Positions 1 through 39,504 of a stretch of 39,504 nt of DNA are shown here, piece after piece (within the stretch, counting starts at the first letter, position 1; the number at the start of each line of letters is the position of its first letter). Source of the stretch: Candidatus Rokuibacteriota bacterium (GTDB taxonomy: Bacteria > Methylomirabilota > Methylomirabilia > Rokubacteriales > CSP1-6). The translations under genes were made by a program, and so were the position numbers. The notes below the pieces were generated by a model. That model worked only from the letters and a program-made list of their open reading frames with translations, ran no database searches and was not told the origin of the DNA. The stretch lies in the NCBI GenBank assembly GCA_003221695.1, contig QHSX01000067.1, positions 1-39,504 of the forward strand, read 5' to 3'.

Positions 1-1
1 C

Positions 2-712
2 CTCGCCCCGCCGATCTGGAGCCCGGACGGCTCGTGGCAGCATCCACTCGGCACCGATCGCCTCGGGCGTGACCTCCTCTCCCGGCTCTTCTACGGCGCC
101 CGCGTATCGCTGGCCGCCGGCGTGGTGACGGTCGCCCTGGCGGGGGCGGTCGGCGGCGGGGTCGGCCTCGTCGCCGGCTACCTCCGCGGACGCACCGGCG
201 CCCTCCTGATGCGCGTCACCGACGCGACGCTCGCGTTTCCGATCATCCTCCTGGCGCTCGTGCTCGCCGTGACGCTGGGCCCGAGCTTCTCGAACGTCGT
301 CGTCGCCATCGCGGTCATCCTCTGGGCGCGGTACGCGCGCGTGATCTACGGCGAGGTCGTGGCGCTCATGGAGCGCGACTTCATCGCCCAGGCCCGCGCC
401 CTCGGCGCCTCGCCCGTGCGGATCATCGCGTTCCACCTCTTCCCCAACACGGCCAACACGCTCGTCGTCCTCGTGAGTCTCCAGGTCGGGTATGTCATCA
501 TCGTGGAGGCCGCGCTCTCGTTCCTCGGCGCCGGGATCCCGCCGCCGACCCCGGCGTGGGGGTCGATGATCGCCGAGGGGCGGGACTACATCACGAGCGC
601 GTGGTGGGTGTCGCTGTTCCCGGGCCTCGCGATCCTGCTGGTCGTCCTGGCCTTCAACCTGCTGGGGGACTGGCTCCGGGACGTGCTCGACCCGAGGCTC
701 GGCCAGTTCTGA
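2..712 (+). CDS. ABC transporter permease, DppC/OppC type (5' end outside window)
   Basis: Inner-membrane permease of a peptide/nickel-class ABC importer. The reading frame is open from base 2, and the residues before the first internal start (GTG at 122) already read as the family's hallmark HPLGTDRLGRDLLSRL motif, so the gene is truncated by the window edge and does not start at 122. Several hydrophobic helices follow. The cytoplasmic EAA loop is visible as DFIAQARALGASPVRII followed by FPN near the middle, which docks onto the ATPase. The C-terminus (FNLLGDWLRDVLDPRL) is the usual DppC ending. It lies 73 bases upstream of a family 5 solute-binding protein on the same strand, so the two probably form one importer. 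The substrate (oligopeptide, dipeptide or other) cannot be read from this fragment. Confidence 0.93.
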   Translation, partial: LAPPIWSPDGSWQHPLGTDRLGRDLLSRLFYGARVSLAAGVVTVALAGAVGGGVGLVAGYLRGRTGALLMRVTDATLAFPIILLALVLAVTLGPSFSNVVVAIAVILWARYARVIYGEVVALMERDFIAQARALGASPVRIIAFHLFPNTANTLVVLVSLQVGYVIIVEAALSFLGAGIPPPTPAWGSMIAEGRDYITSAWWVSLFPGLAILLVVLAFNLLGDWLRDVLDPRLGQF

Positions 713-785
713 GTGGTAGTGCGAGCCGCAGCACGTCGTGGGGCTGGGGCCCCACCGTAGGCGAGTCTATAGAAAGGAGACAGGG

Positions 786-2345
786 ATGCGACGTTCGATC
801 CTGACCTCCCTGCTCGTGCTGTGCCTGGTGGCCGCGCCGGCGTGGGCCCAGCCGTCGCCGGGCGAGCTGACCGTGATCCTCTCGAGCCTCTCGACGGAGG
901 CGCTCGACCCGATCCTGGCCGGTCACATCGTCAAGTTCTACCTCTCGCTGATGTTCGACTACCTCGTCGGCGCCACGCCCGACGGCCAGCTCTCTCGGGA
1001 GGGCGGCGTCGCCACCCGCTGGGAGGCGTCGGGCGACGGCAAGCGCTGGACCTTCCACCTACGGCGCGGTGTCAGGTTCCACACCGGCGACGAGCTCACC
1101 GCCGAGGACGTGAAGTTCAGCATCCTGCGCGCGCTGGGGCCGCGCTCGACGACGGGCTACGCCCAGGGGCTCCGCCAGCTCGTCAAGGAGATCGAGACGC
1201 CGGCGCCGGACCGCGTCGTCATCGTCACGAAGGACGCGACCGTGATGATCCCGACGCTCCTGTCGCGGCTCCTCTCGACCGAGGGAATGATCCTCCCGAA
1301 GAAGTACGTCGAGGCCAAGGGCGACGACGGCTTCGCGCGTGCGCCCGTCGGGTCGGGTCCCTACCGGTTCGTCGAGCAGGTCTCGAGCTCCCACGTCAGG
1401 CTCGAGGCCCTGCCGTCCCACTGGCGTCTCGGCACGCCGAAGTACAAGACGGTCGTGTTCAAGGCTGTGCCCGAGGAGACGACGCGGATCGCGATGCTCC
1501 GGCGCGGCGAGGCCGACGTCGTCGAGATCAGCCGCGAGCGCATGAAGGAGGTCGAGGGCGCCGGCTACGCCGTCCACCTCCGCCGGGAGGACGGACAGAT
1601 CGAGGGCTGGTTCGTGCAGCCCTGGGCGCAGACGCCGATTCGGGACAAGCGCGTCCGCGAGGCGCTGAACCTCGCGATCGACAGGACGGAGCTCGCCGAG
1701 ACCGTCTTCGGCGGCCAGGCGTCGCCCGCGGCGGTCCCGTTCGGCCTGTCGTGGTCGTTCCCCGAGATCAAGTTCAAGATCACGCCGGAGATGGTCTACG
1801 CCCACGATCCGGGGCGCGCGAAGAAGCTCCTCGCCGACGCGGGCTACGCGAACGGCTTCCCGATCGACATCTTCGCCTTCCAGCTCCCCGGCTTCCCCGA
1901 GGGGCGGGCAATGGCCGAGGCGCTCGCGGGCTACTGGCAGAGCGTGGGGCTCAAGCCACGGCTCATTCCGGTGGACTACCCCGCGTTCCGCAAGCAGTGG
2001 TTCGATCGCACGGCGCCTGGCGCCCTCGGCTACTACAACATCGCGAACCGTGACTGGATCGGCACCTACGCGCTGATCGACAAGTACGCGGCGCCGACCG
2101 CGAAGTCGGCGTCCATCCGCGACCCCGAGCTCGACAGCCTGATGGACGCGGTCATCCACCAGGCCGACCGCGAGAAGACGTACGCGCTGATGCGTTCGAT
2201 CTTCAACCGCCTCCGCTCCGAGCACCTGGGGCTGCCGCTCGTCTACTACCACACGCCGTACGCGACCTCGAAGCGTGTCCCCAGATGGAACCCGGGCGCC
2301 ATCATGTACGAGCTCAACGTCGACGAGCTGCTCGCGGGAAAGTAG
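786..2345 (+). CDS. ABC transporter substrate-binding protein, family 5 (peptide/nickel type)
   Basis: Periplasmic binding protein of 519 residues for the preceding permease. I chose ATG 786 because AAAGGAG sits at 773-779 and because a signal peptide starts exactly there: MRRSILTSLLVLCLV, cleavage after PAWA. An in-frame start 16 codons upstream would bury the signal. The family 5 signature region is present near residues 90-115 (GVRFHTGDELTAEDVKFSI). Lobe features such as DPGRAKKLLADAGY near 340 match the SBP_bac_5 fold. Length is normal for the family. Unlike DppA/OppA of enteric bacteria there is no lipobox. Ligand specificity is not evident. Confidence 0.93.
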   Translation: MRRSILTSLLVLCLVAAPAWAQPSPGELTVILSSLSTEALDPILAGHIVKFYLSLMFDYLVGATPDGQLSREGGVATRWEASGDGKRWTFHLRRGVRFHTGDELTAEDVKFSILRALGPRSTTGYAQGLRQLVKEIETPAPDRVVIVTKDATVMIPTLLSRLLSTEGMILPKKYVEAKGDDGFARAPVGSGPYRFVEQVSSSHVRLEALPSHWRLGTPKYKTVVFKAVPEETTRIAMLRRGEADVVEISRERMKEVEGAGYAVHLRREDGQIEGWFVQPWAQTPIRDKRVREALNLAIDRTELAETVFGGQASPAAVPFGLSWSFPEIKFKITPEMVYAHDPGRAKKLLADAGYANGFPIDIFAFQLPGFPEGRAMAEALAGYWQSVGLKPRLIPVDYPAFRKQWFDRTAPGALGYYNIANRDWIGTYALIDKYAAPTAKSASIRDPELDSLMDAVIHQADREKTYALMRSIFNRLRSEHLGLPLVYYHTPYATSKRVPRWNPGAIMYELNVDELLAGK

Positions 2346-2383
2346 GAGTGCGGGCCACAGCACAAGACTGAGGCGACGGCGTC

Positions 2384-3103
2384 CTGCTCATTCAGGCCGC
2401 GATCAACGGCTCACGGACCCGGGCGGAACACCCGGCCATTCCAGTGACAGCCGAGCAACAGGCTCGAGAGGCGAGGGCGGCCGTCGCGGCAGGGGCGGGA
2501 GCCATCCATGTTCACGTCCGCGATGCCGCCGAGCGAGAGAGCCTCGCTCCGAGAGATGTGGCCCGCACACTCGACGCGATTCGCGCGTCCTGCCCCGGCA
2601 TACCCGTTGGCATAAGCACGGGCGCTTGGATCACCTCAGACGTGACCCAGCGCCTTTCATTCGCTCGAGCCTGGGATGCTCTGCCAGATTTTGCCTCCGT
2701 CAACATCCACGAAGATGGATCCCTGCAGCTCATCCGACTTCTTTTGGAGCGCGGCATCGGGGTGGAGGCTGGCATTTGGAATGCTCGATCCGCCGAGCTC
2801 TTGCTGAGCGAAGGCCTCGTGGACTGGTGTTTGCGAATCCTCATCGAGCCAGCCGAGGCCGTGGGCGACGTGCAGGCCAATCTGGAAGCGATCGAGGCGA
2901 CTCTGGGTCGGATCAGCCGTCCGCAGCTTCTGCATGGCGTCGGAGCATCCGCCTGGCAGCTCGTCGAGCTGGCGGCCAGACGTAGCTATGAGACGCGCAC
3001 TGGCTTCGAAGACACGCTCACCCTGCCAGACGGGACCCGCGCCGAGAACAATGCCGCACTGGTTGCCGCCGCGGTAGGCGTCGTCCGGCGGGCGCGTTCT
3101 TGA
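2384..3103 (+). CDS. BKACE family (DUF849) beta-keto acid cleavage enzyme, short form, non-canonical start
   Basis: A 239-residue protein of the BKACE family, Zn-dependent enzymes that condense a beta-keto acid with acetyl-CoA and release acetoacetate plus a new acyl-CoA. The metal-binding HxH is at residues 42 and 44 (AIHVHVRD) and the C-terminal RTGFEDT glutamate region is intact. Family-like sequence (LLIQAAINGSRTRAEHPAIP) begins 20 codons upstream of the first ordinary start, GTG 2444. The frame is closed by TGA at 2369-2371 and contains no ATG, GTG or TTG before 2444. The best candidate start is CTG 2384, with GAGG at 2370-2373 before it. A GTC at 2381 may be a mutated or misread GTG. 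Codons such as ATA, AGA, TCA and TTT are frequent here and rare in neighbours, suggesting recent transfer. The exact keto acid is unknown. Confidence 0.82.
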   Translation: MLIQAAINGSRTRAEHPAIPVTAEQQAREARAAVAAGAGAIHVHVRDAAERESLAPRDVARTLDAIRASCPGIPVGISTGAWITSDVTQRLSFARAWDALPDFASVNIHEDGSLQLIRLLLERGIGVEAGIWNARSAELLLSEGLVDWCLRILIEPAEAVGDVQANLEAIEATLGRISRPQLLHGVGASAWQLVELAARRSYETRTGFEDTLTLPDGTRAENNAALVAAAVGVVRRARS

Positions 3104-3131
3104 CTCGGACGAGTTCGTGGCTGCCGCGCGC

Positions 3132-3890
3132 CTACGTCCGATGCGTCTCCGCCGCGTCGAGGGGCTCGAAGCCGAGGACGCGGCGCGCGTGGTCGAGGTC
3201 TCGGTAGCTCCACTTGTTGTTCGAGACGGCGAAGAAGACATCGAAGCGCAACGTGGCGGGCGCCCGGAGGCATGCCTCGATCATCCGCGCGATGTCGCGC
3301 TGACTGCACCAGACCGAGAAGTCGCGCGGCGCGCGCGGCCGGTCCTCGGCGGTGACGTGACCGATGCGCACGCAGAGGACCGAGAGGCCGTGGGCGTCGG
3401 CGTAGTGACGCGCGAGGGCCTCGCCCCACACCTTGCTCGCCCCGTAGACGCCCGACGGCCGCACGGGTGTCTCGTGGGTGAGCGTCGTCCAGGCGCCCAC
3501 GTCGTCGTAACGGCCCGCGGCGAGCGCCGCGTAGGGCATGTCGCGCTCGTACCCGCTCACGGTTGCGCCGCTCGATGCGTACACCACGCGCCGGACGCCC
3601 GCGCGGCGCGCCGCCTCGAACACGTTGTAGGTGCCGACGACGTTGGCGCGGAGGATCTCGTCGAACGGCGCGTCCGTGCCGACGCTCGCCGCCAGGTGCA
3701 CCACGGCGTCCACGCCCCGGAACGCCGGCTGGATCGCGTCGAGGTCGGCGATGTCGGCCCGGTGGGTGGGGACCCCGTCGACGGCCCGTCGATTCAGGGC
3801 CCGCAGCTCGGCGCCGGCGCCGAGCTGTCGCCGGACCGCACCGCCGATGAGCCCGCTCATCCCCGTCACGAGCACGACCGGCCGGTCCAT
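3132..3890 (-). CDS. NAD-dependent epimerase/dehydratase (extended SDR)
   Basis: A 252-residue Rossmann enzyme of the NAD(P)-dependent epimerase/dehydratase family. ATG 3890 is chosen because the cofactor motif follows at once (VVLVTGMSGLIGGAVRRQL, residues 4-22, a TGxxGxxG type). The longer open frame upstream is low-complexity Arg/Gly/Pro and overlaps the preceding gene. Further family marks are VVHLAAS, then NVVGTYNVFEAARRAGV, then the active-site region with YGASK as the Tyr-x3-Lys pair and a Ser in YASSG. At 252 residues it is shorter than classical sugar epimerases (about 310), with a compact substrate domain. It lies 53 bases after a VOC dioxygenase on the same strand, probably in one operon. 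The sugar or other substrate is unknown. Confidence 0.87.
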   Translation of the reverse strand: MDRPVVLVTGMSGLIGGAVRRQLGAGAELRALNRRAVDGVPTHRADIADLDAIQPAFRGVDAVVHLAASVGTDAPFDEILRANVVGTYNVFEAARRAGVRRVVYASSGATVSGYERDMPYAALAAGRYDDVGAWTTLTHETPVRPSGVYGASKVWGEALARHYADAHGLSVLCVRIGHVTAEDRPRAPRDFSVWCSQRDIARMIEACLRAPATLRFDVFFAVSNNKWSYRDLDHARRVLGFEPLDAAETHRT

Positions 3891-3943
3891 CGGCGGCGGG
3901 GCGCTACGCGATCGCGGCGCGCAGCGGGTGGCGGAAGCCCACG

Positions 3944-4858
3944 TCAGCTTTCCAGCTCGCGGTTCAGGCCGAAGTCCTCGGGCACCGGCGGCCCCCAGCG
4001 GTAGAGGGCCTCCGCCTCGGGGAAGTCGCGCGGCTCCCACGCGCAGTGCTCGGGGATGTAGTCGAGATCGTGGAAGTACTCGGCGAAGCTCCCCCACGGG
4101 TCGCGGATGTAATAGAAGAAGTTCGAGCCGATGACGTGGCGCCCGAGGCCCCAGCCCGGCTGCCAGCCCGCCGCCTGCATCGTCGCGGCGCCCATCGCGA
4201 TCTCGTCCACGTTACCGACCTCGAACGACCCGTGATGGAACCCGGGTCCCCTCGACACGAGGAACGCGAGGTTGTGGTGGTCCGTGGTGCAACGCAGGAA
4301 GACGATGACCTGGCGCGACCGGTCGGTGAGCCTCATCCCGAGCACCCGCGTGTAGAAGTCGAGCTGGCGCTCGAGATCGCCGGCGAAGAGGAGCACGTGG
4401 CCGAGCCTGCGGGGCCTCGCCCCGAGGCCGCCGTCGGGACAGCCGCGCCGCACCTCGCGCGTGATGTGCCCCGGGCTGTTGAGGGCAAGTGGCGGGTCCG
4501 GCGGCGGTTCGACGCGCCCCTCGTCGCGGATGTTGACCAGGTTGCCGTCGACGTCGCGGATCCAGAAGCCGCCCTCCGGCGCCCCGCGCGGCGGGTCCAC
4601 CTCGCGGACGCCCGCGCGCCGCACGGCCTCGCGCGTCGCGACGTACTCCTCCCCCGGCGCGCCGAAGGCGAGGTGGTGGAGGCGCTTCTTCGCGCCGCCG
4701 TAGAGGAGGACCGCCGCCCGCTGGAGCGGCGCTGGCTTGAGACGCACCGCGTTGTCCCGGCTCGGCGCGTTCACCAGCCCGAAATTCGAGTAGAACTTCT
4801 CGCCGGCGCCCTGGTCGGGCACCTCGAGCGCGTAGTGGAGCAGCGCCTTGACCGCCAT
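3944..4858 (-). CDS. two-domain VOC extradiol dioxygenase-like protein
   Basis: A 304-residue protein with two vicinal-oxygen-chelate modules: residues about 5-115 and 150-265. The second module carries the 2-His-1-carboxylate Fe(II) set of type I extradiol ring-cleavage dioxygenases: His154 (RLGHVLLF), His209 (FHHGSF) and Glu260 (FAEYFHD). Spacing and length are close to BphC/catechol 2,3-dioxygenases, about 290-300 residues. The first module keeps the fold (HHLAFGAPG, DVDGNLVNI) but is the structural half. ATG 4858 is preceded by a perfect AGGAGGT (4866-4872 on the complement). It is divergent from a second VOC gene at 4947 and followed by an epimerase. Cleavage of a catechol-like ring is inferred; another VOC reaction is possible. 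Confidence 0.85.
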   Translation of the reverse strand: MAVKALLHYALEVPDQGAGEKFYSNFGLVNAPSRDNAVRLKPAPLQRAAVLLYGGAKKRLHHLAFGAPGEEYVATREAVRRAGVREVDPPRGAPEGGFWIRDVDGNLVNIRDEGRVEPPPDPPLALNSPGHITREVRRGCPDGGLGARPRRLGHVLLFAGDLERQLDFYTRVLGMRLTDRSRQVIVFLRCTTDHHNLAFLVSRGPGFHHGSFEVGNVDEIAMGAATMQAAGWQPGWGLGRHVIGSNFFYYIRDPWGSFAEYFHDLDYIPEHCAWEPRDFPEAEALYRWGPPVPEDFGLNRELES

Positions 4859-4889
4859 CTCGCCTACCTCCTGGCGGACTTTACCACGA

Positions 4890-4919
4890 TTGACACCCTC
4901 GGCAGCCGCCTCCTATGAT
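4890..4919 (+). promoter_or_regulatory. sigma-70 type promoter for the VOC/acyl-CoA dehydrogenase operon
   Basis: A perfect -35 TTGACA (4890-4895) and a 5-of-6 -10 TATGAT (4914-4919) are separated by 18 bases. The predicted transcript starts near 4926, giving a short leader with the ribosome binding site GGGAGGAG (4933-4940) ahead of ATG 4947. It lies in the divergent gap between two VOC genes and is the clearest promoter in the window. Confidence 0.75.
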
Positions 4920-4946
4920 CGGACGCTACATCGGGAGGAGAACGCC

Positions 4947-5402
4947 ATGGCGATCAAGGTGCTCGAGCTCCACCATCACGGCATCCGCGTCGGTGCGACG
5001 CAAGAGGACGCGGACAAGACGATGACCTTCTACAAGGACGTGCTCGGCCTCTCGCCCGATCCGGGGCGTCCGTACATACCGACGATCCCGGGCTACTGGA
5101 TGGACGTCGGCGGCCGGGCGCAGATCCACCTCATGGGCGTCAACGGTCAGTCGAAGTTCGCGCAGGGCCCGGGGAAGGATCCGTCGTTGCCGCACGTCGC
5201 CCTCGCGGTGGACGACATCCAGGCGACGCGAAGGGAGCTCGACCGGCTCGGCGTCGCCTACTGGGTGTCGGAGGGCATCGTGGGGCCCCGGTCACAGCAG
5301 ATCTTCATGCACGACCCGGCGGGGAACATGATCGAGCTCCACGAGGCGGGCACCTGCCGGTGCAAGGCGGCCGACCGCGCCGACGTCAGCGGTATGCGCT
5401 GA
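4947..5402 (+). CDS. single-domain VOC family protein (glyoxalase/dioxygenase superfamily)
   Basis: A 151-residue VOC protein. ATG 4947 follows GGGAGGAG at good spacing. The fold elements are clear: LELHHHGIRV at the N-terminus, FYKDVLGL near 28-34, LPHVALAVDD at 81-90, and FMHDPAGNMIELHE at 120-132. Probable metal ligands are a His of the 9-11 cluster, His61 (QIHLM), His83 and Glu130. The reaction cannot be told from sequence; glyoxalase, epimerase, fosfomycin-type and dioxygenase members share these motifs. The Cys-containing tail (TCRCKAADR) is unusual. The stop is 2 bases before the acyl-CoA dehydrogenase start, so the two are probably co-translated and act on one pathway. The divergent VOC dioxygenase supports a role in degrading an aromatic or branched acid. 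Confidence 0.88.
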   Translation: MAIKVLELHHHGIRVGATQEDADKTMTFYKDVLGLSPDPGRPYIPTIPGYWMDVGGRAQIHLMGVNGQSKFAQGPGKDPSLPHVALAVDDIQATRRELDRLGVAYWVSEGIVGPRSQQIFMHDPAGNMIELHEAGTCRCKAADRADVSGMR

Positions 5403-5404
5403 CG

Positions 5405-6595
5405 ATGGCCCGGCTCAGCGCCGAGGCGCAGCAGGTCGTCGAGCGCGTCCAGCGCCTCACGCGCGAGCGCATCGCCCCGCGCGCGGCCGACTACGACCGG
5501 GCCGGGCAGAACCCGGTCGAGAGCTGGCGCGAGCTCTGGGCCGAGGGGTACCTCGCCTCCGCGATCCCCCGCCCGCACGGCGGCCTCGGCCTCGACATGC
5601 CCACCTACACCGCGGTCGTCCGCACGATCGCCCAGGGCTGCGCGAACACCGCGATGACCCTGCACATGCACTCCACCGTCATGCGTTTCATCGACACGCT
5701 CGGCACCGAGGCGCAGAAGCGGCGCTACTTCCCCGAGGTCGTCCGCTTCGGCAAGCTCTTCGGGAGCTGGGGCAGCGAGCCCGCGGTGAGCCTCTCGCGC
5801 ACCTTCCTCATGGAGACCGCGATCCGACGGAACGGTGACGACTGGGTGATCGATGGCGTGAAGCACTTCTGCACGATGGCGCTCGGCGCCTCCTACTACA
5901 TGGTCTGGTGCGCGCTCGACGGTGAGGCCGACATGGGCAAGGCGCTGCTCCAGGCGCTCGTCCCCGCGGAGGCGACCGGCCTCGTGACCGACGGCAAGTG
6001 GAACACGCTCGGCATGCGCGCCACGTTCAGCCCGTCCGTCACGTTCAAGGGCGTGCGGGTCGACGGCGACGCGACCCTCGGCCGGCCGGGGTCGGCGATG
6101 CAGGTGGGCGTGGTGGAGAGCTTCGGGCTCGGCTATGCGGCGGTCTACGTCGGCGTGGCCGAGGCGGCGCTCGCGTTCGCGATCGACTACGCGCGCCAGC
6201 GCGTCGTGCGGCCCGAGAACATCGCCGTCGCGCAAGACCCGACCGTGCAGCGCCACATCGGCGAGCTCACCGCGCAGCTCCACGCCGCACGGCTCGTCCT
6301 CGACGAGGCGGCGGCGAGCTGGGCGGCGGCCGACATGGTCGAGCGCGCCCTCTTGGCCAACCGCGCGAAGTACCTCGCGACCGAGGTGGGCCTCCACGTG
6401 ACGTCGAAGGTCATCCAGGTCGTCGGCGGGCGCGGCGCCTACAAGGACTACCCCGCCGAGCGCGCCCTCCGGGACGTGCGGACCGCGACGCTGATGCCGC
6501 CGACGGTGGACCGGATGCTCGAGGCGATCGGCAAGAGCGCGCTCGGCATCCAGGAGGGCATGTTCCGCTTCGGCTCGGGTCCCCAGGGCGCCTAG
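5405..6595 (+). CDS. acyl-CoA dehydrogenase family flavoprotein, atypical active site
   Basis: A 396-residue member of the acyl-CoA dehydrogenase superfamily (FAD; alpha-beta oxidation or related oxidation of acyl-CoA). ATG 5405 is 2 bases after the VOC stop. N-terminal helical domain (about 1-115), beta domain with GSWGSEPAVSLSR and VIDGVKHFCTMA (about 120-230), C-terminal helical domain (about 235-396). The C-terminal QVVGGRGAYKDYPAERALRD at about 337-356 is the FAD-contacting loop. The segment that normally reads YEGT/S and supplies the catalytic Glu reads LMPPTVDRML here, so the base seems to be missing or placed elsewhere, as it is in isovaleryl-CoA and long-chain enzymes. Substrate unknown; a non-dehydrogenase flavin activity is possible. 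Confidence 0.88.
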   Translation: MARLSAEAQQVVERVQRLTRERIAPRAADYDRAGQNPVESWRELWAEGYLASAIPRPHGGLGLDMPTYTAVVRTIAQGCANTAMTLHMHSTVMRFIDTLGTEAQKRRYFPEVVRFGKLFGSWGSEPAVSLSRTFLMETAIRRNGDDWVIDGVKHFCTMALGASYYMVWCALDGEADMGKALLQALVPAEATGLVTDGKWNTLGMRATFSPSVTFKGVRVDGDATLGRPGSAMQVGVVESFGLGYAAVYVGVAEAALAFAIDYARQRVVRPENIAVAQDPTVQRHIGELTAQLHAARLVLDEAAASWAAADMVERALLANRAKYLATEVGLHVTSKVIQVVGGRGAYKDYPAERALRDVRTATLMPPTVDRMLEAIGKSALGIQEGMFRFGSGPQGA

Positions 6596-6621
6596 TTCAC
6601 TCGGAGGGGGGCGACGCGCGC

Positions 6622-7325
<704 letters not shown>

Positions 7326-7329
<4 letters not shown>

Positions 7330-8072
7330 CGCCAGGCGCCCAGGTAGGTCTGTTGCACGCGCACGTTCGCCCGGATCTCCTCGGGCGTGCCCTCGGCGAT
7401 CACCTGGCCCTGGTGGAGCACGGTGATGCGGTCGGAGATCTTCATCACGAGCTTCATCTTGTGCTCGACCAGCACGATCGTCCGCCCGGCGGCGAGCCCA
7501 CGGATCAGCAGCATCGTCGCGTCCGTCTCTTCCGGGCTCATGCCGCCGGTGGGCTCGTCGAGCAAGAGGAGGACGGGGTCGGCGGCGAGCGTGATGGCGA
7601 GCTCGAGGTGACGCTTCTCGCCGTGCGAGAGGTGCGCGGCCAGGAGGTCCGCCTTCCGCTCGAGCCCGACCGTCGAGAGCAGCGCCCGTGCCCGGTCGAG
7701 CACAGCGACGAGCCGGTCGGCGCGCGACCAGAAGTCGAAGGAGCGTGTGTGCCCCTGCGCGGCCACCCGCACGTTCTCGCGCACGGTGAGGTGCGGAAAG
7801 ACGTTGGTGATCTGGTACGACTTCGCGATCCCGAGCCGCGAGACGACATGCTGCGGCAGCCCCGTCACCTCGCGCCCGCGGAACCAGATGCGCCCCGCGG
7901 TGGGCGCGACCTCGCCGGAGATCAGCCGGAAGAGCGTCGTCTTGCCCGCGCCGTTCGGGCCGATGATCGAGCGCAGCTCGCCCTCGCGCACCGAGAGGTC
8001 TACGCGGTCCACCGCGAGCAGGCTCCCGTAGCTGCGCGAGAGTTGCTCCGTGCGCAGGAGGGCGTCGTTCAC
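7326..8072 (-). CDS. livG: branched-chain amino acid type ABC transporter ATPase LivG
   Basis: A 248-residue ATPase partner of LivF. I use GTG 8072 because family-like sequence begins there (LLRTEQLSRSYGSL) and because GTG/TGA overlaps the SET gene stop by 4 bases. A longer open frame to 8177 runs into that upstream gene. Walker A GPNGAGKTT is at 38-46, a degenerate signature LSHGEKR at 148-154, and Walker B LLLLDEP at 168-174 followed by TGGMSP. The SHGEKR form and the long insertion between Walker A and signature are typical of LivG. It sits between a SET methyltransferase and LivF in a fully overlapping three-gene block. Confidence 0.93.
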
Positions 8073-8524
8073 GCGCGGATCACGCCCGAGCAGTTCCGCG
8101 CCCCACACCGGCAGCGGAACTTCAGGAGCGGCCGGTAGCGCCGGTCGCCCGGGATGACGACCGTCCGGTAGTCGCACGTGACCTCCTCGCCCCGCCGGAT
8201 CGGGCGCAGGGCGAACAACGACAGCGCATACCAGCCGTCGCGATCACCGGCGTTGGGCGCGCACGAGTGATTGACGTAGAAGCCCATCGCCACCCTCCGG
8301 CCACGCGGGGGGACCAGGTAGAAGCCGTTCTCGATGTGGAAGGAGAGGCGCCGGAGCCGCCACGGAAGCGTTCTCACCTTCTGGTACGGCAGCATGAGGC
8401 CGCCCGAGACCGTCAGGATCTCACCCTTCCGGATCGCCCGCCTCGCGAAGACGCCTCTCTCCCGCGGGCTGATCGCGCGGAACTCGAGCTTCGGGCTCTG
8501 GTACGATCCGCTCACGAAGGGCAC
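8069..8524 (-). CDS. SET-domain protein (putative protein-lysine methyltransferase)
   Basis: A 151-residue SET protein, predicted to use S-adenosylmethionine to methylate a lysine of a protein. GTG 8524 is preceded by GGGAGG. The pseudoknot motif NHSCAPN is at 85-91, and the GEEVTCDY motif with its conserved Tyr is at 112-119. A post-SET-like Cys cluster (CRCGARNC: Cys138, Cys140, Cys145) closes the protein, and could bind zinc together with Cys88. The N-terminal I-SET core carries GVFARRAIRKGE (24-35). Short stand-alone bacterial SET proteins of this size are known, but their targets mostly are not. The 4-base overlap with livG implies coupled expression; whether the importer or something else is the substrate is speculation. 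Confidence 0.87.
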   Translation of the reverse strand: MPFVSGSYQSPKLEFRAISPRERGVFARRAIRKGEILTVSGGLMLPYQKVRTLPWRLRRLSFHIENGFYLVPPRGRRVAMGFYVNHSCAPNAGDRDGWYALSLFALRPIRRGEEVTCDYRTVVIPGDRRYRPLLKFRCRCGARNCSGVIRA

Positions 8525-8583
8525 GCGTCCTCCCGAAGGCTAAGCCGTCGAGGGAGACAAGGTAAGACAACGCGGCGCCCAAT

Positions 8584-10605
8584 TCAATCGCGCACGCTCG
8601 CCCCGGCCGCGCCCGCCCGGGCGGCGAGCCACGCCTCGACACCCGCCCGCAGCGCGTGCCGCTCGTCCGCGCCGATCCCCGCGGGGTCGAACCGGTACCG
8701 GTAATGGAGCTCGGCGATCCGTCGCAGGGCGTCGCCAGCGACCGGCACGTGCGCTGCCTCGAGCCTGCCGATCCACGTCGAGACGGGCTCGGCCGCGCCC
8801 CGCCCGAGACCCGCGGCCGCGAGCCGCTCGGCGATCAGGTAGAACTCCGAGTCCGCGCCCGGATGGCGCGGTGCGAGCTCGCCGCGTGTCGCCTCGGTCG
8901 TCGCGCGATCGATCCGCCGCCGCCCGTAGAGGCGCCACGCGAGGACGAGCACGAGCGGCACGAGCAGCCAGGCGAGGTATCGGGCGACACCCTCCTCACC
9001 CTCGCCGTAGCGCCATCGTGAGAAGAGGAAGACCGCCCACGACCCGATGTCGCTCAGGGGCTCGAACGCCGACGCCGCGGCCGCTTCCTCGTCCGCCCAC
9101 AGGGGAGGGGTCGTGTCCAGGTCGCGCCAGGCGCCGTCCGCCCACACGAGCGCCCAGGAATGAGCGTGCCGCGCGCGAACGACGTAGCGTCGCTCCAGGC
9201 GGCTCCACTCCTGGACCGAGTAGCCCGTCGCGTAGCGCGCCGGCACACCCGCCGCCCGAAGCAGCAAGACGGTGGCCGTCGCGAAGTACTCGCAGTGACC
9301 GGAGCGCCCGCGGAGGAGGAAGTCTTCGAGGGGCGACCGGCCGAGCGGCCGGTCGGCGTAGGTTGAATAGCGGAACCGGGTCCGGAAGAAGGCGGCCACC
9401 GTCGCGAGCCGCTCCGCGGGGGGCCTGCCCACGAGCCCGAGGTCGGCCGCGACCCGCGACACCGCGACCGATTCACCGGCGAGGACGCCCAGGTCGAGAT
9501 CCGTGGGCGGCGCGTCGAGCGGTGAGACGGGCCCGACCCGCACCCGATAGGTCACCAGCCCGAGCCCCTCGTCCACTCTCACCGCGCCGAGGGAGTTCTT
9601 CGAGAGCCGGACGACCGCGAGCTTGTCGATCTCCATCGCGCGCGCGGGCAGCGCGAGCACGCCCCGGCCGCGGGGGAGATACATGGAGACACCGACGCTC
9701 GCCTCGGACGCCGGCCCGGGCGCGAGCTTCCACGTCTCGCCGCCGGCCTCCGGCTGGACGGGCGTGAACCCCGCCCCCACCGCGAACCACGCGGGCGAGT
9801 TGTAGACGTTGTAGGTCGCCTCGCGCAGCAGGATCGGTGGCGCCTGGCCGGGGGCCGGCGTCACGCGCAGCAGGATCCGGTCCGAGAGCTTCAGCTGCCC
9901 GAGGTGGCCGATCGCCGTGGTCGAGCGGAAGGGATCGGTGTCCCGGTGGACGAGGCTCGAGATGTACTCGAAGGCCAGTTCCTCGAGCTTCTGCTGGACG
10001 CGGTGGAGGCCGAGGTGTCCGCCGTACCCCGCGACGCTGGCCAGGGCGAGCGACGCGACCCACCAGAGGGGGGAGAAGCGGGGCGAGCGGCCGACCCACA
10101 GCGCCCAGGCGGTGAGCAGGCACACGCCCGCGAAGTACGCGGGGGTCCGCACGTTGGCGGCGCCGGCCGAGAGGACGCAGAGGACGGCGTAAGGGTACGC
10201 GAGGTCGAGCGCGTCCGTCGAAGGCGCTCGTTCGCCTGCCGCCTTCCTCCGGTACGCCCAGAAGAACGCGCCCAGGTCCACCTTCCCCGCCGTGCTGTAC
10301 GCCTGGCACGCGACCAGGGGCGCCACCAGGAGCGGCAGCCACTGGAAGAGGACGGTGAGCGCCCCGGGCGCGCCAGCGATGCGCGCCCCGCCGCCCGCGG
10401 TCAAGAGGTAGACGGCGCTCCCCGCCGACACGACCGCGCAGAGGTCCGAGATGCGATGAAAGTCCTGGCGCGAAAAGTCGAGGCGCCACGCGACGGCGCG
10501 CGCCCCCTCGAGGAGGACCGCCAACGCCGCGGCGGGCAAGAGGAGCCCGGTCTGCCAGCCCCAGAACAGCACGGCGGCGCCGAGCAGAAGTGGCGGTGCA
10601 CTCAT
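8584..10605 (-). CDS. membrane-anchored transglutaminase-like protein (DUF3488/transglutaminase core/DUF4129)
   Basis: A 673-residue protein. ATG 10605 overlaps the DUF58 stop by 4 bases. The N-terminal third holds several transmembrane helices (residues about 1-190, DUF3488-like), then a periplasmic part. The transglutaminase core has the triad Cys438 (GHCEYFATA), His482 (RHAHSWALV) and Asp497 (RDLDTTP). A further helix near 545-565 (YLAWLLVPLVLVLAWRLY) leads to a cytoplasmic C-terminal domain with a DUF4129-like region. This architecture is the TgpA-type enzyme that accompanies MoxR and DUF58 genes. The activity could be a protease or a transglutaminase; targets are unknown. Both neighbours on the 5' side are overlapped, so the trio is one operon. 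Confidence 0.92.
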   Translation of the reverse strand: MSAPPLLLGAAVLFWGWQTGLLLPAAALAVLLEGARAVAWRLDFSRQDFHRISDLCAVVSAGSAVYLLTAGGGARIAGAPGALTVLFQWLPLLVAPLVACQAYSTAGKVDLGAFFWAYRRKAAGERAPSTDALDLAYPYAVLCVLSAGAANVRTPAYFAGVCLLTAWALWVGRSPRFSPLWWVASLALASVAGYGGHLGLHRVQQKLEELAFEYISSLVHRDTDPFRSTTAIGHLGQLKLSDRILLRVTPAPGQAPPILLREATYNVYNSPAWFAVGAGFTPVQPEAGGETWKLAPGPASEASVGVSMYLPRGRGVLALPARAMEIDKLAVVRLSKNSLGAVRVDEGLGLVTYRVRVGPVSPLDAPPTDLDLGVLAGESVAVSRVAADLGLVGRPPAERLATVAAFFRTRFRYSTYADRPLGRSPLEDFLLRGRSGHCEYFATATVLLLRAAGVPARYATGYSVQEWSRLERRYVVRARHAHSWALVWADGAWRDLDTTPPLWADEEAAAASAFEPLSDIGSWAVFLFSRWRYGEGEEGVARYLAWLLVPLVLVLAWRLYGRRRIDRATTEATRGELAPRHPGADSEFYLIAERLAAAGLGRGAAEPVSTWIGRLEAAHVPVAGDALRRIAELHYRYRFDPAGIGADERHALRAGVEAWLAARAGAAGASVRD

Positions 10606-11930
10606 CGCCGGGCGAGCCCCTCCGCGATCCGGCCGACCTGGAGGCGCTGGACCTGATCGCCGGGGTCGCCCACCGGCGCGGGCCCGTCGCCGACGACGAA
10701 GATCCGCGTCGGTATGCCGAGGGCGCGCAGGCGCCGGACGAAGTCGCGACGCGGCTGGTCCCACGCCAGCAGGACTGCGATCGCGGAAGAGAGCGACGCG
10801 GAGCGCTCGAGGACGGCGTCGTGGAGTGTGCGAAACGGCTTGTCGCGGCAGGGGCGCACGCCCGCCAGGACCTCGAGCATGTGGTCCGTGTGGCCGAGGC
10901 CGCGCCCCGCGGTGAAACAGTACGTCTCGGGCCCGACGAACAAGAGATCGAGCAGCGAGTCCTGGGTCTGGATCGCGCAGGCGAGCGAGGCCGCGACGGA
11001 GACCGCCTCCTCGAAGACGTCGCTCTCCTCGTGCTCCGCGAAGGTGTCGAGGACCAGCGCCTGTCGCACGAAGAACTCGTCCTGGTACTCCTTCACCACC
11101 GGCCGGCCGACGCGCGCCGCGCTCCTCCAGTGGACCCTGCGCAGCGGGTCGCCCGGGCGGTAGTCGCGCAGCGAGACGAATTCCTCCGAGTCCCCGACCG
11201 CGCCGGCGAGAGCGACACCGCCCCGCTGGTATTTCCGCGTCCCCGGAAGGGTCAGGTCCTCCACCGGGTAGCGCTTCGGCAGCACGACGAGGGCGCCGGG
11301 AAGCGGGATCGTGACGAGCGCGTTGACGAGGTTGAACGGATCGGGCCGAGCGATCGTGACGCCGGTGAACGCGAGGCGTCCCCGACGGAGCGGCAGGAGC
11401 GGGACCTCCACCTCGGACGTACCACCCGCGGGGAGCAGAGGCAGCGGGTGTGGCGCGGTGGACGCGCCGCGCCGCCGCTCGACGAGCCAGGCCCAGCGGG
11501 GGTAGCCGACCTTCCGGTCGAACCAGTTCCGGCGCTCCTCGCCCGGCTCGTGCGCTCGGAGGAACTCGTCGAAGGACGGACGCGGGTCGGCGAGGTCCTC
11601 GAGGAGCACGAGACCGCGCTGTGGGCGCGCGGTCCCGTTCCGGATCACGACGCGGTAGGCGGCCGGCGCGCCGGCGGTGACGAACCGCGGAAGGACGCGC
11701 TGGACGTCCAGACGCGCCCGGAAGACAACGCTCCACGCCGCGGCGACGATGAGGAGCGCCGCGAGAAGCGTGAACGCCTGGTAGCCGACGCTGCGATTGG
11801 TGTCGAACCCGATCACCGCGGCGGCGCCGAGAGCGCCGAGGGCGAGCTTGCCGGCCGGCGTGAGCTGCCGGCCGAGTCGATACTGCAACGACGCGGTGGA
11901 GCGGAAGAGCCGGTAGGCGAGGCGCTTCAC
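10602..11930 (-). CDS. DUF58 domain-containing membrane protein
   Basis: A 442-residue partner of MoxR. GTG 11930 is selected because it overlaps the MoxR stop by 4 bases (GTGA) and starts at VKRLAYRLFR; upstream sequence in this frame is Arg/Gly/Ala low complexity antisense to nothing known. Two transmembrane helices lie near residues 30-70. The DUF58 core DYRPGDPLRRVHWRSAARVG starts at about 256, followed by a von Willebrand A-like region (ALVLDTFAE). DUF58 proteins are thought to be MoxR clients that help mature secreted or membrane complexes. Downstream it overlaps the transglutaminase gene by 4 bases. Confidence 0.92.
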   Translation of the reverse strand: MKRLAYRLFRSTASLQYRLGRQLTPAGKLALGALGAAAVIGFDTNRSVGYQAFTLLAALLIVAAAWSVVFRARLDVQRVLPRFVTAGAPAAYRVVIRNGTARPQRGLVLLEDLADPRPSFDEFLRAHEPGEERRNWFDRKVGYPRWAWLVERRRGASTAPHPLPLLPAGGTSEVEVPLLPLRRGRLAFTGVTIARPDPFNLVNALVTIPLPGALVVLPKRYPVEDLTLPGTRKYQRGGVALAGAVGDSEEFVSLRDYRPGDPLRRVHWRSAARVGRPVVKEYQDEFFVRQALVLDTFAEHEESDVFEEAVSVAASLACAIQTQDSLLDLLFVGPETYCFTAGRGLGHTDHMLEVLAGVRPCRDKPFRTLHDAVLERSASLSSAIAVLLAWDQPRRDFVRRLRALGIPTRIFVVGDGPAPVGDPGDQVQRLQVGRIAEGLARR

Positions 11931-12871
11931 GCGGGCACGGGCACCTTCTTCACGATTTCCTCGACGATGCCCGGCGCGGTGACGCCCGAGAAGCGCGCCT
12001 GCGGGTCGATCACGAGCCGGTGCGCGATGACGGACACGGCGAGCTCCTGGACGTGCTCGGGCACGACGAACGCGCCGCCGTCGAGGAACGCCAGGGCCTG
12101 GGCCGCCTTCACCAGCGCGAGCGAGGCGCGGGGGCTCGCACCGAGCTGCACCCCGGCGACGGCGCGCGTCGCGCGCACCAGGTCCACGGCGTAGCGCTTG
12201 AGCTCGTCGCTCGTGCGTACCTCCCTGACGCTTCGGCGGAGCCGGACGACCTCGTCCATCGACGCGCACGGCGTGACGTCGTCCAGCGGGTGGTGCGCCT
12301 CCTGGGCCGAGAGGATCGCGACCTCCTCCTCGGGCGCGACGTAGCCCAGCGCGAACTGCATCGCGAACCGGTCCATCTGCGCCTCGGGCAACGGGTACGT
12401 GCCGCGGAACTCGACCGGGTTCTGCGTGGCGATGACGAAGAACAGCTCCGCGAGCCCGAGCGTACGGCCCTCGACCGACACCTGGCCCTCGGCCATCGCC
12501 TCGAGGAGCGCCGACTGCGTCCGCGGCGAGGCGCGGTTGATCTCGTCGGCCAACAGGATATTCGTGAAGATCGCGCCCTCGTGGAAACGGAACGCCTGGT
12601 CACGCTGGTCGAAGACCGACACGCCCAGGATGTCCGACGGCAGGAGGTCGGGCGTGAACTGGATGCGCTTGAACGTGGCGCCGATCGAACGCGCGAGCGC
12701 CTTGGCGAGCGTCGTCTTGCCGGTGCCGGGATAGTCCTCGAGCAGCACGTGGCCGCCGCTCGCGAACGCCGCGAGCAGCCGTCGGATCGCCGCCGACTGC
12801 CCCCGCATGACCGTCTCGATGGAGCGGGCGAGCCTCCGGAGTGTGTCGCGGCCCGACGGGACAGCCGTCAC
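11927..12871 (-). CDS. MoxR family AAA+ ATPase
   Basis: A 314-residue AAA+ ATPase of the MoxR (RavA/CbbQ-like) group, a chaperone for assembling or activating membrane and metal-containing complexes. Walker A GTGKTT is at 49-54, Walker B ILLADE at 105-110 followed by INRASPRTQSALLEAM, and sensor 1 in FFVIATQNPVEFRGTYPLPE. The C-terminal lid has SPRASLALVKAAQALAFLDG. GTG 12871 is the start used; the coding frame begins 11 bases after the sugar permease stop, so transcription probably reads through from the transporter genes. It is the first gene of the MoxR-DUF58-transglutaminase trio. Confidence 0.94.
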   Translation of the reverse strand: MTAVPSGRDTLRRLARSIETVMRGQSAAIRRLLAAFASGGHVLLEDYPGTGKTTLAKALARSIGATFKRIQFTPDLLPSDILGVSVFDQRDQAFRFHEGAIFTNILLADEINRASPRTQSALLEAMAEGQVSVEGRTLGLAELFFVIATQNPVEFRGTYPLPEAQMDRFAMQFALGYVAPEEEVAILSAQEAHHPLDDVTPCASMDEVVRLRRSVREVRTSDELKRYAVDLVRATRAVAGVQLGASPRASLALVKAAQALAFLDGGAFVVPEHVQELAVSVIAHRLVIDPQARFSGVTAPGIVEEIVKKVPVPA

Positions 12872-12882
12872 TCGCGCGCCGC

Positions 12883-13743
12883 CTAGCCTTTCACGGCGCC
12901 GGCAGTGAGGCCGGACACGTAATAGTCGAGGAAGAAGACGTAGACCGCGACGATCGGCACGCTCGCGAGCACCGCACCCGCCATCAGCGAACCCCAGTAG
13001 TAGATGTCGCCCCGGATGAGGTCAGCGGTCACGCCGACGACTGCGGTCTTGTTGGCGCTCTGCGAGATGAACGTCAGCGCGTACGTGAACTCGTTCCAGG
13101 TCAGGGTGAAGCCGAAGAGCGCGGCGCACACGATACCGGGAACGGCCATCGGCAGGACCACGCGGATGAGCGTCTGCATCCTGGAGGCGCCGTCCACGAG
13201 GGCGCACTCCTCGACCTCCTTGGGGATCGTCCGGAAGTACCCCATCAGGAGCCAGGTGGAGAACGGCACCAGGAACGTCGGGTACGTGACGACCAGCGCC
13301 CAGATCGTGTCCGAGATGCCGAGCCAGACCACGACCTGGGAGAGCGGCAGGAACAGGAGCGTCGGCGGCACCAGGTAGGTGATGAACACGGCGGTGCCGA
13401 AGGAGTTCACACCGCGAAATCGGAGCCGTGCCAGGCTGTAGCCGGCGAGGATCGAAATGACCAGGGAGACCGACGTCGCGATCACGCTGATGATCAAGCT
13501 GTTCTTCATCCAGGTCAGGAATTCGGTCTTGGCGAGGAGGTAACGGTAATGGTCCGTGATGACGCCGGTCTGAATCAGGAAGGGGACCGCCTTGAGGTCG
13601 TAGAGCTCGGCGTCGTTCTTCAGCGAGGTGATCACCATGTAGTAGAAGGGGAACAGCGCGAAGCAGAGGAACGGGATCACGTTCGCGTAGCCGAACGCCG
13701 CCGACCGGATCCGCGCGCCCTTGGACCGGACTCCGACGTCCAC
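12883..13743 (-). CDS. carbohydrate ABC transporter permease, MalG type
   Basis: A 286-residue inner-membrane permease. Six hydrophobic segments are visible, starting at IPFLCFALFPFYYMVI (23-38). The EAA loop EECALVDGASRMQTLIRVVLP is at 179-198 in the form typical of MalG/UgpE. GTG 13743 abuts the stop of the preceding permease with no gap, so translation is coupled. With the MalF-type permease and the Tat binding protein it forms a CUT1 sugar or glycerol-phosphate type importer; its ATPase is not in the window. The C-terminus (DYYVSGLTAGAVKG) is the usual end of these proteins. Confidence 0.93.
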   Translation of the reverse strand: MDVGVRSKGARIRSAAFGYANVIPFLCFALFPFYYMVITSLKNDAELYDLKAVPFLIQTGVITDHYRYLLAKTEFLTWMKNSLIISVIATSVSLVISILAGYSLARLRFRGVNSFGTAVFITYLVPPTLLFLPLSQVVVWLGISDTIWALVVTYPTFLVPFSTWLLMGYFRTIPKEVEECALVDGASRMQTLIRVVLPMAVPGIVCAALFGFTLTWNEFTYALTFISQSANKTAVVGVTADLIRGDIYYWGSLMAGAVLASVPIVAVYVFFLDYYVSGLTAGAVKG

Positions 13744-14682
13744 TCACTCCCTCCGGATGTAGCGGAGCTGGACGAACACGATGGCCGCCAGCATCGGGAA
13801 GAGGAAGAGCGAGATGGCCGCCCCCTGCCCGAGATTGCCTCCGTCGAGGCCGACCTGATAGGCGAGCGTGGCGAAGAGGTGCGTGGTGTTGACCGGACCG
13901 CCGCGCGTGAGCACCCGCACGATGTTGAAATCGGCGAAGGTGAAAATCGTCGAGAACAGGATCACCACCGCCAGGACCGGCCTGAGCAGCGGCAGGGTGA
14001 CGTGGCGGAAGCGCCCCCACGAACCGGCGCCGTCGACCTGGGCCGCCTCGTAGTACTCGCGGGGAATGGAGACGAGGCCGGCGAGCACGATGATGGCGAA
14101 GAACGGCAGGCCCCGCCAGACATTGACGGCGATCACCGCGGTCATTGCGTAGTTGGTCATGCCGAGCCAGTTGGGCCCGGGCGGGCTCATGATCCCGAGG
14201 TGGATCGCCGTCCAGTTCACGACGCTGTAGAGCGAGTCGAACATCCACCACCACGCCAGCGTCGACAGCGCGGTCGGGATCACCCACGGCAGCAGCACGG
14301 CCCCCCGGATCAGCCGCTTGAATCTGAAGTTGCGGAACAGGAGCATGGCGAGCCAGATGCCGAGCACCGTCTTGAAGGCGACCGCGATCGACGTGAAGAC
14401 GAACGAGTTGTAGACGGTGCGCTGGAAGATCTCGTTGCCGATGATGTTGCGAAAATTGCCGAGCCCGACGAACCGGCCGGGAGAGCCGACCCAGTAGTCC
14501 GAGAGGCTGAAGTAGACGGACATGCCGAACGGGTAGGCGACGAGACAGACGATCAGGAGCAGGGCGGGAAGGATGAGCCCGTAACCGAAGACGTGCTCCT
14601 GCTCCCACCACTCGCGGAGACGCGCGAGGCGACCGGGCCGGGCGAGCCCGGCCGCCTCCAGCACGCGGGAGCCGACGGCCAC
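13744..14682 (-). CDS. carbohydrate ABC transporter permease, MalF/UgpA type
   Basis: A 312-residue permease partner. A cytoplasmic N-terminus is followed by transmembrane segments starting near 33 (FGYGLILPALLLIVCL). The EAA loop YYEAAQVDGAGSWGRFRHVT is at 210-229. GTG 14682 lies one base after the binding-protein stop. Length and order (binding protein, MalF, MalG) match CUT1 family operons. The transported compound is unknown. Confidence 0.93.
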   Translation of the reverse strand: MAVGSRVLEAAGLARPGRLARLREWWEQEHVFGYGLILPALLLIVCLVAYPFGMSVYFSLSDYWVGSPGRFVGLGNFRNIIGNEIFQRTVYNSFVFTSIAVAFKTVLGIWLAMLLFRNFRFKRLIRGAVLLPWVIPTALSTLAWWWMFDSLYSVVNWTAIHLGIMSPPGPNWLGMTNYAMTAVIAVNVWRGLPFFAIIVLAGLVSIPREYYEAAQVDGAGSWGRFRHVTLPLLRPVLAVVILFSTIFTFADFNIVRVLTRGGPVNTTHLFATLAYQVGLDGGNLGQGAAISLFLFPMLAAIVFVQLRYIRRE

Positions 14683-14683
14683 G

Positions 14684-15985
14684 CTAGGCCCCGGCTTCCC
14701 TCAGCTTGCCCTGCACCGCCAGCTTGATCTGGTCTTCGGCCCAGGCCATGGCCCGCTTGGTGGGCATGCCGTTGACCGCCTTCGCGACCATGTCGGGGAG
14801 GACATAGTTGACCTGCACCAGCTGGATCGCCGCGCTGGGCTTGGCCGGCCAACCGCGCTCGTGCGCGTACTCGGCCTCCTTGGGCAGCATGGCGAATTTT
14901 GGATTTCGCGCCCAGATGGGATGGTCGGCCAGGTTCTTGAGCGGCGGGTGATTGAAGGCGTTGGACGCCACGATCCAGGCGTCGTAGTTCTCCTTCTGGA
15001 AGAGGAACTTCAGGAAGTCCTTGGCGAGCTGGACGTTCTTCGAGAACTTCCAGATGGCCACCGAGTTGATCGGCGGGGCCGAGTGGATGCCGGCCGGGCC
15101 ACCGGGGCTGTTGTGATGGTTGATCTCGTCGACGATCGGCATCTTCTTGGCGAGCGCCAGGTTGTAAGGACTGATCGGGTTGTGGATCCAGGAGCACTTC
15201 CCCGCCAGGATGCAGCGGTTGTTCGACGCGTCGTCCCAGGAGAGCACCTCGGGCTCCATCGCGTCCCGGTACAGCTCCTTGTACCACTCGATCACCTGGG
15301 CGGTCCTGTCGCTGGTGATCGCGGGCGTCTTGCCGTCCGCCTCGAGCACCTTGCCGCCGTAGCACCAGAGGATCGACCAGAAGGTCGAGTTGGCGTCGGC
15401 GCAGTGGCTGATCGCGATGCCGACCGGGTTGCCCTGCTTCTTCAAGATTTTGCCGTGGTGGAGCAGCTCCGCCCACGTCTTGGGCGTCTGGAGCCCCGCC
15501 TTCATGAAGTGGGTCTCGTTGTAGGTGGCCGGGAACGAGATCCAGAACCAGGGGATGGCCTTCCACCCGGACGCGGTCTCACAGGACTCCTTGGCGAACG
15601 GGTACCAGCCACCGTATTGCTTGCCGAGCTCACCGATCAGGTCGCCGACGTCGGCGAGGTTGTGCTCGAAGAGGAACGGATCGGCGCTGCCAGTGAGCAT
15701 CAAATCGTGGCCGGACTGGGACTGGGCCTCGGCCGCCCGCTTGGCCGGCAGCTGCAGATGCGCGATCGTGTCCACGCGGACCTCGCAGTTCGCCAGCTTG
15801 CCGAACGCCTCGGCCTGCTTCCGGAGCTCGTCGTCGGAGGCCGGGACGAAGTGATTCCAGCTGAGGAACGTCAGCTCACGCTTCTGGGCGAAGGCGGGCG
15901 CTTTGCCAAGCGCAAGCCAGGACGCCATGCCGACGGTCGCGCCGGAGGCAGCGCGCATGAACTCACGACGCGAAGTGGCTCGCAT
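14684..15985 (-). CDS. carbohydrate ABC transporter substrate-binding protein, Tat-exported
   Basis: A 433-residue periplasmic binding protein of the SBP_bac_1 (family 1, sugar) type. The start carries a twin-arginine signal: SRREFMRAA at 5-13, a mild hydrophobic stretch, and cleavage after APAFA, so it is probably exported folded. ATG 15985 is preceded by AAGGAGT (15992-15998 on the complement), which sits inside a small palindrome. The mature part starts KRELTFLSWNHF, and contains GHDLMLTGSADPF and PWFWISFPATYNE as in sugar binding proteins. It heads a long minus-strand run. Ligand unknown. Confidence 0.92.
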   Translation of the reverse strand: MRATSRREFMRAASGATVGMASWLALGKAPAFAQKRELTFLSWNHFVPASDDELRKQAEAFGKLANCEVRVDTIAHLQLPAKRAAEAQSQSGHDLMLTGSADPFLFEHNLADVGDLIGELGKQYGGWYPFAKESCETASGWKAIPWFWISFPATYNETHFMKAGLQTPKTWAELLHHGKILKKQGNPVGIAISHCADANSTFWSILWCYGGKVLEADGKTPAITSDRTAQVIEWYKELYRDAMEPEVLSWDDASNNRCILAGKCSWIHNPISPYNLALAKKMPIVDEINHHNSPGGPAGIHSAPPINSVAIWKFSKNVQLAKDFLKFLFQKENYDAWIVASNAFNHPPLKNLADHPIWARNPKFAMLPKEAEYAHERGWPAKPSAAIQLVQVNYVLPDMVAKAVNGMPTKRAMAWAEDQIKLAVQGKLREAGA

Positions 15986-15990
15986 AGAAA

Positions 15991-16005
15991 GACTCCTTAG
16001 GAGTC
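15991..16005 (-). promoter_or_regulatory. palindrome enclosing the ribosome binding site of the Tat binding protein
   Basis: GACTCCT-T-AGGAGTC is a perfect inverted repeat with 7-base arms and a 1-base centre. The Shine-Dalgarno sequence of the gene starting at 15985 is one arm. As DNA it may be an operator; the loop is too short for the full hairpin in RNA, though a shorter stem could mask the ribosome site. Confidence 0.45.
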
Positions 16006-16078
16006 AGCACGTTGCGCAGGAAACTTTCCGGGAACCCAGGGGTTTCGTCTCACCCCCCTTGAATGGGACGGTTGCCCG

Positions 16079-16108
16079 CTTCTATCACCGCGGGGAAGGC
16101 GCTGTCAA
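16079..16108 (-). promoter_or_regulatory. candidate sigma-70 promoter for the sugar importer/MoxR operon
   Basis: On the complement, a perfect -35 TTGACA (16103-16108) is followed after 18 bases by TAGAAG (16079-16084), a 4-of-6 match to the -10 box. It would start a leader of about 85 bases before ATG 15985. The leader contains GGGG and CCCC arms that could pair. Confidence 0.55.
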
Positions 16109-16169
16109 TGACGACGGCGGCCGGGGGGCCGTCGTGCCGGCGCGGCCCCCGGCCCGGGGAGTCGACGTC

Positions 16170-16424
16170 CTACCTCTTGGCGGCGCAGGGATTCTTCGCC
16201 GCGCACGGGTTCTTCGCCGCGCACGGGTTCTGTTTGGCTGACTTCTTCTTCTCGGCTTTGTCGGCCTTCTTTTCCATCTTTGGGGTTTTCTCGGACTTCT
16301 TCTCGGCGGCGCACGGGTTCTTCGCCGCGCACGGGTTGGTTTTCGGCTGGGCCACGGCGCCCGTGAGGCTCGCGAGGATGAGCGCAGAGACGACGGCAGC
16401 AACAGTCAGGACGCGTCTGATCAT
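16170..16424 (-). CDS. small secreted NPCAAK-repeat protein, function unknown
   Basis: An 84-residue protein with a clear signal peptide (MIRRVLTVAAVVSALIL..., cleavage after GAVA near residue 25). The mature part has two Cys repeat clusters: two NPCAA units at 30-40 and three at 66-82, separated by a Lys/Glu-rich spacer (41-64) likely to be helical. Five cysteines, one per unit, are the only cysteines. ATG 16424 is preferred over GTG 16430 because a run of six G lies at 16433-16438 at good spacing. It is divergent from the SRPBCC gene and lies downstream of nothing on its strand. Proteins with NPCAAK-type repeats occur in other bacteria as hypotheticals; metal binding or a disulfide-rich periplasmic role is only a guess. 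Confidence 0.75.
   Translation of the reverse strand: MIRRVLTVAAVVSALILASLTGAVAQPKTNPCAAKNPCAAEKKSEKTPKMEKKADKAEKKKSAKQNPCAAKNPCAAKNPCAAKR
16180..16233. repeat. tandem 18-base coding repeat
   Basis: About three head-to-tail copies of an 18-base unit (TTCGCCGCGCACGGGTTC form on the plus strand) encode the C-terminal NPCAAK units. A second copy pair lies at 16305-16336 and encodes the N-terminal cluster. The near identity at DNA level points to expansion by slippage or recombination. Confidence 0.75.
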
Positions 16425-16533
16425 TCCCACTCACCCCCCTTCCCTAGAGGTCGCCCGGGACAGGAATCGATGCCTCTCCCAGCCGCAGTATCGTATACCT
16501 TCGAGGCAGACATCCCCGAGAAAGGACCTGACC

Positions 16534-16569
16534 ATGAGCCGGCGCTCGGACCCTCTGACGCCTCGCTGA
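16534..16569 (+). CDS. possible 11-codon leader ORF upstream of the SRPBCC gene
   Basis: ATG 16534 has AAAGGA at 16521-16526, 7 bases ahead, and encodes MSRRSDPLTPR before TGA at 16567-16569. The next gene starts at ATG 16572, 2 bases later, and has no clear ribosome site of its own. It may be a coupling leader, or chance. It is too short to judge by composition. Confidence 0.3.
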   Translation: MSRRSDPLTPR

Positions 16570-16571
16570 GC

Positions 16572-17087
16572 ATGATTCTCCCGATTCGCCTGAGGCCGGT
16601 CGAGATCCATATTCACGCCGACCGCCGGCTCGCGTTCCAGGTGCTGACCGCGTTCGGCGCGCGACAGGACGACGGCGGCTCGTCGGTGGTGCTGAAAGCC
16701 GAAGGCGACCGCAGGCTCGTCGAGTTCCACTCCGTCATCCCCACCTTCGGCCGCGCACAGAGGCGCGGACAGAAGATCTATCGCACGGTCGAGTGGGTGA
16801 CGCTCCTCGAACCCGAGGAGATCCGATTCGAGGGCGTCGAGGGCCCACTCGACCTGCTGCAGGACCGGTTCGTGCTTCGGGACCTCGGCGGCTGCACCCT
16901 CTTTCGCTATGAAAGCACGATCGGCATCAAGGGGGGGGTTGCCGGCTGGCTCAAGGGCCGCCTCCTCGTTCGTCCGACTCTCAGCCGGTTCATGCGCGAT
17001 CATTCGCGCCGGCTGAAGGAGACGATCGAGGCGCGCGCGAAGGACAGCCGCCTCTACCCCTACCGACGCTTGTGTCTGGCGCCGTGA
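16572..17087 (+). CDS. SRPBCC (START/polyketide cyclase-like) family protein
   Basis: A 171-residue protein with the helix-grip fold pattern: LRPVEIHIHADRRLAFQVL at the N-terminus, alternating beta strands (VLKAEGDRRLVEFHSVI, RTVEWVTLLEPEEIRFEGV), and a long C-terminal helix (LSRFMRDHSRRLKETIEARAK). Such proteins bind lipids or other hydrophobic ligands, or act as cyclases; no catalytic residue can be named. The start is uncertain: ATG 16572 begins the conserved-looking domain but lacks a ribosome site, while an in-frame ATG at 16470 (with AGGAA before it) would add 34 residues of non-domain sequence. It precedes the Gfo/Idh/MocA gene by 35 bases. Confidence 0.72.
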   Translation: MILPIRLRPVEIHIHADRRLAFQVLTAFGARQDDGGSSVVLKAEGDRRLVEFHSVIPTFGRAQRRGQKIYRTVEWVTLLEPEEIRFEGVEGPLDLLQDRFVLRDLGGCTLFRYESTIGIKGGVAGWLKGRLLVRPTLSRFMRDHSRRLKETIEARAKDSRLYPYRRLCLAP

Positions 17088-17122
17088 ATGACTAATTTCC
17101 CAACTCCCACCAGGGCGATCCG

Positions 17123-18211
17123 ATGACCGAGCGCGCGCCCACGGTCGGCATCATCGGGCTCGGCTTCGGCCGTGCCCACATCGCCGCGTTCCAGGCCAAC
17201 GGCTGTCGCGTCGTCGCCCTCTGCCAGCGTGACCAGGCGGGCGCCAAGGCAGTCGCCGACCGCTACGGCGTCGAGCGGGTCTTCGGCCGGTGGGAGGAGA
17301 TGCTGGCGACGGCGGCGCCCGAGATCGTCGTGATCGCGACCCCACCCCACCTGCACCACGCGATCGCCGTCCGCGCCTTCGCGACCGGCGCGCACGTGCT
17401 CTGCGAGAAGCCGATCGCGATGACGCGCGCCGAGGCCGCGGCGATGGTGGAGGCGGCGCGTCGTGCGGGGCGCGTCGCCATGACGTGTTTCAACTGGCGC
17501 TTCAGCGCCGCCATGCAGGAGCTCCACGCGCGCGTGACGGAGGGGTCCCTGGGCCGCGTCATCCATCTCGCGCTGCGCTGGCTCGGCTCGCGCTGGGCTG
17601 ACGAGCAGGCCGCGGCGACGTGGCGGATGGACCGCGCCCAGGCGGGCCACGGCGCGATGGGCGACATGGGCGTGCACCTCGTCGATCTGGTGCGCTGGAC
17701 GTTCGGGGAGTTCACGCGCGTGACGGCGCACGCGGGCATCGCGTATCCGTCGCGCTCGGCGCCCGGCGTCAACCGGCCGCCGGACGCCGAGGACTACTGC
17801 ACGGTGCTCGGCGAGCTCGCGTCCGGCGCCCAGGTGACGCTGACCGCGAGCCGCGCCGCGCACGGCGTGAACGAGCACACCCTCGAGGCGTTCGGCACGC
17901 GCGGGGCCGTGAGCTATCGCCTGAGGCGTGAGCGCCCGCGCTGGTGGGAGGGCGAGCTGCGCGCGGGCGCCGCCGGCGCGCTCGCGCCGGTAACGCCTCG
18001 GACGCCCCCGCCGACGGTGGCGGGTGACGGTGACCCGCTCGACGTCACGGGTCGGACCCTGATCGCGCCGCTCGTCGCGCGCCTGCTGGAAGGGATCAAG
18101 ACCGGGACGACGCCCTCCCCGTCGCTCGCCGACGGGATGCGCGCCCAGGCCGTGCTCGACGCGACGCTCGAGGCGGCGGCGCGGGGCGGCTGGGTCGAAG
18201 TCCCGCGCTGA
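17123..18211 (+). CDS. Gfo/Idh/MocA family oxidoreductase
   Basis: A 362-residue NAD(P)-dependent oxidoreductase of the glucose-fructose oxidoreductase/inositol dehydrogenase family. Rossmann motif GIIGLGFGRAH at 9-19, the EKP motif (LCEKPIAM, 93-100) that supplies the active-site Lys, and GAMGDMGVHLVDLVRW in the substrate domain with its conserved His. Length is normal. ATG 17123 overlaps by 4 bases (ATGA) a 12-codon open frame that begins right after the SRPBCC stop, so expression with that gene is likely. The substrate is probably a sugar or polyol; not determinable. Confidence 0.92.
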   Translation: MTERAPTVGIIGLGFGRAHIAAFQANGCRVVALCQRDQAGAKAVADRYGVERVFGRWEEMLATAAPEIVVIATPPHLHHAIAVRAFATGAHVLCEKPIAMTRAEAAAMVEAARRAGRVAMTCFNWRFSAAMQELHARVTEGSLGRVIHLALRWLGSRWADEQAAATWRMDRAQAGHGAMGDMGVHLVDLVRWTFGEFTRVTAHAGIAYPSRSAPGVNRPPDAEDYCTVLGELASGAQVTLTASRAAHGVNEHTLEAFGTRGAVSYRLRRERPRWWEGELRAGAAGALAPVTPRTPPPTVAGDGDPLDVTGRTLIAPLVARLLEGIKTGTTPSPSLADGMRAQAVLDATLEAAARGGWVEVPR

Positions 18212-18292
18212 TCTGTCATCTGACGCGCTGACGCTTCCGAAATGGTACTCTCCCGCCCAGCGCTCGAGGGCACCACGCCCAAGGAGGGCACC

Positions 18293-18694
18293 ATGCGGGG
18301 AGTGTTCGGGATCGACCCGGGTTGGGGCATCACGCCCGTGCGCGTCGTCATGGCGCTGGTCTTCGTCGGCGCCGGCTACACCAAGATGTCGGTTGGTATG
18401 CCGGCCGTCACGGCGAGTTTCGGGAAATACGCTATTCCGTTCCCCTGGATCGCGGCACCCGTCATCGCGGTGCTCGAGCTGGTGGGCGGCCTCTTCCTGC
18501 TCGCCGGGTACGGGACACGGATCCTCGGGCTGCTCTTCATCTGCGAGTTTGCCGTGACGACGTTCTGGGTCAAGTTCAGGCTCATGGGGTGGCAGGACGG
18601 CCGCCTCGATCTGATGATCCTCGCGGGCGCGCTCCTTCTGGTGGTCGCCGGTCCCGGCCGCGCCGCCCTCGACCACCAGCGGCGCGCTTTCTAG
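18293..18694 (+). CDS. DoxX family membrane protein
   Basis: A 133-residue integral membrane protein with four hydrophobic segments: around 13-30 (TPVRVVMALVFVGAGYTK), 47-70, 74-95 and 105-125. The GxGYTKM and GGLFLLAGYGTRILGLL patterns are typical of the DoxX/DoxD superfamily, which includes quinol-interacting and redox-stress proteins. ATG 18293 is preceded by AAGGAGG (18281-18287), which rules out the in-frame start 17 codons earlier. It is convergent with the chromate transporter genes. Precise role unknown. Confidence 0.88.
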   Translation: MRGVFGIDPGWGITPVRVVMALVFVGAGYTKMSVGMPAVTASFGKYAIPFPWIAAPVIAVLELVGGLFLLAGYGTRILGLLFICEFAVTTFWVKFRLMGWQDGRLDLMILAGALLLVVAGPGRAALDHQRRAF

Positions 18695-18705
18695 TCCACA
18701 GGCAA

Positions 18706-18723
18706 CTCGTCCACCTGGACGAG
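18706..18723. terminator. hairpin between convergent DoxX and ChrA genes
   Basis: CTCGTCC-ACCT-GGACGAG forms a perfect 7-base stem with a 4-base loop in the 55-base convergent gap. It is symmetric, so it could act on both strands. No T-run follows on either side, so factor-independent termination is not certain. Confidence 0.5.
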
Positions 18724-18749
18724 ATCATCCTCCGAGCGCACGGTCGGCG

Positions 18750-19271
18750 CTACGACCTGACGAGCCAACCGACCACACCGCCGGCGAGCACAACGAGGAC
18801 CGGCGGGAGCCAGCGCGCGGCGAGGACCACGGCGGCCGCCGCAGCGAGCGCGGCGGTCACCCAGTCGTGCACCGCCGAGCGCGCGAGCGTGTAGACGCCC
18901 GCAGCCATGAGGCCGATGCCGACGGGCGCGAGCGCCCGCTCGATGGCGAGCGCCCACGGTCGGCTCCGCAGCCGCTCCCACCGTCGCGCGATAAGCGCGG
19001 TCAGCAGGGAGGTCGGCATGAACATCGCGGTGGCCGCCACCAACGCTCCGACGAAGCCGTGGGCCCGGTAGCCGACGAAGATCGCCACGAGCATGCTGGG
19101 GCCGGGGGTGAGCTGCGCGAGGGTGTAGCCGTCCACGAATTCTCGGGTGGTGACCCACCCGTAGCGCGTCACGACCTGGCGTTGCATCTCGGGGAGGACC
19201 CCGAGGCCTCCACCCACGGCGATGAAGCTGAGCCAGAGAAACGTCGCCGCGAGATGGAGCAGATCGGTCAT
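18750..19271 (-). CDS. chromate transporter, short-chain CHR protein (second half)
   Basis: A 173-residue membrane protein of the CHR superfamily. It holds the domain motifs FIAVGGGLGVLPEMQRQVV near 17-35, then EFVDGYTLAQLTPGP with the conserved PGP near 57, and several further helices. ATG 19271 overlaps the previous gene stop by one base (TGATG), so the two are coupled. In long ChrA proteins the two homologous halves are fused; here they are separate genes that would pair as heterodimer. Known function of the family is chromate efflux, with sulfate-related transport as an alternative. Confidence 0.9.
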   Translation of the reverse strand: MTDLLHLAATFLWLSFIAVGGGLGVLPEMQRQVVTRYGWVTTREFVDGYTLAQLTPGPSMLVAIFVGYRAHGFVGALVAATAMFMPTSLLTALIARRWERLRSRPWALAIERALAPVGIGLMAAGVYTLARSAVHDWVTAALAAAAAVVLAARWLPPVLVVLAGGVVGWLVRS

Positions 19272-19807
19272 CAGTCGCGCGAGGGGCGATTGAACCAGAG
19301 ACTCACGGGCAGGACGAGGCAGACGGCGAGGGGCGTGGTCACGCCGAGCGGACCGACCAGCACGAACATCGCGACCGCGACGGCCACGGCGATCCTGCCG
19401 CGGAGCGACGCGGTGACGAGCTGCGCGGTCGTAACGAGCACGAGGCCGACCACCGTCGCGCCCATCCCCTGCATGAATCGGGTCGCGCCCGGCGCAAACG
19501 CCCCCCGGACGTAGAGAACAGTAAGCCCCAACAGAGCGAGCGCGCCCGGGACCAGCACGGCCAGGAGTGCCCACACGCCGCCGCGCCAGCCGCCCAGCCG
19601 GCAGCCGAGCGCCACCGCCAGGTTCGCGAAGTTCGGTCCGGGCAGGATCTGGCTCAGCGTGAGGTCCTGGACGAACTCGCCCGTCTTCACCCACGCCCGA
19701 CGGACGACGACCGCCTCGTAGAAGTAGGCGCTGCGGCCGCCGCCGAGGGCTGTGAGCCCCGTCCAGGCGAACACCCGGATGAGCGACCGCAGCGGAACCC
19801 GTGTCAT
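19271..19807 (-). CDS. chromate transporter, short-chain CHR protein (first half)
   Basis: A 178-residue CHR-superfamily membrane protein. Motifs: FAWTGLTALGGGRSAYFYE at 13-31, EFVQDLTLSQILPGPNFANL with PGP near 57, and GMGATVVGLVL in the later helices. It is translationally linked to the second half gene by a one-base stop/start overlap. ATG 19807 is used. Resistance to chromate is the best studied role of such pairs, but this gene's own substrate has not been shown by anything in the window. Confidence 0.9.
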   Translation of the reverse strand: MTRVPLRSLIRVFAWTGLTALGGGRSAYFYEAVVVRRAWVKTGEFVQDLTLSQILPGPNFANLAVALGCRLGGWRGGVWALLAVLVPGALALLGLTVLYVRGAFAPGATRFMQGMGATVVGLVLVTTAQLVTASLRGRIAVAVAVAMFVLVGPLGVTTPLAVCLVLPVSLWFNRPSRD

Positions 19808-19843
19808 GTCCGGTCTCGTCCTCGAACGGCGGGCGGCCGCGGG

Positions 19844-20251
19844 CTAGACGAACACGACGTTCGCCGGTCTCATGTCGGCCTCCGTCCCCGTGACCCACGC
19901 GTCGTGCCCGGGCTCGATCGAGACGACCTGCGGCGCCGCGAGCTCGAAGGCGCACCCGTCCCGGTACCGCCCCTGCACGCGACCGCGGGCGAGGAAGCCG
20001 ACGTGCGCGTGCATGCAGTACTCCGTGTCGACCACCGGCCTCAGGTGCGTCGACCAGCGGAATCCCGGCGGATAGACGACGCGCTTCACCCGGCCGTTGG
20101 CGGCGTGGACGATGTCGAGCGTGACACCCGCGATCACGCGTCGCTCCGCGCCCTTGATCGGGGCCCCGAGCGGGTCCCGCCCTCGCCCGGGCGCACGCCC
20201 ACGCACGGGCGCCGTCCGACGCTTCCCGGTCGTTCGTCTCGCACGCTTCAT
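19844..20251 (-). CDS. cupin-fold protein
   Basis: A 135-residue protein with a basic tail (residues 1-25, rich in Arg/Lys) and one cupin barrel. Likely metal ligands are His81 and His83 (CMHAH), with His69 (STHLRP) and His116 (EPGHDAW) nearby. YPPGFRWSTH and ARGRVQGRYRDG fit the first cupin motif, and VSIEPGHDAWVTG the second. ATG 20251 follows GGGGGAGG. It lies 77 bases downstream of the beta-propeller gene and upstream of the chromate pair. Enzyme or binding function is unknown. Confidence 0.8.
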   Translation of the reverse strand: MKRARRTTGKRRTAPVRGRAPGRGRDPLGAPIKGAERRVIAGVTLDIVHAANGRVKRVVYPPGFRWSTHLRPVVDTEYCMHAHVGFLARGRVQGRYRDGCAFELAAPQVVSIEPGHDAWVTGTEADMRPANVVFV

Positions 20252-20328
20252 GCCTGCCTCCCCCGCCGCGGCCGGTGCGCCGAGGCTAGCGCCGCAGCAC
20301 TCGGATCCGCAAGGCCTCGACGACTGAG

Positions 20329-21378
20329 CTACCGCCCGCGGAGGTGCGCGTCGAACGGCCCCGAGATACGGAGGACCTCGTTGACCTGCCACGCGCCGCG
20401 ATTGGTGGTGACGACGAACAGGTCGCCGGCGATCCCGGCCCCGCGGGTCTCGGGTGTGATCGGCGCGAACGCGAGGCTCCGCGGCGCGTCGCCGTTCGTG
20501 AAGCTGGCGAACTCGACCGGCTTTCCGTCGCCGTCGAGAAAGAAGATCCTCGCCCCCTGGCGGTCGGCGACGAAGAGATGGCCGGCCGGGCTCGGGGCGA
20601 TCGCGGCGATCACGGGCCCGCGGAGCACGACGGTCGGCGCGCCTCCGGCGACGACCTTTACGATCTCGCCAACACCCCGCTGCCACGGCGCCTCCGCCGT
20701 CCCGTCGCTCCCGATCCACAGGAGACCGCTGTCGCCCGTCGCCATGAGCCGCGGGCGGAGGACGGTGACGTAGCGCGGGTCGAGGACGCCTCCCGCGGCG
20801 TCGAGGCGCACGATCGCACCCTGGGCGCGGTCGGCGACGTAGAGATTTCCCACGGCATCCACCGCCACGCCCTCGGGCTGGACGAGGAGGGGCGGTGTGC
20901 CGTCCGGCGGCGTGCCCCCGGCGAACAGCTCGGCACGCCCGTCGCGCATCCGGTACACGACCCCGACCTTTCGGTCGCGGTCGAAGGTGGTCACGAAGAG
21001 CTCACGGCCCGCGCGCATGGCCGCCACCTGGGCGTTGAGAAGCGGCGGCCCGTAGTAGAACTGCGCCTCCGTGGGCGGGGTCAGCCGCGCGCCCCCGCGC
21101 GGGATCCGATAGAGGGGCCACAGCTCCTCGCCCTCGCCGCCGGCGTAGCGCCGCCCCGTCCTGGCGAGGTAGAGCGCGCCAGTCTCGTCGAAGGCAAGCG
21201 TGGAGGTCGACCGGACGCCACGCGCGCCGCCCCCGGGACTTGCCTCGAAGCCGTCGCCGGTCACGTAGACGTGAACGCCGAACCCCGGCGGCACGATCGG
21301 CTCCGCACCAGTCGGTCTGGCGAGGAGCGAGAGCGCAACCAAGCAGAGACCACTACGCGAAGGGACGGCCCACGCCAT
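20329..21378 (-). CDS. secreted beta-propeller protein (NHL/sorbosone-dehydrogenase-like)
   Basis: A protein of about 349 residues with an export signal (MAWAVPSRSGLCLVALSLL, cleavage near ARPTGA). Repeated strands with Asp-Gly turns indicate a beta-propeller: LAFDETGALYLART, GVAVDAVGNLYVADRAQGAIVRL, LLWIGSDG, IAPSPAGHLFVADRQGARIFFL, SLAFAPITPE. The VADR repeats are NHL-type. ATG 21378 is used; a GTG lies one codon earlier. Such proteins are often PQQ- or metal-dependent sugar dehydrogenases or binding scaffolds; no catalytic site could be assigned. No anchor is present, so a periplasmic location is likely. Confidence 0.82.
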   Translation of the reverse strand: MAWAVPSRSGLCLVALSLLARPTGAEPIVPPGFGVHVYVTGDGFEASPGGGARGVRSTSTLAFDETGALYLARTGRRYAGGEGEELWPLYRIPRGGARLTPPTEAQFYYGPPLLNAQVAAMRAGRELFVTTFDRDRKVGVVYRMRDGRAELFAGGTPPDGTPPLLVQPEGVAVDAVGNLYVADRAQGAIVRLDAAGGVLDPRYVTVLRPRLMATGDSGLLWIGSDGTAEAPWQRGVGEIVKVVAGGAPTVVLRGPVIAAIAPSPAGHLFVADRQGARIFFLDGDGKPVEFASFTNGDAPRSLAFAPITPETRGAGIAGDLFVVTTNRGAWQVNEVLRISGPFDAHLRGR

Positions 21379-21443
21379 CACGTCGCGCCGAAGCTATCGC
21401 CCCGGCGCCGTACGGTCAAGGGCTCGAGACGCTGGCCGGGGAG

Positions 21444-22157
21444 TTATCCGAGGTCGAACGACGAGGCGAGCCGACGGACGAGGAGCGTCAACCGTTCGAG
21501 CTGATCCTGGGTCAGGTTCGCGAAATGGAAGACGTAGCCGTCCATGTCGACCCTGACGAGGAGCGACGCGACCTCGAAGCGCTCGCCGTCGCCGGGCGGC
21601 GTGAACGAGAGCTCGACCGTGGCCACCGGACGCGCTTGGCCAGCCGACCGGACCTTGATGCCCCCGGCGCTGAGATCGACGCTCGTGGTCTGCCATTCGC
21701 TGCCGTTCGCATCACGGACTCGCACGGGGAGCCCAACCCGCGCTCGGGGCGTACGCCGCCGGTCCGTGGTCGGTCGCGCCGTCGCGATGTCGCGGGCGAG
21801 CACTTGCGGCGCGAGGGTATGGAGGATCCGCTGCAGATGCTCAAAGGCGATCGGCTTGGCGACGAACTCGATCGCGCCGAGGCGCAGACACGCGTCGACC
21901 TGGACCTCGCTCGCGATGCCGGACACGACGATCACGGGGATGCGGGAGTCTCTGACCCGCTCGCGCTGGAGGAAGTCGAGCCCGTTCATACCGGGCAGCC
22001 TGAAGTCGAGCAGGATCAGATCGGGCCGGTTCTGCTGGAGCCGATCGAGCGCGCCTTCGGCTGAGAGCACGAGCTCCGACTCGTGGCCAAGCTCGAGGAG
22101 AAAGTCCTGCAAAACGCTTCCAACCGACCGATCGTCTTCCACAATCAGGACCCGCAT
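21444..22157 (-). CDS. response regulator with PilZ output domain (REC-PilZ), copy 1
   Basis: A 237-residue two-domain regulator. REC domain 1-120: acidic pair Asp8/Asp9 (VEDD), phospho-acceptor Asp51 (LILLDFRLPGMNG), conserved Ser79/Thr site in VVSG, and Lys101 (VAKPIAF). A linker leads to a PilZ domain from about 132: RRRTPRAR supplies the RxxxR, and DLSAGGIKV (161-169) the DxSxxG, so c-di-GMP binding is expected. ATG 22157 has no clear ribosome site but gives the canonical REC start. No histidine kinase is adjacent. Copy 2 at 33366 is collinear with it. The output could be control of motility, exopolysaccharide or a partner protein. Confidence 0.92.
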   Translation of the reverse strand: MRVLIVEDDRSVGSVLQDFLLELGHESELVLSAEGALDRLQQNRPDLILLDFRLPGMNGLDFLQRERVRDSRIPVIVVSGIASEVQVDACLRLGAIEFVAKPIAFEHLQRILHTLAPQVLARDIATARPTTDRRRTPRARVGLPVRVRDANGSEWQTTSVDLSAGGIKVRSAGQARPVATVELSFTPPGDGERFEVASLLVRVDMDGYVFHFANLTQDQLERLTLLVRRLASSFDLG

Positions 22158-22331
22158 ACCCGAGTAACTGCAGCAAGACAAATACCAGTGGCCATCCACG
22201 CGCAGAATACGACATACCCCCGCGATTTCGGAGTCTTGCAACTCGGCCGGATAGTTCTGCCCGTCTGAAACCCGGCCAGTTCCTTTCCGTTGGCCAGAAA
22301 GTGGGCGGCCACTCGCTGACAGGGGGACGTC

Positions 22332-22862
22332 TCAGCGGACCTCGCGCCCGGCGGGCGCCGGATACGTGACGCGCGTAACCTCCACCAACGCGAATGCCGT
22401 GAGCACGTGCGGCTCGGCTCGTTGGGCCGTGAGGATGTGCTCGACCACGATCCCGCGCGCCATGAGGGCGTCGGCGATCAGCGATCGGTGGCACCGCCAG
22501 GGGACCGACTCCGCGCACATGATCGCGGTCGGCTGGCGCCGGGCGAGCTCGACGAGCGCCTCGAGGCTCCGAGCGAACTCGGAGGTCTCCATGTAGTCGG
22601 CATACCCACGGAAGGCGGCGTTTCGCCAGCCTAGATTGACCGAGCCCGCACGCGGCTTGCGGAGGCCGCCAAGGCCGGACATGTGGACGTACGCGATGCG
22701 GGCGGCGGTGAGGCTCGCCGTAAGCGCCTCGCGCCCGAAGTGGGGGTTTCGGCGCGAGCGTGGGATGGTCCGAACGTCCACGAGCTGCGTCACGTCGTGC
22801 GCGCACAACAGGCCGATCAGCCCTTCGATCGGCCGCGTGCCGTGGCCGATGGTCCGGATCAC
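22332..22862 (-). CDS. DUF488 family protein
   Basis: A 176-residue protein of the DUF488 family. GTG 22862 starts exactly at the characteristic TIGHGTRPIEGL segment. Also typical are LVDVRTIPRSRRNPHF (28-42), the YxExx-like FARSLEALVELARR, and the MCAESVPWRCHRSLIAD motif with Cys116 and Cys124-His125-Arg126. Members are small cytosolic proteins of unknown function. It starts 17 bases after the DinB stop, so it is probably the last gene of the RRM-S21-DinB run. Confidence 0.85.
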   Translation of the reverse strand: MIRTIGHGTRPIEGLIGLLCAHDVTQLVDVRTIPRSRRNPHFGREALTASLTAARIAYVHMSGLGGLRKPRAGSVNLGWRNAAFRGYADYMETSEFARSLEALVELARRQPTAIMCAESVPWRCHRSLIADALMARGIVVEHILTAQRAEPHVLTAFALVEVTRVTYPAPAGREVR

Positions 22863-22879
22863 GCGAGCGAGCCCGTCAC

Positions 22880-23347
22880 TCAGTCTGCCGAAAATCGCTG
22901 GGCGTTGCCCATGTTCGCCCACGCCCAGGCCTGCACGTTCGCCAGAATCTGCCGCAGGTGGTTGCGATCGTGGTGAACCCACTCCTGGAGGAGCTCGGCC
23001 ACGCTGAGACGCCCGACCTTGGGATGCTCGCCCGCCCGCGCGAGATCGTCCCGGCGCAGGCCCGTCACGAGCGCTACGCTGTCGTCCCGCAGCTCCACCA
23101 GGTCGCTCAGCAGGGCCTTGACGTCTCGTGCGCAATCGTGTCGTGCACGCGCGATCGCGGCCTGGTCCCAGGCCTGGAGCCTCGGCGTTTCTTCGGCGAG
23201 GATGATTCGGATGCGGCCGGCGAAGCCGCGCCGCTCGGCCTCGATCAGGTGCCCGACGATTTCCTTGGCGCACCACTCGCCGGGCGCCGGGTGGTAGGTG
23301 AGCACCGACTCTGGCAGTGCGGTTAACTCGGCGCGCAGTGTCGTCAC
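22880..23347 (-). CDS. DinB/DUF664-like four-helix metal-binding protein
   Basis: A 155-residue DinB-superfamily protein. The probable metal triad is His33 (VGHLIEAE), His126 and His130 (HHDRNHLRQ). PGEWCAKEIVGHLIEAERR is the classical N-terminal helix. GTG 23347 is the first ordinary start, but the frame stays open upstream and reads PLTPAVVAGLLQSAV, which looks like family sequence, so the real protein may begin about 20 residues earlier with an unusual start codon. Family members include thiol-S-transferases with bacillithiol or mycothiol and DNA-damage-induced proteins of unknown role. Confidence 0.82.
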   Translation of the reverse strand: MTTLRAELTALPESVLTYHPAPGEWCAKEIVGHLIEAERRGFAGRIRIILAEETPRLQAWDQAAIARARHDCARDVKALLSDLVELRDDSVALVTGLRRDDLARAGEHPKVGRLSVAELLQEWVHHDRNHLRQILANVQAWAWANMGNAQRFSAD

Positions 23348-23417
23348 CGCGCTCTGCAGCAGGCCGGCGACGACCGCTGGCGTGAGAGGATCGACGGACC
23401 GGCGCGCTACGCGCGGA

Positions 23418-23621
23418 TCAGTCGTCGTCGAAGGGGCGGGCGCGCTGGAGCGCGCGCCGCCGCTTCTTGCGGGCCTGCGCCTGCTTGCGTTTGCGCTTGA
23501 CCGATGGCTTCTCGTAGTGGGCCCGCCGTTTCATCTCCTGGAAGAGGCCATCTTTTTGCATCTGTTTCTTGAGCTGCTTCAGCGCGGCCTCGATCTGGTT
23601 GTCGAAGACCTCGATCCTCAC
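23418..23621 (-). CDS. rpsU: 30S ribosomal protein S21
   Basis: A 67-residue protein with the bS21 signature: a short N-terminal strand (MRIEVFDNQIEAALKQLKK), then RRAHYEKPSVKRKRK and an Arg/Lys-rich tail. It helps the small subunit start translation by contacting the 3' end region of 16S rRNA. GTG 23621 directly follows the stop of the 71-residue gene (no gap), so it is coupled to it. The acidic tip PFDDD is unusual for an otherwise very basic tail. Multiple S21 copies per genome are common, and this one is linked to an RNA-binding protein rather than to dnaG or gatB. Confidence 0.94.
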   Translation of the reverse strand: MRIEVFDNQIEAALKQLKKQMQKDGLFQEMKRRAHYEKPSVKRKRKQAQARKKRRRALQRARPFDDD

Positions 23622-23837
23622 TCACCGACCTCGAAGGTGCGTGGTGGACCGATACCCGCGCACCGGTTCCGAGCGGTCCACGACGTTCATCTGGACGAGC
23701 CGCTTCGTGCCCTGCGCCACCGCGCTGGCGATCGAGGGAAAGGTGTCGTTCGACTCCTCGACGACCTCACCTGCGTAGTTGACGATGCGCCAGCGCCAGT
23801 GAGGATTCAGGGGAGTCGAGAACGCCACGACTTGCAT
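23622..23837 (-). CDS. 71-residue conserved-looking protein, function unknown
   Basis: A 71-residue protein: NPHWRWRIVNYAGEVVEES reads as two beta strands with a turn, followed by a helix (FPSIASAVAQGTKRLVQM) and a basic end. I do not recognise the family. It has an aromatic, WRWRI-rich strand and its size and position between an RRM protein and S21 (13 bases downstream of the RRM stop, abutting S21) suggest a role linked to RNA or translation, but this is only context. ATG 23837 lacks a strong ribosome site; the longer open frame upstream overlaps the RRM gene out of frame and is Gly/Ala low complexity. Confidence 0.7.
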   Translation of the reverse strand: MQVVAFSTPLNPHWRWRIVNYAGEVVEESNDTFPSIASAVAQGTKRLVQMNVVDRSEPVRGYRSTTHLRGR

Positions 23838-23850
23838 GCCGGACTCGCTC

Positions 23851-24165
23851 CTACCACCGACTCCCGCCGCGCCCGCCGCTCCTGTATCCCCCGCCGCCGC
23901 TCCGAGCGCCGCCCGAGCCCGAGGGCTTGGCAAGCTCCACCTTCAGCGTCCGGCCGTCCACTTCCTGGCCGTTGAACTTCTTGACCGCGGCCTCGGCCTC
24001 ATCGGCCGTCGCCATCTCGACGAAGCCGAACCCGCGCGAACGACCCGTCTCACGATCCGTCACGACCGTCGCCGATTCGACCGCGCCGGCCTGGGCGAAC
24101 AGCTCGCGCAGCCGCTCGCTGGATGTGGAGAAGGACAGGCCGCCGATGAAGAGCTTCTGTGCCAT
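23851..24165 (-). CDS. RRM RNA-binding protein with Gly-rich tail
   Basis: A 104-residue protein with one RNA-recognition motif. RNP2 is LFIGGL (5-10), RNP1 is RGFGFVEM (44-51), and the tail from about 82 is Gly/Ser/Arg-rich with YRSGGRGG. Bacterial proteins of this build resemble cyanobacterial cold-induced Rbp proteins and bind single-stranded RNA. ATG 24165 follows GGAGGT (24171-24176 on the complement). It heads the run RRM, 71-residue protein, S21, DinB, DUF488. Cold or growth-phase control would fit family knowledge, but no cold-box is visible. Confidence 0.93.
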   Translation of the reverse strand: MAQKLFIGGLSFSTSSERLRELFAQAGAVESATVVTDRETGRSRGFGFVEMATADEAEAAVKKFNGQEVDGRTLKVELAKPSGSGGARSGGGGYRSGGRGGSRW

Positions 24166-24258
24166 CGCGCACCTCCGAGCAGATCTTCCGCAGTTGACGA
24201 CACTCCCTGGAACGCGGAAGGGCGCCAGAGTCGTGGTCTGGTAAGGAGGAGGTCCACG

Positions 24259-24294
24259 ATGAACCGACAACCGGGCCAGACGCGACTAGTGTGA
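24259..24294 (+). CDS. possible 11-codon mini ORF with strong ribosome site
   Basis: AAGGAGGAGGT at 24243-24253 is one of the best Shine-Dalgarno matches in the window. ATG 24259 follows and encodes MNRQPGQTRLV before TGA. It may be a leader peptide, or the surviving 5' end of a lost gene. Nothing else supports it. Confidence 0.3.
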   Translation: MNRQPGQTRLV

Positions 24295-24370
24295 CACATT
24301 TGCGTCCCGGCCATTGCCCTAATTTCGAGCATCGCGAGGCAACCTTCTGATCACCGTCCTCCGGGTTTTT

Positions 24371-24386
24371 CCGGGTTCGAACTCGG
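24371..24386. repeat. 16-base near-perfect palindrome
   Basis: CCGGGTTCGAACTCGG is palindromic except for one G/T-type mismatch. It lies about 80 bases upstream of the leader of the DUF11 protein gene and could be an operator. The TTCGAAC core looks like a tRNA T-loop but no tRNA surrounds it. Confidence 0.4.
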
Positions 24387-24466
24387 CGGTCGCCTGATTG
24401 CCTCCGCCGCGGGTCCGCCTAGCGTTTCAAACGACCGGCCCAACTCGTCGGAGGAGGAGACACGGA

Positions 24467-24505
24467 ATGACGAAGATCCACGAGGCGTTTTCGAGCTGCG
24501 AGTGA
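24467..24505 (+). CDS. possible 12-codon leader ORF coupled to the DUF11 protein
   Basis: GAGGAGGAGA (24451-24460) lies 6 bases before ATG 24467, which encodes MTKIHEAFSSCE. Its TGA (24503-24505) overlaps the GTG 24502 start of the large protein. The large gene has no other ribosome site, so initiation at 24467 with re-initiation at 24502 is the simplest reading. A single-base indel in an original longer signal peptide is the alternative. Confidence 0.45.
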   Translation: MTKIHEAFSSCE

Positions 24506-27500
24506 CGACGACCAAAGCGGCAGCGCTCGTCGGGCTCGTGGCCTCGCTCGGCGGCGTGGGTCAGGCCCACGCCGAAGCGCCGCCGGAAGGACCCGTTGTC
24601 GATGGGCCCTGGGTAAGCCCGCCGGCGTCTCCGGTCGTCTTCGAACAGGACGTTCGCTCCCTGCCGCCGCCCCCGGCCGACGCGCCGGCGACGGTCGAGC
24701 GGCTCGGCGCTTACTCGACCGGCGTGACCGCGCCACCGAGTCGCGATCCCCTCCTGCAGGACGGCAAGGACGCCGAGGTCGCCGGCGACCAGCTCTCGAC
24801 GCCGATCCTCGACTTCGACGGCGCCCGGACGGGAGCCAGCCCCCACGACCCGATCGGCGACGTGGGGCCCAACCACTACGTCCAGATGATCAACACCGTG
24901 TTCACCATCTACAACAAGGCCGGCACCAGGCTGGCCGGGCCGTCGGCGATCAACTCGCTGTGGACTGCGGCCGGCGCGACCGGCCTCTGCTCGACACAGA
25001 ACCTGGGCGACCCGGTTGTCCTCTACGATCCGCTGGCGGATCGCTGGCTCCTCAGCCAGTTCGCCAACCCCTCGTACGTGTGCATTGCGATCTCGCGCAC
25101 TCCGGATCCCGTCATCGGGGGATATCACCTGTACGGGTTCAACGTGGGCTCGTTCCCCGACTACTTCAAGCTCGGCGTCTGGCCCGACGCCTACTACATG
25201 GCGGCCAATTTCGGCGAGGAGGTGACGGTCGTGGCCTTCGACCGGGCCAACATGCTCAATGGCAACCCGGCCACCTTCGTCCAGTTCAACATCGCCGGGC
25301 TCCCCGGCCTGCCAGGCAACATGATGCTGCCGAGCGACCTCGATGGTCCGACAGCCCCTCCCGCGGGCTCCCCGAACCCGTACTACCGCCAAGTGGACGG
25401 CACCTACTTCGGTGGCGCCGACCGCCTCGAGATCTGGGAATTCCACGTCGACTGGGGCAACCCGGCCGCCTCGCGCTTCAGCGGCCCCACCAACCTCCCG
25501 CTCGCGGCCTTCGACTCCGCCCTGTGCCGCTTCTTCAGCTTCGCGTGCATCCCCCAGCCCGGGACATCGACGACGCTCGATCCGATCAACGAGTGGCCGA
25601 TGTGGCGCCTCCAGTACCGCAACTTCGGCGCCCACGAGACCCTCGTCGGCAACTTCGTCGTCGACGTGGACGGCATGGACCACGCCGGCATCCGCTGGTT
25701 CGAGCTGCGGCGGTCGGACGGTGGCCGCTGGGCGGTGTTCCAGCAGGGGACGTTCGCCCCGCAAGACCCGACCATCGCCACATGGCAGCACCGCTGGTTG
25801 GGCAGCATCGCGATGGACAAGGCCGGCAACATCGGGCTCGCCTACAACATCTCGAGCAGCGGGACGATTTTCCCGTCCATCCGTTACACCGGACGGCTGG
25901 CCACCGACCCCTTGGGCCTGATGCCTCAGGGCGAAAAGGTCCTCGTCAACGGAGGCAACTTCATCCGCAACAGTCGCTGGGGCGACTACAGCTCGCTCAA
26001 CGTGGACCCGGTGGATGACTGCACGTTCTGGTATACCTCCGACTACGTGACGACTGAGGGGCTCCGCCAGACGCACATCGGAACGTTCCGATTCCCGTCG
26101 TGCATCGCCACGGACCTGGCGATCGCCGAGGCCGCCAGCCCCGACCCCGTCCTCGCCGGGGAAATTCTCTCCTACGCGATCACGGTAACCAACAATGGCT
26201 CGAACCCCGCGACCAACGTGGTGGTGGTCGACGTCCTTCCCGAGGGAACGTCGTTCCTGACCAGCGCTGTCCCGTGCGCCGCGCCGCCGGCGTCGCCGAA
26301 CGCGCGTACCTGCGCGCTGGGCGCCCTGAGGCCGGGTGAGGCGCGGACGTTCACCATCCAGGTGCGGGTCGATCCGGGCGTGGTTCAGGCGAGCGGCGCC
26401 GGTGTCTTGAACAACACGGCGAGCCTTTCGGCCGACGAGCCCGACCCCGACCTGTCCAACAACACGCTCTCGGTGTCCACGATCGTGAACGACCGCGCCG
26501 ACCTCAGGCTGACCAAAGCCTGCGAGCCCGACGAGCCGCTGCGGGCCGGAACCACCGCGACCTGCGAGATTCTCGTCGACAACCTGGGGCCGTCCCACGC
26601 GCGAAACGTGGTGGTGCGGGACACCCATCTGGGCAGTGGGCCGTTCACGATCACCTCGGCGACCTTCAGCTCGCCGATCGCCGGCGCCTGCGCGGTGGCT
26701 GGCAGGGTGATCACCTGCGACCTCGGCTCCCAGCCCGCCGGGGGCCACACGAGCATCCTCGTGTCACTCACCGCGAGCGAGCAGGTGGACGTCAGCGACA
26801 CGGCGACGGTGACGAGCGACACCCCCGACGGGAACTCCGGAAACAACACCGCCGAAGACGCCGTCCGCTTCGTCGGCGCAGCCGATCTCGGTGTGGCCAA
26901 GACGGACATGCCCGACCCGGTGGAGGCCGGCACCAACCTGGCGTACCGCGTAACGGTCTCGAACGCCGGACCGTCCACGGCGCCCAACGTCGTGGTCCAG
27001 GATGGGCTTCCCTCCCAGGTCAGCGTGGTGACCTTCACGTCGAGCCAGGGCTCCTGCAGCGGCGGCGTGCCCGGTGACGCCCTGCGACCCCTGAGCTGTA
27101 GGCTCGGCAGCCTCGCCCCGGGCGGCAGCGTCACGCTCGATGTCGTCGTCAGGGTCAATCCGAGCACGCCGGACGGCACCATCCTGGTCAACAACGCTTC
27201 GGTCAGCAGCGACTTCGGTGACCCGAACAACGGCAACGACAACGTCTCGGCGCTGACGACCGTCCAGGCCCGCGCGGATCTCGCCGTCACCAAGACGTCT
27301 GACGCCGCCACCTACAATCCGTGGTCCGTGATCGCCTACACCGTGACCGTCGTGAACCACGGTCCGTCCGACGCCCCACGCGTCGTCGTCACGGACACCC
27401 TCCCGAACGCCCGGCAGGCCTTCTACCTGTCGGACACAGGCGGGTGCACGTTGCGGGACGACACCCTGAGCTGCAACCTGGGGGACATGCCGACAGGCAC

Positions 27501-27639
27501 CGGCAAGAGCTTCACCATCACGGTTCGCGGGGCTCGCGGCGAAGTCACCAACAGGGCCTCGGTGGGCAGCGCCGCGGTCGATCCCGATGTCACCAACAAC
27601 ACCGCGACCCGCACGGTCATCGTCCGCGACGATCGATAA
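24502..27639 (+). CDS. large secreted protein with four DUF11 repeats
   Basis: A 1045-residue exported protein. GTG 24502 gives a signal peptide (TTTKAAALVGLVASLGGVG, cleavage after AHA near 24). Residues about 90-530 form one globular region of a type often found in surface proteins, with ASPHDPIGDVGPNHYVQMIN, NLGDPVVLYDPLADRWLLSQF and WQHRWLGSIAMDKAGNIGLAY, probably a beta-propeller. Four DUF11 Ig-like repeats follow, starting near 537, 667, 794 and 925, each with an ADLxxxK-like start, a TVxNxGPSxAxNVVVxDxLP core and an end rich in NN and VDPDxTNN. There is no LPXTG, no transmembrane anchor and no obvious secretion tail after TRTVIVRDDR. Repeats probably extend the globular domain from the cell surface. 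Partners unknown. Confidence 0.9.
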   Translation: MTTTKAAALVGLVASLGGVGQAHAEAPPEGPVVDGPWVSPPASPVVFEQDVRSLPPPPADAPATVERLGAYSTGVTAPPSRDPLLQDGKDAEVAGDQLSTPILDFDGARTGASPHDPIGDVGPNHYVQMINTVFTIYNKAGTRLAGPSAINSLWTAAGATGLCSTQNLGDPVVLYDPLADRWLLSQFANPSYVCIAISRTPDPVIGGYHLYGFNVGSFPDYFKLGVWPDAYYMAANFGEEVTVVAFDRANMLNGNPATFVQFNIAGLPGLPGNMMLPSDLDGPTAPPAGSPNPYYRQVDGTYFGGADRLEIWEFHVDWGNPAASRFSGPTNLPLAAFDSALCRFFSFACIPQPGTSTTLDPINEWPMWRLQYRNFGAHETLVGNFVVDVDGMDHAGIRWFELRRSDGGRWAVFQQGTFAPQDPTIATWQHRWLGSIAMDKAGNIGLAYNISSSGTIFPSIRYTGRLATDPLGLMPQGEKVLVNGGNFIRNSRWGDYSSLNVDPVDDCTFWYTSDYVTTEGLRQTHIGTFRFPSCIATDLAIAEAASPDPVLAGEILSYAITVTNNGSNPATNVVVVDVLPEGTSFLTSAVPCAAPPASPNARTCALGALRPGEARTFTIQVRVDPGVVQASGAGVLNNTASLSADEPDPDLSNNTLSVSTIVNDRADLRLTKACEPDEPLRAGTTATCEILVDNLGPSHARNVVVRDTHLGSGPFTITSATFSSPIAGACAVAGRVITCDLGSQPAGGHTSILVSLTASEQVDVSDTATVTSDTPDGNSGNNTAEDAVRFVGAADLGVAKTDMPDPVEAGTNLAYRVTVSNAGPSTAPNVVVQDGLPSQVSVVTFTSSQGSCSGGVPGDALRPLSCRLGSLAPGGSVTLDVVVRVNPSTPDGTILVNNASVSSDFGDPNNGNDNVSALTTVQARADLAVTKTSDAATYNPWSVIAYTVTVVNHGPSDAPRVVVTDTLPNARQAFYLSDTGGCTLRDDTLSCNLGDMPTGTGKSFTITVRGARGEVTNRASVGSAAVDPDVTNNTATRTVIVRDDR

Positions 27640-27652
27640 CGGTGGGGGCCGC

Positions 27653-27934
27653 CTACTCTTCCCAGGGGTCGTGCTTCACGGGCGGCGGGAGCCAGATCCG
27701 CTCGTACCCCTTCTGTAGCTCCCGCTCCTTCGCGATCTCCTCCCGCGGAGTGACCTTGGCGTATTTCGCCTCGGTGGGGCTCGAGAAGTTGTAGCGGTTG
27801 AGATTCGGCGCCGAGATGACACGAGTCACGTGCCCCTCGCATTTCGGACACGTCGCGAGGGGCGGGTCGTTCATCCCCTGCCGCACCTCGTAGAGGACGC
27901 GGCAGGGCGTGCACTCGTATTCGTAGACGGGCAT
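27653..27934 (-). CDS. FmdB family zinc ribbon protein
   Basis: A 93-residue protein. The N-terminal zinc ribbon is MPVYEYECTPC with Cys8/Cys11 and CPKC with Cys29/Cys32, typical of FmdB-type regulatory or assembly proteins. It continues with a charged helix-forming part (EEIAKERELQKGYERIW). ATG 27934 follows AGGAGGA. Members are often near amidase or formamidase genes; here it sits 81 bases downstream of an amidohydrolase on the same strand, which fits that habit. It is convergent with the DUF11 gene. Confidence 0.88.
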   Translation of the reverse strand: MPVYEYECTPCRVLYEVRQGMNDPPLATCPKCEGHVTRVISAPNLNRYNFSSPTEAKYAKVTPREEIAKERELQKGYERIWLPPPVKHDPWEE

Positions 27935-28015
27935 CGCGTTTCCTCCTCTCCCGACAACCTCTCGCGCGAGCGCGCGGGTGGCCGGCGGCGCACCGGCCAC
28001 CCGCGACGGCGCGAG

Positions 28016-29338
28016 CTACACTGCCACGATCCGGGGCTTGTCTGCGGGCACGGCGGCCGTCGCAGTTTTGAGGTTCCAGATGCGAGCCGCGTTCAACCCG
28101 AAGACCTTCGCCTTGATCTCATCGGTGAGCTTGGGATACCCGTGACCCTCGACGAGCTGATCGGGGATCTGGAACTTCCTGAACGCGTCGATCTGCCACT
28201 GCGGATTGCCCCAGAGCGCCGAGTCGGTTCCCCACATCACGTAGTCCGGTCCGAGGTCGCGCAGCAGCGTCCCGAGCACGTGGGCGCACTCGAGCGGCCG
28301 GCTCGTCACCGTCGCGGCGAACGTCGACCCGACCTCGGAGAACATGTTCTTCCGCTGCGGCTTGAAGCCCTTCAGCGCGGCCAGCTCCGCGTGGTACGGC
28401 CACGCCGAGTGGTAGGCGATGAAGTTGAGGTCGGGGAAGTCGTCGCAGACCGCGTCGAAGTCCTCCGCGTGCGCGTACCGCGCCATGAACTGACCGAAGG
28501 GGATGCCCTTGTGACAGCCGATGTTCTTGAGCCCGAGCTTCTGGGCCTTCTCCCAGATCGGATACGCAAGCTTCTGGTCGTCGAACCACCACCCGCGCTT
28601 GGGGGTCGAGTCGAACGTGTAGAGCTTGAGCCCGGAGATCTTGTACTTCTCTACGAACATCTGCATGCGGTCGAGCGTCTCGCGGAGCCCCTGATTGGGC
28701 GTCAGGCCGCCGCCGAGCATGACCGTCCGGTCCGGCCAGCGCTGCTTGACCTCCGCTTGCTCCTCGATCGGGATCATGTCCTTGCCGCCGTAGTCCTCCC
28801 GGAACCCGAAGGGGTTGAAGATGGCGACGCTCGTGTCGCTCCCCTCGAGGATCAGCTTGCCGAAGTTCTCGACGGTCATGTCCTTGGTCCCGTTCGGAAG
28901 CCCCATCGCCTTGCCGAGATCGTCGAGGAGCTGGACGAACCACATCCCCCGCTCGGTGGTGTTCACGCCGGGGATATAACCGTCCTTTCGCCAGCAGATA
29001 TGGGTGTGGGCGTCGACGATGAAGTCCGCCCCAGGCTTGCGCGCGACCTTGATTTCCTTCGCCGCCGCGGGATCCATCGCCTCGGCTTCTGTGACCTCGA
29101 AGAACTTCATGCCGGTGATCTCGTTCACCGCGAGCATGGCGGCCGCAAACCCGGAGGCGGTCCCGAGGAAATTGCGACGGGACACCCGGGCCCGGGCGGC
29201 ATAGGCGTCCACGCGCTCGCTGACGCGCTCACCCATATGACCCGCGAGGAAGAACGAGGTCCCCTGCTCTTCCGGGGTCATCGGGCCACGCGTGGTCCCC
29301 TTGTATCCCTTGAAGTACTCGAAGACATTGAACTCCAT
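28016..29338 (-). CDS. Tat-exported amidohydrolase (Amidohydro_2 type)
   Basis: A 440-residue metal-dependent hydrolase of the amidohydrolase-2 (PF04909-like) group. Metal ligands: His111 and His113 (VDAHTHICW), His276 (GCHKGIP), His310 (AYHSAW) and Asp372 (MWGTDSALWG). A twin-arginine motif VSRRNFLGTASG lies at 52-63, followed by a hydrophobic stretch, so the signal has an unusually long 50-residue N-terminal extension. ATG 29338 is preceded by GGGAGG and the extension is acceptable coding sequence, so this start is credible. Some members are decarboxylases. The preceding outer-membrane protein and the FmdB gene are on the same strand. Confidence 0.88.
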   Translation of the reverse strand: MEFNVFEYFKGYKGTTRGPMTPEEQGTSFFLAGHMGERVSERVDAYAARARVSRRNFLGTASGFAAAMLAVNEITGMKFFEVTEAEAMDPAAAKEIKVARKPGADFIVDAHTHICWRKDGYIPGVNTTERGMWFVQLLDDLGKAMGLPNGTKDMTVENFGKLILEGSDTSVAIFNPFGFREDYGGKDMIPIEEQAEVKQRWPDRTVMLGGGLTPNQGLRETLDRMQMFVEKYKISGLKLYTFDSTPKRGWWFDDQKLAYPIWEKAQKLGLKNIGCHKGIPFGQFMARYAHAEDFDAVCDDFPDLNFIAYHSAWPYHAELAALKGFKPQRKNMFSEVGSTFAATVTSRPLECAHVLGTLLRDLGPDYVMWGTDSALWGNPQWQIDAFRKFQIPDQLVEGHGYPKLTDEIKAKVFGLNAARIWNLKTATAAVPADKPRIVAV

Positions 29339-29363
29339 ACGTTGCCTCCCGATCGAATCAACG

Positions 29364-29382
29364 GTCAGACCGCCGTCAGACC
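29364..29382. repeat. direct repeat upstream of the amidohydrolase
   Basis: Two copies of GTCAGACC (29364-29371 and 29375-29382) start 11 bases apart, one helical turn, in the leader region of the amidohydrolase gene. A possible operator for a dimeric regulator. Confidence 0.35.
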
Positions 29383-29533
29383 CCCGACTGACACAGACCC
29401 GCGAGTCCCGCCCGCGCGCGTCCCACCCCCCTCCTGCCCCGCGTCGTCCCGACGCCGGGCCACTCGAACTGGCCGCAGCACTAGCGCCGCGCCCCGGCGA
29501 AGTCAAGCCCGGTTTTCGCGCGCCTCCTCCCTC

Positions 29534-30385
29534 TCAGAATCGGAACGTCAGGCCCGCGTGGACGCCGTTGTCGTAGAGCTCGAAGGCGTTGTCCTCCGCG
29601 TGGCTCTTCTCGCGCTGGAAGAAGTACGTGACGTGGTAGCCGACGTCGAGCTGGAGCGCCCGGCTGATCGCGTAGAGCACCGAGAGCCCGGCGTCGGCAT
29701 GGATCTGCTGGAGGTAGACGGTGCCGCCTTCCTTGCGACCGCTGTCGACGCGGGGCAGACCACCGCCGCCGACCGTGGCCCGCGCGGCGAACCGCGGCCC
29801 CATCGGGATGTCGAAACGGAGACCCACGATGGGCACCGGCAGCTCCTGCCGGGAGAAGTCCTCGTGGCTCGTGTGTCCCCGCCAGGTGAGCTTCGGGTCG
29901 AGGTGGACGTAGGTGAGTCCGGCGCTACCCGTCAGGAAGCCGCCGTAGTCGCTCATCAAGAGCCGTTCATAGTCGAGGCTGACGCGATAGAAGTCGGCGT
30001 TGACGTGGACGTGACCGGGGCCGAAGCCGTCACCGTTGAAGGAGGCCGTCGGGTCGACACGCGCCCCTCCCTCGAGGAAGGAATAGAGGTACGTGGCCCT
30101 GAGCGCGTCCCGCTGCGTCAAGCGGAGCGCCACGCTTGCCTCGACGGTCTCCGACACGTCGATCCCGAGGTCTTCGTGAAGGCGGAGTCGGGTGCCACGA
30201 AGTGGCCCCTCCCCGACGCGCACGTACCCGCTCGGCATGCCGAGCCGCGTCGTCAGGGACACCTCGAACCCGGAGGCCGCGGGACGCGTCAGAGACTCTT
30301 CAAGAGGCGACTGTCCTGCGGCCACGGTCGGCCACGTGACCCCGAGGACCAGCACGAGCATCGCAGTCGCGAGGAGACAAGACAT
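29534..30385 (-). CDS. outer membrane beta-barrel protein
   Basis: A 283-residue exported protein. ATG 30385 gives a signal peptide (MSCLLATAMLVLVLGVTW, cleavage near AAG). The mature part alternates polar and hydrophobic residues in about eight or more strands (ALRATYLYSFLEGG, FYRVSLDYERLLM, GLTYVHLDPKL, ALQLDVGYHVTYFF) and ends HAGLTFRF, with the terminal Phe needed for Bam insertion. It contains no plug or OmpA domain. It lies between an SDR and the amidohydrolase, both on the same strand. Channel, adhesin or enzyme role not known. Confidence 0.85.
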   Translation of the reverse strand: MSCLLATAMLVLVLGVTWPTVAAGQSPLEESLTRPAASGFEVSLTTRLGMPSGYVRVGEGPLRGTRLRLHEDLGIDVSETVEASVALRLTQRDALRATYLYSFLEGGARVDPTASFNGDGFGPGHVHVNADFYRVSLDYERLLMSDYGGFLTGSAGLTYVHLDPKLTWRGHTSHEDFSRQELPVPIVGLRFDIPMGPRFAARATVGGGGLPRVDSGRKEGGTVYLQQIHADAGLSVLYAISRALQLDVGYHVTYFFQREKSHAEDNAFELYDNGVHAGLTFRF

Positions 30386-30402
30386 GTCCTCACCTCTCCC
30401 GA

Positions 30403-31155
30403 TCACGGCATGTACGAGCCGCCGTTCACGTGCACCGTTTGACCGGTGATGAAGCGCGCGTCCTCGCTGGCGAGAAAGACCGCCACGGAGGCGATGTCGT
30501 CGGGCTGCGCCATGCGCCCGAGCGGCACCGCCCGCGCCAGCGCTGCCAACTCCTCCTCGCTGTGACCGCGGCGTGGCTGCGCGGTATCCGTGAGGCCGGG
30601 CGCGATCGCGTTGACACGGATGCCGTACCGCGCCAGCTCGAGCGCCATCGCCCGCGTCATCGCGACCACCCCGCCCTTGCTCGCCGAGTAGTGGACGCCC
30701 CGCACCGCGCCCCGGATGGCCTGAGACGCCACGTTGATGATCGAGCCCCGCCGTCCGCCAGCGACCATCACGCGCGCCGCGGCCTGGGCACAGAAGAACG
30801 CGCCCTTGAGGTTGACGTCAAGCACGAAGTCCCAGTCGCTCTCGCTCATCTCGAGAAACGCGACCCGCGGGAAGACGCCCGCGTTGTTGACGAGGATGTC
30901 GAGCCCGCCCAGGCCGGTCACGACCTCGGCGACCAGCGCCTGCGCCTGGCCGGGGCGCCCGACGTCGGCGCGGACGACCAGACCATGCCGGCCGGCCGCG
31001 CGGACCTCCTGCATCGCCTTCTCGGCCTCCGCGCGGTCGTCGAGGTAGTTGATCCCGACGTCGGCGCCGGCGCGGGACAACGCGACCGCGATGGAACGCC
31101 CGATCCCCTGCTGGGCGCCGGTGACGAGCGCGATCTTGCCCTCGAGCCGCGTCAC
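30403..31155 (-). CDS. short-chain dehydrogenase/reductase
   Basis: A 250-residue classical SDR. NAD(P) motif TGAQQGIG at 12-19, NNAG at 90-93, and catalytic Ser144, Tyr156 and Lys160 (VHYSASK). The pattern VNAIAPGLTDT and the C-terminal ITGQTVHVNGGSYMP are characteristic of FabG-like enzymes. GTG 31155 overlaps the DUF1614 stop by 4 bases (GTGA). Probable oxidoreductase for a small ketone or alcohol; substrate unknown. The Asp63 in RADV together with the missing Arg after beta2 leaves cofactor choice open. Confidence 0.92.
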   Translation of the reverse strand: MTRLEGKIALVTGAQQGIGRSIAVALSRAGADVGINYLDDRAEAEKAMQEVRAAGRHGLVVRADVGRPGQAQALVAEVVTGLGGLDILVNNAGVFPRVAFLEMSESDWDFVLDVNLKGAFFCAQAAARVMVAGGRRGSIINVASQAIRGAVRGVHYSASKGGVVAMTRAMALELARYGIRVNAIAPGLTDTAQPRRGHSEEELAALARAVPLGRMAQPDDIASVAVFLASEDARFITGQTVHVNGGSYMP

Positions 31156-31820
31156 GCGAGCAACCCCGCGATGATGCCGGTCAGGAACACCCCGTCGAAG
31201 GTCCCCGCGCCGCCGATGGAGACGATCGGTGCGCCGAGCTGGGCAATCCGGTCGAGATTGAGGAGGTCGGCGCCGACCAGGGTGCCCATCGACCCCGACA
31301 CGTAGGCGACGGGCGGTGCCCTGCGAAACGCGAGGAGCAGGCCGACCCCGGCGGCCACGAGTGGCGGGATGAACATCGGCACCGCGATGCCCATGCCGGG
31401 AACGATCTGCGCGAGACTGTGCACCACCGCCGCGACGATCGCCACGCCGATCGCCATGCGCCCGTAGAGCCGCGTGCGTGCGACGAGGTAGATCGACACG
31501 AGGATCGGGATCAACGCGCCGCCCACGTTCAGCGCCACGACCGTCGCACCCGTCTCGACGGCGTCCGGAACGATGTACGTGCGACCGAACATCGAGATCT
31601 CGTGCGGGCGGAGGACGCGCTGCCCCGGGACCGAGTAGAGCGGGATGTTGACGTGGCTTCCCAGGAGCGACAGCAGCATGACGGCGAAGGCGTAGCGTGG
31701 CCGGACACCCACCTTGCGGTACGCGTAGGCCAGGACTCGCATCTCTACCAGGACGACGAACACGGCCAGGAGGGCGACCAGCAGGAGCAGCAACAAGAGC
31801 GTGAATGGCGCGTAGATCAT
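31152..31820 (-). CDS. DUF1614 family membrane protein
   Basis: A 222-residue integral membrane protein with about seven hydrophobic segments, starting with the very Leu/Val-rich FTLLLLLLLVALLAVFVVLV (6-25). Recognisable DUF1614 elements are SLLGSHVNIPLY, VALNVGGALIPILVSIYL, PPLVAAGVG and GADLLNL then GAGTFDGVFLTGIIAGLLA at the end. Function is unknown. ATG 31820 has no evident ribosome site. It is upstream of and coupled to the SDR. Confidence 0.85.
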   Translation of the reverse strand: MIYAPFTLLLLLLLVALLAVFVVLVEMRVLAYAYRKVGVRPRYAFAVMLLSLLGSHVNIPLYSVPGQRVLRPHEISMFGRTYIVPDAVETGATVVALNVGGALIPILVSIYLVARTRLYGRMAIGVAIVAAVVHSLAQIVPGMGIAVPMFIPPLVAAGVGLLLAFRRAPPVAYVSGSMGTLVGADLLNLDRIAQLGAPIVSIGGAGTFDGVFLTGIIAGLLA

Positions 31821-31832
31821 CGGCGCATCAAT

Positions 31833-31846
31833 ATACCGTATACCGT
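31833..31846. repeat. tandem ATACCGT in the divergent gap
   Basis: Two head-to-tail copies of ATACCGT lie 13-26 bases upstream of the DUF1614 start. On the complement they read ACGGTATACGGTAT and contain TATA-like steps that could form part of a promoter or operator. Confidence 0.35.
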
Positions 31847-31928
31847 GGGCGTCACGACCGAGCGCCGCTGGATCTTGTGGCTCTCCAAACCTTGGTCTCT
31901 CCGGCGCGCTCCCCTATGCTCGGGACCG

Positions 31929-32189
31929 ATGAAGATCCAGGCCCCGTCACGCCCGAGCCGCCGTGTGCTGTTCATCGTGTCCCGGGACCTGCCCGACCGC
32001 CACCAGTCCCTCGCCTACGCATTTGACGACGACACCGGTGTGCGGGTGATCTTTGATCGCCGCCGAGGCGACCGGCGTCGGCTTACGGTCGCACCCCCGC
32101 CCGAACGCCGCCACAGGGATCGACGCTCCGCCGCTCGCGACTGGGTCTTGCGGGCGGCGGGCTGGATCCGGATCGACCGCGCTCGCTGA
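31929..32189 (+). CDS. 86-residue Arg-rich protein with DRR motifs, function unknown
   Basis: An 86-residue protein with a short hydrophobic strand RRVLFIVSRD (11-20), then VRVIFDRRRGDRR (38-50), a Pro-rich spacer and a second basic motif ERRHRDRRS (59-67), ending in a helix-like segment. The double DRR/ERR pattern resembles small hypothetical proteins seen in several high-GC bacteria; I do not know a function. Strand-helix composition and about 30% Arg suggest nucleic-acid or phospholipid contact, which is inference. ATG 31929 lacks a strong ribosome site. It is convergent with dienelactone hydrolase. Confidence 0.62.
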   Translation: MKIQAPSRPSRRVLFIVSRDLPDRHQSLAYAFDDDTGVRVIFDRRRGDRRRLTVAPPPERRHRDRRSAARDWVLRAAGWIRIDRAR

Positions 32190-32200
32190 CCGCTCACCGT

Positions 32201-33013
32201 TCACGCCTTGAGGCGCTTCGTGAAGAAGGCCAGGCAGCGCTTCCAGGCGTCGGTCGCGGCCGCCTCGTTGTAGCTCGGCCGATAGTCGGCGAAGAACCCG
32301 TGCCCGGCGCCCGGGTAGATCACGACCTCGACATCGCGATTCGAGCGCTTGAGCAGGTCGCCGAACTTCCGTGCGTCATCCGGCGTCGGGCTCGTATCCG
32401 TCTCCCCGTAGAGGCCGAGGAAGGGCGCCTTGATGTCCTTGGCCACGTCGAAGCCCGTCACGGGATTGGGCGCGTCGGGATACGGCCGGGCGGGCGGCCC
32501 GTACCAGGCGACCGCGGCCTTGATGTCGGCGTTGGTGGCTGCCACCTGGTAGACCGTGGACCCGCCCCAGCACCAGCCGGTCACGCCCACGCGATCCGGC
32601 CGGACGCCCGGCCGCTTCTTGGCCCAGTCGACCGCGGCCGCGCAGTCGCCCAGCACCTGCTTGCGCGGCACGGCCAGCACGATCTTGAGGATGTCCTGGA
32701 CGTTCGGGATGTGTCCGACGCCACCCTCGCGCTGGAAGAGTTCGGGTGCCACGGCATAGTAGCCCTGCTTGGCGAAGCGGCGGGTGACGTCCTTGATCCA
32801 CTCATGCACGCCCCAGATCTCCGAGAGCACCAGGAGGATCGGCACGCCGCCGCCCGTCGCAGGACGGGCCTCATAGACCGGCATTGCATAATCCCTGATC
32901 TTGACCTGGGCGTCTCCGACGACGATCCCCTGGGTATCGGTCTTGATGGCCTGGGCGAGAGCCTTGTCGACTCCGACCGCGTAGCCCGCGAAGGTGGCAG
33001 CGGAGACGGACAT
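32201..33013 (-). CDS. dienelactone hydrolase family protein
   Basis: A 270-residue alpha/beta hydrolase of the dienelactone hydrolase type. Catalytic triad: Cys148 (GWCWGGS), Asp206 (YGETDTS) and His238 (GAGHGFF). An N-terminal extension of about 35 residues precedes the core, as in YghX-type members. ATG 33013 follows AGGAGGAAA. The family hydrolyses dienelactones formed in chlorocatechol breakdown, and other lactones and esters. A promoter candidate lies about 65 bases upstream. It is the divergent neighbour of REC-PilZ copy 2. Confidence 0.92.
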   Translation of the reverse strand: MSVSAATFAGYAVGVDKALAQAIKTDTQGIVVGDAQVKIRDYAMPVYEARPATGGGVPILLVLSEIWGVHEWIKDVTRRFAKQGYYAVAPELFQREGGVGHIPNVQDILKIVLAVPRKQVLGDCAAAVDWAKKRPGVRPDRVGVTGWCWGGSTVYQVAATNADIKAAVAWYGPPARPYPDAPNPVTGFDVAKDIKAPFLGLYGETDTSPTPDDARKFGDLLKRSNRDVEVVIYPGAGHGFFADYRPSYNEAAATDAWKRCLAFFTKRLKA

Positions 33014-33365
33014 CTCGTTTCCTCCTGGATGACGATGTCGCGCGATGAGCGCCGCCGCACGGCGCTCGTGGCGGGCGCAGCCTAGCACACGCCCCTCAGC
33101 CTGGCAAAGTGCGGTCGCGCGGTGTGTTGTCATTTACCCGCTGCCCTGACGCTGGACGGCAACTCGCGTCACCTTGGCATGCATGGTCCTCTGCCGCCAC
33201 CTCGAGAGGACACCACGCAGTCTTGAACGTGCGAGATCCTTGCGCTTCCGGCTACCGGGAGTCTCCGTTCGTGTTTCCGGATTGCCCTGCCACCCCTGGC
33301 ATTCGCCTTGCTCCCCGGAAGGTCAGTGTCGCGGCGAAGATTGCAGCCGGGAGGCGACGGACGCC
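33014..33365. other. divergent intergenic region of 352 bases
   Basis: No gene is credible here. The only structured signals I see are the promoter candidate for the hydrolase at 33079-33107 and GGGAGG at 33349-33354 as ribosome site for the regulator. I found no convincing promoter for the plus-strand regulator; TTGAAC at 33223-33228 has no -10 partner. Confidence 0.6.
33079..33107 (-). promoter_or_regulatory. candidate promoter for dienelactone hydrolase
   Basis: On the complement, TTGCCA (33102-33107, 5 of 6) and TAGGCT (33079-33084, 3 of 6) are 17 bases apart. The spacing is ideal but the -10 box is weak. Confidence 0.4.
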
Positions 33366-34073
33366 GTGCGGATCCTGATCGTGGAAGACAACGCGGACAT
33401 CGGCGGGCTCCTCGTGGATTTTGTCCGCGAGTTGGGCCACGCGGGCGCCCTCGTGCCGTCCGCGGAAGCCGCGCTGGCGCGACTTCGGAGCGACCGTCCG
33501 GATCTCGTCCTGCTCGATTTCAGGCTCCCGGGCATGAGTGGCCTCGACTTCCTCCAGCTGCGCCCGGTGCGAGACTCCCGCGTCCCGATCGTGGTGATCT
33601 CGGGGATCGCGAGCGAACGCGACGCCCAGGAGTGCCTGCGGCTCGGAGCCCTCGACTTCGTGCCGAAGCCCATCCCGTTCGCTCGTCTCCGTCAGATCCT
33701 GGACCTCTTCGAGCCGCTCGCGCTCGCCAAGACCGCGGAGGTGGCGGGGCGGCCGGCCGAGCGGCGCCGCGCGCCGCGCGTACGGGTTGCGCTCCCCGTC
33801 CAGGTCAGCGAGTACGGCAGCGTCGACTGGCAGACGACGAGCGTCGACCTCAGCCCCTCCGGCATGAAGGTCCGGCCGCTCTGGGCGGCCCCGGAATCGG
33901 CGGTAAGGCTCTCGGTCACGCTGCCCGATGACGGCGAGCGTCTTGAGATCGTCTCCGTGCTGATCCGGATCGATCTCGACGGTTACGCGTTCTACTTCGC
34001 CAATCTGACCGGATCGCAGATCGAGCGCCTGACGCGCCTCATCGATCGCCTGAAGTCGCTCCCGCCCCCTTGA
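33366..34073 (+). CDS. response regulator with PilZ output domain (REC-PilZ), copy 2
   Basis: A 235-residue paralogue of the protein at 21444-22157. GTG 33366 has GGGAGG at 33349-33354 and aligns with residue 1 of copy 1. Asp8, the phospho-acceptor Asp51 (LVLLDFRLPGMSG) and Lys101 (VPKPIPF) fall at identical positions. The PilZ motifs also coincide: RRRAPRVR at 133-140 and DLSPSGMKV at 161-169, so c-di-GMP binding is expected. Differences concentrate in the inter-domain linker (120-130) and the C-terminal helix. No kinase is adjacent; an SDR follows 89 bases downstream. Confidence 0.92.
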   Translation: MRILIVEDNADIGGLLVDFVRELGHAGALVPSAEAALARLRSDRPDLVLLDFRLPGMSGLDFLQLRPVRDSRVPIVVISGIASERDAQECLRLGALDFVPKPIPFARLRQILDLFEPLALAKTAEVAGRPAERRRAPRVRVALPVQVSEYGSVDWQTTSVDLSPSGMKVRPLWAAPESAVRLSVTLPDDGERLEIVSVLIRIDLDGYAFYFANLTGSQIERLTRLIDRLKSLPPP

Positions 34074-34162
34074 TCGGCGCCCTGGCGAAGCAGTAACCTG
34101 TCGGCGCCCCCGCGGCAGGGCCGCTGAGGGACACCCGATCGGGAAAGACGGAGGTCTCCACC

Positions 34163-34921
34163 ATGGCTGCGTCTGACAAGATCGCCATCGTCACGGGCGC
34201 CGGAAGCGGAATCGGCAGGGCCGTCGCGCTTGCCCTGTTGCGAGAGGGCTACGCGGTCGTCCTCACCGGCCGTCGCAAGGACCTCCTGGAGGCGACGGCG
34301 CTGGCGGGAAAGTCGTCCGGCTCGCGGACGCTCGTCGTTCCGACCGACGTGAGCAATCCCGTGGCGGTCGGCGCCCTCTTCGCTCGGACGAAGGCGGAGT
34401 TCGGTCGGCTCGATCTGCTGTTCAACAACGCGGGGACCGGAGCCCCTCCCGTGCCGCTCGAGGATTTGAGCTACGAGCAATGGAAATCGGTCGTCGACAT
34501 CAACCTGACCGGCGCGTTCCTCTGCACGCAGGAAGCCTTCAAGCTCATGAAGGCCCAGGAGCCACGCGGCGGGCGGATCATCAATAACGGCTCCATCTCG
34601 GCGCACGCGCCGCGGCCGAACTCGGCGCCGTATACCGCCACGAAGCACGCGATCACGGGCCTCACCAAGTCGACATCGCTCGACGGCCGCAAGTACGACA
34701 TCGCGTGCGGTCAGATCGACATCGGAAACGCCGCGACCGACATGACGGCCAGAATGAAGAGTGGCGTCCCGCAGGCGCATGGGGCCGTCGCGGTCGAACC
34801 GACGATGGACGTCGAGCACGTGGCGCGCGCGGTCGTCTACATGGCGAGCCTTCCCCTGGATGCCAACGTCCAGTTTCTGACGGTCATGGCGACGAAGATG
34901 CCCTTCGTCGGGCGGGGGTAA
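34163..34921 (+). CDS. short-chain dehydrogenase/reductase
   Basis: A 252-residue classical SDR. Cofactor motif TGAGSGIG at 11-18, with TGRR (35-38) suggesting NADP preference. NNAG is at 88-91 and the catalytic set is Ser144, Tyr157 and Lys161 (PYTATK). The C-terminal segment departs from FabG-type endings: it reads [21 protein letters not shown], which resembles the YdfG/SerDH-like subgroup that oxidises beta-hydroxy acids. ATG 34163 follows GGAGGT (34150-34155). It may be transcribed with the REC-PilZ gene upstream. Substrate unknown. Confidence 0.92.
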
Positions 34922-34952
34922 GTCGCGGCGGACGGGAGGGTCAAACGCCCCC

Positions 34953-34979
34953 TTGACTACGTCCCCGACGCGGTATACG
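34953..34979 (+). promoter_or_regulatory. candidate promoter in front of a structured RNA
   Basis: TTGACT (34953-34958) and TATACG (34974-34979) are separated by 15 bases, shorter than optimal. A start near 34986 would place the 5' end exactly at the first base-paired segment of the predicted RNA. No coding gene on this strand follows. Confidence 0.4.
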
Positions 34980-34985
34980 AATACA

Positions 34986-35120
34986 AGCCTCAGCCCACTC
35001 ACCTTACCGGCCGCCGATGGCGGCCCCGTCCCGATGGGACCAAAGGTCTGTGGGCTGCTTTCTTGTTGAGTCTCGGAGCGAGCAGGACGAGGAGGAGGAG
35101 CGGCTCCTCCTCCTCAGGAA
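34986..35120 (+). ncRNA. candidate structured small RNA or 3'-end structure of pal
   Basis: The gap between an SDR (+) and pal (-) is full of perfect inverted repeats. A long-range stem CAGCCCAC/GTGGGCTG (34991-34998 with 35050-35057) continues inward, past a 2/2 mismatch, as ACCTT/AAGGT (35001-35005 with 35043-35047). It encloses two hairpins: GGCCGCC-GAT-GGCGGCC (35009-35025) and GTCCC-GAT-GGGAC (35028-35040). A 12-base-pair hairpin follows at 35089-35115. This is a closed three-way junction plus a terminator-like stem. The strand is not certain because the repeats are symmetric; the plus strand is favoured only by the upstream promoter-like sequence. I do not recognise a known RNA family (not tmRNA, SRP, RNase P or 6S). 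Confidence 0.45.
35089..35115. terminator. 12-base-pair hairpin downstream of pal
   Basis: A perfect 12-base stem of GAG repeats (35089-35100) pairs with CTC repeats (35104-35115) around a CGG loop. It starts 12 bases after the pal stop on the minus strand. No T-run follows on either strand, so it may end transcription with help, protect the mRNA end, or close the candidate RNA. Confidence 0.6.
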
Positions 35121-35126
35121 GCGGAC

Positions 35127-35687
35127 TTACCGCGCCTTCACCATGAAATGCGCGCGGCGGTTCTGGCCGTAGCAGTCTTCGCTCGACTCGCGGCAGAGGA
35201 GTCTTTCCTTGCCGTAGCTGATGATCGAAATCCGGTTCGACCGGACGCCCTGAGCGACGAGATAGTTCATCGACGCGCGCGCGCGCCGATCGCCCAGCGC
35301 GAGGTTGTACTCGGTGGTGCCGCGCTGGTCCGCGTGCCCCTCGATGAGAATCTGCCACTTGGGGTTGGACTTCAGCACCACGGCGTTTGCTTCGAGGACC
35401 TGCGCATCTTCCGGCCGGATATCGTACCGATCGAACTCGAAGTGGATATCCCGCAGGTCCCCCAGCGCCACGAATTCCTTCGGGTTGGGTCGGTCAGGGC
35501 TGCCGGGTGCACGCCCCGCCCCGGCGGCTCCGCCCATGGATCCGTCGGCGGCTCGACCGCCGTCCGTGGATCCCGGGGAGCCGGGCGCGGAGGCGTCCGA
35601 CGAGCCCGCCCACTTGGCGCAGCCGGCAAGAACCGGCGCCGATGTCAGCAGCAACACGAGAGCGATCCGTGAAAAGCGCTCGACCAT
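35127..35687 (-). CDS. pal: peptidoglycan-associated lipoprotein, Pal/OmpA family
   Basis: A 186-residue outer-membrane lipoprotein. Signal peptide with lipobox LAGC, lipidated Cys23. A flexible Gly/Ser/Pro/Asp linker (about 27-68) leads to the OmpA C-terminal domain (about 80-186): IHFEFDRYDIRPEDAQ, the peptidoglycan-binding IEGHADQRGTTEYN and LALGDRRARA, then ISIISYGKERLLC. It anchors the outer membrane to the wall. ATG 35687 follows GGGAGGAGT. Genes for TolA/B/Q/R, the usual partners, are absent nearby, so this may be a solitary copy. The Cys-x-Glu-x5-Cys region (RESSEDCYGQNRR) is typical of Pal. Confidence 0.92.
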   Translation of the reverse strand: MVERFSRIALVLLLTSAPVLAGCAKWAGSSDASAPGSPGSTDGGRAADGSMGGAAGAGRAPGSPDRPNPKEFVALGDLRDIHFEFDRYDIRPEDAQVLEANAVVLKSNPKWQILIEGHADQRGTTEYNLALGDRRARASMNYLVAQGVRSNRISIISYGKERLLCRESSEDCYGQNRRAHFMVKAR

Positions 35688-36014
35688 AACTCCTCCCTTC
35701 GAAGCCCCGGGGTGTCCGCCACGAGTCCGTCCCGCGACCCGTGCGGTCAGCCGTTGTGCACATCCGATGCCGTGCCGAGAGGGGCGACATATAGTGCCGG
35801 GTCGGCTGATAAATGGCAGGGGTGGTGCACGGAGCCCCGGCCTGCCGCTGTCAGCCTTTGTGTCGGGCTGCCAGAACGTCAGCGCCGTCAGGTCATGACG
35901 GCACGGCCTCCCCGCCCGGCCACGCTACGCCAGCGCCTCCTCATCACCGATCCTCATCACAACCTGGGCCCGAATTTCTTGGGTCCCGCCGATGGGCCCT
36001 GCTAAGCTCCGCGC
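35688..36014. other. divergent intergenic region of 327 bases
   Basis: No credible gene. It contains a perfect 7-base inverted repeat GCCGTCA/TGACGGC with 5-base loop at 35884-35902, a GGGACC/GGGCCC-rich stretch near 35970-36000, and a TATAGT-like step at 35790 on the plus strand. No paired promoter boxes stand out. Confidence 0.55.
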
Positions 36015-36614
36015 ATGAAAAGCCGACTGTGCGTGACCCTCGGGCTCATGCTCCTGACCGCGGCGTGTGCGACGACGCGACTCCGCAGTGAGTTCGACGA
36101 CGTTCCGCTGCCGACGGGCCTCACCTACCAGCCGCAGCGCTCGGTCGTGATCGAGTCGCCCTCCGTGAAGGCCGCGAAGCTCGTCTATCGGGGACGCCTG
36201 GAGCCGGCAAGCCTCGCGCTCGCGATGCGGGCCATGCTGGAGTCGAACGGCTGGCGCCACGTCAACACGACGACCGCCGCCAAGGACGGCACGCGGCAGG
36301 TCTACGAGAAGGGTGGCAACGCCCTCGAGGCCCACATCTCTGAGGGCTTCTGGTTCACGTACCTCGTCATCGGCGTCTCCGAGACGGTCCTCACGGCGAC
36401 GACCCAGATTGAGCCGGGCACCCCGCGGGCGGAGGCCCCGACGGTCCCGGATCAGCCGAGGATCGCGAGCCCTGCGACGGCCGGGGGCGATGCGTCACTC
36501 GGTCCGCCGTCGACCCAGGAGACCCCACCGGCCGCGGAGCGAACGACCGCCAATCCTGAGACGTCGTTCGCTCAACGCGTGCGGGATTTCTTCACCACTC
36601 TTTTCTTGCGGTAA
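36015..36614 (+). CDS. lipoprotein of unknown function
   Basis: A 199-residue lipoprotein with lipobox LTAAC and Cys18. Residues 25-120 form a domain starting FDDVPLPTGLTYQPQRS and containing LVYRGRLEPASLALAMRAMLESNGW; I have seen this shape described only as a hypothetical outer-membrane-associated lipoprotein. The tail (about 125-185) is Pro/Thr/Ala-rich and disordered, then a short amphipathic end (FAQRVRDFFTTLFLR). ATG 36015 has no strong ribosome site. It is divergent from pal and convergent with the biotin carboxylase gene. Confidence 0.8.
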   Translation: MKSRLCVTLGLMLLTAACATTRLRSEFDDVPLPTGLTYQPQRSVVIESPSVKAAKLVYRGRLEPASLALAMRAMLESNGWRHVNTTTAAKDGTRQVYEKGGNALEAHISEGFWFTYLVIGVSETVLTATTQIEPGTPRAEAPTVPDQPRIASPATAGGDASLGPPSTQETPPAAERTTANPETSFAQRVRDFFTTLFLR

Positions 36615-36682
36615 GTCGAGGAGGCGGGCCGCCCCCTCGCGATCTGCCCGCCAGGCGAGCCCTTGCACCGGTGACCGATCCG

Positions 36683-36696
36683 GGCCCACCTGGGCC
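36683..36696. terminator. weak hairpin in the convergent gap before accC
   Basis: GGCCC-ACCT-GGGCC is a 5-base stem with 4-base loop between the lipoprotein (+) and biotin carboxylase (-) genes. A second, imperfect GC-rich stem lies at 36617-36634. Neither has a T-run. Confidence 0.35.
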
Positions 36697-36745
36697 TGCA
36701 GGGTGGCGAACGGCCATTGGGTTATGAGTGAAACGCGACGCCGGC

Positions 36746-38104
36746 TCACGTCCCCTTGAGCCGGGGCACGAGCACGTCCTCCAGTAACCGCGTGTGAAGC
36801 CGCCCTGCGCGGAATTCTGGCGAGTCGATCACTTTCAGGAGAACGTCGCGCGTCGTGCGCACGCCCTCGACCCGCAGCTCGCCCAGGGCACGGAGCATGC
36901 GAGCGATGGCGTGCGGGCGGTCGTGGTCCCAGACGATAACCTTGCCGAGCATGGGGTCGTAGTGGACCGAGACCGTGCTGCCCGGAGCGATCCCGGCGTC
37001 GACGCGGACTCCCGGGCCCGACGGGATATCGAAGGCACTGATCCGCCCTGTCGACGGCAGAAAATTGCGGTCGGGGTCCTCGGCGTAGATGCGGCATTCA
37101 ATCGCATGACCACGGGGGCGGACGTCGCGCTGATCGACGCTCAGGGGGAGCCCGCCGGCGACGCGGAGCTGCTCGCGGACGATGTCGATCCCAGTGACCA
37201 TCTCGGTGACCGGATGCTCGACCTGCACGCGGGTGTTCATCTCGAGGAAGTAGAAGCGGCCGTCAGGCCCGAGCAGGAACTCGATAGTGCCGGCGTTGTG
37301 GTAGCGGATGACGCCGGCCAGGCGGAGCGCGGCGCCAGCCATCTCCTGCCGGAGGGGCTCGTCCACGGCGGGTGAAGGTGTCTCCTCCACGAGCTTCTGG
37401 CTGCGGCGCTGCAGCGAGCACTCGCGCTCGCCAAGATGGAGAGCGTGACCGTGATGATCGGCGAGGAGCTGGATCTCGACGTGACGTCCGCCGGTGAGGA
37501 AGGTCTCGAGGTAGACAGTCCCGCTGCCGAACATAGCCTGCCCGAGCCGGGCGGCGGCGGTGTAGGCGCGCTCGAGCCCCGCCGGATTGTGCAAGATGGT
37601 CATGCCGATCCCGCCGCCCCCGGCGGCAGGCTTGAGGATGACGGGATAGCCGAGCTTGTCGGCGAGGCGGCTCGCGTCGTCCAGGCTCTCGACGGCTTCT
37701 GTGCCCGGCAGCAGGGGCACCCTGGCGTCAGCGGCGACACGTCGCGCCGCCAGCTTGTCGCCCATCAGGGCGATGCTGGCGCTGCTCGGCCCTATGAACG
37801 TGAGGCCGGTTTCCTCGATCCTCCTCACGAGTTTGGCGTTCTCGGCGAAGAAGCCGTAGCCAGGGTGGATGGCATCGCAGCCGGTGGCGCTCGCGACCTC
37901 GAGGATTCGATCGAGATTCAAGTAGCTCTCGGTCACTTTCGCCCCGCCCAGGTCCCGCACCTCGTCGGCCAGTCGCGTGTAGGGGCTGTCGCGATCCGCC
38001 TCCGAGCAGACAGCCACCGTGGCGATCCCGCTCTCGCGGCAGGCTCGGAGCACGCGGGCGGCGATCTCGCCCCGGTTGGCGACGAGGACCTTCTTGAGCG
38101 ACAC
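36746..38104 (-). CDS. accC: biotin carboxylase (AccC type)
   Basis: A 452-residue ATP-grasp biotin carboxylase, which carboxylates biotin with bicarbonate and ATP. Glycine-rich ATP loop AGGGGIGM is at 161-168, ERECSLQRRSQK at 226-237, and EMNTRVQVEH at 288-297, which holds the catalytic Glu and Arg. Length matches AccC. GTG 38104 lies 9 bases after the biotin carrier stop. Context (carrier, PxpA, PxpC) means it probably serves a carboxylase other than acetyl-CoA carboxylase, so the accC symbol describes the fold, not a proven pathway. Confidence 0.93.
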   Translation of the reverse strand: MSLKKVLVANRGEIAARVLRACRESGIATVAVCSEADRDSPYTRLADEVRDLGGAKVTESYLNLDRILEVASATGCDAIHPGYGFFAENAKLVRRIEETGLTFIGPSSASIALMGDKLAARRVAADARVPLLPGTEAVESLDDASRLADKLGYPVILKPAAGGGGIGMTILHNPAGLERAYTAAARLGQAMFGSGTVYLETFLTGGRHVEIQLLADHHGHALHLGERECSLQRRSQKLVEETPSPAVDEPLRQEMAGAALRLAGVIRYHNAGTIEFLLGPDGRFYFLEMNTRVQVEHPVTEMVTGIDIVREQLRVAGGLPLSVDQRDVRPRGHAIECRIYAEDPDRNFLPSTGRISAFDIPSGPGVRVDAGIAPGSTVSVHYDPMLGKVIVWDHDRPHAIARMLRALGELRVEGVRTTRDVLLKVIDSPEFRAGRLHTRLLEDVLVPRLKGT

Positions 38105-38113
38105 CGCAGACGG

Positions 38114-38341
38114 CTACGCCGCCCGTACCCGGGCCAGCACCGCGCCCAGTTCCACCTCCTGCCCCTCGGCCACCAGGACCTCCTCCACCGTGCCGGCCCG
38201 ATCCGACGGCACCGCGATCTCCATCTTCATCGATTGCAGGGTGACCACCGTATCGCCCGCGGCGACGGCGGCGCCACGCGCCACCGCGATGCTGGCGACC
38301 AGGCCGGGAACCGGAGCAACCACGTCCACGCGATCCGCCAT
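38114..38341 (-). CDS. biotin/lipoyl carrier protein
   Basis: A 75-residue single-domain carrier with the biotinylation motif SMKM at 37-40 and Lys39 as the acceptor. It covers the whole biotinyl domain (VDVVAPVPGLVASI at the start to ELGAVLARVRAA) but has no N-terminal extension as in AccB, so it is a stand-alone carrier like those paired with urea-carboxylase-like enzymes. ATG 38341 is used. It lies between pxpA and the biotin carboxylase gene. Confidence 0.93.
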   Translation of the reverse strand: MADRVDVVAPVPGLVASIAVARGAAVAAGDTVVTLQSMKMEIAVPSDRAGTVEEVLVAEGQEVELGAVLARVRAA

Positions 38342-38366
38342 AGGCTAGTCTCCCGCTGAGATCGGA

Positions 38367-39128
38367 TTAGAGAAGGGCGCGGAGCGGCGCGACCTCGACC
38401 CCCGCCTTTACAAGACGCTCCCGCACGGCGCGGGCGATGGCTGGGGCGTTCTCCGCATCGCCGTGGACGCAGACGCTCCGGGCAGCCAGGGGCAACCACC
38501 CCCCGTCGCGGACCGGGACCTGTCCCTCCGTTGCGAGCGCGACGGCACGCTCGGCAACCGCCTCGGGATCCCGCGCTTTTTTCGCTCGCTCGAGGATGAG
38601 CTGGCCCTGGTCGTCGTAGTCGAGGTCGATGTACCCCTCCATCACGAAGGGGACTCCGACCCGTCGGGCCGCGTCCGCCCAGACCGTGCCGGTGAGCAAC
38701 AGAATGAGCCTGCCGTTCAGCTCCTTCACGGTCTCGGCCATGGACTCGGCATAGGTTCGGTCCTGGCTGCACATGACGTAGAGCATTCCGTGGGGCTTCA
38801 CATGCTCCACCCTGGCGCCCTCCGCCGCCGCGAAGGCCTGGAGCGCCCCCACCTGGTAGGTCACGTAGTCCTTCAGCTCCTGGGGAGAGACGTCCATGCG
38901 GCGCCGCCCGAAGCCGATGAGGTCCGGAAAGGAGACGTGCGCGCCGATGGCGACCCCGTGCTTCTTGGCCAGACGAACCGTGGTTCGCATGACGTGCGGG
39001 TCGCCGCCGTGATAGCCGCACGCGATGTTGGCCGAGCTGAGGAAGGGCATGAGATCGGTGTCGTGGCCAAGGGTCCACCGTCCGTAGCTCTCTCCCATGT
39101 CGGCATTGATATCGATTTTCGCAGCCAT
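38367..39128 (-). CDS. pxpA: 5-oxoprolinase subunit A (LamB/YcsF family)
   Basis: A 253-residue protein of the LamB/YcsF family. Signature: IDINADMGESYGRWTLGHD (5-23), then SSANIACGYHGGDPHVM (31-47), GAHVSFPDLIGFGRR, VKPHGMLY and CVHGDAENA. PxpA opens 5-oxo-L-proline together with PxpB and PxpC, using ATP. ATG 39128 starts 4 bases after the stop of the PxpC-like gene. A PxpB-like gene is not in the window but may be fused or upstream. Confidence 0.92.
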   Translation of the reverse strand: MAAKIDINADMGESYGRWTLGHDTDLMPFLSSANIACGYHGGDPHVMRTTVRLAKKHGVAIGAHVSFPDLIGFGRRRMDVSPQELKDYVTYQVGALQAFAAAEGARVEHVKPHGMLYVMCSQDRTYAESMAETVKELNGRLILLLTGTVWADAARRVGVPFVMEGYIDLDYDDQGQLILERAKKARDPEAVAERAVALATEGQVPVRDGGWLPLAARSVCVHGDAENAPAIARAVRERLVKAGVEVAPLRALL

Positions 39129-39132
39129 ACTG

Positions 39133-39504
39133 CTACCCCCTGTCGATGGAACGTTCGGAGATCGTCGCGTCGAGGTCGCGGGCCCTCTGAGTGGCTTCCT
39201 CGATCGTCACCTCTTTGAACATGATGGTGTCGCGGCCGGGCACGAGCTGGCCCACTTTCCACGTCGACGCGTAGATGAGGGTCGCGTTGCAGATGAAGCC
39301 GCCGAGGCTCGGTCCGTCGGCCACGAGGATGATGGGCTGATCGCCGCATACGTTGACGGTCCAGACCGCATAGCCATTGTCCAGGATGTTCGATGGATGC
39401 CCGCCGGCGATGCCCCCGCTCGTGCGCGCCCATTGCCACTTGTGCGACTCCAGGCGCACGCCCATGCGATTGGAGTTGCGGTCGACCTTCCAGGCGTGGC
39501 TGAA
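39133..39504 (-). CDS. pxpC: PxpC/KipA-like biotin-dependent carboxyltransferase-family protein (5' end outside window)
   Basis: The last 123 residues of a protein whose start lies beyond the window. The upstream frame reads HAWKVDRNSNRMGVRLE, which matches the WKV..SNRMGxRL pattern of the allophanate-hydrolase subunit 2 / KipA / PxpC family. Further marks are ILDNGYAVWTVNVCGDQPIIL and GPSLGGFICNATLI. PxpC works with PxpB and PxpA on 5-oxoproline, and is related to the carboxyltransferase half of urea carboxylase. It ends 4 bases before pxpA. Confidence 0.88.
   Translation of the reverse strand, partial: FSHAWKVDRNSNRMGVRLESHKWQWARTSGGIAGGHPSNILDNGYAVWTVNVCGDQPIILVADGPSLGGFICNATLIYASTWKVGQLVPGRDTIMFKEVTIEEATQRARDLDATISERSIDRG

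Follow-up and report, generated by a model that had tools for sequence, protein, structure and literature searches.

Intrinsic terminators of the I-shaped kind, single hairpins without a U-trail, have been described, and so have clusters of hairpins that serve as terminators (PMC8355165). A search of the literature on branched terminators returned riboswitch and synthetic-RNA papers only. The element reported here occupies positions 34983-35066 of a 39,504-nt stretch of DNA from an uncultured bacterium of soil (Candidatus Rokuibacteriota); the whole stretch was analysed and is called the window below. It resembles I-shaped terminators in being a stable GC-rich hairpin that stands shortly past a stop codon and has no U-tract. 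However, I-shaped terminators are single hairpins, whereas this element is a branched three-way junction whose activity in termination is predicted. With hairpin-cluster terminators it shares the presence of several short hairpins directly past a stop codon, but those hairpins lie side by side and the ones in the element are nested inside closing stems.

A closing helix with two hairpins is also found in the three-way-junction aptamers of purine and 2′-dG riboswitches. In contrast to these aptamers, the element has no Rfam match, and its unpaired bases are not visibly conserved (3 of 24 changed between two close genomes). Moreover, with a length of 3 nt, its loops could not make the loop-loop contact that belongs to the purine/2′-dG riboswitch fold. 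The likeness nearest at hand is the 3′-end hairpin of the neighbouring pal gene, which belongs to the same lineage, has no U-tract and keeps its pairing while its sequence drifts. This hairpin is unbranched, and most pal relatives have one at its place; the junction, by contrast, is found in two genomes only.

RESULTS

Structure of the element

Two genes of the window converge on the element: an SDR-family oxidoreductase gene (34163-34921, plus strand) and pal, which encodes a peptidoglycan-associated lipoprotein (35127-35687, minus strand; TIGR02802 above cut-off). The plus strand of the element reads ACAAG CCT CAGCCCAC TC ACCTT ACC GGCCGCC GAT GGCGGCC CC GTCCC GAT GGGAC CA AAGGT CT GTGGGCTG CTTT CTTGT. 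An outer stem of 5 bp closes the junction by pairing ACAAG (34983-34987, identical in the congener described below) with CTTGT (35062-35066). Inside it, P1 is formed by CAGCCCAC (34991-34998) and GTGGGCTG (35050-35057), and P2 by ACCTT (35001-35005) and AAGGT (35043-35047), with a 2x2 internal loop between the two stems. The branches are the hairpins P3 (GGCCGCC-GAT-GGCGGCC, 35009-35025) and P4 (GTCCC-GAT-GGGAC, 35028-35040). All core pairs of the three-way junction at 34991-35057 are Watson-Crick, and the same fold is formed on both strands. A sequence-only reading of this DNA had described an outer 8-base stem, a 2/2 mismatch, a 5-base stem and two GAT-loop hairpins as one three-way junction, and every one of these parts was recovered.

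The junction core has a z-score of -5.5 and the 84-nt element one of -5.7, and none of 2000 dinucleotide shuffles was as stable. The element's absolute fold energy is less remarkable, as ~2% of the 84-nt windows in this stretch (69% GC) are as stable. Hence, its notable feature is the order of pairing and not the energy. Minimum free energy folds of the whole plus strand contained three perfect junctions, of which the element is the most stable, against 0 and 1 in two random sequences with the same dinucleotide content. The three-way junction at 34991-35057 is real and lies far beyond chance.

Past the junction stands a 12-13 bp hairpin (35089-35115, minus strand), directly 3′ of the pal stop codon. 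The sequence-only reading had nested it, as a 12-base hairpin, in the junction. It is a separate structure: in the congener a matching hairpin, whose loop differs and whose arms are shifted, directly follows pal far from the junction and has no junction beside it. Other pal relatives carry hairpins of different sequence at the same place and, as judged from these comparisons, 35089-35115 is pal's own 3′-end hairpin. On the other side, P1 begins 70 nt past the SDR stop codon, and merely a weaker fold is present between that stop codon and the junction.

Occurrence in other genomes

Relatives of the source genome were searched by blastn (99 genomes) and with a covariance model built from two copies of the element and run on 95 genomes of the class and phylum. 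The sole long blastn match, 92% identical over 132 nt (34949-35080), lies in a congener, isolate AR41 (our genome G001; contig QHSA01000137.1). All remaining blastn matches were short and GC-rich, and the inspected ones contained no junction. The covariance model found the junction in 2 of the 95 genomes, the source genome and AR41, with one copy in each, and two other congeners that were searched had none. A third covariance match, in genome G051, fell on tandem-repeat units with many broken pairs and was taken as chance. These repeats of ~100 bp (G051 C3, locus L061, 1360-1680) fold somewhat like the junction and account for the only further covariance matches (33 bits).

Viral contigs searched for the exact core and plasmids searched by distant blastn gave no match. 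A scan of 84,980 genomes with one 20-mer of the core returned only AR41 and one match in Halomonas, which the covariance model did not support. A diverged junction was detected neither in the 3′ flanks of relatives of the alcohol dehydrogenase ADH1 (see below) nor upstream of cupin relatives. Rfam models gave no match in the window at the gathering threshold or at a permissive one, the best chance matches being microRNA models on the pal hairpin (E ~1), in agreement with the earlier remark that the element resembles no known RNA family.

The homologous locus in the congener

In AR41, the gene order is pal, an ABM-like monooxygenase (opposite strand), a Rieske protein, ADH1, the element, a cupin, ADH2, a substrate-binding/cytochrome c protein and SDR (opposite strand). 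ADH1 and ADH2 are PQQ-dependent alcohol dehydrogenases. The substrate-binding/cytochrome c protein, named from its translation alone, is a probable fusion. The distance from the junction to either pal or SDR is 3.3 kb. The element begins right at the end of the ADH1 stop codon and P1 follows 12 nt downstream of this codon, ahead of the cupin gene.

A 6.8-kb block of AR41 (C190, locus L057, 225-6997), comprising the two PQQ-dependent alcohol dehydrogenases, the cupin, the Rieske protein and the probable substrate-binding/cytochrome c fusion, has no counterpart between SDR and pal in the window. Outside this block, the pal side on one hand and SDR and the region beyond it on the other are collinear between both genomes, at ~85-89%. 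In the window, both halves of the block are gone and the segment homologous to the ADH1-cupin intergenic DNA (34949-35080) is retained, 27 nt from SDR and ~5 nt from the pal hairpin. Its last 14 bases (35067-35080, minus strand) are a probable remnant of the ADH1 3′ end. The ADH1 stop codon, TAA in AR41, is TCA here, and with 4 changes these bases are more diverged than the rest of the segment. The best ADH1 match of the source genome is a paralog at 63%, and its best cupin match stands at 51%.

Since a further congener (G003) also has a PQQ-dependent alcohol dehydrogenase converging on its SDR gene, the comparison suggests that the block was lost in the source lineage rather than gained in AR41. 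A misjoin of the contig is possible in principle. With the block lost from the source lineage, the present neighbours of the element, SDR and pal, would not be the genes with which it arose.

Changes at paired and unpaired positions

Between the source genome and AR41, none of the 60 paired bases of the 132-nt segment has changed, compared with 10 of the 72 unpaired ones (Fisher P=0.0017). Within the element alone, the counts are 0/60 paired versus 3/24 unpaired (P=0.02). As a neutral rate we used four-fold degenerate sites in SDR and the 3′ part of pal, 32 of 190 of which differ (17%), and the chance of observing 0/60 changes at this rate is 1.6e-5. One other intergenic region is 78% identical between the two genomes. 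Neutrality fits both the unpaired bases of the element (P=0.41) and a promoter-like segment upstream of it (3/34 changed, P=0.15).

With paired bases unchanged and unpaired bases near the neutral rate, selection appears to act on structure. The single pair of near-identical copies is an indication of selection on pairing, and not on loops, junction strands or promoter. For the junction proposed by the sequence-only reading, the pairing is supported as real (0/2000 shuffles) and apparently selected (0/60 paired bases changed). Position 35049 is an unpaired T in the window and A in AR41, and allows an additional U-A pair there.

Folds at the 3′ ends of genes in the lineage

Strong folds are common behind relatives of both genes. 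The 3′ flanks of ADH1 relatives had z-scores below -2 in 13 of 18 cases (mean -3.06); of the control windows, taken from within the coding sequence, 1 of 18 scored as low. In three of the five ADH1 relatives without such a fold, the next gene and its ribosome site follow immediately. The flank of ADH1 in AR41 has a z-score of -5.0. Among pal relatives, a strong 3′ hairpin was present in 14/30, versus 1/30 controls. The hairpins of both families are GC-rich, mostly lack a U-tract, differ in sequence and occupy the position that the junction has in AR41. None of those found behind ADH1 relatives is three-way shaped or shares sequence with the junction. A terminator scan detected no classical (L-shaped) Rho-independent terminator, the element being followed by CTTTCTTGTT on the plus strand and by AGGCTTGTAT on the minus strand, neither with a U-tract directly after the stem.

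For this uncultured phylum, two regularities may be of use: promoters can be called with the pattern TTGAC-N17/18-TAnnnT, and strong hairpins that lack a U-tract are common at the ends of genes.

DISCUSSION

Our favoured explanation, to which we give a probability of about 0.58, is that the element is a branched transcript-end hairpin of ADH1, acting as a terminator or as a protector of the mRNA end, and orphaned in the window between convergent genes. In the ancestor shared with AR41, the junction would have formed the 3′ end of the ADH1 mRNA, that is, on the minus strand of the window. Once polymerase had passed the end of ADH1, the emerging transcript would fold up 12 nt past the stop codon, and the folded junction would stall or release polymerase and/or block 3′-5′ exonucleases. 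In the source lineage, the ADH operon would have been lost on either side and the intergenic segment would have stayed between the converging SDR and pal genes. There the junction may now end read-through from SDR on the plus strand and, on the minus strand, serve as a reserve for pal's own hairpin. Because all pairs are Watson-Crick, the structure folds on both strands and could act on both. We infer termination or protection activity, the terminator function from position and fold, as well as the direction of gene loss and the present use in the source genome.

The sequence-only reading had offered, as its alternative, that the minus strand carries the 3′ end of the pal mRNA. The idea of a 3′ end came closer to our explanation than its main proposal did, although the gene concerned would be the lost ADH1, pal having a hairpin of its own. 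The branching counts against the terminator reading, since no relative's hairpin has this three-way shape. In addition, the segment was kept while both of its flanks were lost, which could reflect an independent function.

A stand-alone small RNA of ~80 nt would have such a function. Transcribed from the plus strand, folded as the junction and ended by P1 and CTTTCTTGTT, it would act on a protein or in trans, and would have outlasted the operon through a use of its own. We consider this possible but unlikely. Its start would be TTGACT-N17-TA(C/G)GAA, a weak promoter-like sequence at 34953-34981 (plus strand; TTGACT-N17-TACGAA in the window). The -35-like TTGACTACG and TATA are retained in both genomes, what survived the double loss extends from the -35 through the U-rich tail, and the fold is exceptional for the 39,504-nt stretch. 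However, the lineage writes its promoters as TTGAC-N17/18-TAnnnT: in ~0.87 Mb of rokubacterial loci, both strands counted, TTGAC-N17-TAnnnT occurs 17 times against 0.66 expected. The sixth position of the -10 is thus mostly T, as 17 TAnnnT stand against 3 TAnnnA at N17, and two of these 3 are the element's own copies in the source genome and AR41. The hexamers at N17, TACGAA here and TAGGAA in AR41, both miss the final T. Of the TTGACT/TATACG pair that the sequence-only reading called promoter-like, TTGACT is present, but TATACG sits at a spacing of 15 nt, where TAnnnT is not enriched, the N17 hexamer departs from the lineage pattern, and the segment is not conserved beyond neutral expectation (3/34 changed, P=0.15). 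A weak promoter at 34953-34981 is possible, and we regard it as doubtful.

The conservation tells against a small RNA in other respects too. With 3 of 24 unpaired element bases changed, there is no visible protection of a seed or ligand-pocket sequence; the tail that is U-rich here reads differently in AR41 (CACTCTTGTT); and the other two congeners lack the element. The earlier proposal of a stand-alone RNA from TTGACT/TATACG is therefore not upheld, its -10 being off pattern and conservation being confined to paired bases. There is no good evidence for a new kind of regulatory RNA. A combination of both ideas, in which a branched 3′-end hairpin of the ADH mRNA became a genus-restricted, autonomous structured RNA gene and was kept independently after operon loss, has in our estimate a small chance of being correct. 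If true, it would be an unusual chance to see how a terminator can give rise to a small RNA.

A slimmer chance attaches to a minus-strand cis-regulatory leader of the cupin and ADH2 genes, resembling a riboswitch or attenuator, of which the source genome would hold a relic. The element of AR41 does lie in the ADH1-cupin gap, and, read along the minus strand, it has the start of the cupin gene downstream. However, it begins 12 nt past the ADH1 stop, is absent from cupin relatives at 60-79% identity, and shows no special conservation of unpaired bases. Moreover, ADH2 has its own promoter (TTGACA-N18-TAGCAT), and in the window no gene follows in the minus-strand sense.

A role at the level of DNA appears very improbable, whether the element is taken for a mobile palindrome of the REP or MITE kind or for a recombination hot spot through which the flanks were lost. 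The location of the element, exactly where the gene content of the two genomes differs, would suit it. Nevertheless, each genome holds a single copy, the other matches are short and GC-rich with no junction in those inspected, and neither a target duplication nor a transposase was seen. The copies also share the same relative place, so the element has not moved.

Least probable of all is a relic without present function, its hairpin yet to decay after a recent loss: although with one differing genome pair known, constraint before and after the loss is inseparable, the ADH1 remnant beside the element has by now lost its stop codon and changed at 4/14 bases, while paired bases are unchanged.

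A small protein starting at the ATG in the P3 loop was considered and rejected, its 17 codons in AR41 becoming 51 here with the stop not kept, and no other reading frame had both start and stop kept in the two genomes.

We return to the transcript-end hairpin of ADH1 as the favoured explanation. It illustrates how a fold that stands out statistically can still be a transcript-end hairpin of the usual sort, a question that comparison with neighbouring genomes can settle.

Two other folds of the window deserve mention. At 33205-33285, between divergent genes, a second three-way-junction fold has a 13-bp closing stem; this region is 78% identical to AR41, with changes and small gaps throughout, and the fold is probably due to chance. 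The most stable 84-nt plus-strand window of the contig, at -59 kcal/mol per 84 nt, lies at 35504-35600, where pal encodes its linker region.
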